From assembly GCA_028066695.1 (NCBI GenBank), contig JALCBG010000003.1:3043-67042 (forward strand): a stretch of 64,000 nucleotides of DNA, read 5' to 3'. Shown piece after piece: positions 1-64,000 of this stretch (the stretch's first letter is position 1; every line of letters begins with the position of its first letter). Position numbers and translations under genes: made by a program. The notes under the pieces were generated by a model, which was not told the DNA's origin, made no database searches, and saw only the letters and a list, made by a program, of their open reading frames with translations. The DNA comes from Gammaproteobacteria bacterium. Lineage in GTDB: Bacteria; Pseudomonadota; Gammaproteobacteria; Arenicellales; Poriferihabitantaceae.

Positions 1-481
1 CCGCGGAGGTTTTCGCGGAAGATTTTTTCGCGGTGGTTTTCTTTGCCGAAGTTTTCGCGGAAGATTTTTTTGCCGAAGATTTCTTCGCGGCTTTTTTCGC
101 AGAGGTTTTCTCCGGAGTTTTTTCCCCGGCGGTTTTCGCGGAGGTTTTCTTCGCCGGCTTTTTGCCGGTGAATTTTTCGCCGCCGATTGCGGTGATCTGA
201 ATCTCGGTGTAGGACTGGCGGTGGCCGATGGTGCGGCGGTAGCCTTTGCGCCGCTTCATCTTGAACACGCGGATTTTTTCGCCGCGGCCATGCGACAAAA
301 CTTTCGCCGAAACTTCGGTCTTGGCCGCAGGCGCGCCGGCCGCGACATCGCCGCCGTTCGCCACCAGCAGCACGCGCGGGCGCACCGAGGCGCCGGCTTC
401 GGCCGCCAGTTTTTCCACTTTGAGTTTGTCTCCGAGGGCGACTTTGTACTGCTTGCCGCCGGTTTCAATTACTGCGTACAT
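1..481 (-). CDS. rplU: 50S ribosomal protein L21 with Lys/Ala-rich tail (partial, runs off window)
   Basis: This is ribosomal protein L21, which binds 23S rRNA in the large subunit. The start at 481 opens with [14 protein letters not shown], the classic L21 N-terminus, and a good AGGAG ribosome site lies just upstream. The core ends near residue 105 with the conserved [13 protein letters not shown] segment. L21 is normally about 103 residues, but this frame stays open to the window edge (160 codons) and continues as repeats of the type [10 protein letters not shown]. That is a histone H1-like basic tail like the one on RpsB at the other end of the window. The gene is divergent from ispB, as in many Gammaproteobacteria, and rpmA would be expected beyond the edge. 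The core identification is certain; the role of the tail is unknown. Confidence 0.95.
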
Positions 482-625
482 TTTGCGGGACTCCTGAAAG
501 GAGGCGGAGTATACCCGCCCGCGCCCGCGCCGTCAACCGAATGCCGCCGGAAATGCGAAATTTTTCGGGCGCAAATTGCCGGTTCGGAGCGGCTGCGGGA
601 CCGCCGCAGACCGCCCCAAGTCGGC

Positions 626-631
626 TACAAT
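626..631 (+). promoter_or_regulatory. Probable -10 element (TACAAT) for ispB
   Basis: TACAAT lies 26 bases before the ispB ATG inside GGCTACAATCCCGC. The same TACAATCC string precedes two other plus-strand genes in this window at a similar distance. The -35 region is not convincing, so the call rests on the -10 and its position. Confidence 0.4.
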
Positions 632-657
632 CCCGCTTCCACCCCGCCACCACCGCC

Positions 658-1671
658 ATGACCCAGTCCCACGCGGCCGCGCAAATCGCGCCGCCCGAGC
701 CCGATCTCCTGCTGCAATCGGCGACCGATTTGGTCGCGCCGGAATTGGAGGCGGTCGACCGCGTCATCCGCGCGCGGCTGGACTCGGACATTGAATTGAT
801 CCGCGCGCTCGGCGCGCACATCATCCAAAGCGGCGGCAAACGGCTGCGCCCGATGATTTTGCTGCTGAGCGCGAAAGCCGCCGGCTGCCGCGGCGACCAC
901 CACATCCTGCTCGCCGCGGTGATTGAATTCATTCACACCGCGACGCTGCTGCACGACGACGTGGTGGACGCCTCGGCGATGCGCCGCGGGCGCGCCACCG
1001 CCAACCAAATCTGGGGCAACCAGTCCAGTGTGCTGGTCGGCGACTTTCTCTATTCGCGCGCGTTTGAAATGATGATTGAGCCGGGCAACATGGAAGTCAT
1101 GCGCATTCTCGCCGCGACCACCAACACCATCGCCGAGGGCGAGGTGATGCAATTAATGAACATGCGCTCGGCCTCCACCGGCGAGGCCGAATACCTGGAA
1201 ACCATCCGCCGAAAAACCGCGGCGCTTTTTGCCGCGGCGGCGCAACTCGGCGCGGTCATCGGCGCGCGCGACGACTGGGCGCCGGCGCTCGCCGCATACG
1301 GCGGCGCGCTCGGCGACGCCTTTCAATTGACCGACGACATGCTGGATTACACCGCCGACAGCGGCGCGCTCGGCAAAAACGCCGGCGACGATTTGGCCGA
1401 GGGCAAGCCGACGCTGCCGCTGATTCACGCCATGCGCCGCGGCGATTCGCGCCAGCGCGCGACGCTGCGCCGCGCGATTGAAAACGGCGAGCGCGAGCGG
1501 CTCGGCGAAGTGCTGGAAATCCTTGCATCCACCGGCGCATTGGATTACACTGCGGAACTCGCGCGGCGGCGCGCGGCGGAGGCCGCCGATGCGCTCGCCG
1601 CCATCGGCGAATCGCCGGCAAAACAAGCGCTGATTTCGCTCGCCGATTTTGCGGCGCGGCGCGGGCGCTGA
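658..1671 (+). CDS. ispB: Octaprenyl diphosphate synthase (long-chain polyprenyl synthase)
   Basis: This enzyme extends farnesyl diphosphate with isopentenyl diphosphate to make the ubiquinone side chain, in the cytoplasm. The 337-residue protein carries both aspartate-rich motifs of trans-prenyl synthases: DDVVD at residues 100-104 and DDMLD at 226-230. It also has the early GGKRLRP segment that binds the diphosphate. The frame is open upstream to 541, but the ATG at 658 gives the usual family length (about 320-340 residues). It is divergent from rplU and followed 12 bases later by a tRNA-Pro gene. Chain length cannot be read from the sequence; octaprenyl is assumed from the family and the context. 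Confidence 0.93.
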   Translation: MTQSHAAAQIAPPEPDLLLQSATDLVAPELEAVDRVIRARLDSDIELIRALGAHIIQSGGKRLRPMILLLSAKAAGCRGDHHILLAAVIEFIHTATLLHDDVVDASAMRRGRATANQIWGNQSSVLVGDFLYSRAFEMMIEPGNMEVMRILAATTNTIAEGEVMQLMNMRSASTGEAEYLETIRRKTAALFAAAAQLGAVIGARDDWAPALAAYGGALGDAFQLTDDMLDYTADSGALGKNAGDDLAEGKPTLPLIHAMRRGDSRQRATLRRAIENGERERLGEVLEILASTGALDYTAELARRRAAEAADALAAIGESPAKQALISLADFAARRGR

Positions 1672-1683
1672 ACGGCACGACAA

Positions 1684-1760
1684 CGGGGTGTAGCTCAGAC
1701 TGGTAGAGCACTGCCTTCGGGAGGCAGGGGCCGGAGGTTCAAATCCTCTCACCCCGACCA
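1684..1760 (+). tRNA. tRNA-Pro (anticodon CGG)
   Basis: This is a 77-base cloverleaf with a 7-bp acceptor stem (CGGGGTG with CACCCCG), a D arm, an anticodon stem CTGCC/GGCAG holding loop TTCGGGA, and a T arm with loop TTCAAAT. The 3' end is an encoded ACCA. The anticodon CGG at 1718-1720 reads proline CCG. The loop sequence matches that of E. coli proK as recalled. The gene sits between ispB and the DmdA-like gene and may be co-transcribed with one or both. Confidence 0.96.
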
Positions 1761-1778
1761 GCGTCCGCCGCAACCGCC

Positions 1779-2879
1779 TTGGAAATCTTTCAAACAACCC
1801 GCCTGCGCTGCTCGCCGTTTTACGACGCGACCATCGCCGCCGGCGCCGAAGTGTTCAGCGTCTACAACCGCATGCTGCTGCCCTGCGGCTACGGCGACGC
1901 CGAGGCCGAATACTGGCGCTTGTTGCGCGGCGTTTCCATGTGGGATGTGGCGGTGCAGCGGCAGGGGGAATTGCGCGGCGCCGACGCCGGCCGCCTCGCG
2001 CAAATTTTGACGACGCGCGACATCTCCACCACCGAGGCCGGGCGCGGAAAATACGCCCCGCTATGCAGCCACAACGGCGTGCTGATCAACGACCCGGTGC
2101 TGCTGAAATTGGCGGACGACCGCTACTGGCTTTCCATCGCCGATTCCGACATTCTCTTCTGGGCGCGCGCGGTCGCCGCCGAGCGCGGATTGAACGCGCG
2201 CGTCTTTGAGCCGGATGTTTCGCCGCTCGCGCTGCAGGGGCCGAAAGCCGAGGAAGTCGCCGCGGCGATTTTCGGCGACTGGGTGCGCGAGTTAAAATTT
2301 TTCGCGTTTCGCGAAACGCAGGCCGGCGATATTCCGCTCATCGTGGCGCGCTCCGGCTGGTCCAAGCAGGGCGGCTTTGAGTTGTATCTGACGGACGGTT
2401 CGCGCGGCGGCGAGTTGTGGAATTTGGTGAGCGAGGCCGGGCGGCCGTGGGACATCGGGCCCGGCTACCCCAACGGCACCGAGCGCATTGAAAGCGGCCT
2501 TTTGTCCTGGGGCGGCGACACCGACGACGCGACCAACCCGTATGAAGTGCGCCTCGGAAAATATGTGGACCTGGATGTCGGCGACGAAGTAATCGGCATC
2601 AAAGCGCTCCGCGAAATCCACGCGCGCGGCGCGGCGCGCCACCAACTCGGCCTGCTGCTGGACGGAGACGAACCGTCGCCGCCGCATGCGCTGTGGTATT
2701 CGGTGCGGCGCGAATCAAAACACGTCGGCGACATGACCTGCGGTACCTGGTCGCCGCGCCTGAAACGCAACATCGGCTTCGCCCTGCTGGCGCGCGACAT
2801 CCTTCCGGGCGCGCGCGTGGAAGTGCTCAAGGACGGCGACGAAATCGGCGCGGATGTGGTGGAGTTGCCGTTTTTATAA
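1779..2879 (+). CDS. dmdA: DmdA-like dimethylsulfoniopropionate demethylase / GcvT-family protein
   Basis: This is a tetrahydrofolate-dependent aminomethyltransferase-fold protein of 366 residues, the usual DmdA length (about 370). DmdA moves a methyl group from DMSP to tetrahydrofolate, so that marine bacteria use algal DMSP without releasing dimethyl sulfide. Several segments resemble Pelagibacter DmdA as I recall it: VYNRMLLP near residue 30, MWDVAVQRQ, the NDPVLLKL/SIADSD stretch, and ARSGWSKQGGFELYL. The start is TTG at 1779, only 18 bases after the tRNA and with no clear ribosome site. The first ATG (1869) would remove conserved sequence. No dmdB, dmdC or dmdD lies nearby. A related GcvT-family demethylase with another substrate cannot be excluded. 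Confidence 0.68.
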   Translation: MEIFQTTRLRCSPFYDATIAAGAEVFSVYNRMLLPCGYGDAEAEYWRLLRGVSMWDVAVQRQGELRGADAGRLAQILTTRDISTTEAGRGKYAPLCSHNGVLINDPVLLKLADDRYWLSIADSDILFWARAVAAERGLNARVFEPDVSPLALQGPKAEEVAAAIFGDWVRELKFFAFRETQAGDIPLIVARSGWSKQGGFELYLTDGSRGGELWNLVSEAGRPWDIGPGYPNGTERIESGLLSWGGDTDDATNPYEVRLGKYVDLDVGDEVIGIKALREIHARGAARHQLGLLLDGDEPSPPHALWYSVRRESKHVGDMTCGTWSPRLKRNIGFALLARDILPGARVEVLKDGDEIGADVVELPFL

Positions 2880-2904
2880 CCGCGCAAAACCGCCCTATCG
2901 GGCG

Positions 2905-4588
2905 CTACGGCTTTAGCGCGTCTATCGCGGCTTTCACCGCGTCCGCGTCGGTGGCGGCGGTTTGACCGTCCAGGAGTTCGGCGTTGTCGGTAACATCCAT
3001 CAAGTGGCGCGCGATGAGAATGCCGTCGGCCGGAGTAACCGCACCGGAAGCGTCCACATCCAGCGCGCTGCGGTTTGCGTCCAAGTGCGCGGTGATGCGC
3101 GTTGCGTCGTCGGCGTCCAAGCCGGACAGGTCTGCAGTCAGGTCGGCGCCGCGCAGGCCGAGCAGATAACGCGTGACAACGACGCCGTCAATCCAGTCGG
3201 CGTCGGAATCGGCGTCCAAGTCAATGTGAAACGCCACGGGAGCGCCCTGCGCTTCGGCGCTCCAATCGCTCATGCCGCCGGTGAATTGCGCGCGCACTTG
3301 GACCGCATAAGTTGTGCCGTTGGTCAGGCTCGCGATGCGATAGGAGACCGCGCCGCCCGCGGTCTCCGCGGCGTCGTCGGAGTCGTAGTTGGCGTCGGCT
3401 GCGGCGCGCCAGCGCACGCTGTAGGTCAATTCGCCGTCGGCGGCGCCGCCGCCGTCGGCCGGCGGCATCCACATTGCAAGCAGCGCGCCGTCGGTCGCCG
3501 CGGCTTGCAGTTGCCTCGGAACGCCGGGCGCGGCGAGGGGTCTGCCGGCCGCCGATGCCGTCCACTGTCCGACACCGAGGGCATTGACCGCGGCGATTTG
3601 CACCTGGTAATTCACGCCGTTGGTCAGCGAGGACAAAATATATTCGGCGGCGTTTGCGCTGTTTTGGAATGTCCAGCCCATCCTCGGCGGCGCGGCCCGA
3701 AGACGGAGTGTGCTCCCAATCGCTGTCGTCGTTGTCATTTGACCAGCGGTAGCGGTAGCCGGTGATCGCCTTGCCGCCGTCGTCGGCCGGCGCCGTCCAT
3801 GAAAGCGTCAACACGCCGTCCCCCCGCGCCGCCGCCAAATTGGTTGCCGCCAAAGGCGGTATTACCTCCCTCGGAACGGCGCGCTGCGAATCAGCCCAGC
3901 CGCCGGTGCCGAAAGTGTTCGCCGCGGCGACTTGGACTTCGTAGGTGGTGCCGGCGGTGAGTTCGGGAATCGTGTGCGTCCTTGCGGACGCTCCGCCGGG
4001 AATATCGGCGCCGGCTTTGCCGCCGGTGTTGGAATACGTTGCGCTCGCATCCGCCGTTTTCCAGCGGACTTTGTAGCCGATGATGTCCGTGCCGTTGGTG
4101 TCGGTCGGCGGATCCCAAGCGAGATCGATGGAGCCGCGGTCCGCGGTTGCGCGGAAACTCGTCGGGTCGTCGGAGTGACCATCGCCGTGGCGAATGAGGA
4201 CCAACGTATAGTCTCTTGTGGCGCCGGATTTGGACACACGAACCACGCGAGTTCTGACCCCGCGGATAAAACGAACCTTCACTGCAACACCCGATGGAAG
4301 AGGAATGGATAGTGTGGGCGTGACTTGCAAAATGATGGTTGCATCCGCATCGGATGCGGTCGCCGTCACAAATACATATGGAAAAGTGATGCCGCTTACA
4401 ATGATGGTCGAACCCGTGCCGGTGCTCAGAACCTTGCCATGCGGATCAGCAACCACAAGGGAGCTCAGCGTCGGCGCCGGAGTTTGCGCCCATGCGCCCC
4501 CCGCAAAAAATGCGGCAAGCATCACCGCCGCCGCGCGCCCGCGCACGCCGCGCATTTTTCGATTCTGGTTGTTGCCAATTTCACGCAT
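2905..4588 (-). pseudogene. Secreted fibronectin type III / dockerin-like protein, one-base frameshift
   Basis: Two overlapping minus-strand frames together make one protein of about 560 residues. It has a signal peptide (hydrophobic stretch ending AGGAWAQ), a short N-terminal domain, about four FnIII repeats and a C-terminal pair of EF-hand/dockerin-like motifs (DGVVVTRYLLGLRG, then DGILIARHLMDVT). The first frame is FnIII down to LDIP and then turns basic. The second resumes at QNSANAAEYILSSLTNG. Removing one base of the GG at 3666-3667 restores a continuous FnIII, as judged from the homologous domains at 42993-45332. This may be a real pseudogene or a sequencing error. Translation may begin at the internal ATG at 4555, because the 4588 start lies only 8 bases from a possible TATTAT -10. 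Confidence 0.78.
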
Positions 4589-4626
4589 AAACCGATAATA
4601 CCCGCTCCCGCCGAAACATTCCTCCG

Positions 4627-6162
4627 CTACACGATAACGCCCACCCCGTCGCGGCGCGGGTCGCCGAGCGCGGATATTTTTTCGCCCGCTTTTCGTTCGG
4701 CGACATGCACGCCGCCGAAAAACATGTTCGGCTCTTCAAACACGCGGTGATTCGGAAACGCATTTTGCATTTCGCGCTGCGCCGGCATTCCGGATTCCAG
4801 ATACAACGCGTCATTTTCAATGTGCATGCGCGGCGCGGCCAGCGCCTCGGGCAAATCCATGCCGAAATCTACGAGGTTGCTGACCACCTGCAAAATCGCG
4901 CTGCGAATGCGGTTGGAGCCGCCCGAGCCGAGCGCGGCCTCATAATCGTTCCCGAGCAAAATTCCCGGCGCCATCATGGAAGACATGCGCCGGTTCGGCC
5001 GCCAGCGGTGAAAACCGCCGGGATTTAAATCTTCTTCACCGAGCATGTTGTTCAGCATGAAACCGGCGCCGGGCAACAGAACGCCGCAGCCTTCGCCGTT
5101 GGAAACCGTGAGCGAGGCGGTGTTGTTCGCCGAATCCATCGCGCTGATGTGCGTGGTGCCGCGCGCGGCGCGCAGCGCCGAACCGGGCGGCGGAACTTTG
5201 CGGCGGTATTGCGCGAGCAATTCCGGATGCAGCAATTCGTCGCTGGGGCCGTCGGAAAAATGCCGGCTGCGCGCCTCGCAGGTCGCGCGCAGCGCGGCGG
5301 AGAGCGCGCGGCAATGCGCGCCGCCGCCGTGTCCGTCCGCGCCGAGGCCGGACTGCTTCAGCAATTCCAATCCGAAAGCGACCAGCAAACCGCCGGCGCT
5401 CGGCGCCGGGTTGGTCAGCAGGCGGCGGCCGTGGTATGCAATTTCCAGCGGCGCGCGTACATGGGTTTGGTATGCGCGCATGTCGGCGCGCGTCAAAAAG
5501 CCGCGGTCGCGGCACTGCTCGGCGACCGCGGCCGCGATTTCCCCTTCGTAAAAAAACGCCTCACCCTCGCGCGCCAATGTCTCCAGAAAGTCGGCGAGTT
5601 GCGGGTTGGTAAACATGTCGCCCGGCTGCGCCAATTCACCGGGGCAACTCGCGCTTTGGAAAAGTGGGAACACCGACTCGCTGCGAAAAATCGGGCCGAC
5701 CAATTTCACCAGATAGGATTGAAACGCGTTGACCTCAACGCCGGCGCGCGCCATCTCGGCCGCCGGGCGAACCAACTCGGCCATCGGCAGCGTGCCGAGT
5801 TCGCGGTGCGCGCCGAACATGCCGCGCACCGCGCCGGGCGCCGCGCAGGAGCCGAGGCCGATGTGAAACTCCTGCTGCGCCGCGCCGAAATCCACGGTGA
5901 CCGAAAAGAAATCCAACTCGCGGCCGCGCGCGTCCGGCTTGGCGCGCGGGGTGTGCGCGAAAAAATCAAACATGCGCGCCCTCCCGCGCGCGTCCCGCGC
6001 GAGCAAATACCCGCCGCCGCCCGGCGAAGCGAGCACCGGCTCGGCAACGCATGCCGCAAAAAAGCCGGCGATCGCCGCGTCAAACGCGTTGCCGCCGGCG
6101 CGCAGCATTTCGGCGGCGGCCTCGGCGGTCAGCCGGTGGCCGGCGGCGACCGCGCCTTTCAC
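4627..6162 (-). CDS. ggt: Gamma-glutamyltransferase family protein (Ntn hydrolase)
   Basis: This family cleaves or transfers the gamma-glutamyl group of glutathione and related compounds after self-cleavage into two subunits. The 511-residue protein has the small-subunit start GTTHISAMD. Thr336 is the expected nucleophile and new N-terminus. Further family features are GGGGYLLARD near residue 48, NPAPSAGG near 251 and MSSMMAPGILL late in the protein. No signal peptide is visible, so it is probably cytoplasmic, unlike periplasmic E. coli Ggt. The start is GTG at 6162. The gene follows cysK on the same strand by 45 bases, which would fit sulfur or glutathione turnover. The exact substrate is unknown. 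Confidence 0.85.
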   Translation of the reverse strand: MKGAVAAGHRLTAEAAAEMLRAGGNAFDAAIAGFFAACVAEPVLASPGGGGYLLARDARGRARMFDFFAHTPRAKPDARGRELDFFSVTVDFGAAQQEFHIGLGSCAAPGAVRGMFGAHRELGTLPMAELVRPAAEMARAGVEVNAFQSYLVKLVGPIFRSESVFPLFQSASCPGELAQPGDMFTNPQLADFLETLAREGEAFFYEGEIAAAVAEQCRDRGFLTRADMRAYQTHVRAPLEIAYHGRRLLTNPAPSAGGLLVAFGLELLKQSGLGADGHGGGAHCRALSAALRATCEARSRHFSDGPSDELLHPELLAQYRRKVPPPGSALRAARGTTHISAMDSANNTASLTVSNGEGCGVLLPGAGFMLNNMLGEEDLNPGGFHRWRPNRRMSSMMAPGILLGNDYEAALGSGGSNRIRSAILQVVSNLVDFGMDLPEALAAPRMHIENDALYLESGMPAQREMQNAFPNHRVFEEPNMFFGGVHVAERKAGEKISALGDPRRDGVGVIV

Positions 6163-6207
6163 CGCTTCCCCGTCATGACTTTTCCGGCGGGAATTTTTTT
6201 GCGCGCG

Positions 6208-7119
<912 letters not shown>

Positions 7120-7234
7120 GTCGTTCGGGCCGAAATGGCGCGCCATGATAACAGGCGAGGGAATGCCGGCCGCGTACGCTTTCGTGTTCCGTGATCTTCC
7201 ACACGCGCCTTGTTTTTCGTTCGGCGAAAACCAC

Positions 7235-8047
7235 TCACCGCTGGCACCGCCCGCAGAAAAAAGTGGAGCGCTGGCCGACAATTTCGCAGCGGATTTTTCC
7301 GCGGCAGCGGAAGCAGGTTTGGCCTTCGCGGTCATAGACCGTCAATTCCTGTTCAAAATAACCGGGCAGGCCGTCGGCGTTGGAGAAGTCGCGAATGGTG
7401 GAGCCGCCGCGGGCGATGGCGCGCGCGAGGATTTTTTTCACCGACTCGCACAGGCGGCGGTAGCGCGGTTCGCTGATGCGGTGGCAGGCGCGCAGCGGGT
7501 GAATGCCGGCGTCAAAAAGCGCCTCAGACGCGTAGATGTTGCCGACGCCGGTGACCACGCGGCCGTTCATCAGCAGGATTTTTACCGCGCAGGTGCGGCC
7601 GCGCGAGGAGGCGCGCAAATACGCGCCGTTGAATTCGGCCGACAGCGGCTCGACGCCGAGCATGCGAATGCGCTCGTGCTGCATCGGGTCGCCGCCGCAC
7701 CACAGCAGGCAGCCGAAGCGGCGCGGGTCGCGGTAGCGCACCACGCGGCCGCGGTCGGTGAGCAGGTCGTAATGGTCATGCGGCGCGACCGCCGCGCCCT
7801 GCGCGAGCGTGCGGAACGAGCCGGACATGCCGAGGTGCATCAGCAGCGCGCCGCGGTCCAGATAGAGCAGCATGTATTTTCCGCGCCGCCGCATGCGCGT
7901 CACCGTCCGCCCGCGCACCTTCGCCTCCAGCCGCGGCTCTATCGGCCAGCGCAACCGCCGCTCGCGCACCACCAGCCGAATTTTTGCGCCAAGCAAATCG
8001 GGGCGAATGCCGTTCAGCGTGGTTTCCACTTCGGGAAGTTCGGGCAT
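7235..8047 (-). CDS. mutM: Formamidopyrimidine-DNA glycosylase (Fpg)
   Basis: This base-excision repair enzyme removes 8-oxoguanine and formamidopyrimidines and nicks the abasic site. The 270-residue protein starts MPELPEVE, with Pro2 as the catalytic nucleophile and Glu3. It has the conserved VGNIYASE motif, and the C-terminal zinc finger is complete (CFRCRG, then CGRCQR). An upstream in-frame ATG would add MYR and hide Pro2, so 8047 is the start. It is divergent from the ferredoxin-type reductase gene, with 37 bases between the two starts. Confidence 0.97.
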   Translation of the reverse strand: MPELPEVETTLNGIRPDLLGAKIRLVVRERRLRWPIEPRLEAKVRGRTVTRMRRRGKYMLLYLDRGALLMHLGMSGSFRTLAQGAAVAPHDHYDLLTDRGRVVRYRDPRRFGCLLWCGGDPMQHERIRMLGVEPLSAEFNGAYLRASSRGRTCAVKILLMNGRVVTGVGNIYASEALFDAGIHPLRACHRISEPRYRRLCESVKKILARAIARGGSTIRDFSNADGLPGYFEQELTVYDREGQTCFRCRGKIRCEIVGQRSTFFCGRCQR

Positions 8048-8051
8048 GCGA

Positions 8052-8057
8052 TACAAT
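8052..8057 (+). promoter_or_regulatory. Probable -10 element (TACAAT) for the reductase-wrbA pair
   Basis: GATACAATCC lies in the 37-base mutM/reductase divergent gap, 27 bases before the reductase ATG. An identical GATACAATCC precedes ghrA. The -35 would fall inside mutM and is not clear. Confidence 0.4.
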
Positions 8058-8084
8058 CCGTCCTCGCGCGCATTCTACAACCGA

Positions 8085-9110
8085 ATGTCCTTCACCGTCA
8101 CCAACCGGCGCAACCAAAGCGCGTTCACCGCCAACCCGGGCGAGACCATTCTCGACGCGGCGCTGCGCGACAAGCGCGTGTTTCCCTACGGCTGCCGCAA
8201 CGGCGCGTGCGGCGCGTGCAAGTCAACGCTGGCTTCGGGCAAAGTGGATTACGGCGAATACGAGGAGTTCGCGCTGAGCGCGGGCGAAATCGCGCAGGGC
8301 AAGGTGCTGCTGTGCCAGGCGGTGCCGCTGGAGGATGTGGTCATAGACGCCGAAGAGATCATGGCCGGCGCCGACATTCGCATTCGCATGCTGCCGTGCC
8401 GCGTACTGCGGATGGAAAAGGCGGCGAAGGATGTGATGCGCGTTTTTTTGATGCCGCCGAAATCGCAGGAATTTAATTTTGTTCCGGGGCAGTATATCGA
8501 CATCATCATGAAGGACGGCCAGCGCCGCAGTTTTTCGGCGGCCAATTTGCCGGAGCGCGCGCGCGAAGAGGGGCTGGAACTGCACATTCGCCATGTGCCG
8601 GGCGGCCGTTTTACGCCGCGCGTGTTCGCCGCCATGCGCGAGCGCGATTTGCTTCGCTTTGAGGGGCCGTTCGGCACTTATTTTTTGCGCGAAGACGGGG
8701 CGCGCCCGGTGATTATGGTGGCCGGCGGCACCGGCTTCGCGCCGGTCAAGGCGCTCATAGAACAGGCGCTCGCGGCCGATCCGGCGCGGCGCATTCATTT
8801 TTTTTGGGGCGCGCGCGATGAACAAGATGTGTACATGCACGCCCTCGCCGAAGAGTGGGCGCGCGCGCGGGAAAATTTTCTGTATACGCCGGTGCTGTCC
8901 GAGCCGGATGCAGACGGCGCGTGGCGCGGCGCGCGCGGCTGGGTGCACGAAAGCGTGCTCGCCGCGTATGACGACTTCGCCGAATTTGACGTGTATGCGA
9001 GCGGGCCGCCGGTGATGGTGGACGCGGTGCGCGACGGACTCGGCGCGAAAGGCATGCGCGCCGAACGGTTTTTCTTTGACTCGTTCACTTACGCCCCGCG
9101 CGAGCCGTGA
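8085..9110 (+). CDS. 2Fe-2S ferredoxin-type NAD(P)H oxidoreductase (CDP-glucoseen reductase/phenol hydroxylase reductase type)
   Basis: This 341-residue electron-transfer flavoprotein passes electrons from NAD(P)H through FAD to an N-terminal 2Fe-2S centre. The ferredoxin domain (residues 1-90) has the plant-type cluster motif CRNGACGACKS and a fourth Cys in VLLCQAV. The FAD domain has RRSFSAANLP, and the NAD domain has AGGTGFAPVKALIEQ followed by YASGPPVMV. This layout is typical of AscD-like reductases, and no partner oxygenase or dehydratase is nearby. It shares a GTGA stop/start overlap with wrbA downstream. Its physiological electron acceptor is unknown. Confidence 0.85.
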   Translation: MSFTVTNRRNQSAFTANPGETILDAALRDKRVFPYGCRNGACGACKSTLASGKVDYGEYEEFALSAGEIAQGKVLLCQAVPLEDVVIDAEEIMAGADIRIRMLPCRVLRMEKAAKDVMRVFLMPPKSQEFNFVPGQYIDIIMKDGQRRSFSAANLPERAREEGLELHIRHVPGGRFTPRVFAAMRERDLLRFEGPFGTYFLREDGARPVIMVAGGTGFAPVKALIEQALAADPARRIHFFWGARDEQDVYMHALAEEWARARENFLYTPVLSEPDADGAWRGARGWVHESVLAAYDDFAEFDVYASGPPVMVDAVRDGLGAKGMRAERFFFDSFTYAPREP

Positions 9111-9712
9111 AAAAAATTCTGGTCCTGTATTACTCGCGCCACGGCTCGGTGCGCGCGCTGGCGCGCTGCGCCGCGGCCGGAGTCGGGCGCGTGGACGGCT
9201 GCGAGGCGGTGGTGCGCGCGCTGCCGGAAGTGTCGGCGGTGTCCGAGGCGGGCGCGGGCGAAATTCCGGAGCGCGGCGACGCGTATGCGACGCTCGCCGA
9301 TTTGGAAAATTGCGACGGACTGCTGGTCGGAAGCCCGACGCGCTTCGGCGCGGCCGCGTCGGCGCTCGGCTATTTTTTCGAGCAGAGTTCCGGGCTGTGG
9401 ATGAGCGGCGCGCTGGAAGGCAAGCCGGCCGGCGCGTTCACCTCAAGCGCGAGCATGCACGGCGGGCAGGAGAGCACGCTGCTGGCGATGATGCGCCCGC
9501 TGCTGCACCACGGCATGGTCATAGTCGGCATTCCGTTCCACGGCACCGCGCTCGCGCAAACCCGCGGCGGCGGCACGCCGTATGGCGCGAGCCATGTCGC
9601 TGGCGCGGACGGCTCGCTGCCGCTTGGCGACGATGAAAAAAGCCTCGCCGAAACGCTCGGGCGGCGGGTCGCGCGCTGCGCGCTGGCGCTCGGCGCTATA
9701 ACAGCGACTTGA
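9107..9712 (+). CDS. wrbA: NAD(P)H:quinone oxidoreductase, WrbA type
   Basis: This is a flavodoxin-like FMN protein of 201 residues that reduces quinones by two electrons and protects against redox cycling. It begins with the FMN phosphate-binding stretch VLYYSRHGSVRALA. Later motifs are GSPTRFG and the SSASMHGGQESTLL segment typical of WrbA. The GTG start overlaps the stop of the upstream reductase, so the two are probably translated together. Its 3' end overlaps the convergent hda gene by 17 bases. Confidence 0.92.
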   Translation: MKKILVLYYSRHGSVRALARCAAAGVGRVDGCEAVVRALPEVSAVSEAGAGEIPERGDAYATLADLENCDGLLVGSPTRFGAAASALGYFFEQSSGLWMSGALEGKPAGAFTSSASMHGGQESTLLAMMRPLLHHGMVIVGIPFHGTALAQTRGGGTPYGASHVAGADGSLPLGDDEKSLAETLGRRVARCALALGAITAT

Positions 9713-10370
9713 TAAACGGCACGGTGATTTTTCGCTGCGCGGCGAGCGAGGCCGAGTCTATGCGCTCCAGCAGCGAAAACAGCGAGGCGGTGTCGCGGCT
9801 GTGCCGGGCGAGCATGAAATGCAGCGCCTGGTCGCTGAGTTCAAAACCCTTGCTGCGCGCGCGCGCGCGCAGCGCGGCCAGCCGGTCGCGCTCGCTCAGC
9901 CGCCGAATGCGAATGACGCCGCCGCTGAGCAGCCGCGATTCCAAATCCTTCAGTCGCAACTGCAGTTCGTTCACCGGGCGGTCGGCGGCGACCACCAGCC
10001 CGCCCTGCAGCCGGAGTTTTTCATAAAGACTGAGCAGCGCGGCCTGCCAGGCGTCGTCGGCGGCCGCGGCGTGAAAGTCGTCAATGCACACCAATGCGCG
10101 CGGGTCGGCCTGCGCCGCGTCCGGCGGCGCGCCGGCCGCCGGCCAATACGCATGCGGGCGGCGCAATGCGCGCGCGTGCCGGCAGCAAGCGTGCAGCAGG
10201 TGGCTCTTGCCGCTGCCGGCATCGCCCCAGAAATACAGCACGCGCACCGCGCGCGCGCCGCGCGAGATGCGGCGCAACTCTTCCAGCAACGCGGCGTTTT
10301 CGCCGGCGTAAAAACTCGCGAAACTGCTTTCGCTTTCGCTCGGCGCCGGTATCAGCGTTTGGCGGCTCAC
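9696..10370 (-). CDS. hda: DnaA regulatory inactivator Hda
   Basis: Hda is a DnaA-like AAA+ protein that, with the DNA-loaded beta clamp, triggers ATP hydrolysis by DnaA and limits re-initiation. The 224-residue protein has a Walker A motif GDAGSGKS at residues 49-56 and a Walker B-like LVCIDDFHA. The arginine-rich IRRLSERDRLAALR region follows. The GTG at 10370 overlaps the pgsA stop as GTGA. The frame remains open upstream, but that is pgsA shadow. Confidence 0.92.
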   Translation of the reverse strand: MSRQTLIPAPSESESSFASFYAGENAALLEELRRISRGARAVRVLYFWGDAGSGKSHLLHACCRHARALRRPHAYWPAAGAPPDAAQADPRALVCIDDFHAAAADDAWQAALLSLYEKLRLQGGLVVAADRPVNELQLRLKDLESRLLSGGVIRIRRLSERDRLAALRARARSKGFELSDQALHFMLARHSRDTASLFSLLERIDSASLAAQRKITVPFIKSLL

Positions 10371-10933
10371 AGCCCGGCGCCGGTTTCTTCGCGGCGAATG
10401 CCCCACTCCCACACATAGCGGCTGCCGCTGACCACCGTGGTGACCAGCACGCCGGCTATCAGCGCGTCCAAAACCAGCGCGTCAAAATTCGGCGGAATGC
10501 GCAGCCAGTCGGCCTTGCCGCCGAGCACCGCGACCACCAGCGAGATTTGCAAAAAGGTGTTGACCTTGCTGATGTAACTCGGCTTCATCGGCACATCGTC
10601 GCCCATCATCACCAGCACCAGATAACCGACCACGATGACCAGGTCGCGAAACATCACCGCCACCAGCAGCCAGAACGGAATGCCGTCCAGCATCGCCAGC
10701 ATGATGTAGGCGCTCGCGATCAAAAGTTTGTCGGCGATCGGGTCAAGAATCGCGCCGAGTCCGGAGACGAAGTTGTAACGCTTGGCGATGTAGCCGTCCA
10801 GGCCGTCGGTGATGCCGGCTATCAGGAACACCACCATCGCCCAGTCATACGCGCGGTCGCGCAGCAGCAGCACCAGCACCGGGCATGCGGCGATGCGCAG
10901 CAGGGTGAGCAGGTTGGGTAATTGGGAAATCAC
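10367..10933 (-). CDS. pgsA: CDP-diacylglycerol-glycerol-3-phosphate 3-phosphatidyltransferase
   Basis: This integral membrane enzyme commits CDP-diacylglycerol to phosphatidylglycerol synthesis. The 188-residue protein has several hydrophobic helices and the CDP-alcohol phosphotransferase signature, with DG..DG near residue 43 and GAILDPIADK near 60. The start is GTG at 10933, the first start after an in-frame stop. It couples to hda through a 4-bp overlap. Confidence 0.93.
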   Translation of the reverse strand: MISQLPNLLTLLRIAACPVLVLLLRDRAYDWAMVVFLIAGITDGLDGYIAKRYNFVSGLGAILDPIADKLLIASAYIMLAMLDGIPFWLLVAVMFRDLVIVVGYLVLVMMGDDVPMKPSYISKVNTFLQISLVVAVLGGKADWLRIPPNFDALVLDALIAGVLVTTVVSGSRYVWEWGIRREETGAGL

Positions 10934-10965
10934 CGGTGAATATCAGCGGCGCAACAGCGGCGAAC

Positions 10966-11667
10966 TCACCTTTGCGGCGCGGCGCCGTTTACCAAATCCA
11001 CCATTTGCTGCAGCCGCCGAATTTCCGGCACGATCAATTTGCGCTTCTCGCGCGCGAGCACGCCGGCGTTTTCCAGGGAATTTAATTCGCGGGTGACCGC
11101 CTCGCGGTGGCAACTGATGCGGCTCGCCAGCTGGGCGTGGGTCGGCGCGTTGGGAATGCGCGCGACGCCGTCCAGTTCAATGTGCTTTTTGGCGAGGCGC
11201 AGCAACTCGGCGTGCAGGCGCTGGTTTACGCCGATGGTGGAGAATTCAAAAATCCGCTCGCACAGGCGGCGGACCATCGCGGTTAACTGCCGCAGCAGCG
11301 CGAACGCGATGCGCGGATGCGCGTCCAGCAACCGCTGAAAAACATTCTCGGGCATGACCATGATTTCGCATTCGGTCAGCGCGATGACATTGGCCGAGCG
11401 CGGCCGCCCGTCAATCAGCGAAAGTTCGCCGAAGTTTTCGCCGGCCGCCAGGTCGACAAAACTCACCTCGCGCCCGCCGTAGGAGAGCAGCGTTACGCGC
11501 GCGCGGCCGCGCTCAATGAAATACATCTGCTTGCCGCGCTCCAGTTCGCCGACGATTTGCTCGTCTTTTTCGTAGTGGCGGGTGATGCATTGCGCCCGGA
11601 TTTTTTCGAGCGCTTCGGGGGCGAGCGCGGCAAGCAGCGCCGGCTCGGTGCGGGTCGGTGTTTTCAT
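10966..11667 (-). CDS. Crp/Fnr-family transcriptional regulator
   Basis: This 233-residue regulator has an N-terminal cyclic nucleotide-binding fold, with a GENFGELSLIDGRPRSA loop resembling the cNMP phosphate-binding cassette. Its C-terminal winged helix (THAQLASRISCHREAVTREL) is at residues 178-197. There is no N-terminal cysteine cluster, so it is not an oxygen-sensing Fnr. The GELS...RPRSA cassette suggests a cNMP ligand, but that is inference. The ATG at 11667 is chosen because the frame upstream looks like shadow sequence. It is divergent from purM and could regulate it. Confidence 0.85.
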   Translation of the reverse strand: MKTPTRTEPALLAALAPEALEKIRAQCITRHYEKDEQIVGELERGKQMYFIERGRARVTLLSYGGREVSFVDLAAGENFGELSLIDGRPRSANVIALTECEIMVMPENVFQRLLDAHPRIAFALLRQLTAMVRRLCERIFEFSTIGVNQRLHAELLRLAKKHIELDGVARIPNAPTHAQLASRISCHREAVTRELNSLENAGVLAREKRKLIVPEIRRLQQMVDLVNGAAPQR

Positions 11668-11798
11668 GGTTTCTCGTGAGATTGGTGGCGCAGCGGTTGC
11701 TCGGGAGGGTCTGCGTCGTGCTTTCCGTCGCGGAGGGCGAGTGTACACCATGCCGGCGCTTTCGGCGGCTGCCGCGCGCGGCCGCGGATTAATGCATA

Positions 11799-12893
11799 AT
11801 GGCGCCTCCTCCCGCTTCTTCCCCTTCCCCCGCCCCGCCACCGCACTTGACCGCCCCCGCCGCCCGCCAGTTGCGCTACCGGGACAGCGGCGTCGACATA
11901 GACGCCGGCAACGCCCTGGCGCGCCGCATCGCCAAACTCGCGCGCGCCACGCGCCGCGACGGCGTGCTCGGCGGCATCGGCGGCTTCGGCGCGCTGTTTG
12001 AAGTGCCGCTCGCGCGCTACAAAAATCCGGTGCTGGTGTCGGCCGCCGACGGCGCCGGCACCAAGTTGATGCTGGCGCGCGGCGGCGACATCGGCATAGA
12101 TTTGGTGGCGATGTGCGTCAACGACATCATCGCCTGCGGCGCCGAGCCGCTCTACTTTCTGGATTATTTCGCGTGCGGCGCGCTCGACCCGGCGCGCGCC
12201 GAGCGCGTCATCGCCGGCATCGCGCGCGGCTGCGAACTCGCCGGCTGCGCGCTCGCCGGCGGCGAGACCGCCGAGATGCCGGGCATGTATGCGCCGGGCG
12301 ACTACGACCTCGCCGGCTTCGCGGTCGGCATCGCCGACAAGGAAAAACTGCTTTCGCCGCAGCGGGTGCGCGCCGGCGACATCATTCTCGGCCTGGCCTC
12401 CTCGGGCCCGCACGCCAACGGTTTTTCGCTGATTCGCAAAGTGCTGGAGCAAAGCGGCGCGTCGTTGTCGGAAGAGTTGCCCGGAACGCGCGGCACGCTT
12501 GGCGACGCGCTGCTCGCGCCGACGCGCATCTATGTCAAAGCGATGCTGCGCCTCTTCGCCGAGGTGGAAGTGTCGGCGGTCGCGCACATCACCGGCGGCG
12601 GGCTGCCGGAGAATCCGCCGCGCGTGCTGCCGCCGGGCGCGGTCGCCGAAATCGACCGCGCGAGTTGGCAAATGCCCGAAGTATTCGGCTGGCTGCAGCG
12701 GCAGGGCAACATTGAAGACGCGGAAATGCTGCGCGCATTTAACTGCGGCGTCGGCATGCTCGCGGTGGTGCCGCAACGCGACGCGGCGCGCGCCGCGGCG
12801 ATTTTGGAAGAAGCCGGCGAGACGGTGTTTGCACTCGGGCGGATTGCCGCGGCGCGCGACGCGTCGCAGCCGCCGCGGGTGGAATGGGTGTGA
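11799..12893 (+). CDS. purM: Phosphoribosylformylglycinamidine cyclo-ligase
   Basis: PurM catalyses the fifth step of purine synthesis, closing the imidazole ring to give aminoimidazole ribonucleotide. The 364-residue protein has the N-terminal [12 protein letters not shown] start of the fold, [10 protein letters not shown], the [11 protein letters not shown] motif and a late [10 protein letters not shown]. The first 25 residues are Pro/Ala-rich and precede the usual start. The stop overlaps the purN start by 10 bases. Confidence 0.96.
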
Positions 12894-13528
12894 CGCGCGC
12901 GGTTGCCGTGGCGAATCCGCTCAATCTGGTCGTGCTGATCTCCGGCAATGGCAGCAACCTGCAGGCGATTCTGGACGGCGCCGCGAGCGGCGAATTGCCG
13001 GCGCGCGTCGCCGCGGTCATCAGCGACCGCGCCGATGCATACGGCCTGAAGCGCGCGGCGCGCGCCGGCGTGCCCGCGCATGTGGTGGCGCGCGATGCGC
13101 ATGCCGGCCGCGATTCGTTTGAGGACGAGTTGCTGCGCCGCGTGGAATCGCATGCGCCGGACTTGATCGCGCTCGCCGGTTTCATGCGCGTGCTGTCGCC
13201 GCGTTTTGTCGGGCGGTTTCCGCGGCGCATTCTCAACATTCACCCGTCGCTGCTGCCGAAGTTCAAGGGCCTGAACACCCACCAGCGCGCGCTGGACGCC
13301 GGCGAGCGGCGGCACGGCGCGAGCGTGCATTTCGTCACCGCCGAATTGGACGGCGGCCCGGTCATCCTGCAAAGCGAAGTGGAAATCGCGCCCGGCGACG
13401 ACGCCGAGAGTCTGCGCGCGCGGGTGCTGCGCGAGGAGCACCGCCTCTACCCGCGCGCAATTCGCCAACTCGCGGAAAACCGCCGCCGCGGCATGAACAT
13501 GGCGGACATGGCGGCGGACGCGCGATGA
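12884..13528 (+). CDS. purN: Phosphoribosylglycinamide formyltransferase
   Basis: PurN transfers the formyl group of 10-formyl-tetrahydrofolate to glycinamide ribonucleotide, the third purine step. The 214-residue protein has [13 protein letters not shown] near residue 16, the catalytic segment [12 protein letters not shown] and the HGASVHFV motif. The ATG at 12884 lies inside the purM 3' end; a GTG two codons later is also possible. Its stop overlaps the DUF3108 gene as ATGA. Confidence 0.95.
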
Positions 13529-14217
13529 AACGCGCGGCCGCGCTGCTGTTGTTTTGCATCGCGCCGGGCGCGGCGGCGCAGGACATCGCCGACCAGACGC
13601 TGCGCTACGCCGCGTCCTACGGCCGGCTGCACGCCGGCGGCATAGAAATTCAAATTCGCCGCGAGGCGCGCGGCTACCTGGTCACCTCCACGGCCAAGCC
13701 GAGTCTGCTCGCGGCGATGTTCATGAAGGCGCATGTCACCGAGACGCGCTTCGTCCGCGCCGGCGGACGCGTGGCGCTGGACAGCGGCAGCGAGCGGCTG
13801 GTCGGCGGAGAGGGGTACGCGCGAAGTTTTCGCGTAGACCGCGAGCGCGCGGTTGTGGAATTCGCCGACGGCCGGCGCGACAAAATCGGCGCGCGCGAGC
13901 AACTTGAGGCGGCCGCGTTTCCGCTGCTGCTGATGCTGCGCCCGCTTGATGCGCTGGAAGGCGCGCGCGTGCGCGAAGTCAGCGCGAAGCGGCTGCGCGA
14001 GTATGTGTATGACGCGCCGGCGCCGGAGGCGCTGCGCGTGCCGGCCGGCGAGTTTGACTGCTGGAAAATCACGCGCCGCCGCGCCGACAAACCGGAGGAC
14101 AGCGTCAGCGTCTGGCTGCGCCGCGACGGCCGTCAAGTCCAAGCTCCGCTGCAAATCGCCGTGCACAAACGCGGCAAGACCACTTTGCTGCAGTTGACCG
14201 AGCAGCGCTTTGACTGA
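13525..14217 (+). CDS. DUF3108 family exported protein
   Basis: This 230-residue protein of unknown function begins with a signal peptide ([19 protein letters not shown]). The mature part starts with LRYAASYGRLHAGG and contains the DGRRDK, LLLMLRPLD and PAGEFDCWKITRR segments expected of DUF3108. It directly follows purMN, an arrangement shared with Pseudomonas as I recall it. It is probably periplasmic. The link to purine synthesis is positional only. Confidence 0.8.
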   Translation: MKRAAALLLFCIAPGAAAQDIADQTLRYAASYGRLHAGGIEIQIRREARGYLVTSTAKPSLLAAMFMKAHVTETRFVRAGGRVALDSGSERLVGGEGYARSFRVDRERAVVEFADGRRDKIGAREQLEAAAFPLLLMLRPLDALEGARVREVSAKRLREYVYDAPAPEALRVPAGEFDCWKITRRRADKPEDSVSVWLRRDGRQVQAPLQIAVHKRGKTTLLQLTEQRFD

Positions 14218-14671
14218 TAGGGAATGCGAATATTCTGCCGCGGTGGTCGACTGGCGCGAGCACCGCGAAGTGATCAGCGCGATTCGCCGCGCCGTGTTCA
14301 TTGACGAGCAGGGCGTGAGCGAGGCGCTGGAACTTGACCCGCATGACGGCGCGCACACGCACGCGCTGGCGCGCGACTCGGCCGGCAACGGCATCGCCAC
14401 CGGCCGGCTGAGCGAACATGACGCGGGCGCAGCCGGGCAAATCGGTCGAATGGCGGTGCTGAAAGCCTGGCGCGGGCGCGGCGTCGGCGGCGCGATTCTC
14501 GCGGCGCTGCTGGAGGCCGCGCGCGAGCGCGGCATGGTTTCGGTGTCGCTGCATGCGCAGACGCATGCGCGGGCGTTTTACGCCGCGCGCGGCTTTGCCG
14601 AATGCGGCGAAACTTTCATGGAAGCCGGGATTGAACATATTAAAATGGCGCGCCCGCTGCCGCGGCGGTGA
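14210..14671 (+). CDS. GNAT-family N-acetyltransferase
   Basis: This 153-residue acetyltransferase has the acetyl-CoA motif MAVLKAWRGRGVGGAIL near residue 80 and a C-terminal FYAARGFAECGETFMEAGI. The VFIDEQGVSEALELD stretch resembles the YjcF/ElaA-like group. Its substrate is unknown. A TTG start at 14210 overlaps the DUF3108 stop, suggesting it belongs to the purMN transcript. A later start is possible. Confidence 0.8.
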   Translation: MTDRECEYSAAVVDWREHREVISAIRRAVFIDEQGVSEALELDPHDGAHTHALARDSAGNGIATGRLSEHDAGAAGQIGRMAVLKAWRGRGVGGAILAALLEAARERGMVSVSLHAQTHARAFYAARGFAECGETFMEAGIEHIKMARPLPRR

Positions 14672-14690
14672 CCGCGCGGCGCCCCCTTCC

Positions 14691-15611
14691 ATGACCGTCG
14701 CGCTCTCCATCACCGACCTGCAAAAGACCTACCCCAACGGCCTGGTCGCGCTGCGCGGCATTGATCTGCAGGTGGAGGAAGGCGACTTTTTCGCGCTGCT
14801 CGGAAAAAACGGCGCGGGAAAATCCACCGCCATCGGCATCATCTCCTCGCTGGTCAACAAAAGCGGCGGCAAAGTGCGCGTGTTTGACGCCGACATAGAC
14901 CGCGATTTCGCGCGCGCAAAATCCTACCTCGGCGTGGTGCCGCAGGAATTTAATTTCAGCATCTTTGAAACGCCGATGCAAATCGTGTGCAACCAGGCCG
15001 GCTACTACGGCATCGGGCGCAAACTCGCGGAAGAGCGCGCCGGCCATTATTTGCGCCAGCTCGGCCTGTGGGAAAAGCGCGAACAGATGGCGCAGACGCT
15101 GTCCGGCGGCATGAAGCGGCGGCTGATGATCGCGCGCGCGCTGATGCACGAGCCTCGCCTGTTGATTTTGGACGAACCGACCGCGGGCGTGGACATTGAA
15201 ATCCGCCGCTCCATGTGGAACTACCTGACCGCCATCAACCAAAGCGGCACCACCATCATTCTCACCACGCATTACCTGGAAGAGGCGGAAAGTTTGTGCC
15301 GCAACATCGCCATCATTGATCGCGGGCGGCTGGTGGAAAACACCGGCATGCGCGAACTACTCGGCAAACTGCAGACCGACGCGTATGTGCTGGACCTCGC
15401 CGAGCCGCTGCGCGAACTGCCGCGCGGCCTGCCGTCCAGCTGGGAATTGACCGGCCCGAATGTGCTGGAGGCCGACGTCCCCGCCACCGGCAGTTTGGAC
15501 GCGCTGTTTGAAAAACTCGCCGGGCACAACATCAAAGTGCGCAGCATGCGCAACAAAACCAACCGCCTCGAGCAACTGTTTCTCGACATGGTGGAGGAGG
15601 AAGGCGCGTGA
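14691..15611 (+). CDS. ABC transporter ATP-binding protein (YadG/ABC-2 type)
   Basis: This 306-residue ATPase powers the permease encoded directly downstream. It has Walker A GKNGAGKST near residue 38, the ABC signature LSGGMKRR near 140 and Walker B LLILDEPTAGVD. The switch histidine is in TTHYLEEAE. A C-terminal regulatory extension of about 80 residues follows. The ATG at 14691 is used because the frame upstream overlaps the GNAT gene. The pair resembles E. coli YadG/YadH; the exported substrate is unknown. Confidence 0.9.
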   Translation: MTVALSITDLQKTYPNGLVALRGIDLQVEEGDFFALLGKNGAGKSTAIGIISSLVNKSGGKVRVFDADIDRDFARAKSYLGVVPQEFNFSIFETPMQIVCNQAGYYGIGRKLAEERAGHYLRQLGLWEKREQMAQTLSGGMKRRLMIARALMHEPRLLILDEPTAGVDIEIRRSMWNYLTAINQSGTTIILTTHYLEEAESLCRNIAIIDRGRLVENTGMRELLGKLQTDAYVLDLAEPLRELPRGLPSSWELTGPNVLEADVPATGSLDALFEKLAGHNIKVRSMRNKTNRLEQLFLDMVEEEGA

Positions 15612-16381
15612 ACTGGAAACTCGCGGCGGTCGCCTACGCCACCATCGTGCGCAAGGAAACCACGCGCTTTCTCCGCATCTGGCAGCAGTCGCTGCTGCCG
15701 CCGGTGATCACCACCGCGCTGTATTTCATCATCTTCGGGCACCTGATCGGGCCGCGCATCGGCGAGATGGACGGCCACCGTTACATCGATTTCATCGTGC
15801 CGGGGCTGATACTGATGTCGGTCATCACCAACGCCTACGCCAATGTTTCGTCTTCGCTTTTCAGCGCGAAGTTTCAGCGCGCGATAGAGGAACTGCAAGT
15901 GTCGCCGACCCCCAACTTCGTCATCCTGCTCGGCTATGTCAGCGGCGGCGTGGCGCGCGCCATTTTGGTCGGCGTCATCGTCACCTCTGTGTCGCTGTTT
16001 TTCAGCCGGCTTTCCATGCACAGTTATTTGGTGACGGCCAGCATGGTTTTTTTGACCGCGGTGCTGTTTGCGCTCGGCGGATTTTTGAACGGCCTGTTCG
16101 CGCGCAAATTTGACGACATCTCCATCGTGCCGACATTCATTCTGACGCCGCTGACCTACCTCGGCGGCGTGTTCTACTCCATCAAACTTTTGCCCGCGCT
16201 GTGGCAGGCGGTGTCGCACATCAACCCGATCCTCTACATGATCAACGCGTTCCGCTACGGCTTCCTCGGCATCACCGACATCGGGCTCGGTTTTTCCTAT
16301 GGGATCACCGCGCTGTTCATCGCCGCGCTGTTTTTTCTCAACCTGAAACTCCTGAACGCCGGCTTCGGCATCCGCCGCTAA
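15608..16381 (+). CDS. ABC-2 type transporter permease (YadH-like)
   Basis: This 257-residue inner-membrane protein has about six hydrophobic segments. It carries ABC-2 permease features such as FIVPGLILMSVITNAYANVSS and the late LTYLGGVFYSIKLLP. It starts with GTG overlapping the ATPase stop (GTGA), so both subunits are probably made together. It is convergent with ptsI, with four bases between the genes. Confidence 0.9.
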   Translation: MNWKLAAVAYATIVRKETTRFLRIWQQSLLPPVITTALYFIIFGHLIGPRIGEMDGHRYIDFIVPGLILMSVITNAYANVSSSLFSAKFQRAIEELQVSPTPNFVILLGYVSGGVARAILVGVIVTSVSLFFSRLSMHSYLVTASMVFLTAVLFALGGFLNGLFARKFDDISIVPTFILTPLTYLGGVFYSIKLLPALWQAVSHINPILYMINAFRYGFLGITDIGLGFSYGITALFIAALFFLNLKLLNAGFGIRR

Positions 16382-16385
16382 CCGC

Positions 16386-18116
16386 TCAGCGGTTGAGGTC
16401 GGCGGCCATTTGCCGCAGCCGCTCCGGGTCCGGGGTGCGCAGCATCTCCGCGACCGGGCGCCCCAGTTTCGCCGCGTCGCTCAGGCGGATTTGGCGCTTC
16501 ACTTCCAGCAGCGAGGCCGGGTCCATGCTGAATTCGCGCAGCCCCATGCCGAGCAGAATGCGCGTGTAGGCGCTGTCGCCGGCCATCTCGCCGCACATTG
16601 ACACCGGGATGCCGGCGTTTTTTCCGGCGTCTATGGTGTTCTTGATCAGCCGCAACACCGACGGATGCAGCGGGTCATACAGGTAGTTGACCTCGTCGTC
16701 GACGCGGTCTATGGCGAGCGTGTACTGGATTAAATCGTTGGTGCCGATGGAAAGAAAATCCAGTTTGTGCGCGAACAAATCGGCCGCGACCGCGGCCGCC
16801 GGAACTTCAATCATGCCGCCGACCGGCGTGTGCGGATTGAAGTCGCAACCGTCGCGCCCGAGTTCCAGTCTCACCTCGGCGAGCAGCGCGAACAACTGGT
16901 TTAATTCTTCCATGTTCGTCACCATCGGCGCCATGATGCGCGCCGGGCCGAGCGCGGAGGCGCGGTAGATCGCGCGCAATTGCGGCTTGAACATGCCGAC
17001 ATCATGCAAAGACAGGCGAATCGCGCGCCGCCCGAGCGCCGGGCTGGCCGCCGCGTGTCCGCCGCGGGCGCGCTTGTCGCCGCCGAGGTCCAGCGTGCGA
17101 ATGGTGACCGGCCGCCGCGCGCGCGCGAGCACATCGGCGTAAATTTCAAACTGCTCATCCTCGCCGGGCATGCCCTCGCGGTTCATGAACAAAAACTCGG
17201 TGCGGTACAAGCCGACGCCGCGCGCGTTTTGCGCCGCGCATTCGGCGGCTTCCTCCGGCAGTTCAATGTTGACCAGCAGCGACACTTCCTCGCCGTCCAG
17301 CGTCACCGCCTCGGCGTCGCGCAGCGAATCCAATTCCTGCGCGCGCCGCAGAATTTTTTCGCGGCGGCGCTCGTAGGCGGCGAGCGCGGGCGCGTCGGGG
17401 TTGACCAGCGCCACGCCGCGGCGGCCGTCTATGACCAGCAAATCGCCGCTGCGCAGCCAGCGCGTCGCGCCGCGCATGCCGACTATCGCCGGAATGCGCA
17501 TGCCGCGCGCGAGAATCGCGGTGTGCGAAATCGGGCCGCCGAGGTTGGTGATGAACGCGCTGATGCGGCGGCGTTTCAGTTCCACCGCGTCGGCCGGAGT
17601 CAGGTCGTCGGCGACGATGATCTCTCCGGCGGCGGCATCCCCGGGCAGGCCGGCCCCGTCCGCCGCCGGCGCGCCGGCCTCCTCCAGCAATTCGCCCTGC
17701 ACGCGCTGAATGACCTGCGCGACATCGGCCGACTTTCCGCTGAGGTAGGGGTCGCGCATTTCGCGAAAAAATTTGTCCAGGTTTGCGGCGTGGCGGTCGA
17801 GCGCGGCTTCGGCGTTGATGCGCCGCTCGCGGATGATTTCGGCCGGATTTTCGAGCATCGCCCGGTCTTCCAGAATCATCAGTTGAATGCCGAGAAACGG
17901 CGCGACTTCCTCCGGCACATCATCGGGAAGTTCGCCGCGGATTTTTTCCAGCGCGGCGCGCGCGCGCGCGAACGCTTCGCGCAGGCGCGCCACTTCGGAA
18001 TCCACGCGCCCGGGCTCCAGCGCGTATTCCGGAATTTCCTGGCCCGGGCGGTGCAGCACGCGCGCCCGGCCGATGGCGATGCCGCCGCCGACTCCGCTTG
18101 CATGCAGCGTGAACAC
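16386..18116 (-). CDS. ptsI: Phosphoenolpyruvate-protein phosphotransferase (enzyme I)
   Basis: Enzyme I takes phosphate from phosphoenolpyruvate and passes it to HPr. The 576-residue protein has the active histidine His198 in GGPISHTAILARG, the PEP-site segment LGGDKR, and the C-terminal signature SIGTNDLIQYTLAIDR. There is no N-terminal GAF domain, so it is classical enzyme I rather than PtsP. The GTG at 18116 follows the HPr stop by two bases. No sugar EIIBC gene is in the window, so the phosphate probably goes to PtsN as a regulatory relay. Confidence 0.95.
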   Translation of the reverse strand: MFTLHASGVGGGIAIGRARVLHRPGQEIPEYALEPGRVDSEVARLREAFARARAALEKIRGELPDDVPEEVAPFLGIQLMILEDRAMLENPAEIIRERRINAEAALDRHAANLDKFFREMRDPYLSGKSADVAQVIQRVQGELLEEAGAPAADGAGLPGDAAAGEIIVADDLTPADAVELKRRRISAFITNLGGPISHTAILARGMRIPAIVGMRGATRWLRSGDLLVIDGRRGVALVNPDAPALAAYERRREKILRRAQELDSLRDAEAVTLDGEEVSLLVNIELPEEAAECAAQNARGVGLYRTEFLFMNREGMPGEDEQFEIYADVLARARRPVTIRTLDLGGDKRARGGHAAASPALGRRAIRLSLHDVGMFKPQLRAIYRASALGPARIMAPMVTNMEELNQLFALLAEVRLELGRDGCDFNPHTPVGGMIEVPAAAVAADLFAHKLDFLSIGTNDLIQYTLAIDRVDDEVNYLYDPLHPSVLRLIKNTIDAGKNAGIPVSMCGEMAGDSAYTRILLGMGLREFSMDPASLLEVKRQIRLSDAAKLGRPVAEMLRTPDPERLRQMAADLNR

Positions 18117-18118
18117 CT

Positions 18119-18421
18119 TTATTCGCCCTCGCCGAAGCGCTCGGCGAATAATTTGCAAACCGCGTCGGCCGCGCGCCCGGCGTCGTCGCCGCGCGCGGTG
18201 AGTTTCAACTCGCTGCCCTGCGCCGCGGCGAGCATCATCACGCCCATTATGCTTTTGGCGTCGGCGGTTTTATCGTTGAAATCCAGGCGAATCGCGCAGC
18301 GGTAGGCGGCGGTCATCTTCACCAATTTCGCCGCGGCGCGCGCGTGCAGGCCCAGTTTGTTGACCACGACGATTTCGCGGACGATGTCAATGTCGCGCCG
18401 GGAAGCGCTCCCGGAAATCAT
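18119..18421 (-). CDS. ptsH: Phosphocarrier protein HPr/NPr
   Basis: HPr carries phosphate between enzyme I and EIIA. The 100-residue protein has the active His26 in NKLGLHARAAAKLV and the regulatory-site serine Ser57 in ADAKSIMGVMML. It has about twelve extra residues at the N-terminus compared with E. coli HPr. The ATG overlaps the rapZ stop (ATGA). An HPr kinase gene, which would use Ser57, was not seen. Confidence 0.93.
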   Translation of the reverse strand: MISGSASRRDIDIVREIVVVNKLGLHARAAAKLVKMTAAYRCAIRLDFNDKTADAKSIMGVMMLAAAQGSELKLTARGDDAGRAADAVCKLFAERFGEGE

Positions 18422-19281
18422 TTTTCCAGGTCGCGGTGGCGCGCCTGCACCGCGATGCCGGCCGCGGAAAAAAGTTCGCGCAACCGCTCGGCGACATACA
18501 CCGAGCGGTGGCGGCCGCCGGTGCAGCCGATCGCCACGGTGAAGTAACTGCGGTTTTCGGCGGCGAAGCCCGGCAGCCACTGCTCCAGAAAGCCGTGGAG
18601 TTGGCCGACCATGCGGCGCACGTTTTCGTCTGCGCCGAGGTATTCGGCCACCGCCGAATCCAGCCCGCTCAGCGCGCGCAAATTTTCCTCCCAATAGGGG
18701 TTCGGCAGGCAGCGCACATCAAAGACAAAATCCGCCTGGCGCGGCGCGCCGTATTTGAAGCCGAAAGACTCAATCAAAAACAGCGGGCCCGCGTCGGCAC
18801 CGGCCGCGAAATCGCGAACCAGCGCGCGCAGTTCATGCGCGGTGGTGTCGGTGGTATCGACGACTTTTTCGGCGCGGTCATGCAGCGGCTGCAGCAGGCG
18901 GCGCTCGCGGCGAATGCCCTCCAACAGCGGCGTGCGCGCGCCGGTCAGCGGGTGCCGGCGGCGCGTCTCGGCGTAGCGGCGCACCAGCGCCTGCTCTTCG
19001 GCCTGCAGAAACAGCAGGCGGCAAAAATTTTCATGGCGCGCGATCTTGTCAAGGTTTTCATCCAGCAATGACAAAAAATGCCGGTTGCGCGAATCAATGC
19101 CGACCGCGGCGCCGCGCGCGTCCTGCGCGCCGTTTTGCAGATGGCGCGCGAATTCGGGCAGCAGCACCGACGGCAAATTGTCTATGCAGTAATAGCCGAT
19201 GTCCTCCAGCGACTGCAGCGCGACGCTTTTGCCCGAGCCGGACAGCCCGCTGACGATGATCAGGTCGGGCTGCGCGCTCAC
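18418..19281 (-). CDS. rapZ: RNase adapter protein RapZ
   Basis: RapZ is a nucleotide-binding protein that in enterics guides RNase E to the GlmZ sRNA and so controls glucosamine-6-phosphate synthesis. The 287-residue protein has a P-loop GLSGSGKS at residues 12-19. The C-terminal RNA-binding domain carries FGFKYG, DVRCLPNPYW and the GCTGGRHRSVY motif. The GTG start overlaps the ptsN stop. GlmZ itself is not visible here. Confidence 0.95.
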   Translation of the reverse strand: MSAQPDLIIVSGLSGSGKSVALQSLEDIGYYCIDNLPSVLLPEFARHLQNGAQDARGAAVGIDSRNRHFLSLLDENLDKIARHENFCRLLFLQAEEQALVRRYAETRRRHPLTGARTPLLEGIRRERRLLQPLHDRAEKVVDTTDTTAHELRALVRDFAAGADAGPLFLIESFGFKYGAPRQADFVFDVRCLPNPYWEENLRALSGLDSAVAEYLGADENVRRMVGQLHGFLEQWLPGFAAENRSYFTVAIGCTGGRHRSVYVAERLRELFSAAGIAVQARHRDLEK

Positions 19282-19802
19282 TTCGCCGCGGCGCCGTTTG
19301 CGTTTTCGCCGGGCGGTTCGCCGCGAAAAAGGGACGCCAGTTCGGCCGCGCTTCGCGCGCGCTGCGCGCGCGCGCGAAACTCCGGCGAGTTAAAGCGCTC
19401 GGCCAGCGCGGCCAGCAGGCGCAGGTGCATTCCGTTCGCGTCGGCCGGCGCCAGCAGGCAGGCCGCCAGCCACACCGGCGCGCCGTCGGGCGCGTCGTAA
19501 TGAATCGCGCGCTTGAGCCGCGCGACCGCTATCAGCGGCTCGGCGAAACCGTCCATGCGGCCATGCGGAAGCGCGATGCCGTTGCCGATGCCGGTGCTGC
19601 CGAGTTTTTCGCGCTGCGTCAGCGCGCTCAGCACGCTGTCCAGGCCCGGACCGTCGCCGCGCGACGCGGCCAGTTTCGCCATTCGTTCAAACAGGCGCTT
19701 GCGGCTGGCGACATCCAGATCTATGACCACGCGCGCGTCGTCGAGAAAATCGCCGAGCGCGACTTCCGCCTGCGGCGCGTCCGGGGCCGGCTGCGCGCTC
19801 AT
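19278..19802 (-). CDS. ptsN: Nitrogen-regulatory PTS EIIA (EIIA-Ntr)
   Basis: PtsN is the output protein of the nitrogen PTS; its phosphorylation state controls potassium transport, stress and carbon-nitrogen balance in other bacteria. The 174-residue protein has the phospho-acceptor His80 in GIGNGIALPHGR. The flanking LTQREKLGSTG is typical of the family. The ATG overlaps the hpf stop. About 20 residues after the domain are Ala/Gly-rich. Confidence 0.94.
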   Translation of the reverse strand: MSAQPAPDAPQAEVALGDFLDDARVVIDLDVASRKRLFERMAKLAASRGDGPGLDSVLSALTQREKLGSTGIGNGIALPHGRMDGFAEPLIAVARLKRAIHYDAPDGAPVWLAACLLAPADANGMHLRLLAALAERFNSPEFRARAQRARSAAELASLFRGEPPGENANGAAAK

Positions 19803-20119
19803 TGCGGAGCGTTCTTCGCGCCGTCGCCGCGGTGGTGGTCGGCGCGCTTTTCCTTGCGCCGCGCCACCTGCCGGTCGAGTTTGTCGGCCATCGCGTCTAT
19901 CGCCGCATACATGTCGCCGGCCGAGGCCGAGGCGTGCACGGTGGCGCCGCGCGCGCTCAGCGTCGCCTCCGCCATGTGCCGGTTCTTCTCCACATGCAGC
20001 ACCACATGGGCGCCGCTCACATGGTCAAAGTGGCGCGTGATTTTTTCCACGCGCCCGGCCACATATTCGCGCAGCGCCGGAGTCACCTCCATGTGCTGTC
20101 CGCTGATAGAAAGTTGCAT
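19799..20119 (-). CDS. hpf: Ribosome hibernation promoting factor
   Basis: This 106-residue protein is a short-form HPF that binds the 30S subunit in stationary phase and promotes 100S dimers. It starts MQLSISGQHMEVTPALREYV and carries the conserved VVLHVEKNRHMAEATL. It is preceded by a 55-base gap after lptB, where rpoN normally lies in this conserved block. Confidence 0.93.
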   Translation of the reverse strand: MQLSISGQHMEVTPALREYVAGRVEKITRHFDHVSGAHVVLHVEKNRHMAEATLSARGATVHASASAGDMYAAIDAMADKLDRQVARRKEKRADHHRGDGAKNAPQ

Positions 20120-20174
20120 GCGCAGTTCTCCGGGAGTTCGGGGATGGGATTGTAGCGAAATCGCGCGGCCGCGG

Positions 20175-20939
20175 TCACAGGCGAAAGTCGCGGCCGAAAT
20201 ACGCGTCGCGCGCGGCGCGGTCGCGCATGATGGCGCGCGGCGCGCCCGAGACCAGCACCTTGCCGCCGTGCAAAATGTAGGCGCGGTCGCAGATGCCCAG
20301 GGTCTCGCGCACATTGTGGTCGGTGATCAAAACGCCGATGCCGCGCTTTTTCAGCATGCGGATGATTTGCTGAATGTCGCGCACCGCGATCGGGTCGACT
20401 CCGGCGAACGGCTCATCCAGCAAAATGAATGCCGGCGAAAGCGCCAGCGCGCGCGCGATCTCCACGCGCCGCTGCTCGCCGCCGGAGAGTTGAATCGCGC
20501 GCTTATCGCGCAGGCGGCGAATGCCGAACTCGTCCAGCAGGCCGTCGCAAATTTCGGCGCGCTCGCGCGCGTCGCGCGGGCCGGACGCCTCCAGCACCGC
20601 GAGAATGTTTTCCTCGGCGGTGAGTTTGCGAAACACCGAATGCTCCTGCGGCAGGTAGCCGATGCCGCGGCGCGCGCGCGCATGCATCGGCAGCGGCGTG
20701 ATGTCCTCCGCGCCCAAAAACACGCGGCCCGCGCTTTCGCGCACCAGCCCGATGATCATGTTGAAACTGGTGGTCTTGCCGGCGCCGTTTGGGCCGAGCA
20801 AGCCGACCACTTCGCCGCGCGACACATCCAAATCGACCTGGTCGACGATCAGCGCGCGCCCGATTTTTTTTACCAGGCCGCGCGCGCGCAGCCCTTCCTT
20901 TTCGCCGTCGGTTGCGGCCGTCTTAGTTTGCCGCGCCAT
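20175..20939 (-). CDS. lptB: LPS export ABC transporter ATP-binding protein LptB
   Basis: LptB is the cytoplasmic ATPase that powers LptFG to pull LPS from the inner membrane and push it along the Lpt bridge. The protein (254 residues from 20939) has Walker A GPNGAGKTT at 49-57, LSGGEQRRVEIARAL as signature and LLDEPFAGVD as Walker B. It also has the LptB-typical YLPQEHSVFRKL. The start at 20939 overlaps lptA by 17 bases; an ATG at 20957 would add six residues. lptF and lptG are not in the window. Confidence 0.95.
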   Translation of the reverse strand: MARQTKTAATDGEKEGLRARGLVKKIGRALIVDQVDLDVSRGEVVGLLGPNGAGKTTSFNMIIGLVRESAGRVFLGAEDITPLPMHARARRGIGYLPQEHSVFRKLTAEENILAVLEASGPRDARERAEICDGLLDEFGIRRLRDKRAIQLSGGEQRRVEIARALALSPAFILLDEPFAGVDPIAVRDIQQIIRMLKKRGIGVLITDHNVRETLGICDRAYILHGGKVLVSGAPRAIMRDRAARDAYFGRDFRL

Positions 20940-21444
20940 TTTTATTCTCACTCTCATTACGCGGCGCGACCAACACGCGCGCGCGGCCGCTTTCCTCGGC
21001 GCCGCGCACGCGGACGGTGTTGCGCTTCAGGTCATAGGTCACGCGCGCGCCGCGAATGCGCCGCCCGGACTGCATCAATTCGGCGCCGCCTTCCAGCACG
21101 ACTTCGGCCGCGCGCGCGTCAAAGAGAATGCGGCGCGCGCTGCCGCGCAACTCGCCGCCATCGTCACCGCCATCGCGCCGAAAGCGGCCGGGGTTGCCGC
21201 TGCACACGCCGCGCTTCATTTCGCCGCGCGCGTCCTGATACGCTTCCAACGCGTCGCAATCCAAGCGAATGCCGCCGCGGCGAAACGAGACATTGCCGCG
21301 GTAGATGTGCGCGCCGCTTTTGATGTTGAAGGAAAAATCATCTGCCTGCAAAGCCGCACTCTGTTCGGCGGCAACGACGGGCGCATGCGCGACAAACATG
21401 GGCGCGGCGAACGCCGCAAGCGCAAATGCGCGGCGCATTTTCAT
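20923..21444 (-). CDS. lptA: Lipopolysaccharide transport periplasmic protein LptA
   Basis: LptA forms the periplasmic bridge that carries LPS from LptC to LptD. The 173-residue protein has a signal peptide ending near AHAPVVAAEQ, followed by the OstA-type beta-jellyroll sequence (LQADDFSFNIKSG, YRGNVSFRRGGIRLDCDALEAY). The MKMRRAF start overlaps the lptC stop by 4 bp. The sequence is divergent, but its order between lptC and lptB is diagnostic. Confidence 0.9.
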   Translation of the reverse strand: MKMRRAFALAAFAAPMFVAHAPVVAAEQSAALQADDFSFNIKSGAHIYRGNVSFRRGGIRLDCDALEAYQDARGEMKRGVCSGNPGRFRRDGGDDGGELRGSARRILFDARAAEVVLEGGAELMQSGRRIRGARVTYDLKRNTVRVRGAEESGRARVLVAPRNESENKNGAAN

Positions 21445-21863
21445 TCCCCGCCTTTCAGGCGAATGCGGGTTTGCGCGTCCGTCGCGGAGGCCGGGGCGCC
21501 CGGCTCGCGCGTCATTCGCACATTGCCGGAGAGTTCCACTTCGCCGCCGCCGCGCGAGAGCCAGCCGGAGTCGGCGCGGGTGTGTTGCGCCGCGCCGTCC
21601 GGCGCGTATTCCACGATGTGCGGGCGCAGCAACCGCGCGCGCCCGGTGCGCGCGTAATGGTCAAGGCGCTCGGCGCTGACCCGGTATTTTTTGCCGCGCG
21701 CATCGGCGCCGGCCGAGGAAAAGTTTTGAATGTAGTAGTCAATCTCGCCGGCCGCGGGCGCCGCGAATTCGGCGCGCGCGACCACGCCGAACTGCAGCCA
21801 CGCCGAGACGCCGCCGAACGCGAGCAAAAAAATTGCGAGCAGTGCGGCCTGCCGAAGACTCAT
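21441..21863 (-). CDS. lptC: LPS export protein LptC
   Basis: LptC is a bitopic inner-membrane protein that receives LPS from LptB2FG and hands it to LptA. The 140-residue protein has one N-terminal membrane helix (residues 5-25) and a periplasmic domain with IDYYIQNFSSAG and GEVELSGNVRMTRE, typical of YrbK. The position upstream of lptA, with a 4-bp overlap, confirms it. Confidence 0.88.
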   Translation of the reverse strand: MSLRQAALLAIFLLAFGGVSAWLQFGVVARAEFAAPAAGEIDYYIQNFSSAGADARGKKYRVSAERLDHYARTGRARLLRPHIVEYAPDGAAQHTRADSGWLSRGGGEVELSGNVRMTREPGAPASATDAQTRIRLKGGE

Positions 21864-21886
21864 GCGCTCTCTTTTCTCCCCTGCGG

Positions 21887-22876
21887 TTAAATCACGCCGG
21901 CTTTCAGCAGGTCATGCGTGTTCAGCGCGCCGACCGCGCGCCCTTCGGCGTCCACCACGAACACGCTGTTGACCGCGTGCGGCCCGCGCTGCGCGAAATC
22001 GCGCATGACTTTTACGATCTCCGCGGCGAGCATGTCGGGCGCGATGGTAAACGGTTTCGGCGTCATCAAATCCACCGCCTTGGCGCGGTACACATCCACC
22101 TCGCGCTCCAGCGCGCGGCGCAGGTCGCCGTCGGTGAACATGCCCAGAAGTTTTTTTTCGCCGTCCACCACGCCGGCCATGCCGAGCCCTTTTGACGACA
22201 TCTCCACCAGCAACTGCTGCAGCGTTGCGCCGTCGTCCACCAGCGGCAATTCTTCCCCGCTGTGCATCAAATCGGACGCATACAGCAGCAGGCGCTTTCC
22301 CAATGTGCCGGCCGGATGGGTGCGCGCAAAATCCTGCGCCGAAAAACCGCGCAGGCGCTGCACCGCCACGGCGAGCGCGTCTCCCATGACCAGCGCCGCG
22401 GTGGTGCTCGCGGTCGGCGCGAGGTTGTGCGCGCAGGCCTCGCGCTCCACGCCGGTGTTCAGGCATGCGTCGGATTCCTTTCCCAGCGTGGAGTCGGGCT
22501 TGCCGGTCAGCGTGATCAGGCCGCCGCCGATGCGCTTGATGATCGGCAAAATGGAAATGACTTCGGCGGTCTCGCCCGAATTGGAAATCACCAGCGCGAT
22601 GTCCTCGGCGGTGATCATGCCGAGGTCGCCGTGCCCGGCCTCGCCCGGATGCACAAAAAACGCCGGCGTGCCGGTGCTCGCCAGCGTGGAGGCGACCTTG
22701 CCGCCGATGTGCCCGGATTTCCCCATGCCGATGACCACCACGCGCCCGCGGCACTGCAGCAGCAATTCGCAAGCGCGCGCAAAAGCGCCCCCGACCCGCG
22801 CGCCGAGCGCGGCGACCGCCTCCGCCTCTATCTCTATCACCGAGCGGGCGTGTGAAATTGCGCTTTGTGCTTCCAT
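21887..22876 (-). CDS. kdsD: Arabinose-5-phosphate isomerase
   Basis: KdsD converts ribulose-5-phosphate to arabinose-5-phosphate, the first step towards Kdo of LPS. The 329-residue protein has an N-terminal SIS domain (GMGKSGHIGGKVASTLASTG near residue 50, ALVISNSGETAEV near 94) and a pair of C-terminal CBS domains (DLMHSGEELPLV, DLMTPKPFTI). It leads the lpt operon. The phosphatase gene kdsC, usually directly downstream, is absent: lptC begins 23 bases later. Confidence 0.95.
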   Translation of the reverse strand: MEAQSAISHARSVIEIEAEAVAALGARVGGAFARACELLLQCRGRVVVIGMGKSGHIGGKVASTLASTGTPAFFVHPGEAGHGDLGMITAEDIALVISNSGETAEVISILPIIKRIGGGLITLTGKPDSTLGKESDACLNTGVEREACAHNLAPTASTTAALVMGDALAVAVQRLRGFSAQDFARTHPAGTLGKRLLLYASDLMHSGEELPLVDDGATLQQLLVEMSSKGLGMAGVVDGEKKLLGMFTDGDLRRALEREVDVYRAKAVDLMTPKPFTIAPDMLAAEIVKVMRDFAQRGPHAVNSVFVVDAEGRAVGALNTHDLLKAGVI

Positions 22877-22923
22877 TTTTCGGGGGTGTCGGGGATCAAG
22901 CGGGCGGCGGACGGCGGGCGCAA

Positions 22924-22929
22924 AGTATA
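22924..22929 (-). promoter_or_regulatory. Probable -10 element (TATACT) of the kdsD-lpt operon
   Basis: TATACT on the minus strand lies 47 bases before the kdsD ATG, in the 144-base gap shared with the divergent DUF1244 gene. No good -35 is seen 16-18 bases upstream. Confidence 0.35.
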
Positions 22930-23020
22930 GCGCGGCGCGCGGAAATTATGGCGCGGGCGCGCCGCCGCGGGCGCCGCTTTTTTACTATGATTCCCCTCCC
23001 TTCCCATCCCGGCAAAAACC

Positions 23021-23332
23021 ATGTCCGACGCCAATCCGCAACAGCAGACCGAAATTGAAGCCGCGGTCTACCGCAAGATGATCGCGCACTTTCGCAAATA
23101 CCCGGAAGTGCAGAACATAGATCTGATGAACCTCGCGTATTTCTGCCGCAACTGCCTTTCCAAATGGTACCGCTCCGAAGCGGCCGCGCGCGGCGTGGAA
23201 CTCACCGACGAGCAGTCGCGCGAAGCCGTCTACGGCATGCCCTACGCGCAATACAAAACCGACCACGCGCGCGAGGCGAGCGCGGAGCAACTGGAGCAAT
23301 TTGAAACCGCGCGGCACAAAGCGACGGAGTAG
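23021..23332 (+). CDS. DUF1244 domain protein
   Basis: This 103-residue cytoplasmic protein of unknown function matches the DUF1244 family, with the tell-tale run IDLMNLAYFCRNCLSKWY at residues 33-50. The two cysteines of FCRNC could bind a metal, but that is inference. A TACTAT at 22983-22988 may be its -10. It stands alone between the lpt operon and the accessory island. Confidence 0.85.
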   Translation: MSDANPQQQTEIEAAVYRKMIAHFRKYPEVQNIDLMNLAYFCRNCLSKWYRSEAAARGVELTDEQSREAVYGMPYAQYKTDHAREASAEQLEQFETARHKATE

Positions 23333-23383
23333 CCGCCCACCCGCGTTCGCGTCCGTGCCCGCGACGGCGCGCCGCGCCGCGTC

Positions 23384-23644
23384 TTAGCCTACTGCGAGGT
23401 CGTGTTTTTGCCGGATGGCGCCGCCGGCGCCGCCGGTGTCGTATTCAAAATACGCGAACCGCGAGAGCGCTTTTGGCATTTCATTCTTTTTGCGCCGCAT
23501 TGCCCCCAGTTGGATTTCCAGCGCCTCGCGCATGTTTTTTCCGGCTTCCGCGGCGCTCCCGCCGGTGGCGGTGCAGCCGAGGATGTCGGGCGAGTGAGCG
23601 GCGTAACCGGTTTCGGTTTTTTCAATGACGACCAAGTATTTCAT
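23384..23644 (-). CDS. hicB: HicB-like antitoxin, second copy
   Basis: This 86-residue protein has the partial RNase H fold of HicB antitoxins (MKYLVVIEKTETGYAAHSPD, then MREALEIQL). It ends with the FEYDT tail shared with its neighbour and has no recognisable DNA-binding domain. By eye it is about 55-60% identical to the adjacent hicB, 11 bases upstream. It is therefore a tandem duplicate, possibly with altered toxin specificity. Confidence 0.85.
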   Translation of the reverse strand: MKYLVVIEKTETGYAAHSPDILGCTATGGSAAEAGKNMREALEIQLGAMRRKKNEMPKALSRFAYFEYDTGGAGGAIRQKHDLAVG

Positions 23645-23655
23645 TCGCGCCGCCC

Positions 23656-23910
23656 CTAGCCGACCACGGCGCGCTGTTGCCGGACGCCGCCGCCGGCCGC
23701 GGCGTCGTATTCAAAAAACGCGACGCGCGAGACCGGCTTCGGCATTTCATCATTGTCGCGCCGCATCCATTCAAGGTGTCCTTCCAGCGCCTCGCGCATG
23801 AGTTTTTCGGTTTCCTCCAGCGTCCCGCCGGCGGCGATGCAGCCGGGGACGTCGGGCGAGTAGGCGGAGTAACCGGTATTGGTTTTTTCAAAGACAACCA
23901 GGAATTTCAT
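23656..23910 (-). CDS. hicB: HicB-like antitoxin, first copy
   Basis: This 84-residue HicB-like antitoxin (MKFLVVFEKTNTGYSAYSPDVPGC) directly follows hicA with an ATGA overlap, the usual toxin-antitoxin arrangement. It should bind and block HicA. As in the second copy, the C-terminal DNA-binding domain found in longer HicB proteins is missing, so autorepression by this protein is doubtful. Confidence 0.9.
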   Translation of the reverse strand: MKFLVVFEKTNTGYSAYSPDVPGCIAAGGTLEETEKLMREALEGHLEWMRRDNDEMPKPVSRVAFFEYDAAAGGGVRQQRAVVG

Positions 23911-24095
23911 TTTTTGAGCCCCGCTTGTTTGAGGATGGTGGATTGGGTTTTGGGCCGGAGATCTTTGCTCGGATGCCCGGCGACAGTGACTTTGCCCGGT
24001 TTTTCCGGATGCTTAAAATACCGATGACTGCCGCGCGTTCCCACCCATTCCCAGCCGTCATTATAAAGCAATTTGATGATTTCCCTGATTTTCAT
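23907..24095 (-). CDS. hicA: HicA mRNA interferase toxin
   Basis: This 62-residue HicA toxin has the small dsRNA-binding-like fold MKIREIIKLLYNDGWEWVG. Its active histidine is in TRGSHRYFKHP, followed by VTVAGHPSKDL. HicA cleaves mRNA during translation. A strong GGAGGGAGC ribosome site lies upstream. The gene leads a hicA-hicB-hicB operon at the edge of the accessory island. Confidence 0.92.
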   Translation of the reverse strand: MKIREIIKLLYNDGWEWVGTRGSHRYFKHPEKPGKVTVAGHPSKDLRPKTQSTILKQAGLKK

Positions 24096-24471
24096 GCTCC
24101 CTCCATGGATGTGGTTGTGTTTTGCCGCGCGTTTTGGCGAAAAATTACAATGTCGTCAATGGGCGTGGATGTCCCCGCCGAACGCGCCTCATACGCCGCT
24201 CGCATCGTCCCGCAGAGCATTCACGCGCCCTGCCCGGGTCTCTTTGCGAATCGGCATTGCGCGATTATCACTTAAAAACGCAAGCGCAAGCGGGTGAAAC
24301 GCAAAAATAATTGGCGCATTTTCCCGCGATTTTTGCCATTTTCCCCCGATTTCCTCCAATTCTCCTGATGCTCCCCCGCTTCCACCCGCGCAAAACTCCG
24401 CCAAAATCGCCGGCGCATTTGTTATCCTTGCTTCCCACCGGACTTTTCCCGCACTTTTTCCGGAGCAACCA
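24096..24471 (+). other. Intergenic region between hicA and the methyltransferase
   Basis: This 376-base stretch holds no credible gene. It must contain the divergent promoters of hicA and the methyltransferase. A minus-strand TTGACG near 24155 could be a -35 for hicA. A TTATCC near 24421 is a weak -10 candidate for the methyltransferase. The middle is pyrimidine-rich (about 24310-24385). A GGAGC ribosome site precedes the methyltransferase ATG. Confidence 0.5.
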
Positions 24472-26103
24472 ATGCCCACGCTGGAATTCAAAGGCAAACA
24501 AATCATTTACGCGCACCATCTCACCGTGCCGGTGCGCGCGCTGGACACGCACCCCGCAAAAAGTTTTCCGCCGCAAAAATCTCCGCCGGAATTGGATGGA
24601 AACCTGATCATTCACGGCGACAATTTGCACGCGCTAAAAGCGCTGCTTCCGCGTTATGCCGGGCGCGTCCATTGCATTTACATTGACCCGCCTTACAACA
24701 CCGGGAATGAGAAATGGATTTACAACGACAATGTCAACAGTCCGCAAATGCGCGACTGGCTGAAGGGAAAAAACCCGGTGGACGGCGAGGATTTGGAGCG
24801 GCACGACAAGTGGCTGTGCATGATGTGGCCGCGCCTGCACCTGCTTCGCGAACTGCTCGCCGAAGACGGCGTGATTTTTGTGTCCATTGATGACAATGAG
24901 TTGCGCCGGTTGCACATGGTCATGGACGAAGTTTTCGAAGAGCGAAATTTCATCGCAAATTTGGTCTGGCAAAACAAAGAGGGCGGCGGAAAATCGGACA
25001 GCAAGTTTTTTCGCATTAAGCACGAATACATTTTGTGCTATGCCAAAAACGCGCCGGACGCTGCTATTGCCAGTGTGGGCATTAAAGATGCCGACCGCTA
25101 CACTCGCTCCGATGAATACGAAAAGGAGCGGGGCAAACATCAACTGATCAAATTGGACAGCGCGAGCATCCAATACAGCAAGTCGCTCGACTATCCCATC
25201 AAAAGCCCGGACGGAACAAACATATTCCCCGCAAAAAGGAAAGGCAAGAACGCTTGCTGGCGATGGTCGCGCGACAAACTGCAATGGGGAATTCGCAACG
25301 GCTTTGTCGTTATCCGCAAAAACAAAAAGGGCGAGTGGTCGGTTTACACCAAGCAGTATCTCAACTGCGACTCGGACGGGAATCTCAAGCCCCGCCGGTT
25401 GCAGCCGCTTGGCGTGATTGACGAGTTCTCCACGACGCAATCCAGCCGGGCAATCGAAGAACTCTTTGGCAAGGCGGTTTTTAAATACTCCAAGCCCAGC
25501 GAATTGGTCGCCTATTTTTTGGAACGCCACCCCAACAAAGACGCGATCATTCTTGACTCTTTCGCCGGCTCCGGTACGACCGCCCATGCTGCCCTCGCTC
25601 TGAACAAATCCGACGGCGGAAACCGAAAATTTATCCTCGTGGAATGCGAAGACTACGCCGACAAAGTCACCGCCGAACGCGTTCGCCTCGCCATAAAAAC
25701 CGGCCTCGGCGGCCGCTTTACTTACTGCACTCTCGGCAAAGAAATTGACGCCGAAAAAATGCTGACCGGCGAAAACCTCCCCGACTACGAAACCCTCGCG
25801 CGCCACCTCGTCTGGCTCAACACCGGCGACTCCCCCAAAACCATCACGCAACGCAAAGACGGTTTCTTTTACGAAACCAACTCCCGCCTCTACCACCTCA
25901 TCTACGAACCCAACCTGGAATTCCTGCGAAGCGCCGACTCCGCCCTAGACGGCGACCGCGCCGACCGGATTGCGAAAAAAGTTGCGGAGAAGGGAAAACC
26001 CGCCGTAGTTTTTGCGGCGGCGAAATATGTCGGCCAAAAAGAACTGACCAAAATGAACATTACTTTCGCCGCGCTGCCGTTTGCGGTGGAGGGAGTGGTA
26101 TAA
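24472..26103 (+). CDS. Type III-like DNA adenine methyltransferase (Mod), no Res partner
   Basis: This 543-residue site-specific adenine methyltransferase has the catalytic motif DPPYNTGNE from residue 72 and the AdoMet-binding motif FAGSGTT at 364-370. That order, with the target-recognition region between them, is the beta class used by type III Mod subunits. The VIFVSIDDNELRRL and SKPSELVAYFLERH segments are also Mod-like. No res helicase-nuclease gene follows; the next gene encodes a HEPN protein. Codon use is less GC-rich than in neighbouring housekeeping genes (25081-25140 is 30/60 G+C). It could be a solitary epigenetic enzyme or the self-marking half of a defence pair. Confidence 0.92.
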   Translation: MPTLEFKGKQIIYAHHLTVPVRALDTHPAKSFPPQKSPPELDGNLIIHGDNLHALKALLPRYAGRVHCIYIDPPYNTGNEKWIYNDNVNSPQMRDWLKGKNPVDGEDLERHDKWLCMMWPRLHLLRELLAEDGVIFVSIDDNELRRLHMVMDEVFEERNFIANLVWQNKEGGGKSDSKFFRIKHEYILCYAKNAPDAAIASVGIKDADRYTRSDEYEKERGKHQLIKLDSASIQYSKSLDYPIKSPDGTNIFPAKRKGKNACWRWSRDKLQWGIRNGFVVIRKNKKGEWSVYTKQYLNCDSDGNLKPRRLQPLGVIDEFSTTQSSRAIEELFGKAVFKYSKPSELVAYFLERHPNKDAIILDSFAGSGTTAHAALALNKSDGGNRKFILVECEDYADKVTAERVRLAIKTGLGGRFTYCTLGKEIDAEKMLTGENLPDYETLARHLVWLNTGDSPKTITQRKDGFFYETNSRLYHLIYEPNLEFLRSADSALDGDRADRIAKKVAEKGKPAVVFAAAKYVGQKELTKMNITFAALPFAVEGVV

Positions 26104-26196
26104 TCCGCCGGAAGTTGTCGGGTTGCTGGCAAACTGAAACTTTCCAAAGCCAAATTCTTTCAATTAGCATTTTTAATTAGCGTGGAGACCATTTCA

Positions 26197-27618
26197 ATGA
26201 AAGATTCAAAAATGCAATTGCTGAAAGATTTGTTGCAAAAAGCCATCTCTGCCACTGTGATTTGCGCCCGAAATGGACACACTATTTCTGTGGAAGAGTA
26301 CAAAGACTTGTACCGGGAAAATCGAAATTTTTCCGTTGAAGAGCGCTATGCCAGGAAAGTATACGACCCCTATGTGCAAAATCAGGCAGTGCGTGGTCAG
26401 ATTCTGGAATTCCTCAAAGTAGAACTTCAGGAGTATGTGCGCGACGACATCGTGTCTTTTTCACGGACCGCCATCACTGTTATCGGCCGGAGCAATGAAG
26501 AATTGGATTCACTTCTTTTTTCTCTTATGAGGGTTGCATTGCTCAAAGGTGCCGAGCATGCCGTGCACAGTTTCTACAAGCCCATCAAAAAAGAATGGAT
26601 TCCCTTTCAGCAAATGGTGCTAATTAATGGATTAAAAGTTGCACATGAGATGCAACTTTACGATGGTGTGCGCCTGATTCCGCCTCATCCTTTAACTGCA
26701 AATCTTCCCGATTATTTTCCTGTTTCTGGTAATCGGGCGCGCATGAACGAATATGTGGACGCTTTTCGGTCTGCAAGCATCATGTCTATTGACTGCTCCG
26801 TGCGCATAATCCTTCGCAAACCAGGCGAGGATGACGACACTTCTTTCACCAACCCTTTTCCTACCAACACTGCTGATGGGAAATGGAAAATACTGTCCAA
26901 AGAATTTGGCCGTTTCGGGATTTGTGACTATCTCAGTTACAAAACGCACTTCCGGCAGTTCTACATGCTGCTTTCACTGGTTTGCAATCGTGCTGTGGAA
27001 GTTGCGTTTGAGTGGGACTACCACGATGCCTCCGAGGTTTTTGCTGAGCCTTACGCCGGCAAAGGTGTAGGTTCACTCGAAGACCTAGTTGAAAAAAACC
27101 GAAACTTGCAACCCGTTACCGAAGAGGAAATCGCCGCCGCAAAATCCCTGCACACCCAATTTTTGCACCCCCACATTGACTCCAAGAGTAAAAAGATTCT
27201 GGAAATGGCGTTGTCCAGATGGCGGATGGCAAAAAAGCATGAGAAGCGGCAGGCGCGTAAAGCCGAGAACCAGGTAGATCAAATGATCGACTTGGGGATT
27301 GCTTTCGAGTCGATCTACTTGGGGGGCGATGTCAGGGGGGAACTTTCTTTTACTCTCCGCATCCGCGCCGCTTGGTTTTTAGGGAAAAATGCAGAGGAGC
27401 GGGAGAGTATCTTGCGCGAATTCAAAGTCATTTATGACTGTCGTTCCAGGGCCGTTCATAGTGGACGGCTTGATGACTTTGTGAAAGTAGGGAAAAAACC
27501 AACGCCCCTGGATGAATTTCTTGCGATGGCGCAGAACCGGTGCGCAGACTCGATCAAAAAAATCATTGAGCGCGGCGGATTTCCGGATTGGGACAAGTTG
27601 ATCACCGGCAACGAGTAG
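26197..27618 (+). CDS. Apea-like HEPN-domain protein, putative RNase effector
   Basis: This 473-residue protein resembles proteins with a C-terminal Apea-like HEPN domain. The C-terminal part (about residues 365-473) has a helix with VDQMIDLGIAFESIYL, then LRIRAAWFLG. The HEPN RNase motif R-x4-H follows, as CRSRAVHSG with Arg416 and His421. HEPN proteins with this motif are often metal-independent RNases in defence or toxin systems. The long N-terminal part is unassigned and may be a sensor. The ATG at 26197 has GGAG nine bases upstream; a GTG at 26182 is less likely. The gene is AT-rich for this genome (26401-26460 is 26/60 G+C), which suggests horizontal transfer. It follows the methyltransferase by 93 bases on the same strand. 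Confidence 0.72.
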   Translation: MKDSKMQLLKDLLQKAISATVICARNGHTISVEEYKDLYRENRNFSVEERYARKVYDPYVQNQAVRGQILEFLKVELQEYVRDDIVSFSRTAITVIGRSNEELDSLLFSLMRVALLKGAEHAVHSFYKPIKKEWIPFQQMVLINGLKVAHEMQLYDGVRLIPPHPLTANLPDYFPVSGNRARMNEYVDAFRSASIMSIDCSVRIILRKPGEDDDTSFTNPFPTNTADGKWKILSKEFGRFGICDYLSYKTHFRQFYMLLSLVCNRAVEVAFEWDYHDASEVFAEPYAGKGVGSLEDLVEKNRNLQPVTEEEIAAAKSLHTQFLHPHIDSKSKKILEMALSRWRMAKKHEKRQARKAENQVDQMIDLGIAFESIYLGGDVRGELSFTLRIRAAWFLGKNAEERESILREFKVIYDCRSRAVHSGRLDDFVKVGKKPTPLDEFLAMAQNRCADSIKKIIERGGFPDWDKLITGNE

Positions 27619-27633
27619 TTTCCACACTGCGGG

Positions 27634-27846
27634 TCAATGCACCGAAACCAAATATCCGCCGCGCGCCGCCGCTTCGGCGTGATTCAGTTCCAAAAGTTCC
27701 GGTATCACCACTTTGAGGCGCTCAACCAGCGCTTCTTTGGTTTTCGCCTCAATGGCGAGTCCGATGATGTCGTCGCTGGACGCGCTCCATACGCCGGCCT
27801 CGTCATCCCACAGCGCTTTTACACGGATGGTTTGGTCTGCCTTCAT
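27634..27846 (-). CDS. DUF1902 protein (HicB-like antitoxin fold), orphan
   Basis: This 70-residue protein has the DUF1902 pattern IRVKALWDDEAGVWSASSDD, then VERLKVVIPELLELN. DUF1902 resembles the HicB partial RNase H fold and is often an antitoxin. The ATG at 27846 is preceded by GGAG at good spacing; the frame is open further up. No toxin partner is visible on either side. It is convergent with the HEPN gene, with only 15 bases between the stops. Confidence 0.75.
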   Translation of the reverse strand: MKADQTIRVKALWDDEAGVWSASSDDIIGLAIEAKTKEALVERLKVVIPELLELNHAEAAARGGYLVSVH

Positions 27847-28029
27847 GAGAAAATCTCCGGCGGGAGTGGAAAAGGGTTTTATGCGGTTGAAGAAGGATGC
27901 AAATTTCATGCCATCGCGGCCTGACAGCCGCATACGGCGCTTAACCGAATTACCGCTTAACACCAAAGCGGCCGCGCGCAAAACGCAAAAAAATTCCGGC
28001 GGGGATTTCCGCCATTGCGCGCATGCCCG

Positions 28030-28656
28030 CTACTGCGCGGCCAACCCTTTCGCCGCGCCCCGCCCACGGCACAACGGCCCGCCGAAAGACTCCCAGGATT
28101 TTGCGCTGGTCCAAACCTGCTTGTTCCACGGGGAGTTCTCTTTCTGCCACTCTTTGAGGATTTTGCCGGAGTCAATCTTTCCCCCGGCGGTACCGACTCC
28201 AAGATACCAGTTGGAACGGTTCTTTTTCGCAAGGATGCGGTTCATTTCGCCGTTGAAACTCTCGGAACGCGGATTGAGCGCGTATCCGGGAATGCGCGCG
28301 CGGTCGGACTCAAGATATTCCGAGCGAATCAACACCACGCAGTCGTTCTCGGAAAGTCCGTACACCTCCGAAAAGGCGTCTCCGAGATTTTCATACTCGT
28401 CGTCGGCGAGCCACTTGTCCGCCTTTACCGCGCGGAAAGTGGCAAACCCCTCCGGCACATCCAGGCCGATTGCCAGCCTGGTGACCACCCAGAGCGCGCT
28501 GCGAATCGGGCTAATCTCATAAAAATCGGATTGCGCGCACACATCGTTTTCGCAGGCGATTTCGCCGCCGGCATCGGACGCGGCGACGGCCGCGCCGCAG
28601 CACGCGAAACCAAGCGCAAAAAACGCGCAACGCAGGAATTTGGGAAGTCGGTTCAT
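28030..28656 (-). CDS. Exported protein of unknown function
   Basis: I do not recognise this 208-residue protein. It has a clear signal peptide (CAFFALGFACCGAAVAAS), so it is exported, and an ACENDVCAQ segment with two cysteines that could form a disulfide. The mature part is mixed alpha/beta-looking and has no repeats. It lies 10 bases downstream of a small membrane protein gene on the same strand, so the two probably act together. Confidence 0.7.
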   Translation of the reverse strand: MNRLPKFLRCAFFALGFACCGAAVAASDAGGEIACENDVCAQSDFYEISPIRSALWVVTRLAIGLDVPEGFATFRAVKADKWLADDEYENLGDAFSEVYGLSENDCVVLIRSEYLESDRARIPGYALNPRSESFNGEMNRILAKKNRSNWYLGVGTAGGKIDSGKILKEWQKENSPWNKQVWTSAKSWESFGGPLCRGRGAAKGLAAQ

Positions 28657-28666
28657 GTCGCAGGAC

Positions 28667-29101
28667 CTAGTTTACCGCAAAACGAAGCACGGAAAAGACA
28701 AACAGAGGCACCAAAACGCCCCGCAAATAGGCGCGCAAAATACCGGAAATCTTTCCTTCCGCGATCATACGGGCGAAGAATGCCGCAAGAAAAAAGAAGA
28801 AAATCAACATGTAAATTGCGAAGATGCCGATAGGCGCCCAGGGGAACGCCAGCCAGTCTGCGCCAAGCAGTTCAATGGTCCCCTGAGGGACCCCCTGAGG
28901 CGCAAGAGCGCCCACCAGAAAAAGTATGGTGGTGATGCTTCCAAAAAAAGCAAAACGAAACTTCCTGCGGAACGGTATGTCAGCAGGCTCTCGGTCGGAG
29001 TCTTCCGGAAAAATCGCCAGCGAAAGCCGCGCAAGAAATTCCGCGAAAATGCCGGCGACTGAGCCGGAAGAGGCGCCGCGTTTTGCGGGTTTTTTCTTCA
29101 T
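28667..29101 (-). CDS. Small integral membrane protein of unknown function
   Basis: This 144-residue protein opens with a basic stretch (MKKKPAKRG), has an amphipathic region, then about three hydrophobic segments: around AFFGSITTILFLVGAL, IGIFAIYMLIFFFFLAAFF, and LRGVLVPLFVFSVL. I do not recognise a family. The ATG at 29101 is preferred to an upstream ATG at 29152. It is probably co-transcribed with the exported protein downstream. Confidence 0.65.
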   Translation of the reverse strand: MKKKPAKRGASSGSVAGIFAEFLARLSLAIFPEDSDREPADIPFRRKFRFAFFGSITTILFLVGALAPQGVPQGTIELLGADWLAFPWAPIGIFAIYMLIFFFFLAAFFARMIAEGKISGILRAYLRGVLVPLFVFSVLRFAVN

Positions 29102-29193
29102 GGGCAAAAACTTCGTTGGTCGGGGAAAGGAACTTGCGGAAAAAAATAGCACGGCATTTTTGGGCTGTCAAGGCCCTCCGCCGCGCACCCCCA

Positions 29194-30249
29194 TCAAAAC
29201 CCACTCAGGCGGTGCACCACATCCACCAAATGCGCGACCTTGTCCGGGTCGGTGTTGGGGTCAATGCCGTGCCCGAGGTTGAACACATGCCCGGGACCGT
29301 CGCCGAATTCGGCGAGGATGCGCCGCGCCTCGCTTTCAATTTTTTCGCGCGGCGCATGCAGCAGCGCCGGGTCCAGATTTCCCTGCAGCGCGACGCGCCC
29401 GCCGATGCGCCGCCGCGCCTCGCCGATCGGCACGCTCCAGTCCAGGCCGACGGCGTCGCAGCCGGTGTCGGCGATCAACTCCAGCCAGTTTCCGCCGCCT
29501 TTGGTGAACACCACCAGCGGCGTTTTTGCCGCGGCCGGGTCGGCTTTTAGCGCGGCGATCACGCGGCGCAGATAGTCGCGCGAGAATTCCACATAGTCGG
29601 CGGTGGAAAGTTGCCCGCCCCAGGTGTCAAAGATCATCAGCGCCTGCGCGCCGGCCTCGGCCTGCGCGGCGAGGTAGGCGGCGAGCGCGGCGCTGAGTTT
29701 TTCCAGAAGGAGATGCGCGCTGTCCGGCCGGCTGTGCAGCAGGCCCTTGGCGCGGCGAAAGTCGCGGCTGCCGCCGCCCTCCACCATGTAGGCGGCGAGC
29801 GTCCACGGGCTGCCGCCGAAACCGATGAGCGGCGCATGCCCGCCGAGTTCGCGGCGCACCAGCCGCGCCGCGCGCATCACATAAGCAAGGTCTTCGGCCG
29901 GCTCAATTTGCGGCAGTTTTTCAATGTCGGAATGCGAGCGCAGCGGCCGCGCAAAGCGGGGGCCCGCGCCCTCTTCAATGGAAAGGCCGAGCCCCATCGC
30001 GTCGGGAATGGTCAGGATGTCGGAAAACAAAATCGCCGCGTCCAGCGAAAACCGCCGCAGCGGCTGCAGCGTGACTTCGCAGGCGAGTTCCGGCGTTTTG
30101 CACAGCGTCAGAAAATCCCCGGCGCGCGCGCGCGCGGCGCGGTATTCGGGCAGGTAGCGGCCGGCCTGGCGCATGATCCACACCGGCGTGCAGTCGGTCT
30201 CGCGGCGGCGCAGCGCGCGCAGCAGGCGGTCGTTTTGTTCCTGTTTCAT
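29194..30249 (-). CDS. hemE: Uroporphyrinogen decarboxylase
   Basis: HemE converts uroporphyrinogen III to coproporphyrinogen III in haem synthesis. The 351-residue protein has the N-terminal signature [16 protein letters not shown] near residue 22, [12 protein letters not shown], the second signature [19 protein letters not shown], and a final [11 protein letters not shown]. The ATG at 30249 matches the usual family start. It follows gltD by 32 bases. Confidence 0.97.
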
Positions 30250-30281
30250 GAGGTTCGGGCGCGCATTATCGCGGCATTGCA

Positions 30282-31730
30282 TTAAAGCGGCAAATCGCTT
30301 TTGCCGCCGCGCAAATACGCATCCACCGCATGCGCGCACTGCCGGCCCTCGCGAATCGCCCAGACCACCAGCGACTGGCCGCGGCGCATGTCGCCGGCCG
30401 CGAAAACTTTTTTGACGCCGGTGCGGTAGGCGCGCGCGCCGCGCTCGGCCGCGTCCACATTGCCGCGTTTGCTCAGGCCGACTTTGAGTTGCGCCAGCAG
30501 GCCGGCATGAACCGGATGCAAAAATCCCATCGCCAGAGTGACCAGGTCGGCCGGCAGTTCAAATTCCGAGTTTGCGACTTCGCGCATCTTCCAGTCGCCA
30601 TTCTCATGCCGCCAGGCGACTTTCACGCAGCGCACCGCGCGCACGCGCCCGCCTTCGCCGAGGAAGGCTTTTGCCGACACATCCCACAGCCGCTCGCAGC
30701 CCTCCTCCTGCGAAGACGAGGTGCGAAATTTGTTCGGCCAGTCGGGCCAGGTCACCGCCTTGTTTTCGCGGTCGGGCGGGCGCGACAGGATTTCAATTTG
30801 CGCGACCGAGGCCGCGCCCTGGCGCAGCGCGGTGCCGATGCAGTCGGAGCCGGTGTCGCCGCCGCCGATGACCACGACATCTTTGCCGCGCGCGTTTATA
30901 TGCATTTTTTCGCGCGTCTCGCCCTGCACGCGGCGCGTGTTGCAGCGCAAATAGTCCATCGCAAAATGCACGCCGTCCAGTTCGCGTCCCGGCGCGTTGA
31001 TGTCGCGCGGATGTTCGGCGCCGCCGGCCAGCACCAGCGCGTCGCATTCGCGCAGCAGTTTTCGCGGCGGCACATCGGCGCCGACGCAAACGCCGGTGTG
31101 AAACTTGACGCCCTCGGCGCGCAACTGCGCCAGGCGCCGCTCCACCACGCGCTTTTCCAGTTTGAAATCGGGAATGCCGTAGCGCAGCAGGCCGCCGGGC
31201 TGCGCCTGCTTTTCATACACGGCGACGCGGTGGCCGGCGCGAACAAGTTGCTGCGCGCATGCCAGGCCGGCGGGACCCGAGCCGACTATGGCGACGCGCC
31301 CGCCGCCGCGCTTCGCGGAAACCTGCGGCGCGACCCACCCTTCGGCGAAGGCGCGCTCGGCGATGGCGTGCTCTATGGTCTTGATGGTGACCGGCTTGTC
31401 GTCCAAATACAAAGTGCATGCGCTCTCGCACGGCGCCGGGCAGATGCGGCCGGTGATTTCCGGAAAGTTGTTGGTCGCATGCAGCGCCTCGGCCGCGGCG
31501 CGCCAGTCGCCGCGCCAGACCAGATCGTTCCAGTCGGGAATGATGTTGTGCACCGGGCAGGCCGAGTGGCAGTAGGGAATGCCGCAGTCCATGCAGCGCG
31601 CGGCCTGCTTCGGCAATTCGCGCGCGTTCGCGGGCGCGACGAATTCTTTGAAGTTGCGAATGCGGCGGCGCACCGGCGCGTTTTGCCGCTCGGCGCGCGC
31701 GAACTCCAGAAAACCGGTGGGCTTACCCAT
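30282..31730 (-). CDS. gltD: Glutamate synthase small subunit
   Basis: GltD is the FAD/NADPH subunit of glutamate synthase and feeds electrons to GltB. The 482-residue protein has N-terminal cysteine clusters for 4Fe-4S centres ([15 protein letters not shown], then CPAPCESAC). It also has the FAD site [15 protein letters not shown] and the NADPH site [15 protein letters not shown]. Its start overlaps the gltB stop by 8 bases. Confidence 0.97.
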
Positions 31731-34700
31731 GGCGCGCCTCCCCGGCTTCGGCGCGGCGCGCGGCCGCGGCCTGCGCGCGCTCCTGCAGCGCGCGGCGGTA
31801 GTCCACCGGCATTACCTTGACGAATTTTCCGAGGTGGCCGCGCCAGTCGGCCAGCGCGTTTTCGGCGGCGGAACTGCCGGTGTGCCGCAGGTGGAGTTTC
31901 AGCAAATTTTGCAGGCGCGCCTCATCGGCGCCGCGCAAGTCGTCCAAGTCGGCGGCGGCATTTTCATGTTCATGTTTGTCCGCGGGCGCAATTTTTTCCA
32001 ATTCCACGCTCTCGCGGTTGCAGCGCGATGCAAAATCCCCGTCCGCATCCAGCACATAGGCGACTCCGCCCGACATGCCCGCGGCGAAATTGCGCCCGGT
32101 CGCGCCGAGGCAGACCACCACGCCGCCGGTCATGTATTCGCAGCCGTGGTCGCCGACGCCTTCAATGACCGCGACCGCGCCGGAATTGCGCACGGCGAAA
32201 CGCTCGCCGGCGGCGCCGCGGCAAAAAAATTCGCCGGCGGTCGCGCCGTATAACACCGTGTTGCCGGCGATGATGTTGTCGCGCGCGTCGCCGATGCCGC
32301 TGTCGCGCGGCGGGCGAATGATCAGCCGCCCGCCGGACAAACCCTTGCCGGCGTAATCGTTGGTTTCGCCTTCCAGCGCGATGGTCACGCCGCGCGCCAG
32401 CCACGCGCCGAACGACTGCCCGGCGCTGCCGCGCGCGCGAATGTGAATCGCATCGTCGGCGAGGCCCGCGTCTCCATGTTTTTCGGCGATGCGCCCGGAC
32501 AGCATCGCGCCGACCGCGCGGTCGGCGTTTGTCACGGCGATTTCCATGCGCGTTTTTTCGCCGCGCAACAATGCCGGCTGCGCGCGCGCAATCAGTTTTC
32601 GGTCCGGCACGCGCGCCAGGCCGTGCTCCTGTTGCTCGCAGCGGCGGCGCGGCGTTTTCCGCGGAACTTTTGGCATGGCAAAAATCCGCGCGTAATCCAG
32701 ATTGCGCGCCTTCCAGTGCGCGAGCGCGCGGCGCATGTTCAGGCGGTCGGCGCGCCCGATCATCTCGTCCAGTGTGCGAAAGCCGAGTTTCGCCATGATG
32801 CCGCGGAGTTGTTCGGCGACGAAAAAGAAATAGTTGACGACATGCTCGGGGCGGCCGGTGAACTTGGCGCGCAGGCGCGGGTCCTGCGTGGCCACGCCGA
32901 CCGGGCAGGTGTTGAGGTGGCACTTGCGCATCATCACGCAGCCGGAGGCGATCAGCGGGGCGGTGGCGAAACCGAATTCGTCCGCGCCGAGCAGCGCGCC
33001 GATGGCGACATCGCGGCCGGTGCGAATGCCGCCGTCCACCTGCACCGCGATGCGCCCGCGCAAGCCGTTCAGCACCAGCGTCTGCTGCGTTTCCGCCAGG
33101 CCGATTTCCCACGGCGAACCGGCGTGGCGGATGGAAGTCAGCGGGCTGGCGCCGGTGCCGCCCTCGTGGCCGGAGATGGTCACATGGTCGGCGCGCGCCT
33201 TGGCGACGCCGGCGGCGACCGTGCCGACGCCGGTCTCGGACACCAACTTCACCGAGATGCGCGCGGCCGGGTTCACATTTTTCAAATCAAAAATCAACTG
33301 CGCGAGATCTTCGATGGAATAGATGTCGTGGTGCGGCGGCGGCGAAATCAGGCCGACGCCGGGGGTGGAGTGGCGCACGCGCGCGATTTCATCGGCGACT
33401 TTGTGCCCGGGAATCTGCCCGCCCTCGCCGGGCTTCGCGCCCTGCGCCATTTTGATCTGCAGTTCGTCGGCGTTGACCAGGTATTCGGCGGTAACCCCGA
33501 AGCGTCCGGACGCGACCTGTTTTATCGCCGAGCGCGCCGGGTTGGGCGAGCCGTCGGCGAGCGGGCGGTAGCGCGACGCGTCCTCGCCGCCTTCGCCGGT
33601 GTTGGACTTGCCGCCGATTTGGTTCATCGCGCGCGCCAAGTTGGAATGCGCCTCGTGCGAAATGGAGCCGAACGACATCGCGCCGGTGGAAAACCTGCGC
33701 ACCAATTCGGAGGCCGGCTCCACTTCATCAAGCGGCAGCGGCGCGCGGCTCCACTTAAATTTAAACAGGCCGCGCAGGTTGTAGAGATTTTTGTCCTGGC
33801 GGTCTACCGCCTCGGCGAACTTCGCATACTGCGCGGCGTCGTTGCCGCGCACCGCGTGCTGCAGCGCGGCGACGGTTTCAGGGTTCCATGCATGCGCCTC
33901 GCCGCGCACGCGGTAGGCATAGTCGCCGCCGACATCCAAGCGCCCGCCGTCATTGCCGTGCGCGGCGCGGTGCCAGCCGAACGCTTCCTCGGAAATCTCC
34001 GCGAGGCCGGCGCCTTCCACGGCGGTCGCGGTCGCGGTGAAATAATTTTCCACGAACTCGCCCGACAGGCCGACCGCGTCAAAAATCTGCGCGCCGCAAT
34101 ACGACTGGTAGGTGGAGATGCCCATCTTAGACATGACTTTTTTCAAGCCGGCGCAGAGCGCGGCGATGTAGCGCGCCTGCGCTTCGCGGTAGTTGCAGTC
34201 CAAATGCGGCAGCAGCGCGGCGATGGAGGCGAAGGCGAGGTAGGGGTTAATCGCTTCGGCGCCGTAGCCGGCGAGAGTGGCCGCGTGGTGCACTTCCATG
34301 CAGGCGCCGGTTTCCACCACCAGGCCGGCGCGGGTTCGCAGGCCCTTGCGAATCAGGTGGTGATGCACCGCCGAAGTCGCAAGAAGCGCCGGAATCGCGG
34401 CGCGCCGGGCGTCCATGCGCCGGTCGGACAGAATCAAAATGTTTTTGCCGCGCCGCACCGCGCGCTCGGCGCGCGCGCGAACGCGCTCCACGGCCGCGCC
34501 CATGCCGGCCGCGCCGTCGCGCGCCGGGTAGCAAATGTCAATGGTCTCGGCCGACAGCGCGCCGCCGCTGTGCTCGCCGATGCGCCGGATGAATTCCAGT
34601 TCGTTGTCGCGCAGAACCGGGTGCGGCGCGCACAGGCGCATGCCGTCGTCATCGCCGCCGAGCAGGTTCGGGCGCGGGCCCGGCAGCGTCATCAGCGACA

Positions 34701-36333
34701 TCACCAACTGCTCGCGAATCGGGTCTATCGGCGGGTTGGTCACCTGCGCGAAGTTCTGCTTGAAATACGCGGACAAATGCTTGCCGCGCATGGAAAGCGC
34801 CGGCGGCGGCACATCGCTGCCCATGGAGCCGACCGCCTCGGCGCCGCCGGCGAGCATCGGCAGCAGCACGAACTGCAAATCCTCGCGCGTGCAGCCGAAG
34901 GCGCGCTGCGCTTTCCGCAACTTTTCCGCCGGCATTTTTGGCGGCGCGTCTGCCTTGATGCGCAGTTCGTTCAGCGCGATGCGGGTTTTGTTCAGCCGCC
35001 GCCGGTAGCCGCGCGCCGCGGCGAGTTGGTCCTTGATTTCATCGTCGCCGATGATGCGCCCCTCCTCCAAATCCACCAGCAGCATTTTGCCGGGCTGCAG
35101 CCGCCACTTGCGGACGATGTCGGCTTCGGCGACGCCGAGCACGCCGGCTTCCGAGGCCATCACCACGCGCCGGTCGCGCGTCAGCATGCAGCGCGCCGGG
35201 CGCAGGCCGTTGCGGTCCAGCACCGCGCCGATCTGGCGGCCGTCGGTAAACGCCACCGCGGCCGGCCCGTCCCAGGGCTCCATCAGCGCGGCGTGGTATT
35301 CGTAAAACGCGCGGCGCGCGTCCGGCATGTCCGGGTTGCCCTCCCACGCCTCCGGAATCAGCATCATCACCGCGTGCGCGAGCGAATAACCGCCGGCCAG
35401 CAGCAACTCCAGCGCGGCGTCCAGCGAGGCCGAATCCGACTGCCCGCCGCGAATCAGCGGCCAAATTTTTTTCAGGCCGGCGCCGAGCAGTTTTGATTTC
35501 ATCGCGCCGCGCCGCGCCGTCATCCAGTTGAGGTTGCCGCGCAGCGTGTTGATCTCGCCGTTGTGCGCTATCAGCCGGTAGGGATGCGCCAAGCCCCATG
35601 CCGGAAAAGTGTTGGTGGAAAACCGCTGGTGCACCAGCGCGAGCGCGGATTCCATGCGCGCGTCGGCGAGGTCGGGATAGTATTCGCGCAGTTGCGCGGC
35701 GCGCAGCATGCCTTTGTAGACCAGCGCGCGCGACGACAGCGAGGGAATGTAAAACGCCTCGCGCCCGGCGATGGACGAGGCGCGCACCGCGTTTTCAATT
35801 TGTTTGCGAATCAAAAAGAGTTTGCGCTCAAACGCGCCCGGCGCGGCGCAGTTTGCGCCGCGCGCGATGAATACCTGGCGAATATCCGGCTCGGTCGCGC
35901 GAACGCCGTCGCCGAGCCCGGCGCTGTTCACCGGCACCCGCCGCCAGCCGAGCAGGCGCTGCCCTTCGGCGCGCACGAATTTTTCCACCGCGTCTTTTGC
36001 GCCGCGCAGGCCGCCGCGCGCGCGCGGAAAGAAAACCATGCCGGCCGCGTATTCGCCGTCCGGCGGCAAATCAAAGTTGGTTTCTTCGCGCAGAAACTTG
36101 CGCGGCAACTGCAGCAAAATGCCGGCGCCGTCGCCGGCAGCCGGGTCGGCGCCGACCGCGCCGCGGTGGCGCATGTTGTTCAGGATTTCCAGGCCGTCGG
36201 AGACGATGCGGCTGCTCTTGCGGCCCGTGATGTCCGCGACAAAGCCGACGCCGCACGCGTCGTGCTCGCGCGCGGGGTCATACAAACCGCATTTCGCCGG
36301 CGGCCCTCCGGCTTTCATTCCGGGTTTCATCAT
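31723..36333 (-). CDS. gltB: Glutamate synthase large subunit
   Basis: GltB moves the amide of glutamine onto 2-oxoglutarate. The protein has about 1536 residues. The glutaminase domain begins at [12 protein letters not shown], where Cys becomes the nucleophilic N-terminus after a short propeptide. The FMN/synthase domain has the [15 protein letters not shown] motif and the 3Fe-4S ligands in [15 protein letters not shown]-terminal beta-helix domain follows. The frame is open to 36450, but those residues look random; ATG codons at 36333, 36330 and 36318 are all possible. gltBD and hemE likely form one transcript. Confidence 0.97.
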
Positions 36334-36463
36334 GGTTCGCTGTTGGAGGAATGTCACAAGGCCGCACCGTCCGGTGACGCCGCTCCGCCGAACACAACAG
36401 CGGGGAGCAACTGGCGCGGAACTGCACAGCATACCACAGCCGGACAACAACCGGCGGGGACCG

Positions 36464-37045
36464 CTACCCGATGCGCGACACCCGCAGCAGTTTTTTCAAA
36501 TCCTTCAGCAGCAGGCGCGGGTCCATGCCGGCCGGCACCACCATCATCACATTGCCGAGCGGGTCTATCAACAGCGCGTCGGCGGCGCCGCGCGCATGCG
36601 ACTTAAAAACCGGCGCGAGTTGTTTTTCCAAACCGCTTTCCGATTGCAGCAGGCGAAGCGCGTCGGGGTGCTCGGCGGCGAGGCGCTCGAGCAAAGCGCG
36701 GTTCGGGCACAGAAAAATCCGCCGCAGCCGCGGCGCGTGCCGGCCGAGCGCGATGCGGACTTGGCGGGTGTGGTAGAGCGCCTTCTCGCAATCCGCGCCG
36801 CATTGCGCCGGCAACACATGCGCCACATTCCATTTGTGCCGCAGCATGCCGAGATCAAAAACTTCGCCGCCGCCGCCGTTGGAAAACTCGGCGAGCGGAA
36901 TCGCCGGCGAAACCAGCGGCGCGTGGTTGGCGCGCGCGCGCGGCGCGAACGACGCGCCGAAACCGTAATACCAAACGAAAGACGCGAGCAGCGGGCCGAG
37001 AAAGACCGCCAGCACCAGCGCGAGTTTTATGCGCCCGGCTTTCAT
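36464..37045 (-). CDS. Membrane-anchored thioredoxin-fold-like protein of the cytochrome oxidase cluster
   Basis: This 193-residue protein has one N-terminal membrane helix ([20 protein letters not shown]) and a periplasmic part with a possible CGADC cysteine pair near residue 80. It ends in [19 protein letters not shown], a pattern resembling SCO/thioredoxin-like domains. Such proteins occur beside SURF1 in proteobacterial cox clusters and may help copper delivery or disulfide handling; that role is inferred. It overlaps the SURF1 stop by 4 bp. Confidence 0.72.
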
Positions 37046-37767
37046 TCGCCGCCTCCGGTTTTCATGCGCCGCCGCCAAATCACGCCGAACACGGCGAGCG
37101 TCGCGGCAAGCCCCCACCACTGCGCGGCGTAACCGAAATGCCGCATCGCGCCGAGCGTCCGCGCCGCGCGAATCGGCGTGAAGGCGGCCGGATGCGGCGC
37201 GTCCAGCGCGACCACGGCCGGCTGCAATGAATCTCCGTCCGCATGCGCGCCCTCCTCGGCCAGCGCGGCGACCAGCGCGGCCGCGTCAAAATACTGAATG
37301 ACTTTCGGCCAGCCCGGCTGCGCGAGGTAGGCCGGGCCGAGGGTGAAGCCCTTTTCCGGCAAATACAATTCGCCAACGGGCGCCGAGTCCGGCGCGCGCG
37401 CAGTTGCGTCCGGCGCGGCGTCATGCGCGATCCAGCCGCGGTTGACCAGCAGCGTGGCGCGGTCGCCGGCGAGGCGGAATGCGGCCAGCGCCTCGTAGCC
37501 GCGCCGTCCGCGATGCATGCGGTTGTCCAGCAAAAACACCGGCGCGAGCCAGTCGCCGCGCAGTTGTACGCGGCGGTATTGCAGATCGCGCCAGTTCGGC
37601 GGCGCGCGCTCCAGCGTGATATAGTCGCCGGCCGCGTTTGCGCGCGCGCGTTCAACCGCGTTTTTTTCCATCCCCCGCAGCAACTGCCAAATTCCGAGCG
37701 ACAACAGCAGCGACATGCCGGCGAAAAAACACAAATACGCGGCCGCGCTCCGGTAGCGCCCCGGCAT
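37042..37767 (-). CDS. SURF1 family cytochrome oxidase assembly protein
   Basis: SURF1 helps insert haem a into oxidase subunit I. The 241-residue protein has the family layout. The first membrane helix is near residues 8-28 with LGIWQLLRGMEKN. A periplasmic loop with RVQLRGDW, VLLDN-like FLLDNRMH and VNRGWIAHD follows. The second helix, at the C-terminus, contains HFGYAAQWWGLAATLAVFG. The ATG at 37767 overlaps, on the opposite strand, the start of the DUF2909 gene. Confidence 0.92.
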   Translation of the reverse strand: MPGRYRSAAAYLCFFAGMSLLLSLGIWQLLRGMEKNAVERARANAAGDYITLERAPPNWRDLQYRRVQLRGDWLAPVFLLDNRMHRGRRGYEALAAFRLAGDRATLLVNRGWIAHDAAPDATARAPDSAPVGELYLPEKGFTLGPAYLAQPGWPKVIQYFDAAALVAALAEEGAHADGDSLQPAVVALDAPHPAAFTPIRAARTLGAMRHFGYAAQWWGLAATLAVFGVIWRRRMKTGGGE

Positions 37768-37978
37768 GCTGCTGCTCAAACTCATCATCGTCATCCTGCT
37801 GCTGTTCGTGGTCGGGAGTCTGTTTTCGGCGCTGTATTTTTTGATGACCGATTCGTCAAAGTCAAAGCGCGTGGTCAGGTCGCTGAGCTGGCGCATCGCG
37901 CTGTCGCTGTTCCTGGTGCTGCTGCTGTTCATCGGCATCCAAACCGGCCTGATCGTGCCGCACGATGTCGGCGGGTGA
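37766..37978 (+). CDS. DUF2909 small twin-transmembrane protein
   Basis: This 70-residue protein is two hydrophobic helices with a short basic loop (SSKSKRVVRSLSWRIA). It matches the DUF2909/twin transmembrane proteins found between coxC and SURF1 in many proteobacteria. Its ATG overlaps the divergent SURF1 start by two bases. Its role in oxidase assembly is presumed from position. Confidence 0.85.
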   Translation: MLLLKLIIVILLLFVVGSLFSALYFLMTDSSKSKRVVRSLSWRIALSLFLVLLLFIGIQTGLIVPHDVGG

Positions 37979-38047
37979 CGCGCGCCGGCCGGCGCATTCG
38001 CCGTTTTGATTCCCCGGTTTTCGCGCGCCGGCGCGCCCGCGGCGCCC

Positions 38048-38914
38048 TTACAAAATATACACGAACAAAAACAGCCCGAGCCAGACCACATCCACGAAGT
38101 GCCAGTACCAGGCGGCCGCCTCAAAGGCGAAGTGGCGCTTCTTGGTGAAATGGCCGCGAAGCGCGCGCGCCAGCATCACGCTCAGCATGATCGCGCCGAG
38201 GGTCACATGCAGGCCGTGAAAGCCGGTCAGCATGAAAAAGGTGGAGCCGTAGACGCCGCTGCTGAGTTTCAGGCCCGCGTGGTAGGCCTCGGCGTATTCC
38301 ACTCCCTGCAGGAACACGAACAAAAAGCCGAGGCCGACGGTGAGCGACAAGCCGGCGATGAACTGTTGGCGGTGGTTTTGCTTGATGGCGTGGTGCGCCC
38401 AGGTCACGGTCAGGCCCGAGGTCAAAAGGATGACGGTGTTGATGAACGGAAGCGGCCACCAGCCCATGTGGAAGTCGCTTTCGCCGAGGTCTCCGGGGCC
38501 GTTGGTCGGCCACAATTCGGTATAGTCGCTCCACAAAAATTCGTGCGTGCTCGCGCCGCTGCCCTCGCCGAGCAACCACGGCACCGACAGCGAGCGCGCG
38601 TAAAAAAGCGCGCCGAAAAACGCGGCGAAGAACATCACCTCGGAAAAGATGAACCACGCCATGCCGAGGCGGAACGACTTGTCCTCCCACCGCTTGTACA
38701 CGCCGCCCTCGCTCTCGGCGACCACCGCGCCGAACCAGCCGACGATCATGACGATGATGACCACCATTCCGGCGGCCATCAACTCGGAGCCGAGCGCGGC
38801 GCCGTTCAGGTGCCAGGCGAAGCCGGCGAACAGCATGGTCAGGCCGACCGAGCCGGTCATCGGCCAGGTCGCGGCGTGCGGGACGTGGTATGCGTTTTTT
38901 GCGGTGCGTGCCAT
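38048..38914 (-). CDS. coxC: Cytochrome c oxidase subunit III
   Basis: Subunit III stabilises the aa3-type oxidase and protects the proton path. The 288-residue protein has seven or so helices. It contains the conserved WFIFSEVMFFAAFF, GWWPLPFINTVILLTSG, TFFMLTGFHGLHV and the final WYWHFVDVVWLGLF. The ATG at 38914 (MARTAKNAYHVP) is the usual start. It follows ctaG by 22 bases. Confidence 0.97.
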   Translation of the reverse strand: MARTAKNAYHVPHAATWPMTGSVGLTMLFAGFAWHLNGAALGSELMAAGMVVIIVMIVGWFGAVVAESEGGVYKRWEDKSFRLGMAWFIFSEVMFFAAFFGALFYARSLSVPWLLGEGSGASTHEFLWSDYTELWPTNGPGDLGESDFHMGWWPLPFINTVILLTSGLTVTWAHHAIKQNHRQQFIAGLSLTVGLGFLFVFLQGVEYAEAYHAGLKLSSGVYGSTFFMLTGFHGLHVTLGAIMLSVMLARALRGHFTKKRHFAFEAAAWYWHFVDVVWLGLFLFVYIL

Positions 38915-38936
38915 GGTTGCCTCTTTCGGTTGCGGG

Positions 38937-39500
38937 TTAGTGCGCGCTTGCGTGGCCGTCCGCGGATTTTTCCGGCGGGGCGTCCACATCAAAGAAAGTG
39001 TATGCCAGCGTGATGGTGTCAATGTCGGGCGGAAGGTCCGGCTCAATCACGAACACCAGCGGCAACTCGCGCTGTTCGCCGGCCGCAAATTCCTGCCGGG
39101 TGAAGCAAAAACATTCGGTCTTGTTGAAAAACCCGGCGGCTTTCGCCGGCGAAACGCTCGGCACCGCCTGGCCGGTCATCGCCTCGCCCTTTAAGTTGCG
39201 CGCGGTGTAGGTCGCGCGGTAGGTCCTGCCGGGGTGCGCGTTCATGCTCGGCGCGGACGGGGTGAAATCCAGCGGCGTGCCGTCGTTCAAACTCGCGGTG
39301 AATTCCACGCGAATGCTGCGCGAAGTGTCGGCCTTGAGCAGCACCGCCTCGGACGCGCTCATCTCGCCGGTCTTGCCGTTCAGGCCGGTCCAGTCGCAGA
39401 ACACGTTGTAGATCGGCACCATCAGGTAGCCGAAGCCGAACATCAGCGCCGGAATCAAAAACAGCGCGAGGATGTTTTTGCGCCTGCCGGGATTTTTCAT
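38937..39500 (-). CDS. ctaG: Cytochrome c oxidase assembly protein CtaG (Cox11)
   Basis: CtaG inserts copper into the CuB site of subunit I. The protein (187 residues from the ATG at 39500) has one N-terminal helix followed by a periplasmic immunoglobulin-like domain. The copper motif ECFCF is near residue 132. A GGTGA ribosome site lies five bases before this ATG; a GTG nine bases upstream is possible. Order coxA, small protein, ctaG, coxC is standard. Confidence 0.95.
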   Translation of the reverse strand: MKNPGRRKNILALFLIPALMFGFGYLMVPIYNVFCDWTGLNGKTGEMSASEAVLLKADTSRSIRVEFTASLNDGTPLDFTPSAPSMNAHPGRTYRATYTARNLKGEAMTGQAVPSVSPAKAAGFFNKTECFCFTRQEFAAGEQRELPLVFVIEPDLPPDIDTITLAYTFFDVDAPPEKSADGHASAH

Positions 39501-39516
39501 CGCAGTCACCGGGGAG

Positions 39517-39621
39517 TCAGAGCGCGGCGGTCACGCCCATCAGGATGAAGCCGAAGTAAAACGCGAAGGCGACCGCGAACAGCGCGATCACGGTGCGCTT
39601 GGTTGCCGGCGTCATGGTCAT
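39517..39621 (-). CDS. Small cytochrome oxidase-associated membrane protein (34 codons)
   Basis: Between coxA and ctaG lies a tiny gene for a 34-residue protein: MTMTPATKRTVIALF, then a single hydrophobic helix and the end MGVTAAL. Proteins of this size and shape sit at the same place in other proteobacterial cox operons and are called cytochrome oxidase small assembly proteins. An ATG at 39615 would remove two residues. The context is strong, but the product is too short for sequence alone to prove. Confidence 0.7.
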   Translation of the reverse strand: MTMTPATKRTVIALFAVAFAFYFGFILMGVTAAL

Positions 39622-39635
39622 GGCGTCCGCGCGCG

Positions 39636-41219
39636 TCAGATGATGCGGCTTCGCACCACCGGCTGCGGCGAGAACGAGTGGTAGGGCGGCGGAGACGACA
39701 GCGTCCACTCCAGCCCGTGCGCGCCCTCCCACACCCGCGCCGGCGCTTTTTTGCGGCCGAGGATGCTCATGACCACGATGACCGGCAGCAGGATTTGCGC
39801 GAAGCCGAAGCCGAACGCGCCGATGGTGGCGATGGCGTTGAAGTCGGCGAACTGCACCGCGTAATCCGGAATGCGGCGCGGCATGCCGGCCAGCCCGACG
39901 AAATGCATCGGGAAGAACAGCAGGTTGACGAAAAAGGTGGACAGCCAGAAGTGCCACTTGCCGAGCGTCTCGTTGTAGTGGCGGCCGGTCCACTTCGGCA
40001 GCCAGTAATAGACGCCGGAGATGATGCCGAACAGCGCGCCCGGCACCAGCACATAGTGGAAGTGCGCGACCACGAAGTAGGTGTCGTGGTACTGGAAATC
40101 AATCGGCGTCATCGCCAGCATCAGGCCGGAGAAGCCGCCGATGGTGAACATCACCACGAAGCCGAGCGCGAACAGCATCGGCGTTTCAAAGGTCATCGCG
40201 CCGCGCCACATCGTGGACACCCAGTTGAACACCTTGACGCCGGTGGGCACGGCGATGAGCATGGTGGTGAACATGAAGAACAACTCGCCGGCGAGCGGCA
40301 TGCCCACCGTGAACATGTGGTGCGCCCAGACGATGAACGACAAAAACGCGATGGACGCGGTCGCATAGACCATGGAGTCGTAGCCGAACAGCGGCTTGCG
40401 CGAGAAAGTCGGGATGACTTCGGAGACCAGGCCGAACGCCGGCAGGATCAGGATGTACACCTCCGGGTGGCCGAAAAACCAAAAGATGTGCTGGAACATC
40501 ACCGGGTCGCCGCCGCCGGCCGCGCTGAAGAAACTGGTGGCGAAAAATTTGTCGGTCAGCAGCATGGTCACCGCGCCGGCGAGCACCGGCATGACCGCGA
40601 TGAGCAGGTAGGCGGTGATGAACCAGGTCCACACGAACAGCGGCATGCGCATGTAGGTCATGCCCGGCGCGCGCAGGTTCATGATGGTGGCGATGATGTT
40701 GATCGCGCCCATGATGCTGGAGGCGCCCATCATATGAATCGCGAAAATCACGAACGGCAGGCTGTTGCCGCCCTGCAGCGACAGCGGCGGATACAGCGTC
40801 CAGCCGGCCGACGGCCCGCCGCCCTCCATGAACAAAGTGCCGATGAGCATGGTGAAGGCGAACGGCAGAATCCAGAAACTCCAGTTGTTCATGCGCGGCA
40901 GCGCCATGTCCGGCGCGCCGATCATGATCGGCACCATCCAGTTGGCGAGGCCGACAAAAGCCGGCATGACCACGCCGAAAATCATGACCAGCGCGTGCAT
41001 CGTGGTCATCTGGTTGAAGAAGTGCGGGTCCACGATCTGCAGCCCCGGCTGGAACAACTCGGCGCGAACCACCAGCGCCATGGAACCGCCGATGAAAAAC
41101 ATCAGCAGCGAGAACCACAAATACAGCGTGCCGATGTCTTTGTGGTTGGTGGTCGTGACCCAGCGCAGCAGCCCCGGAGCGGGGCCGTGGTGGTGGGCGG
41201 TGGTGGCGTGGGCGTTCAT
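39636..41219 (-). CDS. coxA: Cytochrome c oxidase subunit I (aa3 type)
   Basis: Subunit I carries haem a, haem a3 and CuB, and reduces oxygen while pumping protons. The 527-residue protein has about twelve helices. Visible ligands and channels include the MHALVMIFGVVMP stretch with a haem histidine, WFFGHPEVYILILP with the His-Tyr pair, the HHMF copper histidines and HFHYVLVPGA. The GHPEVY form marks a type A oxidase with the K-channel tyrosine. Confidence 0.98.
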   Translation of the reverse strand: MNAHATTAHHHGPAPGLLRWVTTTNHKDIGTLYLWFSLLMFFIGGSMALVVRAELFQPGLQIVDPHFFNQMTTMHALVMIFGVVMPAFVGLANWMVPIMIGAPDMALPRMNNWSFWILPFAFTMLIGTLFMEGGGPSAGWTLYPPLSLQGGNSLPFVIFAIHMMGASSIMGAINIIATIMNLRAPGMTYMRMPLFVWTWFITAYLLIAVMPVLAGAVTMLLTDKFFATSFFSAAGGGDPVMFQHIFWFFGHPEVYILILPAFGLVSEVIPTFSRKPLFGYDSMVYATASIAFLSFIVWAHHMFTVGMPLAGELFFMFTTMLIAVPTGVKVFNWVSTMWRGAMTFETPMLFALGFVVMFTIGGFSGLMLAMTPIDFQYHDTYFVVAHFHYVLVPGALFGIISGVYYWLPKWTGRHYNETLGKWHFWLSTFFVNLLFFPMHFVGLAGMPRRIPDYAVQFADFNAIATIGAFGFGFAQILLPVIVVMSILGRKKAPARVWEGAHGLEWTLSSPPPYHSFSPQPVVRSRII

Positions 41220-41235
41220 AATCGGGTCCTCGGTT

Positions 41236-41457
41236 TCAGTTCAACAGCAACGACAGCACGGAAAGCATGATTCCGCTCAGCACGACAAATCCGCCGACCA
41301 TTACAGAGCCCAATTTGAGCAGAAGGTCTTTTTTCAGGAGTTCAAGGTCCTGCTTCAGCAATGCGGTATCCTGCTTGGTCGCCGGGCTTTCACCAGTCGC
41401 ATGCGCAAAAAACTCATGCAACTTTTGGCGCAAATCATCCGCAGTCGGCAAACTCAT
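41236..41457 (-). CDS. DUF1640-like coiled-coil membrane protein, second copy
   Basis: This 73-residue protein is a short coiled coil (LLKQDLELLKKDLLLK) followed by a single membrane helix (VMVGGFVVLSGIMLSVLSLLL). The build resembles DUF1640 proteins but is shorter than its neighbour. It overlaps the upstream small gene by 4 bp and lies 16 bases before coxA. Its role is unknown; a part in oxidase assembly is inferred only from position. Confidence 0.7.
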   Translation of the reverse strand: MSLPTADDLRQKLHEFFAHATGESPATKQDTALLKQDLELLKKDLLLKLGSVMVGGFVVLSGIMLSVLSLLLN

Positions 41458-41696
41458 CCCAGCATCACCCGCAAAGCGGCAATGATCAGGCCGATGGACG
41501 CGATTTGCATCAGGCCAAGTTTGACGGTCATGCGGCTCTCAAACAATTGAAGTTCTTTTTCCAGGTCCGTTTTCGTCACCAACTCATCCAAGCGCCGGGC
41601 GCGCTCGTGCGCGATGACCTCGGCCTGCGCTTCGGGCATGCCGGCGGCGGTGAGGCGCTTGAAATAAGCGTGGGTGTCAAAAGCGGCTTCGGCCAT
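41454..41696 (-). CDS. DUF1640-like coiled-coil membrane protein, first copy
   Basis: This 80-residue protein has the DUF1640 pattern: FDTHAYFKRLTAAGMPEAQAE, a charged coiled coil with LVTKTDLEKELQ, then a C-terminal membrane helix. The family includes the eukaryotic CCDC90/MCUR1 proteins. Placement between coxB and coxA is unusual. It is coupled to the next small gene by an ATGA overlap. Confidence 0.78.
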   Translation of the reverse strand: MAEAAFDTHAYFKRLTAAGMPEAQAEVIAHERARRLDELVTKTDLEKELQLFESRMTVKLGLMQIASIGLIIAALRVMLG

Positions 41697-41738
41697 TGCT
41701 GTGATTTCGATGGAATCGGAGAGACGGGGGCGATTGTA

Positions 41739-42881
41739 TCACCGCGCCGCCCGCACCTCCGACGGCTGCAGCATCTCCTCCTTTTGCTGCCCCCAGGCGT
41801 TGCGCTCGTAGGTGACCACAGCGGCGATGTCGGCGTCGCTGAGTTGCGCGCCGAATGCCTGCATCGCGGTCGCCGGCACGCCGTTTAGGACGACATCCAA
41901 ATGCTGCTCCAGGGTCAACTTGTCTTCAATGCCGACCAGCCCCGGAAACGCGCCGGGAATGCCCTGGCCGTTTGCCTGGTGGCAGGCGACGCAGTTGGTG
42001 TTGTAGACCGCCTGGCCGCGCTCCATCAATTCGGAGATGGTCCATGCGCGGTCGGCGGCGCCGGCTTCTGCCGCGGCGGCGGTTTGCTCGGCGACCACCC
42101 ACTGGTCAAATTGCGCCGCGGAAACCGCCTCCACCACCACCGGCATGAAGCCGTGGTCGCGCCCGCACAATTCGGCGCATTGCCCGCGGTAGGTGCCGGG
42201 TTCGTCCACCACGGTCCACATCTCGCGGATGAAGCCGGGCACCGCGTCTTTTTTGACCGCGAAATCCGGCACCCACCAGGCGTGCAGCACGTCGTTTGAA
42301 GTCAGCAGAAAACGCACCTTGGTCCCGACCGGCAGCACCATCGGCTTGTCCACTTCCAGCAGATAGTTCGGCACGGTGCGCGGATCAATGCCCGAATCCA
42401 GTTCACGCGCCTTGCGGCTCGCCTCGCCGAGGTTGCTGAAAAAGCGGATGCCGTAGTCCGGGTATTCGTATTCCCATTTCCACTGGTGGCCGGTGATTTT
42501 CACCGTGAGTTCGGAGTTGCTGGAATCCTCCATTTTGATCAGGGCTTTCGCCGCCGGAATCGCCATCGCCACCAAAATAAAAAACGGCACCACGCTCCAG
42601 ACGATTTCGGCGGTGGTGCTGTGGGAAAACTGCGCCGGTTTGGCGCCGACCGATTTGCGGTGCTTGACGATGCTGTACGTCATCACGCCGAACACCGCGA
42701 CGCCGATGACCACGCAAATCCACAGCACCACCATGTGCATCAGATACACATCGCGGCTGATTTCGGTGATGCCGCGCGGCAAATTGAGCCCCCAGTCGGC
42801 GAAGGCCGGCGGGGCGAAAGCGAACAACAGCGCGGAGAGGCGGGCGGAAAAGGCGCGCGCCGCGCGCGGGGATGCGTTCAT
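41739..42881 (-). CDS. coxB: Cytochrome c oxidase subunit II with fused cytochrome c domain
   Basis: Subunit II receives electrons from cytochrome c at the CuA centre. The 380-residue protein has a signal sequence and two helices. The CuA ligands are His200, Cys235, Cys239, His243 and Met246 in CAELCGRDHGFM. A C-terminal cytochrome c domain has haem motif CVACH at 297-301, so it is the caa3-like version. The ATG at 42881 has a CAGGAGA ribosome site. This is the first cox structural gene of the minus-strand cluster. Confidence 0.97.
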   Translation of the reverse strand: MNASPRAARAFSARLSALLFAFAPPAFADWGLNLPRGITEISRDVYLMHMVVLWICVVIGVAVFGVMTYSIVKHRKSVGAKPAQFSHSTTAEIVWSVVPFFILVAMAIPAAKALIKMEDSSNSELTVKITGHQWKWEYEYPDYGIRFFSNLGEASRKARELDSGIDPRTVPNYLLEVDKPMVLPVGTKVRFLLTSNDVLHAWWVPDFAVKKDAVPGFIREMWTVVDEPGTYRGQCAELCGRDHGFMPVVVEAVSAAQFDQWVVAEQTAAAAEAGAADRAWTISELMERGQAVYNTNCVACHQANGQGIPGAFPGLVGIEDKLTLEQHLDVVLNGVPATAMQAFGAQLSDADIAAVVTYERNAWGQQKEEMLQPSEVRAAR

Positions 42882-42920
42882 TGGCGAATCTCCTGTGGCA
42901 TGGTCGGGCTGGCGGGGGCG

Positions 42921-42926
42921 AGTATA
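42921..42926 (-). promoter_or_regulatory. Probable -10 element (TATACT) for the cox operon
   Basis: TATACT on the minus strand lies 39 bases before the coxB ATG, in the 111-base gap after the FnIII-dockerin gene. A 17-base spacer would put TGGTAT at the -35, which is poor. The cox genes would then have their own promoter. Confidence 0.4.
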
Positions 42927-42992
42927 CCCGCAATCCGCCGATGATACCACAGGCGCCGCCGGCGGCGGCATTTCCACCGGCCGGGCGGCCGC

Positions 42993-45332
42993 TTACGGCT
43001 CAATCGCGCGAATTTTCTGCATCACGATGGTGTTCCCGGCGCTCGTCTGCCGGTCGCGCAACGCGGGGCCGGTCACGCCGAGCAAATATCTGGTGATGAT
43101 AATTCCGTCCGCGGCGGTGGTCGCGCCGGATGAGTCGACATCCAGTTTTGCCAGGTGGCCGGGGAATTTCGCCTCCACCGCGGCGGCGTTGACGCCGTCC
43201 GGCATAGTTAAGTTTTCGGTCAGCGCGGAGCCGCGCAGGCCGAGCAAATAGCGCGCGATCAAAACACCATCAACGCCGTCGGGCGCGCCGCTATCGTCCA
43301 CATCCAAACTGAACGAAAGCGGCGTGTCGCGAAGTTCGCTCCAGCCGCTGTCGCCGCCGTCGGTGCGCGCGCGCACCTGCACCACATATTCGGAGTCGTT
43401 GGTCAGGCCGGTTAATTCGTAAGTGAGGGTTCCGGCCGCGAGGTCGGCGATGTCGCCGCCGGCGAATCCGGCCGCGCTTCCCAGGCGCCAGCGCACTTGG
43501 TGGCGCAATTCGGCTTCGGTCGCGCCGCCGCGCTCGGCCGGCGCCGGCCAGCCCAGCCGCAGCCCGCCGCTGTGCGCGTATGCGGAAATCGCGCCCGGCT
43601 GGCCCGGCGCGGCAAGCGGCCTTGCCGAAACCGATGCCGACCAAGCGCCGGTGCCGACGCCGTTTGCGGCCGCGATTTGAAAATAATAGGTGGTGCCATT
43701 GGTCAAACCGGCCACGGTGTAGGCAACGGCGGCGCTGTTCGCGATTTCATCGCCGGCCGCGCCGCCGGAATTCTCCCAAGTGTTGTTGTCGCCGTCTTCC
43801 GACCAGCGGTAGCGGTAGCCGCTGATCGCCATATTGAGGGTGGGCGCGGTCCACCCCAGCGAGGCTTGCCGGCTGCCCGCGGTGGCGCGCAATCCGGCCG
43901 GCGCAAGCGGCGCGCCGGTTCGCGCCGTCGCCGAACTCGTCCAGGCGCCGGTGCCGGCGCTGTTGTAGGCGGCGATTTGCACCGCGTAAGTCGTGCCGGA
44001 CGCCAGTTGCGAAATCGCCGCGCTGGTCGCCGCGGCGCTGTTCTCTATCGCAACGCCGGCCGCGCCGCCGGCGCTCTCCCAGTCGCTGCCATCGCCGTCA
44101 TTGGACCAGCGGTAACGGTAGCCGAGAAGTTCCCCGCCGTTGCTGCTCGGCGCGCCCCACTGCAGATTGAGTTGGCCGGCGGCCGGCGTGATGGAAAAAT
44201 TCGCCGGCGCGGTCGGCAGCGTAATGGCCTGGGTGGACGCGCTCAAAGTGCCGCTCCACGGGCCGGCGCCGCGGCTGTTGACGGCGGCGACTTGTATGCT
44301 GTAGGCGGTGCCGAATTTCAGGCCGCTCAAGGTCCAGGAGGTGGCGGTTGAGCCGGTGGACACGCCGTCCGCGTTGACCCAGTTGCTTGTGCTCGCGCCT
44401 TCGGAGTGGCGCACCAAGTAGTGCGTGATTGCATCTTGCGCGCCGTTCGTCGGGAGATCCCAGGACAAGGGAAGGGAATTCTTGGTCGCGCCCGACGAAC
44501 TCAGATTTCGCGGCGCGCCATTCGGTTTGGCGCGTCCCGGGACCACCGAGACTTCATGCGTCCAAGTTCCGATAAGGTCGGTGGTGACCCAGCGGTTCAC
44601 CGCGGCCATGCGCACAAAATACCGCTCACCGAGGGTGATGCCGTCGGGGGCGGTGACGCTGTGCGAAGTCTGCGTCCGGCCGTGTCCAAGTTTGGCTGTC
44701 CTGAGGTTTGAGGTGTTGTAAGCGCCCTGCGTTCCGCCGTCGCGCCGCCACTGGAACACATAATAGTCGATTTTGGTGGCGCCGACTTTCGCCGGGTTGT
44801 TCCAGGTGGCGGTAAACCCCGTCGCGGTGTTCGTGACCATGAAGTTGGTCGGAGGCCCCGGAGAGCCGGTAATAACCGGCTGCGACGCCTCCACATAGGC
44901 GCCGCATGTTTCGCCCGAACAGAAGCGCACCCGGCCGATTACGGCCGTGCCGTTTGCCGCGGTATATTCCCATTGCTGTCCGCGCAGGATCGCGTCCGGA
45001 GACGAAAGCGCCTGCTCATTGGGAAGCGTCGCAAACTTACCGACATCAAAATAGGTCGGGTAACTTCCGCCGTGCACCTTGCTTGCAAACCGCGCCTGCA
45101 CGCTTCTGCTACCGGTCCATTTCAGCAAAAAGGAGCCGTTGCCGCCTGATTCCACCCACACCGAAGTCGGCTTGCCTTGCGCATGCGCGGTCGCGGACGC
45201 GAGCAAAACGCCGGCGAAAAGGACGCCGGCAAAAATGCCGCGGAAAACAAAAGCGCCGCGGAAAATGCGGGGCGTTTTCACCGCTCCCCGCAAAAATCGC
45301 CGCGGAAAACGACTGGTCATTAAAATTGTCAT
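42993..45332 (-). CDS. Secreted fibronectin type III / dockerin-like protein (779 aa)
   Basis: This is a predicted extracellular or surface protein. A signal peptide ends near LLASATAHAQ. An unassigned domain (residues about 50-155, with one CSGETC pair) is followed by five FnIII repeats. The C-terminal module has two EF-hand/dockerin-like motifs: LDVDDSGAPDGVDGVLIARYLLGLRG split by a linker, then LDVDSSGATTAADG with IITRYLLGVTG. The aspartates should bind calcium. A GGAGAAATCC ribosome site precedes the ATG at 45332. The gene sits between ctaB and coxB, which is not its usual company. Its FnIII sequences are close to those at 2905-4588. Confidence 0.85.
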   Translation of the reverse strand: MTILMTSRFPRRFLRGAVKTPRIFRGAFVFRGIFAGVLFAGVLLASATAHAQGKPTSVWVESGGNGSFLLKWTGSRSVQARFASKVHGGSYPTYFDVGKFATLPNEQALSSPDAILRGQQWEYTAANGTAVIGRVRFCSGETCGAYVEASQPVITGSPGPPTNFMVTNTATGFTATWNNPAKVGATKIDYYVFQWRRDGGTQGAYNTSNLRTAKLGHGRTQTSHSVTAPDGITLGERYFVRMAAVNRWVTTDLIGTWTHEVSVVPGRAKPNGAPRNLSSSGATKNSLPLSWDLPTNGAQDAITHYLVRHSEGASTSNWVNADGVSTGSTATSWTLSGLKFGTAYSIQVAAVNSRGAGPWSGTLSASTQAITLPTAPANFSITPAAGQLNLQWGAPSSNGGELLGYRYRWSNDGDGSDWESAGGAAGVAIENSAAATSAAISQLASGTTYAVQIAAYNSAGTGAWTSSATARTGAPLAPAGLRATAGSRQASLGWTAPTLNMAISGYRYRWSEDGDNNTWENSGGAAGDEIANSAAVAYTVAGLTNGTTYYFQIAAANGVGTGAWSASVSARPLAAPGQPGAISAYAHSGGLRLGWPAPAERGGATEAELRHQVRWRLGSAAGFAGGDIADLAAGTLTYELTGLTNDSEYVVQVRARTDGGDSGWSELRDTPLSFSLDVDDSGAPDGVDGVLIARYLLGLRGSALTENLTMPDGVNAAAVEAKFPGHLAKLDVDSSGATTAADGIIITRYLLGVTGPALRDRQTSAGNTIVMQKIRAIEP

Positions 45333-45422
45333 TGGATTTCTCCGGATTTCTCCCGGACAAAAAACGCTTGGCAAAAATATACCAAAAAACCGCTTGTCAG
45401 GCATTTTCCGCGCCGCTTTTTG

Positions 45423-45444
45423 CGCCGTTTTTCGGCGGTTTTTT
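45423..45444 (+). terminator. Terminator-like hairpin facing the plus strand
   Basis: A perfect 5-bp stem CGCCG/CGGCG with a five-T loop is followed by GTTTTTT on the plus strand, in the gap between ctaB and the FnIII-dockerin gene. Both neighbours are on the minus strand, where no T-tract follows. It would stop antisense transcription, or it may be chance. Confidence 0.35.
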
Positions 45445-45481
45445 ATGCCGTTTTTATGCCGTTTTTCGGGGATTTTTCCGC

Positions 45482-46390
45482 TCAATCCAGCACAAACGCC
45501 CGCAAAAATACCCGCGCATAGTGGTCCAGCAGCAAAAACGCGAAAAGCGCGCTCAAATAGAAAATGGAATAGCCGAAAGTTTTCATCGCGTATTGATCGC
45601 CGTCGGCGCGGTAGAGGCGCGCCGCGTAATAGACAAAACCGGCGCCGAGGGCGAGCGCGCCGGCGAGATAAATGACGCCGCTCATCAGCACCAAAAACGG
45701 CACCACGGTCACCACCACCAGCAAAATGGAGTAAAGCAAAATGTGCAGTTTGGTCAGCGCGACTCCGTAGGCGACCGGCAGCATCGGCACATTGACGCGC
45801 GCGTAGTCGTCCACGCGCTTGATCGCGAGCGCCCAAAAATGCGGCGGCGTCCAAACGAAGATGATCAAAAAAAGCAGCAGCGCCTCGCCGTGCACTTCGC
45901 CGTGCACCGCGCTCCAGCCGAGCACCGGCGGCGCCGCGCCGGCCGCGCCGCCGAGCACGATATTCTGCGGCGTGGAGCGCTTCAAAAACATGCTGTAAAT
46001 CACCGCGTAACCGACCATGGAAGCGAAAGTCAGCGCGGCCGTGAGCGCGTTGACGAACAACAATAAAACCGCCATGGAAAGCGCGGCGAGGATCAGCGCA
46101 AACGCGACCGCCTGGCGGCCGTGAATGCGCCCGCGCGGCAGCGGGCGCTCGCGCGTGCGCTGCATGCGCGCGTCAATTTCCTCGTCCACCCAGTGATTTA
46201 ACGCCGCGCCGGCCGAAGCAGCCAGGCCGATTCCGAGCAGCCCCCAAAACCACGCGCGAAAAGGAATCCAGTTTTCCGTGGACAAAAACATGCCGACCAG
46301 CGCGGTGAACAAAATCAGCGCGACCACCCTCGGCTTGCAAATCTCGTAGTAATCGCGCCACTGCGCGGCGGCGCGGGCAATGGACATCAT
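45482..46390 (-). CDS. ctaB: Protoheme IX farnesyltransferase (haem O synthase)
   Basis: CtaB adds a farnesyl chain to haem b, giving haem O, the precursor of haem a for the oxidase. The 302-residue protein is a UbiA-type membrane enzyme with about nine helices. It has NHWVDEEIDARMQRTRERPLP, the Asp-rich prenyl site, near residue 65, and FVWTPPHFWALAI near 180. The start ATGATG overlaps the DUF2244 stop. ctaA, needed for haem A, is not in the window. Confidence 0.95.
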   Translation of the reverse strand: MMSIARAAAQWRDYYEICKPRVVALILFTALVGMFLSTENWIPFRAWFWGLLGIGLAASAGAALNHWVDEEIDARMQRTRERPLPRGRIHGRQAVAFALILAALSMAVLLLFVNALTAALTFASMVGYAVIYSMFLKRSTPQNIVLGGAAGAAPPVLGWSAVHGEVHGEALLLFLIIFVWTPPHFWALAIKRVDDYARVNVPMLPVAYGVALTKLHILLYSILLVVVTVVPFLVLMSGVIYLAGALALGAGFVYYAARLYRADGDQYAMKTFGYSIFYLSALFAFLLLDHYARVFLRAFVLD

Positions 46391-46875
46391 GATTGCGCCG
46401 CGCGCCGAATCGCCCGGCGCATCTTCTCCGCCAGCGCGCCGCGCTCGGCCTCGGTCAGGCAATTGCCGACTTCCACCCATTCGCGGCCGCAGCCGACCGT
46501 GAGTTTTCGCGGATGCAGCCGCGCGCGCGGCGCGCGCACCACCACGCGCGCGCTTCGCCGCGGAAAAAACCACCGCGCGTTGCGCCCGGTTTGCAGATGC
46601 CGAATCTCCACCGTGTCTTCGCGCACCAGCACTTTCTCCATGTAGTTTGCGCGCGCCAGCAGCCACCACAACGCCAGCGCGAACAGGCCCAATTCCAGCA
46701 GCATAAACGGCAGCACCATCCAAAAACCGAGCGCGACAAAACGCCACGCGATGAGTCCGCCGAGCAGCGCCAAACTCGCGCTCAGCCAGCGCCAACTGCC
46801 GTCGTTGCAGGCGCTGTTGGGGCGAATGGTGAACTCGGTGACGCTGTCGGAGGCGGGCATGCCGGGGCGCGACAT
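46387..46875 (-). CDS. DUF2244 integral membrane protein
   Basis: This protein of about 162 residues has two close membrane helices (LALLGGLIAWRFVALGFWMVLPFMLLEL) and a C-terminal domain with WVEVGNCLTEAER. The layout matches DUF2244, which is common next to cox genes in proteobacteria. The ATG at 46875 is chosen; starts at 46908 or 46905 are possible. It overlaps ctaB and is divergent from ghrA. Confidence 0.82.
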   Translation of the reverse strand: MSRPGMPASDSVTEFTIRPNSACNDGSWRWLSASLALLGGLIAWRFVALGFWMVLPFMLLELGLFALALWWLLARANYMEKVLVREDTVEIRHLQTGRNARWFFPRRSARVVVRAPRARLHPRKLTVGCGREWVEVGNCLTEAERGALAEKMRRAIRRAAQS

Positions 46876-46930
46876 GTTAATGGCAAAGTGCGGGCGGGGA
46901 AGCATCATAGCAAATCCCGGCGCGCGCGGA

Positions 46931-46936
46931 TACAAT
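46931..46936 (+). promoter_or_regulatory. Probable -10 element (TACAAT) for ghrA
   Basis: GATACAATCC, identical to the string before the reductase gene at 8052, lies 24 bases upstream of the ghrA ATG. No convincing -35 is visible. Confidence 0.4.
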
Positions 46937-46960
46937 CCAACCGCCCCGCGCCGCCCTTCC

Positions 46961-47890
46961 ATGCCCGAAACCCTGCTCATTAAAACCGACTTCCGGCGCG
47001 GCGCGGAATGGCGCGAGGCGTTCGCCGGTTTTGATGTGGAGGTGCGCGAATGGGGCGCGCCCGGCGATCCGGCCGAAATTGATTACGCGCTGGTGTGGAA
47101 GCCCAAACCGGGCGCGCTCGCCGCGTTTCCAAACTTAAAAATCATCTTCTCCATCGGCGCCGGCATTGACCACTTGCTCGGCGAAGATGTGCTGCCGCGC
47201 GGCCTGCCGGTGGTGCGCATGGTGGAGCGCGCGCTGACCGCCGGCATGACCGAATACGTGCTCTACCATGTGCTGCGCTTTCACCGCTTCATGCCGCAAT
47301 ACGAAGCCGGCCGGCGCGAAGGCGCGTGGCGCGAAATTCCGCAAACCCCGGCCTGGCGGCGGCGCGTCGGCCTGCTCGGACTCGGCGTGCTCGGCGCCGA
47401 CGCGGCGCGCGCGCTGGCCGCGCTCGGTTTTGATGTGGCCGGCTGGAGCCGCGGCGAAAAAAACATTCGCGGGGTCGCCTCGCATCACGGCGCGCGCGGC
47501 CTGCGCGAGATGCTCGCGCGCAGCGAAATTCTGGTATGCCTGCTGCCGCTGACCGCGCAGACCGAAAACATTTTGAACGCGGAAACTTTCGCGCAACTGC
47601 CGAAAGGCGCTTTCGTCATCAACGCCGCGCGCGGCGGCCACTGCATGGAAGAAGATTTGCTGGCCGCGCTGGAAAGCGGCCATTTGGCCGGCGCCGCGCT
47701 GGATGTTTTCAAAACCGAGCCGCTGGAAAAATCCAGCCCGTTGTGGCGCCACCCGCGCGTGTACATCACGCCGCACATCGCCAGCATGACCGTGCCGGCG
47801 ACCGCGGCCGAACATGTCATGGAAAACATCCGCAGATTTCGCGCCGGGCGCGAATTGACGCATCTCGCGGATTTGGCGCGGGAGTATTAA
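46961..47890 (+). CDS. ghrA: Glyoxylate/hydroxypyruvate reductase A (2-hydroxyacid dehydrogenase)
   Basis: This NAD(P)H-dependent D-2-hydroxyacid dehydrogenase of 309 residues is close in length to E. coli GhrA. It has FSIGAGIDHLL near residue 64, the Rossmann motif GLLGLGVLGADAA, and NAARGGHCMEEDLLAAL with the substrate arginine. The catalytic His is in YITPHIAS. It reduces glyoxylate and hydroxypyruvate in the cytoplasm. It is convergent with the giant secreted protein gene. Confidence 0.9.
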   Translation: MPETLLIKTDFRRGAEWREAFAGFDVEVREWGAPGDPAEIDYALVWKPKPGALAAFPNLKIIFSIGAGIDHLLGEDVLPRGLPVVRMVERALTAGMTEYVLYHVLRFHRFMPQYEAGRREGAWREIPQTPAWRRRVGLLGLGVLGADAARALAALGFDVAGWSRGEKNIRGVASHHGARGLREMLARSEILVCLLPLTAQTENILNAETFAQLPKGAFVINAARGGHCMEEDLLAALESGHLAGAALDVFKTEPLEKSSPLWRHPRVYITPHIASMTVPATAAEHVMENIRRFRAGRELTHLADLAREY

Positions 47891-47905
47891 CGCCGGCCGT
47901 CTTTT

Positions 47906-50900
47906 TTAATTGTCCGGCAACTGCTCTTCAATGCGCCGCGCGACATCTTCGGCCGCGGCCGCGCTCTGCCCCGAAGTCAACGCGTCTCCGGTTACGCCGA
48001 GAAAATAGCGAGCGATCATGACGCCGTCCGCGGCGGTGACGCCGCCGGAGTTGTCCGCATCCAAGATGCCTTCCGCTTTCGCCGCGGCAATTTTCGCGGC
48101 GATTTTTTCGGCGTCGGTGTTTTGCGCCAGGTTTTCTTCCAGTCCGGCGATCAACTCCGCGCCGCGCAACCCGAGCAAGTAGCGCGCGATGAGCAGGCCG
48201 TCGGTGGCGTCCGCGGCCGCGCTGCCGTCCACATCAAACAAAATCGGCGCCGCCGGCTGCAGCGTAACCGAGACCGTCGCGCCGAGAGGATCGATGGTGA
48301 TACCGCCGTCATGCGTGCTGCCGTCGGAGGCGTCGGTGAACGACAGGCGCAACTCCAGCGTCTCTTCGCCGTCTTCGTCATGCGCGATCAAGTAGCCGAA
48401 TTCGGCCGCGCGCGCGCCGGCGGCGATGCTGTCGGCGACGGTCAATGCGTCCGCGTCGCCGGCCGTGACGGAAGTGTTGCCGGGGCCGGGCACCAAGAAA
48501 TCCGCGGCCGAGGCTTTTCCCTCGCCGTCGCCGAATACCGGCGTCACGGTGAAACGAACATCGCGCTTCGCCGCGGCCGACAGCGTGACGCGCACGGTTA
48601 ATACCTGGCCCTCGGACGCGCGCAATCCGCCGGTTTCCAGCGCGATTTCGCCGCGGTCGTCATCTTTAATGGTCACGCGCGTCGCGCGCGGCGGCGCGAC
48701 CACCGAGCCGTCTTCGGGCGCGGTGATCAAAACTTCCAGGCGAAATTCTTCGTCGCCCTCAATCACCGCGTCATCCACCAGCGGCAGACTGACTTGCGCG
48801 CCCGGCGTGCCGGCCGGAATCGTGAATGCCATGCCGGCCGCGTCGTAATCGGCCGCATCGGCGCCGCCCGAAGTGGATGCGCGCGGCCGCAACAAACCGC
48901 GGATCGCGGCGTCATCGGCCGCGCCAACCGGGCGCGTCAGCGCGATGGTCGCCGCGCCGTCCGCTTCCGACGCGCTCAGCGCTTCAAGGCGCAGCAATTT
49001 TGCCACCGGCGTGTCGTTGCGCGCAATCGCGTAACGCGCGGTCGCGCGCGCCGACGGAATCGCCGCGCCGGCGATTTCACTCCCGTCGGCGGCGGCCGAG
49101 ACGCCGGTCAGCGCGACCACGAAAATCTCGGGGCCCTCTTCCGCCTCGTCGTCAACGATGCCGGGAATCGGAATTTCGCCGCGGGTTTCGCCCGCTTTGA
49201 TGGTCACGACCGCCGAACCGAAACTGGAAGTTTTGCCGGGCAAATCCGCCAGGTCGTCGTCATCCGCGCGCAGCGACGCGATTTCGCCCGGCGAAATTGC
49301 ATAGGTCAGCACGGCATCGGCCGGCAGCGCGGCCTCGCCGCCCTGCACATCCTCCACGCGAAAACCGAGCACGACGCCGTTCGCGCCTTCCTCCAGCAGC
49401 GCGTCGTCGTCGCCGAGCATGTCCAGCACGATGTTGCGCGCGCGCGCGACTTCGGCGCTGCGGTCGGGCGCGCCGGCGCGCGCCGGCTGCGCCGCGTCGG
49501 TCGCGAGATTTTCCAATGGAAAAATCGGCGGGCGCATCGCGGCGGTGGCGAAGCGAATCTCGCCCTCGCGCGACGGCGTGATGAGCAGCCGCTCGGCGGA
49601 AACGGCGCTGCTCTCGCCGAAAGGAATGCGCACCGGCGGCGGCACGACGCCGCCCAATTCGGCCGAGTTAAACCCGGGCGGGGACAGGCGCGGCGTCAAT
49701 TGCAGCGACGGAATGCCGAGCGTGACCGGCGCTTCGGCGCGCTCGCCGTCGGGCGCGGTCTGCAGTTGAAAAAGTTCCGCGGAAAGAAACGCGAGGGTCG
49801 GACTGCCAACGCGGAATGTGAGTATCGGCTCGCCGCCGCTGTCCACGAGCCGGTAGCGCACCTGCGTGGCGCGCGGCTCGTCGTCTTCAATGGTCAGCGT
49901 GTGCGTCGCGGTAATGTGCGCGGCGCCGGCTTTCAGCGTCTCCGCGTCCAGTTGCGCGGTGAACACCACTTCGCGCGCGGCGTCCAACTCGGAATTGTCA
50001 TGGATGCCGATCGCCGCAAAATCTTCCGCGGTGAATTCCACCGGCTTTGCAATGCGCGCGTCTTCGTCCCGCGTGAAAGCGACTTTCTTTTTCACCGTAT
50101 TTTCCCCGCCGAAAGACGCGAAAACTTCCGCGCCAAACGCCTGGTGGGTGTCGGTGCTGACGCCGAGCGAAAGCGAATACGCGCCGCTTTCCGTCTCGGC
50201 GCGCGACGCGGCCGCGTCCCGGATTTGCAGCGCGCCGCCGCCCGCGCGTTTTTGCACGGAAAAATCGCCGATGACAAAATCCTCCGCGCTTAATCCGCGC
50301 GGCGCGCCGGACTGCAGTTGAAAATTAAAAGTGGTCGCGCCGGTATCGCCGAGCGGCGCGGCCCAAATGAAATCCCGGGCATCATAACCGGGCGCGCCGG
50401 TATCGCCGCGCGACGCGAACCAAATGACATCCTGGCGCAATTCGTCCCCCTGCAAAAAACCGTCGCCGCTCGCGTCGGAAAAAATGATTTGCACTTTGCG
50501 CTCCTCGTCGGCGAAAACCAACTCGGCATTCGCGCCGACTTGCACCTCGTTGCCGATGACCGCCGAAAATTCGGGGCGGGCGCCCGGGTCGGCGACCGGC
50601 GCTTCGGAATCGCGGCCGGCAAAAGTCACTTCGGCGGCGTCGTCATCATTGATGGTTATGCGCGCGCTGTTTCGCTCCGGGTCGACGACATACCCGGCGC
50701 CGGGCGGCGCGCTGATGGTGACGGTGTATTCCTCCGAAGATTCGGTGACCGCATCGTCCACCAGCGCGTCCGGCAGCGCGACCTCGGCCGTTTCCGCCGG
50801 CAGCGGATACGGCGAATTTCCGGGAACATAATCGCCGCTCACTTCGGCGCCGGCATCGGCGTCCGACATATATGACAGCAGCAATCCGGCCGACACCGGC

Positions 50901-53900
50901 AGCGGCGGGGTGATGGTCACATTTAATTTCGCGTCGGCGAACTCGGCGCCTTCGGCGAGCGTCGCCTCGGCGCGGCTCAGCGCGACCACCGGCAATTTCG
51001 GCACGCGCGCAGACGCGCCGCCGGCCGGCAAAAATTGCGCGGCGCGCAGACCGGCCGGCAATGCGCCGCCGCGCAATTGAAAGACATGTTCGCGCGCATC
51101 GTCAACGACCGTCCACGCGCCGCTTTGCGCGCGCAATTCCTCGCCGGCGAGAACGCTGTCGTTGTCGGCGTCGGCGAACACCAGCAATTGCGGCGGCGAG
51201 TTTTCGTTCGCATAGGTCAAACTTCCGCCGGCGCCGACCGCGATGCCGGTGTCGGCGGCGCGCTCCAATTGCAAAGTCCCGGTGAAAACCGCGCCGGCGC
51301 CGGGCGCGGTTCGCGGCGCGCGCACGGCAAGGCGCGCCGCGCCGTCCGCGTCAATCGTGATGGTCGCGCGCGCGTCCAACGCGCCGGGCGCGCGCAAGCG
51401 CAACTTGAAACTCTCGCGCCCCTCCATCAACCGGTCATCGCTGCGCAACGGCACGGAGATGACAAAAGGTTTGTTGCCCTGCTGCTCGCCGGCGCTCAAT
51501 GTCAGCGGGAACGCGCTCAGCGGTTCGCGGCCGAGTTGAAAGTCGGCCGGAGACGCGCTGTTCGCGCCGGGCGCGTCATCGGCGGAAATCACCGCGGAAA
51601 CCGCGGCGCCCGCGCCGGGCGCGATCTCGCCTTCCACCATTTGTTGCGACGCGCCGCCGGACTCGCTGATGACGCGCGCGTCCCCGACCGCGAGCGCGCG
51701 CGCGGTGACTTCTATCGCCGGCGCGAACACGCTTCCATTTTGCAGCGCGCCGAAATGCGGGGTGAAAGTCGCGGTCATTTCAAAACTGCCGGCCGCGGTC
51801 GGCGTCAATGCAAACTCGCCGCTCTCCACCGACGAGCGGCGCCCGCGCAGGCGCAGCGTTTGCGGCGCGCCGGAAGACGCGCCCCATTCCGGCGGAAGTT
51901 GCGGCGAAATTTCAATCGCCTGCGACGCGGTCAGCAATTGCTCCACATCGCCGCCGGTGCTGCGCGACCCGACCACCAGCGGGCGCCCCGGCCTGACCAG
52001 TTCGGCGCGGAGTTTGACGCGGCGCTCGGCGTTCACCGCAAAAGTCGCGGCCGCGTCTCCGCTTTCCGCGTCCAGCAGCGTGATGCGCAGCACGGCGGTG
52101 TCGGCGTCAATGTCGGCGATGGTCAGCGGGAAGGCGGTGGTTTTAAATGCGCCGGTGTCGCCGGCGGTCGCGACCGCGCTGATCTCGGCGCGGCGAACGC
52201 GCGCCTCAATGAAATTGTCGGACGGTTCGCGCGTGGTCACGGTGAATACATCCGGCTGCAAATCGCCGATGGTATTGACCGTGAAAGCCGAAGGCGTGAC
52301 CGTGAAATCCGCGCCGAGCCGCGCGTCTCCGGCGCCGCCGGTGTCGCTCCATACGAACCGGGTTTCCTCGTCCAACTCGGCGATGGTGAACGGCAGCACC
52401 AAAATTTTGCCGCCGATACCGTCCTCGGGCGCGGTAACGACTTCAAACTCCTCGCTGTCATCGGCGACTATGTTGATGGCAAATTCCAGCGAGATTGCGC
52501 CGCCGCGCGTTTCGTCGGTCGCGGTATAAGTGACCGTGCCGCGCCCGGCGCGGCTCGGCATTCCGCTGACAATGTCGCCGGCGAAACGCAAGCCGTCCGG
52601 CAGGCCGTGAATTTCGGCGCGGAAATTTCCGCTGCCGCCGCGCGCCGCCGGCAATTGCAGCGTTACCGCATCGTTAACCGTGTATTCGCGGTCGGAAACG
52701 CGCGACGCAAAATACGCGCCGTCGGTGACTTCCATTTCAAAGGGCCACACGCCGACCAGCCCGCGCGAATCGCGCGCGCGCCAGCGCAATGCGCGCTTAA
52801 CTGCAACCGCATTCGGCGCGCCGCGAATGCGCCGCAGCGCGGTATCCACGCTCAGCCCGGCCGGCAGCGCGCCGTCCAGGCTGTATGCAAAAGGCGCGAC
52901 TCCCGAAGAGGCCGAGGCCAGCGGCAGCGACACATTCTCGCCGGCGTTCAAACGAAACGGCGCGTCCGGCGGCGGCCGGGTAAACGACAGCGCCGAATCC
53001 ACGCGCATGCCAAAACTCAGCGAGGCGCGGCCGCCGCCGGGCGCGGTCGCGGTATAGGTGAACATTTGAAACCCCGAAGGGGCCTCGGGCGTGCCGGACA
53101 ATTCGCGCGTGCTCGGATTGAAACGCAGCCCCGGCGGCAGCGCCGGCGTCAGCGCGTATTGCAGGCCGCTCGCGCCTCTCGCGGCCGGCAGCCGAAACGC
53201 GCGAATCGGCACGCCCACATGAAAAGTGCGGCGGGGGGTTTGCGCCGCGCCGAAAGTTACGCCGCTGAGAATTTGGAAACGAATCCGGTCGCGCGCGCGC
53301 TCGTCCCCGGCGGCCGCCTCGTGCCAGAAAAAGTGATTGGCGAGCGCCTCGGTCGGAGAGCCGACCAGCGCGTTCGCCGAGGCGACAAAAGTCAGCCCCG
53401 GCAGCGACGGCGGCGCGCCGCGCGGGTGCAGCCGCGTGAACGAATAAGCGACCTCGCGCGCGCCGGCGTAGTAGCCGGGCAGCGGGTCATTGACCGCGGC
53501 GCCGACCGTGTAGACGCGCGGCGGCTGCGGCGCGGTGTAGCGGTGAAGCGGCGTGCGCGACCAGTCGCTGAGGCGGACGCCGCCGGACGCGGCCGCGACC
53601 TGCACTTCGTGCGCCGTGCCGGCGGTGGCGCCGATGTCCATGGCGCGCGTCGCCGCGGTGAGTTCGCGGCCGTCGGCGCCGCCGGGGTTTGCCCATGCAT
53701 CGGGCGTCGACGCCGGCCGCCAGCGCAGGCGGTAATGCGTGAATTTTCCGGCGCTGTCCGCCGGCGGCTGCCAGGTGACGCGGGTGGCCGCGGCCGACAC
53801 ATTAATGTTCACGCGTTGCGGCGGATTCAGCGCGGGCGTCACCACGATGCGAACCTGCAACTCGGCGCTTTCGCCGTCGGCGTCGGTCGCGGTCAGCGTC

Positions 53901-54817
53901 GCTTGGGTCGTCCCCGGCGCGCTCGGCGTGCCGGAAAGTTCGCGCGTGGCCGCGTCAACCCGCATGCCCGGCGGCGGCGCAAAAGCAAAACGCACCGGCG
54001 CATCGCCGCCTGCCGTGGGCAAAACATGCGGCGGGTCAATCGCCCCGCCGGCCGGAAAAGTCAGCGACGGCGGCGGGGTTGTGGAGTAGTCGGGGAGGTT
54101 GTTGGGTCGGGGCGTTCCGGACCGGCCCTCGCTCCACGATCCTCGCGCGACGCGGTTGACCGCGGAAACTTGCACATCGTGCGACTCGCTCGGCAGGCCG
54201 GTGATGGTGTAAGTGCGGACGCCGGGGGCGAAGCGGATGCCGTTTTGATTTTCGCCGCTCCACATCGCGCCGGCTTTTTTCAATTTCCAGCGCAGCCGGT
54301 AACCGCTCAAAAGCGCGCCGCCGGTTTCCTCGGGCGCATTCCACGACGCGGTCAGCCGGCCGCGCCCTCTCACCAATTTGTTCAGGCCCGGCTTTCCCGG
54401 CTTGGTCGCCGGCGCCGCGGTTTGCTCGGCCGACCATTCGCCGGCGCCTTCCACATTGACCGCCGCGACTTGCACGGTGTAGGCCGCGCCGGTGGTCAAC
54501 TCTCTGATGGTGTGGCTGTTGCCGCTCGCCGATTCGCCGGCCGCGCCGTTTTCGTTGAGCCAGTCGCCGCCGAGTTTCCAGCGGATTTTGTAGCCGCTGA
54601 TCGCCGAGCCGCCGTTATCCGCCGGCGCATTCCAAGATGCCGCGATGCGCCCGCTGCCGGCTTTCGCCGAGGCCGATTCGCCGTTCAGCACGACATTCGC
54701 CGGTGCGCCCGGCAGCGCGCCCAGCGCCGGCGCGGACAAAAATGCCGCCAGCAACGCCGGCGCGCAACGCCGCAAAAGCGCGCATATCTGCGGTGGGGGG
54801 GACAACGCGTCTGTCAT
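47906..54817 (-). CDS. Giant secreted multidomain protein (FnIII, Ig-like, Calx-beta-like, dockerin-like; 2303 aa)
   Basis: This is a predicted surface or extracellular adhesin-type protein. A signal peptide ends near LSAPALGALP. Domains in order, approximately: two FnIII (35-230), a putative Ig/cadherin-like domain with RELSGTPSAPGTTQA (240-335), a third FnIII (340-430), and several putative Ig domains with RELSGTPEAPSG-type motifs (430-800). A long acidic stretch follows, with several Calx-beta-like repeats recognisable by DDAVIEGDEEF and TIKDDD or TINDDD (about 1100-2180). The C-terminal double EF-hand module has DGLLIARYLLGLRG and DGVMIARYFLGVTG. The start at 54817 has a consensus GGAGG. 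The many aspartates suggest calcium-stiffened rods. No sortase, autotransporter or type I C-terminal signal is obvious, so the export route is unknown. Confidence 0.88.
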   Translation of the reverse strand: MTDALSPPPQICALLRRCAPALLAAFLSAPALGALPGAPANVVLNGESASAKAGSGRIAASWNAPADNGGSAISGYKIRWKLGGDWLNENGAAGESASGNSHTIRELTTGAAYTVQVAAVNVEGAGEWSAEQTAAPATKPGKPGLNKLVRGRGRLTASWNAPEETGGALLSGYRLRWKLKKAGAMWSGENQNGIRFAPGVRTYTITGLPSESHDVQVSAVNRVARGSWSEGRSGTPRPNNLPDYSTTPPPSLTFPAGGAIDPPHVLPTAGGDAPVRFAFAPPPGMRVDAATRELSGTPSAPGTTQATLTATDADGESAELQVRIVVTPALNPPQRVNINVSAAATRVTWQPPADSAGKFTHYRLRWRPASTPDAWANPGGADGRELTAATRAMDIGATAGTAHEVQVAAASGGVRLSDWSRTPLHRYTAPQPPRVYTVGAAVNDPLPGYYAGAREVAYSFTRLHPRGAPPSLPGLTFVASANALVGSPTEALANHFFWHEAAAGDERARDRIRFQILSGVTFGAAQTPRRTFHVGVPIRAFRLPAARGASGLQYALTPALPPGLRFNPSTRELSGTPEAPSGFQMFTYTATAPGGGRASLSFGMRVDSALSFTRPPPDAPFRLNAGENVSLPLASASSGVAPFAYSLDGALPAGLSVDTALRRIRGAPNAVAVKRALRWRARDSRGLVGVWPFEMEVTDGAYFASRVSDREYTVNDAVTLQLPAARGGSGNFRAEIHGLPDGLRFAGDIVSGMPSRAGRGTVTYTATDETRGGAISLEFAINIVADDSEEFEVVTAPEDGIGGKILVLPFTIAELDEETRFVWSDTGGAGDARLGADFTVTPSAFTVNTIGDLQPDVFTVTTREPSDNFIEARVRRAEISAVATAGDTGAFKTTAFPLTIADIDADTAVLRITLLDAESGDAAATFAVNAERRVKLRAELVRPGRPLVVGSRSTGGDVEQLLTASQAIEISPQLPPEWGASSGAPQTLRLRGRRSSVESGEFALTPTAAGSFEMTATFTPHFGALQNGSVFAPAIEVTARALAVGDARVISESGGASQQMVEGEIAPGAGAAVSAVISADDAPGANSASPADFQLGREPLSAFPLTLSAGEQQGNKPFVISVPLRSDDRLMEGRESFKLRLRAPGALDARATITIDADGAARLAVRAPRTAPGAGAVFTGTLQLERAADTGIAVGAGGSLTYANENSPPQLLVFADADNDSVLAGEELRAQSGAWTVVDDAREHVFQLRGGALPAGLRAAQFLPAGGASARVPKLPVVALSRAEATLAEGAEFADAKLNVTITPPLPVSAGLLLSYMSDADAGAEVSGDYVPGNSPYPLPAETAEVALPDALVDDAVTESSEEYTVTISAPPGAGYVVDPERNSARITINDDDAAEVTFAGRDSEAPVADPGARPEFSAVIGNEVQVGANAELVFADEERKVQIIFSDASGDGFLQGDELRQDVIWFASRGDTGAPGYDARDFIWAAPLGDTGATTFNFQLQSGAPRGLSAEDFVIGDFSVQKRAGGGALQIRDAAASRAETESGAYSLSLGVSTDTHQAFGAEVFASFGGENTVKKKVAFTRDEDARIAKPVEFTAEDFAAIGIHDNSELDAAREVVFTAQLDAETLKAGAAHITATHTLTIEDDEPRATQVRYRLVDSGGEPILTFRVGSPTLAFLSAELFQLQTAPDGERAEAPVTLGIPSLQLTPRLSPPGFNSAELGGVVPPPVRIPFGESSAVSAERLLITPSREGEIRFATAAMRPPIFPLENLATDAAQPARAGAPDRSAEVARARNIVLDMLGDDDALLEEGANGVVLGFRVEDVQGGEAALPADAVLTYAISPGEIASLRADDDDLADLPGKTSSFGSAVVTIKAGETRGEIPIPGIVDDEAEEGPEIFVVALTGVSAAADGSEIAGAAIPSARATARYAIARNDTPVAKLLRLEALSASEADGAATIALTRPVGAADDAAIRGLLRPRASTSGGADAADYDAAGMAFTIPAGTPGAQVSLPLVDDAVIEGDEEFRLEVLITAPEDGSVVAPPRATRVTIKDDDRGEIALETGGLRASEGQVLTVRVTLSAAAKRDVRFTVTPVFGDGEGKASAADFLVPGPGNTSVTAGDADALTVADSIAAGARAAEFGYLIAHDEDGEETLELRLSFTDASDGSTHDGGITIDPLGATVSVTLQPAAPILFDVDGSAAADATDGLLIARYLLGLRGAELIAGLEENLAQNTDAEKIAAKIAAAKAEGILDADNSGGVTAADGVMIARYFLGVTGDALTSGQSAAAAEDVARRIEEQLPDN

Positions 54818-54873
54818 GTTCGCCTCCTGGGGTCCGTATCCTAATCGGTTAATGCATCACCGGCGGCGCAAAG

Positions 54874-54879
54874 TGTCAA
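54874..54879 (-). promoter_or_regulatory. Possible -35 element (TTGACA) for the giant secreted protein
   Basis: A consensus TTGACA on the minus strand lies 56 bases before the ATG at 54817. With a 17-base spacer the -10 would be TGCATT, which is weak, so only the -35 is convincing. Confidence 0.35.
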
Positions 54880-54939
54880 AATCTTTCCGCGGAAATGTTG
54901 TGCGAAAACCCACTTTTGGCCGGTTTTTTCATGGGTTTT

Positions 54940-57900
54940 TCATGCGTGCTGCGCGCCGAGTTTTGCACGCAATTCTTCGCGGCCGGCGCGGTAGCGGGCG
55001 ATGTTGGCCATTTTTACGCCGCCGAAACCCCTGACCATTTCGGGCAATGCGGCCAGCGCGGTGGCGGCCGCGTGGCGCTCGCGGCCGGCGCGCAAAATTC
55101 GCGCCAAATCCGCTTCGTATTCGCCTATCAGCGCGCGCTCCTCGCGGCGCTCGGCGCTCCGCCCGAACGGGTCAAAAATTCCGCCGCGCAAAAATTTCAG
55201 CCGGGCGAGCAGCGCGAACAGCCGCAGCGTCGCCGCCGGAAAACGCCATTTGCGCGGGCGTTTTTCCCCCGACTGCCTGGCCCACGGCGGAACCAGATGA
55301 AACTGCAGGCGGAACGGGCGCGCGAACTGTTTCTCCAGCGCTTTTGCGAAATCGCCGTTGGAATACAGCCGCGCGACTTCGTATTCGTCCTTGTAGGCGA
55401 GAAGTTTGAAGTAATTGCGCGCGACCGCCTCGGTCAGCGGCAATTCGCCCGCGCCGTTGATCGCGCCTTCGTGCGCGCGCACGCGCGCGACCCAGCCGGC
55501 ATAGCGCGCGGCGTAACGCTCGTTTTGATACGCGCGCAAATACCGCCGCCGCCGCGCGATGATTTCGTCCAGAGTCGGCGCGGCCTTTGGCGCGGCGATG
55601 CCGGCGCGGCGTTCCACGCTTTTCAAGTCGGCGGCCGCGCGCCGCCCCCAGGCGAATGCGCGGCGGTTAAATTCCACCGCGACCGCGTTCAGTTCTATCG
55701 CCCGCTCTATGGATTCCGCGCCGAGCGGAATCAGTCCGCGCTGCAGCGCGAAGCCGATCAAAAACAAATTTCCGCCGATGGAATCGCCGAGCAAATCGCG
55801 CGCGATGCGGGTCGCGTCGACGAAATCCGCGGCCGCGGTTTCTTCGCGCAGCGCGCCGCGCAACTGCGCGCCGGGAAAGCGGTAGTCGGGGTCGTGCAAA
55901 AAGTCGGCGGTCGGCGCCTCGTAACTGTTGACCACCGCATGGCTGCGCGCCGGGTCCAGCCGCGCCAGCGACTCCTGCGAGGCCGCGACCGCCAAGTCGC
56001 AGCCGAGCAGCAAATCGGCGCCGCCGTCGGAAATGCGCGGCGCGTGAATCCGCGCCTGCTCGCGCGCGATGCGAACATGGCTCACTACCGCGCCGAACTT
56101 TTGCGCGAGGCCGGTTTGGTTGAGTGTGGAGCAGCCCTTGCCTTCAAGGTGCGCGGCCAGCGCGAGCAGCGAGCCGGCGGTCAGCACGCCGGTGCCGCCG
56201 ATGCCGGTCAGCAAAATGTTCCACGGTTTCTCCGGGGAAAATTGCGGCGAACATTCCGGCGGCGGCAATTCGCCGGCCGGCATGCTTTCCTCATTTTTTC
56301 CGCGCGAATTCGGCGAGGCCAATTTCGCGCCGCGCACCGTGACAAAACTCGGGCACAGTCCGTCCAGGCAACTGAAGTCGTGGTTGCACGCGCTCTGGTC
56401 TATGCGCCGCTTGACGCCGAACTCGGTTTGCGTCGGCAAAACCGAAAGACAATTGGACGCCGCGCCGCAGTCGCCGCAGCCCTCGCAGACATCGGCGTTG
56501 ATGAAAACGCGCGTGTCGCTTTGCGCGAGCGTTCCGCGTTTTCGGCGGCGGCGTTTTTCGGCGGCGCAGGTTTGGTCGTAGATGATGACGCTCGCGCCTT
56601 TGACATGCCGAAATTCCTCCTGCAATTTGTCAAAGTCGCGGCGCGCATGCACCCGCACGCCATGCAGGCCGCGCAATTTGCTTTTTGCGGCGCGCGCATC
56701 CTCGGCGACCACCGCCAGCCGCGCCACGCCTTCGGCCTGCAGTTCGGCCGCCAATTCGCGCAGGCCGAGCGCGCCGTCCGGCGGCTGCCCGCCGGTCATG
56801 GCCACCGCGTCGTTCACCAGCAATTTGTAGGTGATGTTGACGCGCGCCGCGACCGCCGCGCGAATGGCCAGCAGGCCGCTGTGAAAATAGGTGCCGTCGC
56901 CGAGATTTTGGAAAACATGTTCGGTTTCAGTGAAGGGCGCGATGCCGAGCCACGACGCGCCCTCGCCGCCCATCTGCGTGAACACCTCGGTGTTGCGATG
57001 CATCCACCGCGCCATGTAATGACAGCCGATGCCGGCCATGCCGATGGCGCCGTCCGGCACGCGCGTGGAAGTGTTGTGCGGGCAGCCCGAGCAAAAATAC
57101 GGCATGCGCGCCGGCGCGGCATGCGCGCGGTGGCGTTTTTCCGCGGCGTCCAGATATTCCAGTTTGCCGCGAATGCCGGCGTCGTCGTGGAAGCGCAAAA
57201 TTCGCCGGCCGATGGCGCGCGCGACCGCGGCCGGCGCCAACTCGCCGAGATTGCTGATGAGGCCGTGGCCGGGTCCGCGCCCGCATTCGTCAAATTCGCC
57301 GACCACCCGCGGGCGTTTCGCCACCGGCCAGTTGTAGAGTTGCGCGGTGATTTGGTTTTCAATGACCGCGCGTTTTTCCTCCACCACCAAAATCTCGCGC
57401 ACGCCCTGCGCGAACGCGTGCGTCGCCACCGGCTCCAGCGGCCAACTCATGCCGGCTTTGTAGACACGCACGCCGAGCGCGTTCAGGCGCGCCTCGTTCA
57501 GGCCGAGGGTGTCAAACGCCTCCAGCACATCCAGATGCGATTTGCCGGTGGTCACGATGCCGAGTTGCGGCGAGTCGCTGTCGTGGGTGATGATGTTCAG
57601 GCGGTTGGCGCGGGCGAACGCGAGCGCGGCATAAACGCGGTGCTGATGCAGCAATTCCTCCTGCTCCAGCGGCGCGGCCGGCCACTGCGCGTTCAGCCCG
57701 CCCGGCGGCTCTTCAAAATCCTCCGGCAATTTAATGGAAACGCGCGCCGCGTCCAAGTCGGCCGAGACCGCCGAATCCATGCTCTCGGTGATCGCCTTCA
57801 GGCCGACCCAGCAGCCGCAGTACCGCGACAGCGCCCAGCCGTATAAACCGAAGTCCAGCACTTCCTGCACGCCGGCCGGATTCAGCACCGGCACCGCCGC

Positions 57901-58398
57901 GCCGATGAACATGTGCTCGCTCTGATGCGGCACGGTGGAAGACTTGCACGCGTGGTCGTCTCCGGCGATCGCGAGCACGCCGCCGTGGCGCGCGACGCCG
58001 AACGCGTTGGCGTGCTTAACCACATCCATGCTGCGGTCCAGCCCCGGCCCCTTGCCGTACCACATCGCGAAAACGCCGTCGTATTTCGCGCGCGGAAACA
58101 AATGCGCCTGCTGCGTTCCCCATACCGCGGTCGCCGCAAGGTCTTCGTTGACGCCGGGCTGAAAGCGGATTTGGTGGCGTTCCAAATGCGCGGACGCGCG
58201 CCACAGCGACTGGTCAAGCGTGCCGAGCGGCGAGCCGCGGTAACCGCTGATGAAACCGGCGGTGTTGAGTCCGGCTTCGGCGTCGCGCCGCCGCTGCAGC
58301 ATCGGCAGGCGCACCAGCGCCTCAATGCCGGTCAGATAGGCGCGCCGGACATCAAACGCGTATTTGTCCTCCAAACTGATTTGCCGGGGGGGTTGCAT
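54940..58398 (-). CDS. Indolepyruvate ferredoxin oxidoreductase, fused alpha-beta form
   Basis: This 1152-residue enzyme oxidatively decarboxylates aryl pyruvates from aromatic amino acids to acyl-CoA, passing electrons to ferredoxin. The N-terminal half is the IorA-like part (NTAGFISGYRGSPLG near 45). The TPP site lies at GDGTYFHSGL with LLVNDAVAMTGGQ. Next come cysteine clusters for Fe-S centres (CEGCGDCGAASNC, then CNHDFSCLDGLC). The IorB-like gamma part begins at ILLTGIGGTGVLTAG. A C-terminal extension of several hundred residues completes the long fused type found in aerobic proteobacteria. It lies downstream of an unexplained GC-rich noncoding stretch. Confidence 0.93.
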   Translation of the reverse strand: MQPPRQISLEDKYAFDVRRAYLTGIEALVRLPMLQRRRDAEAGLNTAGFISGYRGSPLGTLDQSLWRASAHLERHQIRFQPGVNEDLAATAVWGTQQAHLFPRAKYDGVFAMWYGKGPGLDRSMDVVKHANAFGVARHGGVLAIAGDDHACKSSTVPHQSEHMFIGAAVPVLNPAGVQEVLDFGLYGWALSRYCGCWVGLKAITESMDSAVSADLDAARVSIKLPEDFEEPPGGLNAQWPAAPLEQEELLHQHRVYAALAFARANRLNIITHDSDSPQLGIVTTGKSHLDVLEAFDTLGLNEARLNALGVRVYKAGMSWPLEPVATHAFAQGVREILVVEEKRAVIENQITAQLYNWPVAKRPRVVGEFDECGRGPGHGLISNLGELAPAAVARAIGRRILRFHDDAGIRGKLEYLDAAEKRHRAHAAPARMPYFCSGCPHNTSTRVPDGAIGMAGIGCHYMARWMHRNTEVFTQMGGEGASWLGIAPFTETEHVFQNLGDGTYFHSGLLAIRAAVAARVNITYKLLVNDAVAMTGGQPPDGALGLRELAAELQAEGVARLAVVAEDARAAKSKLRGLHGVRVHARRDFDKLQEEFRHVKGASVIIYDQTCAAEKRRRRKRGTLAQSDTRVFINADVCEGCGDCGAASNCLSVLPTQTEFGVKRRIDQSACNHDFSCLDGLCPSFVTVRGAKLASPNSRGKNEESMPAGELPPPECSPQFSPEKPWNILLTGIGGTGVLTAGSLLALAAHLEGKGCSTLNQTGLAQKFGAVVSHVRIAREQARIHAPRISDGGADLLLGCDLAVAASQESLARLDPARSHAVVNSYEAPTADFLHDPDYRFPGAQLRGALREETAAADFVDATRIARDLLGDSIGGNLFLIGFALQRGLIPLGAESIERAIELNAVAVEFNRRAFAWGRRAAADLKSVERRAGIAAPKAAPTLDEIIARRRRYLRAYQNERYAARYAGWVARVRAHEGAINGAGELPLTEAVARNYFKLLAYKDEYEVARLYSNGDFAKALEKQFARPFRLQFHLVPPWARQSGEKRPRKWRFPAATLRLFALLARLKFLRGGIFDPFGRSAERREERALIGEYEADLARILRAGRERHAAATALAALPEMVRGFGGVKMANIARYRAGREELRAKLGAQHA

Positions 58399-58817
58399 TT
58401 TCAGTCATGGGTTTTCAATGTTTGTGATTGGACAATGTAGCGCATATTTCCGCATGCGGAATATTTTTTTCGCGGCGTTTCGCGCGGTTTTTCGCCGATT
58501 TTTTCGGCAATTGCAAAAAAGTCCGCAAAAAGTGCGTGAAATGTGCGGTATCCCACACCCCCGTAAAAATTCCCCGCCGATACTCCCTCGCGTCCGGGAC
58601 GCCCGCCTCCGAAGGAGACGGTACCGCCCTGAGACGATTTCGCGGGGACTCTCCTCCAAAGTTCCCACGGCCGCCGCCCCATACTGTTCTTACGGCGGGA
58701 CAGGAAGGGCAAATGCGGCCGCCAAATCGTCCTGGGTCGGGTGATCCGGATTTCGCCTAGTCCGGGCTAGGAGGGCCCGGGCTACTTTGCGCCGCTCATG
58801 TTTTGTTCATGTGTTTT
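58399..58817 (-). other. Long noncoding region with strong inverted repeats, possible structured RNA or leader
   Basis: This 419-base gap between fetB and the indolepyruvate oxidoreductase has no credible gene. Bases 58560-58790 are GC-rich with many inverted repeats. The best stems on the minus strand are GTCTCC/GGAGGC around TTC, GCGT/ACGC, and near 58760-58785 a ten-pair stem with one mismatch (TAGCCCGGGC with GCCCGGACTA). The part next to the coding start is AT-richer, with the palindrome TCCGCATGCGGA and A-tracts. A minus-strand TACATT at 58434-58439 is a possible -10. It matches none of RNase P, tmRNA, SRP RNA or the riboswitches I know. Confidence 0.5.
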
Positions 58818-59537
58818 TCATATGTTGTTCATGTCTTGGCGCGCAAAATATTTCCGGCTGAAACACAAAAACAAAATCACCGACAACCCGGCCGCGCCGA
58901 ACAGCATGCACATCACCATGATCTGGTAGCGCGCGGCGATCAGCGGCGAAACGCCGGAGAGGATTTGCCCGGTCATCATGCCCGGCAGCGCGACCAGCCC
59001 GACCGCGAACAGCGAATTGACCAGCGGAATCAGCGCGGTGCGAAGCGCGCCGGCGCGCGCGTTTTCGTAATCGGAAACCGCCAACTCCGCCTGCAGCCGG
59101 TCGGCGGCCAGACTGACGCCGTTCATGCTGTTGGAAAAAATCATGCCGGCGAGCGGAATGAAAAAGTTCGCGCGATACCACGGCTCCAGATCCAGCACCC
59201 ATTGCGTGACCAGAATCAGCACGCCGCCGCCGCCGAGCAAAATGGAAAGCATGGTCACCGCGTAGAGTTGGCGGCGGTGTTGCGCGACCGTGCGCAGCGC
59301 GATCCATGTGGAGATGAGCACCATTCCCGCGGTCAAAAGCAAAACCACCCATGCGAACTCCACCGCGAAAATCCACACGAGCGCGTAACCGACCAGCATC
59401 AACTGCACCAGCATTCGAAAAAACGCGTAGAACACCGAGCCGGTGCGCAGCGACCACCAGTAAAAAACGCAGACCACCATCAGCGGCGGAATGAACGCCA
59501 GCGCCAGGCGCGGCAGCGGAATGATTTCCACCGGCAT
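58818..59537 (-). CDS. fetB: Iron export ABC transporter permease FetB (UPF0014)
   Basis: FetB is the membrane part of an iron exporter that protects E. coli from oxidative stress. The 239-residue protein has about six helices and the family motif GMIFSNSMNGVSLAADRL near residue 125. It also has the LVALPGMMTGQILSG stretch. The ATG at 59537 overlaps the upstream kinase stop (TAATG). The ATPase partner FetA, normally adjacent, is absent from this window. Confidence 0.88.
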   Translation of the reverse strand: MPVEIIPLPRLALAFIPPLMVVCVFYWWSLRTGSVFYAFFRMLVQLMLVGYALVWIFAVEFAWVVLLLTAGMVLISTWIALRTVAQHRRQLYAVTMLSILLGGGGVLILVTQWVLDLEPWYRANFFIPLAGMIFSNSMNGVSLAADRLQAELAVSDYENARAGALRTALIPLVNSLFAVGLVALPGMMTGQILSGVSPLIAARYQIMVMCMLFGAAGLSVILFLCFSRKYFARQDMNNI

Positions 59538-60607
59538 TATCGCGCCGCGCAATGGCGCAGCAAGTTTTCGCGAGTCGCGGCGAAATCGGCGTGCGCGACT
59601 TCGCCGAGATGCGCGGCGAGCCATTCGCGCAGCGGCGCCAGCGGCGGCTTGTGCAGGTGCCGCCGCAGCAAGCGCAGCACGCGCGGCAGGTGGCGCAGAT
59701 ACGCGTCCTTGCCGTCGCGCAACCACAGCCGCGTAAAAATGCCGGCGATTTTGCAGTGCCGCTGCGCCGCCCAGACGATGTAATGGCGGTGAAAGTCGCG
59801 GCGCGCGTTTTCCGATTCGCCCTCGCCGCCCGGACTTTGCGCGAAATACAAGTTCATCATTTCATCGGCCAACTCCGGCGCGATGTCGCGGCGCGCGTCT
59901 TCCAATAGCGAGGCGAGGTCGTAGGCCGGCGAACCGAGGAGCGCGTCCTGGTAATCCAGCAACGCGCATTTTTCGCCGGCGAGAATTAAATTGTCAATGT
60001 GAAAATCGCGCAGCACCAGAGTCGGCGCGAGCGGCGGAAGCGCGCCGAGCATCTCCCGCCAAATTTGCCGGAACGATTCGGCCGCGTCTTTTGGAAATGG
60101 TTTTTGCATGCGCGCCGGCAAATACCAGTCGGTAAAAAGCCGCGACTCGTCCCAGGCGGCCTCGGCGTCGTATGCCGGCAAATTTATTTCCTCGGCGCGC
60201 GCGCGGCCGCGAATGTCGGTGAGCGCGCCGACCGCGAGGCGGTAGAGCGCGGTTTCGCCGGGGGCGTTTTCATGATCATCATTAAACAGCCGCGAAAAAG
60301 TCCGCTCGCCGAGGTCTTCCAGAAAAAGAAACCCGTTTTTAATGTCGGCCGCATACACCTCCGGCACGCGCGCGCCGATGCGCTGCAGATGGCCGGTGAC
60401 CGCGACAAAAGCGCCGGCATTTTCATTCTCGCCCGGCGACGCGTCCATCAAAAGCGCGCGCTCATCGTTGCGGCGCAGACAAAAATACCGCCGCGCCGAC
60501 GCGTCCTGGCGCAATTCGCCGACTTCGCGCCAGCCGCGGCAATGTTCGGCGAGAAAAGCGCGGCGCAATTCATCGCGCGCGCCGCCGCCGCTTTGCGGCG
60601 GTATCAA
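59537..60607 (-). CDS. amgK: AmgK-like sugar kinase (aminoglycoside phosphotransferase fold)
   Basis: This 356-residue kinase has the APH fold. The catalytic loop is LVLRDFHIDNLIL, with the metal-binding DYQDALLGSPAYDLASLLED following. The N-terminal SARRYFCLRR and FLFLEDLGERTF resemble AmgK, which phosphorylates N-acetylmuramic acid or N-acetylglucosamine in peptidoglycan recycling. The TTG start at 60607 overlaps the map stop (TTGA). The usual partner murU is not adjacent, so the substrate remains inferred. Confidence 0.72.
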   Translation of the reverse strand: MIPPQSGGGARDELRRAFLAEHCRGWREVGELRQDASARRYFCLRRNDERALLMDASPGENENAGAFVAVTGHLQRIGARVPEVYAADIKNGFLFLEDLGERTFSRLFNDDHENAPGETALYRLAVGALTDIRGRARAEEINLPAYDAEAAWDESRLFTDWYLPARMQKPFPKDAAESFRQIWREMLGALPPLAPTLVLRDFHIDNLILAGEKCALLDYQDALLGSPAYDLASLLEDARRDIAPELADEMMNLYFAQSPGGEGESENARRDFHRHYIVWAAQRHCKIAGIFTRLWLRDGKDAYLRHLPRVLRLLRRHLHKPPLAPLREWLAAHLGEVAHADFAATRENLLRHCAAR

Positions 60608-61374
60608 GTCGCGTCCGCTTGGTCGGAGCGCGTCAAAATCTCGTGCCCGTCTTCGGTGACCAAGATGGTGTGCTCCCATTGCGCCGACAAACTGTGATCG
60701 CGCGTGACCACGGTCCACTCGTCGGCGAGCAGCCGCGTCTCGCGCTTGCCGGCGTTCAGCATCGGCTCTATGGTGAAAGTCATGCCGGGCTCCAGCGCGA
60801 GCCCGGTGCCGGGCGTGCCGTAATGCAGCACCTGCGGCTCCTCGTGAAAACCGCGCCCGATTCCATGCCCGCAATATTCGCGCACCACCGAAAAACCGCT
60901 GCTCTCGGCGTGGCGCTGGATGACATGCCCGATGTCGCCGAGCCGCGCGCCCGGCTTCACCTGCTCAATGCCGAGCAACATGCACTCGCGGCTGATTTGG
61001 CACAGGCGGCGCGCGCGCACCGACGGTTTTCCGGCGAAAAACATGCGGCTGGTGTCGCCGTGAAAGCCGTCCTTGATGACGGTGATGTCTATATTAATGA
61101 TGTCGCCGTCCTTCAGTTTGCGCTCCGACGGAATGCCGTGGCAGACGACATGGTTGACCGAGGTGCAAATGGACTTGGGAAAGCCGCGGTAATTCAGCGG
61201 CGCCGGAACCGCGTCCTGCGCCTCCACGATGTGCGCGTGGCAGATGCCGTTGAGTTCGTCGGTGGTGACGCCGGGCGCGACATGCGCGCCGATCATGTCC
61301 AGCACCTCGGCGGCGAGCCGCCCGGCGACGCGCATTTTCGCCGCCTCTTCTTCGGTTTTTCGCGATACGCCCAT
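60604..61374 (-). CDS. map: Methionine aminopeptidase type I
   Basis: Map removes the N-terminal methionine of new proteins. The 256-residue protein has the dinuclear metal ligands in [19 protein letters not shown] (two Asp), [12 protein letters not shown] (His), FTIEPML (Glu) and the final [13 protein letters not shown] (Glu). The ATG at 61374 has a good GAGGAA ribosome site. It is divergent from rpsB, the standard arrangement. Confidence 0.97.
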
Positions 61375-61407
61375 TTCCTCCCCCCGCGCATATTCCCAAA
61401 AAAAAGT

Positions 61408-61436
61408 TTGTTCTGCAAGCGTTTTTTGGGTAGAAT
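61408..61436 (+). promoter_or_regulatory. Sigma-70 promoter of rpsB-tsf
   Basis: TTGTTC (61408-61413) and TAGAAT (61431-61436) are separated by exactly 17 bases. Transcription would start near 61443, leaving a leader of about 158 bases before rpsB. Confidence 0.7.
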
Positions 61437-61442
61437 GCGCGC

Positions 61443-61600
61443 GCCGAATGCGGCGGCGCGCCCGGTTTACCGGATTCGCCGCCGCCGGCAAAATCCGCAC
61501 ACGGCGAGTATGCCGGCCCGGGTGCCGCGAAACCGGAGTTTCCGGGCGCGGTCGGCCGGCAGTAACCGTGGAGGCCCAACCCTTAACCAAGCGAGAAAAC
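61443..61600 (+). promoter_or_regulatory. Structured 5' leader of rpsB
   Basis: The leader between the promoter and the rpsB ATG is GC-rich with several inverted repeats (for example GGCGGCGCG near 61450 with CGCCGCC near 61478, and CCGGCC near 61523 with GGCCGG near 61554). In E. coli the rpsB leader binds S2 for autoregulation. A similar role is likely but not shown. No strong Shine-Dalgarno precedes the ATG. Confidence 0.45.
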
Positions 61601-62818
61601 ATGACTGACATCACCATGCGCCAGTTGCTGCAGGCCGGCGCGCACTTCGGCCACCAGACGCGTTACTGGTCGCCGAAAATGGCGCCGTATATTTTCGGCG
61701 AGCGCAACAAGATCCACATCATCAACCTGGAAAAGACCCTGCCGATGCTGCGCGAGGCGCTGGACTACCTCGCCGGCGTCGCCGCGCAAAGGGGGAAAAT
61801 CCTTTTCGTCGGCACCAAGCGGCAGGCCGGAAAGCAACTGCGCGAGCACGCGCTGCGCTGCGACTCGCCGTATGTCGACCGCCGCTGGCTCGGCGGCATG
61901 CTGACCAACTACAAAACCGTCCGCAAATCCATAGACCGGCTGAAGGTTTTGGAAAAGCGCATTGAGTCCGGCGAGACCGCGGCGCTTTCCAAAAAAGAAG
62001 CGCTCAGTCTCGGGCGCGAGCGCGCCAAACTGGACCGCACCCTGTCCGGCATCAAGGACATGGACGGCCTGCCGGACGCGCTGTTCGTGATTGATGTGGA
62101 GCAGGAATACATCGCCGTCGCCGAAGCGAAAAAACTGGGCATTCCGGTGGTCGCGGTGGTCGACACCAACAGCGCGCCCGATGGCATTGAACACATCATC
62201 CCCGGCAACGACGATTCGGCGCGCGCGATTTCGCTGTATCTGAAAGCGGCCGCCGACCGCATCATCGCCGCGCGCGAAGCGGCGGCGCTGGCTGCCGAGG
62301 ACGAATACATTGAAGTGGACGAGTCCGGCGGCGCGGTCGTGCAAAGCGCGCCGCGCGTCGCGGTGAAACCGTCGCGCACCGTCGCGCCCACTCCGCCGCC
62401 CGCGCCCGCGCCGGTGAAAACCGAAGCGCCCGCAAAAATCGCCGCGGAAACTCCGCCGGCCCCGGTGGGAACCCCGGCAATTCCGGCAACTCCGCCGGCC
62501 CCGGCAATTGCGGAGCCGGCTCCGCCGACGCCGGCCGCGGCCCCGGCAATTTCCGAGGAGAAATCGGAAATCGCGCCGAAAACGGCCGAAGCCGAGCCGC
62601 CGAAAAAAGTCGTGCGCAAAAAACCGGCGAAAAAGAAAATCGTGATCAAAAAGACCGCCGAGAAAAAAACCGCCGCAAAAAAGGTCGCGAAGAAAAAAAC
62701 CGCAACGAAAAAACCCGCGGCAAAAAAAGCCGCGGCAAAAAAGACCGCGAAAAAACCCGCCGCGAAAAAGGCCGCGAAGAAAACCGCGGCGAAAAAATCC
62801 GCGGCCAAATCCAAATGA
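61601..62818 (+). CDS. rpsB: 30S ribosomal protein S2 with long Pro/Ala and Lys/Ala C-terminal extension
   Basis: S2 is essential for the small subunit. The core (residues 1-230) starts [19 protein letters not shown] and has [36 protein letters not shown] and [16 protein letters not shown]2 is usually about 240 residues; this one has 405. The extra part is a Pro/Ala-rich linker (about 255-330) followed by a histone H1-like tail of KKTAAKK and KKPAAKK repeats. The tail resembles that on L21 in this window and should bind nucleic acid or be exposed on the ribosome surface. The frame upstream of 61601 is not part of the gene. Confidence 0.96.
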
Positions 62819-62831
62819 CCGGGAGATCGCC

Positions 62832-63707
62832 ATGACCGCATCCGCATCGCAAATCAAAGAACTCCGCGCGCGCACCGGCGCCGGCATGATGGACTGCAAG
62901 CGCGCCCTCGCCGAAAGCGGCGGCGACATTGACGCGGCCATAGAAACCCTGCGCAAAAAAGGCATCGCCGCGGCCGCGCAAAAAGCCGGGCGCATCGCCG
63001 CCGAAGGCGCGGTCGCATGCTGCGCCGATGAAAACGGCGCGGCGCTGGTGGAAATCAACTGCGAAACCGATTTCGTCGCCAAGGACGAATCGTTCCGCGC
63101 ATTCGCCGACGCGGCCGCGGCCGCGGTGCTCGCGCATGCGCCGGCTGACCTCGCCGCCGCCGCGAAACTTCCGCTCGCAAGCGGCGGCGCGCTGGAAGAG
63201 GCGCGCAGCGAACTGGTCGCGCGCATCGGCGAGAACATCAGTCTGCGCCGCTTTGTCGTGCTGCGCGCCGAAGGCGCCGCGCTGCACACCTATCTGCACG
63301 GCGCGCGCATCGGCGTGCTGGTGCGCATGCGCGGCGGCGACGAGCGGCTCGGCCGCGATGTCGCCATGCACATCGCCGCGAGCCGCCCGCTTTGCATCAG
63401 CGCGGACGACATGCCGCCCGACACGCTTTCCAAAGAGGAGGCGATCTACGCCGCGCAGGCCGCCGACAGCGGCAAGCCGGCCGAAATCGCGAAAAAAATG
63501 GTCGCCGGCCGCGTGCAGAAATTCCTCAAGGAAAACACCCTGCTCGGCCAGCCTTTCGTAAAAGACCCGGAGCAAAGCGTCTCGCACCTGCTGTCCGCGG
63601 CCTCGGCGAAAGTGGAGGCGATGACGCGTTTTGAAGTCGGCGAGGGCCTGGAAAAACGCGAAGAAAACTTCGCCGCCGAAGTCGCCGCGGCGGCGAAAGG
63701 GGGCTGA
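62832..63707 (+). CDS. tsf: Elongation factor Ts
   Basis: EF-Ts releases GDP from EF-Tu. The 291-residue protein has the N-terminal UBA-like domain (IKELRARTGAGMMDCKRAL), the CETDFVAKDESFRAFA motif near residue 77, and a C-terminal coiled-coil region. It follows rpsB by 13 bases with a GGGAG ribosome site. pyrH, commonly next, does not start within about 190 bases; a hairpin and a new promoter follow instead. Confidence 0.97.
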   Translation: MTASASQIKELRARTGAGMMDCKRALAESGGDIDAAIETLRKKGIAAAAQKAGRIAAEGAVACCADENGAALVEINCETDFVAKDESFRAFADAAAAAVLAHAPADLAAAAKLPLASGGALEEARSELVARIGENISLRRFVVLRAEGAALHTYLHGARIGVLVRMRGGDERLGRDVAMHIAASRPLCISADDMPPDTLSKEEAIYAAQAADSGKPAEIAKKMVAGRVQKFLKENTLLGQPFVKDPEQSVSHLLSAASAKVEAMTRFEVGEGLEKREENFAAEVAAAAKGG

Positions 63708-63833
63708 CGCGGCGCGCGGGGCGAAAATGCCGCAGGACATTTCTGCAAAAGGGGGGTGGGAAATACCACAAAACAGCCGAAAAAATATCGTGAAAAAAAA
63801 TCCAAAAAAAACCCCTTTACCCCCTTGACATCC

Positions 63834-63862
63834 CCCCTCGCCCTCCCTAGACTCGCAATCCA
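63834..63862 (+). promoter_or_regulatory. Consensus-like sigma-70 promoter downstream of tsf
   Basis: TTGACA (63834-63839), a 17-base C-rich spacer and TAGACT (63857-63862) make the best promoter of the window. It drives whatever gene lies beyond the right edge. The start site would fall at about 63869, inside the hairpin below. Confidence 0.7.
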
Positions 63863-63866
63863 GCCC

Positions 63867-63913
63867 CCCGCGGGCATTCGCCGGTAGCGGCGCCCCGCGG
63901 GTTTCCTTTTTTT
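63867..63913 (+). terminator. Hairpin with T-tract (terminator or attenuator)
   Basis: The two CCCGCGGG palindromes flank an inner GCCGGTAGCGGC stem and pair as a strong hairpin, followed by TTTCCTTTTTTT. It can end the rpsB-tsf transcript. Because it begins four bases after the -10 of a promoter, it may instead act as an attenuator on the new transcript. Confidence 0.55.
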
Positions 63914-64000
63914 ATGGAATACGGACGCCCCGGACTTTTCCGGGCTTTGTATTTACCAAGGTTTTACGGACTTCCCAATGCCCCAAAAACGACCCCGCGC
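63914..64000 (+). other. Right edge of window: leader or beginning of the next gene
   Basis: A second small hairpin (CCCCGGACTTTTCCGGG, near 63928-63944) follows the T-tract. Two open starts run off the edge: ATG at 63913 and ATG at 63978 (MPQKRPRA). Neither has enough sequence to identify a product. Confidence 0.3.

Follow-up and report, generated by a model that had tools for sequence, protein, structure and literature searches.

The stretch of gammaproteobacterial DNA analysed here (64,000 nt in full, hereafter the window) carries a gene resembling dmdA that begins almost directly after a tRNA-Pro gene, which raises the question of whether it encodes a DMSP demethylase and whether it was brought there by integration at the tRNA. 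The answer that we favour, with a good measure of confidence, is that it is an intact gene for a predicted demethylase of DMSP or a related onium acid, belonging to a sister clade of DmdA (clade B), and that it would be transcribed across the tRNA; no sign of insertion at the tRNA was found.

Organisation of the locus

The features of the locus are listed in Table 1. The GcvT-fold open reading frame is uninterrupted over its 366 codons. The ORF list takes as a start the first ATG, GTG or TTG following a stop, which here is the TTG at 1779; the starts of close relatives coincide with it or differ from it by a single residue, and it is the most plausible true start. Both the TTG start and the spacing between tRNA and gene therefore stand as the earlier note gave them. 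That note had also remarked on the lack of an obvious ribosome site, which was borne out: upstream of the TTG there is no match of at least 3 nt to the anti-Shine-Dalgarno sequence, and no Shine-Dalgarno-like motif lies in the gap. However, this means little, since such a match is also lacking from 15 of the 31 long non-overlapping ORFs in the window (with crudely assigned starts) and from 59.5% of random positions; hence the feature was dropped as an oddity.

Table 1. Features around the tRNA-Pro gene, in window coordinates
Feature	Position	Strand	Basis
Polyprenyl synthetase gene (IspB-type by eye), upstream	541..1671	+	First start at 541
tRNA-Pro, anticodon CGG, intact, encoded CCA end	1684..1760	+	ARAGORN and sequence
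Gap from tRNA 3' end to TTG, 18 nt	1761..1778	+	Sequence
Clade B DmdA-like gene, 366 aa, PF01571 and PF08669	1779..2879	+	TTG start, stop ending at 2879

A simple scan of positions 1400-3100, limited to sigma-70-type consensus sites, found no promoter-like site, with 0.3 expected by chance. Given this and the 18-nt leader, the simplest reading is that the gene shares a transcript with the tRNA: the transcript would cross the tRNA, and processing of the tRNA would free the end of the mRNA.

A sister clade of DmdA

The window protein exceeds the Pfam cut-offs for both GCV_T domains, PF01571 and PF08669. Its relatives are 57-68% identical to it among the best 80 listed, and just one of the positions at least 95% conserved in 91 rows differs in it from the clade B consensus (these rows include two pairs representing the same gene, and omit L049); hence this is a real, conserved gene. 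Its best family model is the NCBI DMSP demethylase equivalog NF009133 (366.1 bits, E 1.8e-109), and the top solved relative is Pelagibacter ubique DmdA (3TFH; 267 bits, E 2.6e-78), the next scoring 117 bits. Identity to DmdA, represented by the R. pomeroyi SPO1913 type and P. ubique 3TFH, is 36-41%, with the solved structure at 36%.

Such a strong match invites the name DmdA, which was nevertheless rejected on the model cut-off of 410 bits and on the phylogeny. A tree of 45 rows grouped the DmdAs of P. ubique and of the R. pomeroyi type in clade A (13 rows, support 100/99), assigned the window protein to clade B (support 100/100 for 18 rows) and set clade C (10 rows, 97/92) apart from both. 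Scores on NF009133 were 489-646 bits in clade A, where all five proteins scanned lie above the cut-off, 355-384 bits in clade B, where none of four does (the window protein and three others), and 367-379 bits in clade C, where neither of two does. Forcing the window protein into clade A was rejected by the AU test (p=0.000393). Of the earlier note's 'DmdA-like' gene, the family and the pocket residues described below hold good, whilst membership of the DmdA clade does not, and its further supposition that the gene might truly be DmdA fails on both the tree and the score. On sequence grounds the protein is a member of clade B, an uncharacterised sister clade of DmdA.

Nor does it belong with the glycine-cleavage or sarcosine-type GcvT proteins, the placement that the earlier note had named as its refutation. 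The glycine-cleavage models TIGR00528 and NF001567 gave 105 of 235.85 bits and 152.2 of 300 bits respectively, both below cut-off. The GcvT aminomethyltransferase and the GcvT-like domain of TMAO demethylase share the superfamily, with model matches of 96-152 bits, but these are far below the cut-offs. A quick tree of 80 rows concurs with the smaller one, a long branch separating clades A, B and C together from the other GcvT-superfamily rows, to which individual identities are not assigned.

Residues of the pocket and the predicted reaction

Clades A and B have in common, among others, N107, P109, W120, S122, A124, D125, S198, Q200 and Y206 (3TFH numbering), positions at which five or more of a set of six other superfamily rows, again without individual identities, have different residues. 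The equivalents are present in the window protein as N104, P106, W117, S119, A121, D122, S195, Q197 and Y203, together with W194 and the folate-site residues D105, E201 and Y203. In the accessible text of Hernandez et al. 2020 (PMC7487153), W171 is a key residue for interaction with DMSP and is kept by homologs outside DmdA; from an offset of 26, deduced from neighbouring residues, we infer that it corresponds to W197 of 3TFH. Tryptophan occupies this position in the window protein, in 89 of the 91 clade B rows, in all ten clade C rows and in all four Pelagibacter and roseobacter DmdA rows, whereas nine of the 13 clade A rows have tyrosine. Trp197 was accordingly rejected as a mark of DmdA, and a literature query on it returned no match. 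K199 and Q200, by contrast, are common to the Pelagibacter and roseobacter DmdAs and clade B and absent from clade C. Judged from the alignment, it is the W-S-K-Q stretch as a whole that ties clade B to those DmdAs, the tryptophan alone being no marker.

Retention of this stretch makes it likely that the window protein is a folate-dependent demethylase of a DMSP-like onium compound. By homology, the predicted enzyme would bind tetrahydrofolate and a carboxylate-bearing onium compound (either DMSP itself or an S- or N-methyl onium acid related to it), pass one methyl group to the folate and release the demethylated acid, which generic acyl-CoA enzymes would then degrade. Eight positions are fixed differently between clades A and B at the 85% level (for example Q56/S53 and C93/G90), and might reflect a difference in substrate. 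Within the branch to which the window protein belongs, we consider DMSP a tentative candidate; the case for a betaine-type or other onium acid is about evenly balanced.

The nine tyrosine-bearing clade A rows (L022, L026, L029-L031, L033-L035 and L037) all come from the window's order. Four of them were scanned, all scoring above the NF009133 cut-off; judging by this residue, these nine proteins may not be DMSP demethylases.

Comparison with Ruegeria pomeroyi and known homologs

The genome of R. pomeroyi SZCCDBG043 carries one gene each of clades A, B and C. Locus L091, the product of which is 60% identical to the window protein, is accompanied (by eye) by genes for an ABC-type solute-binding protein and transporter, with no acuI. 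A second gene scores 645.8 bits on NF009133 and is followed by an AcuI-type gene, whose scores are 457 bits for the acrylyl-CoA reductase subfamily (cut-off 297) and 429.7 of 440 bits for the AcuI model. Given the lack of acuI at L091 and this separate gene over the cut-off, with its AcuI-type neighbour, identification of the window protein as DmdA through L091 was rejected. The accessible text of PMC5395565 describes dmdA followed by acuI in many roseobacters, and reports that R. pomeroyi no longer produces methanethiol once dmdA is deleted; should the deleted strain also carry the clade B gene, then clade B was no substitute for DmdA under the conditions of that experiment.

The window protein therefore resembles DmdA in family, length, both GCV_T domains, the W-S-K-Q stretch and the folate-site Asp, Glu and Tyr, but it differs in its sister-clade position and its score below the equivalog cut-off, its gene has no adjacent acuI (by eye), and no DmdD was found in the genome. 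Hernandez et al. 2020 (PMC7487153) describe non-DmdA homologs, with which it shares the conserved W171 and a position outside the DmdA clade, and clade B is probably among them; that group is named in the accessible text of the paper, which gives no substrate for it. No published function for clade B was found in the DmdA and paralog literature within reach, which leaves out most subscription papers.

Clade B genes associated with DmdD

Amongst the best-scoring 80 clade B loci listed, which are not a random sample, nine have a DmdD-type hydratase encoded within three genes of the clade B gene. Eight of these hydratases are 62-79% identical to chain 4IZB, which we take to be DmdD of R. pomeroyi, and the ninth is 47% identical; plasmid homologs of them are annotated dmdD. 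A rough control of 334 kb of other loci, unmatched by genome, gave four hydratase matches, of which two represent a single gene and all lie at or below 29%. An O-acetylhomoserine aminocarboxypropyltransferase (MetY) is encoded near the clade B gene at six loci, one detected by scan and the others by BLAST; enzymes of this type can use methanethiol. More generally, acyl-CoA ligases, acyl-CoA dehydrogenases and hydratases are recurrent neighbours of clade B genes.

One such arrangement is on a plasmid of Marivivens sp. LCG002 (L246, NZ_CP127166.1 52873-58032), where genes for the clade B protein, an AMP-binding protein, an acyl-CoA dehydrogenase and dmdD form a co-directional row, preceded by a divergent LysR gene. 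The clade B protein (WP_285772510.1) is 93% identical to that of Mesorhizobium. Its annotation is merely that of a glycine cleavage T barrel protein.

A search with the DmdA model covered 19 genomes of 20 loci, many of them metagenome bins of unstated completeness, with the ninth DmdD-linked genome (L111) left out. No DmdA over the cut-off was found in the eight DmdD-linked (among them that of the cultured Rhizobium sp. FKL33, locus L088), six MetY-linked or three Marivivens-type genomes searched, whilst both genomes of a type with a crotonobetainyl-CoA-hydratase-like gene, discussed below, had one. In a separate set of eight clade B genomes, three had DmdA over the cut-off. Because of the adjacency to DmdD and the lack of a DmdA over the cut-off from all eight DmdD-linked genomes searched, clade B may include a second type of DMSP demethylase.

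One extension of this would make the window gene itself a DMSP demethylase, with clade B as a second lineage supplying MMPA to enzymes of the DmdB, DmdC and DmdD types. The DmdD association, the Marivivens row, the lack of a DmdA over the cut-off in the DmdD-linked and MetY-linked genomes searched and the retained W-S-K-Q stretch all argue for it. However, in the clade B tree (from which L049, L044, a duplicate, and L017 were omitted) eight of the nine DmdD-linked genes fall in one subclade of 21 rows that excludes the window, and no link to DmdD was seen in the window's own branch, nor a DmdD match in its genome. The phenotype of the R. pomeroyi dmdA deletion would also weigh against it if the deleted strain, like SZCCDBG043, has genes of both clades B and C, as would the statement in the accessible text of PMC10041152 that DMSP supported growth of R. 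pomeroyi only, and not of Marivivens donghaensis HF1, if HF1 has the operon. We therefore hold this extension to the window gene as possible but doubtful.

The window's genome and genus

The genome from which the window derives (2.08 Mb, 92% complete) offers few of the partners expected of a DMSP demethylation pathway. The earlier note's observation that the later pathway genes are missing beside the gene can be widened: there are no DmdB-model, DmdC-like or DmdD-like matches on the window's contig, and in the assembly as a whole, at the stated completeness, there is no DmdD (best match 34%) and no DmdB over the cut-off (best 312.9 of 822 bits). A DmdC-like dehydrogenase is present, 47% identical to the Mesorhizobium one, and other ligases and hydratases could stand in for the missing DmdB and DmdD. 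The genome has one BCCT transporter.

On another contig, locus L216 (G000:C17:44000-60000) encodes an SDR protein, an acyl-CoA dehydrogenase, an ADP-forming ligase, an M24 protein and a carnitine 3-dehydrogenase. The last of these is over its cut-off, and shares a 10-kb stretch with a ligase and a dehydrogenase whose identities to their counterparts at L113, one of the clade B loci described below, are 40% and 59%. In two congeners, G001 (scanned) and G003 (by eye), choline-dehydrogenase-like genes adjoin the equivalent stretch. The candidacy of this dehydrogenase, ligase and hydratase stretch as the genome's DMSP pathway is weakened by the carnitine 3-dehydrogenase and by these choline-dehydrogenase-like genes. 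The M24 protein resembles DddP (375.6 of 600 bits); as it lies below the DddP cut-off, no claim of a DMSP lyase is made for this genome.

The clade B gene itself is present in all four genomes of the genus, whilst elsewhere in the family, across 20 genomes, the best matches are 32-47% identical. Two trees put loci L098 and L099 (from one genome) and L113 close to the genus (support 88-90), a placement on which the careful 45-row tree gave no resolution; the three are near-identical and were counted as one lineage. In them the clade B gene accompanies genes for an acyl-CoA dehydrogenase, an ADP-forming CoA ligase and a protein resembling crotonobetainyl-CoA hydratase (301.6 of 500 bits). In congener G001, the genes directly before the clade B gene encode a protein similar to gamma-butyrobetaine dioxygenase (263.5 of 414.75 bits), a ligase of the ADP type and a hydratase.

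These neighbours suggest another substrate for the window's branch, namely a nitrogen betaine, demethylated with folate in the catabolism of carnitine, gamma-butyrobetaine or choline. The DmdA over the cut-off in the genomes of both L098/L099 and L113 points the same way, since clade B would not then be needed there for DMSP, as does the carnitine 3-dehydrogenase stretch of the window's genome with its L113-like ligase and dehydrogenase. Against this, the placement by way of L098 and L113 is weak and comes from a single lineage, and the carnitine stretch lies on a different contig from the clade B gene. Moreover, three of the four genus genomes encode Rieske oxygenases able in principle to demethylate betaine; being so widespread in the genus, these were dropped as a discriminating test. 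Overall we consider a nitrogen betaine unlikely, if still worth weighing, as the specific substrate of this branch.

A DmdA gene of the clade A type, interrupted by a single in-frame stop, is present as well in congener G001 (L245, G001:C183, about 4917-6008, minus strand), and reflects either a pseudogene or a sequencing error; its N-terminal piece is 70% identical to clade A, 54% to clade B and 46% to clade C. No second match as strong as this copy was listed for the other three genomes of the genus.

Implications for DMSP surveys

Within its uncharacterised sister clade the window gene is nothing out of the ordinary, and the notable part is the link of that clade to DmdD. A wider reading, plausible to us but short of an even case, is that clade B represents a separately evolved second lineage of DMSP demethylases, the natural partner of DmdD where canonical DmdA is lacking, as in rhizobia, sphingomonads and Marivivens-like bacteria, and missed or miscounted in surveys of DMSP genes; the window gene would be a gammaproteobacterial member acquired by its genus. 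In the accessible text of PMC5739008, for example, dmdA was counted in metagenomes with SPO1913 as the query at an E value of 1e-20. Surveys by such loose similarity would probably include long sequences of clades B and C in their dmdA counts, since the window protein by itself, at full length, reaches 2.6e-78 against P. ubique DmdA. If clade B genes with DmdD do act on DMSP, then the pathway extends to rhizobia and to bacteria of freshwater or of hosts that lack canonical DmdA; if clade B does not, then some other onium compound is the substrate of a close sister of DmdA.

The tRNA-Pro context

The earlier note regarded the 3' end of the tRNA as a common integration point. Part of the upstream polyprenyl synthetase, from 661 onward, was used as an ispB query, and at 12 of the 30 ispB loci scanned a tRNA-Pro(CGG) lies in the same orientation as ispB, 12-156 nt from the end of the ispB match. 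Three of these are in the window's genus, the fourth member of which likewise has ispB followed by tRNA-Pro, and nine are among the 13 that belong to other families within the order, with none in the 14 from other genera of the window's family. The simplest reading is that this is an old gene order, lost or moved in the sister genera; its gain in the window's genus would also fit the counts. In the comparison of the region downstream of tRNA-Pro that the earlier note had proposed, the clade B gene follows the tRNA in the window's genome (18 nt) and in G003 (137 nt), with differing genes beyond, whilst in G001 and G002 the tRNA and the clade B gene are on separate contigs.

The idea that a mobile element delivered a canonical DmdA by integrating at the 3' end of tRNA-Pro can draw on the proximity of the gene to the tRNA, the low identity of the family's other matches, the lack of the tRNA beside ispB at the 14 loci of its other genera and a weak grouping of the genus with alphaproteobacterial loci (90 and 88 in two trees, without resolution in the careful one), but we judge it highly improbable, as the window protein lies outside the DmdA clade, the tRNA is uninterrupted and its last 12 bases are not repeated exactly anywhere else in the 64-kb window (the last 2.6 kb of the contig lying beyond it), the G003 locus has the same order with a different gene downstream whilst those of G001 and G002 are split across contigs, and the GC content of the gene (0.649) is close to that of the window (0.644). 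With the ispB-tRNA-Pro order in other families and clade B in every genome of the genus, nothing found suggests a tRNA-targeted insertion. Horizontal acquisition of the clade B gene by the ancestor of the genus is a separate matter, and is possible given the family's matches of 32-47% and the weak alphaproteobacterial grouping.

Immediately downstream of the clade B gene, on the minus strand, two overlapping frames (2905-3738 and 3221-4588) appear by eye to represent a single fibronectin-type-III repeat protein with a dockerin-like end and an apparent frameshift near 3700. A gene on a Phaeobacter plasmid (L249, CP104104.1, 6968-8086; 51.5% identity, clade not assigned) lies near a trimethylamine methyltransferase family gene.
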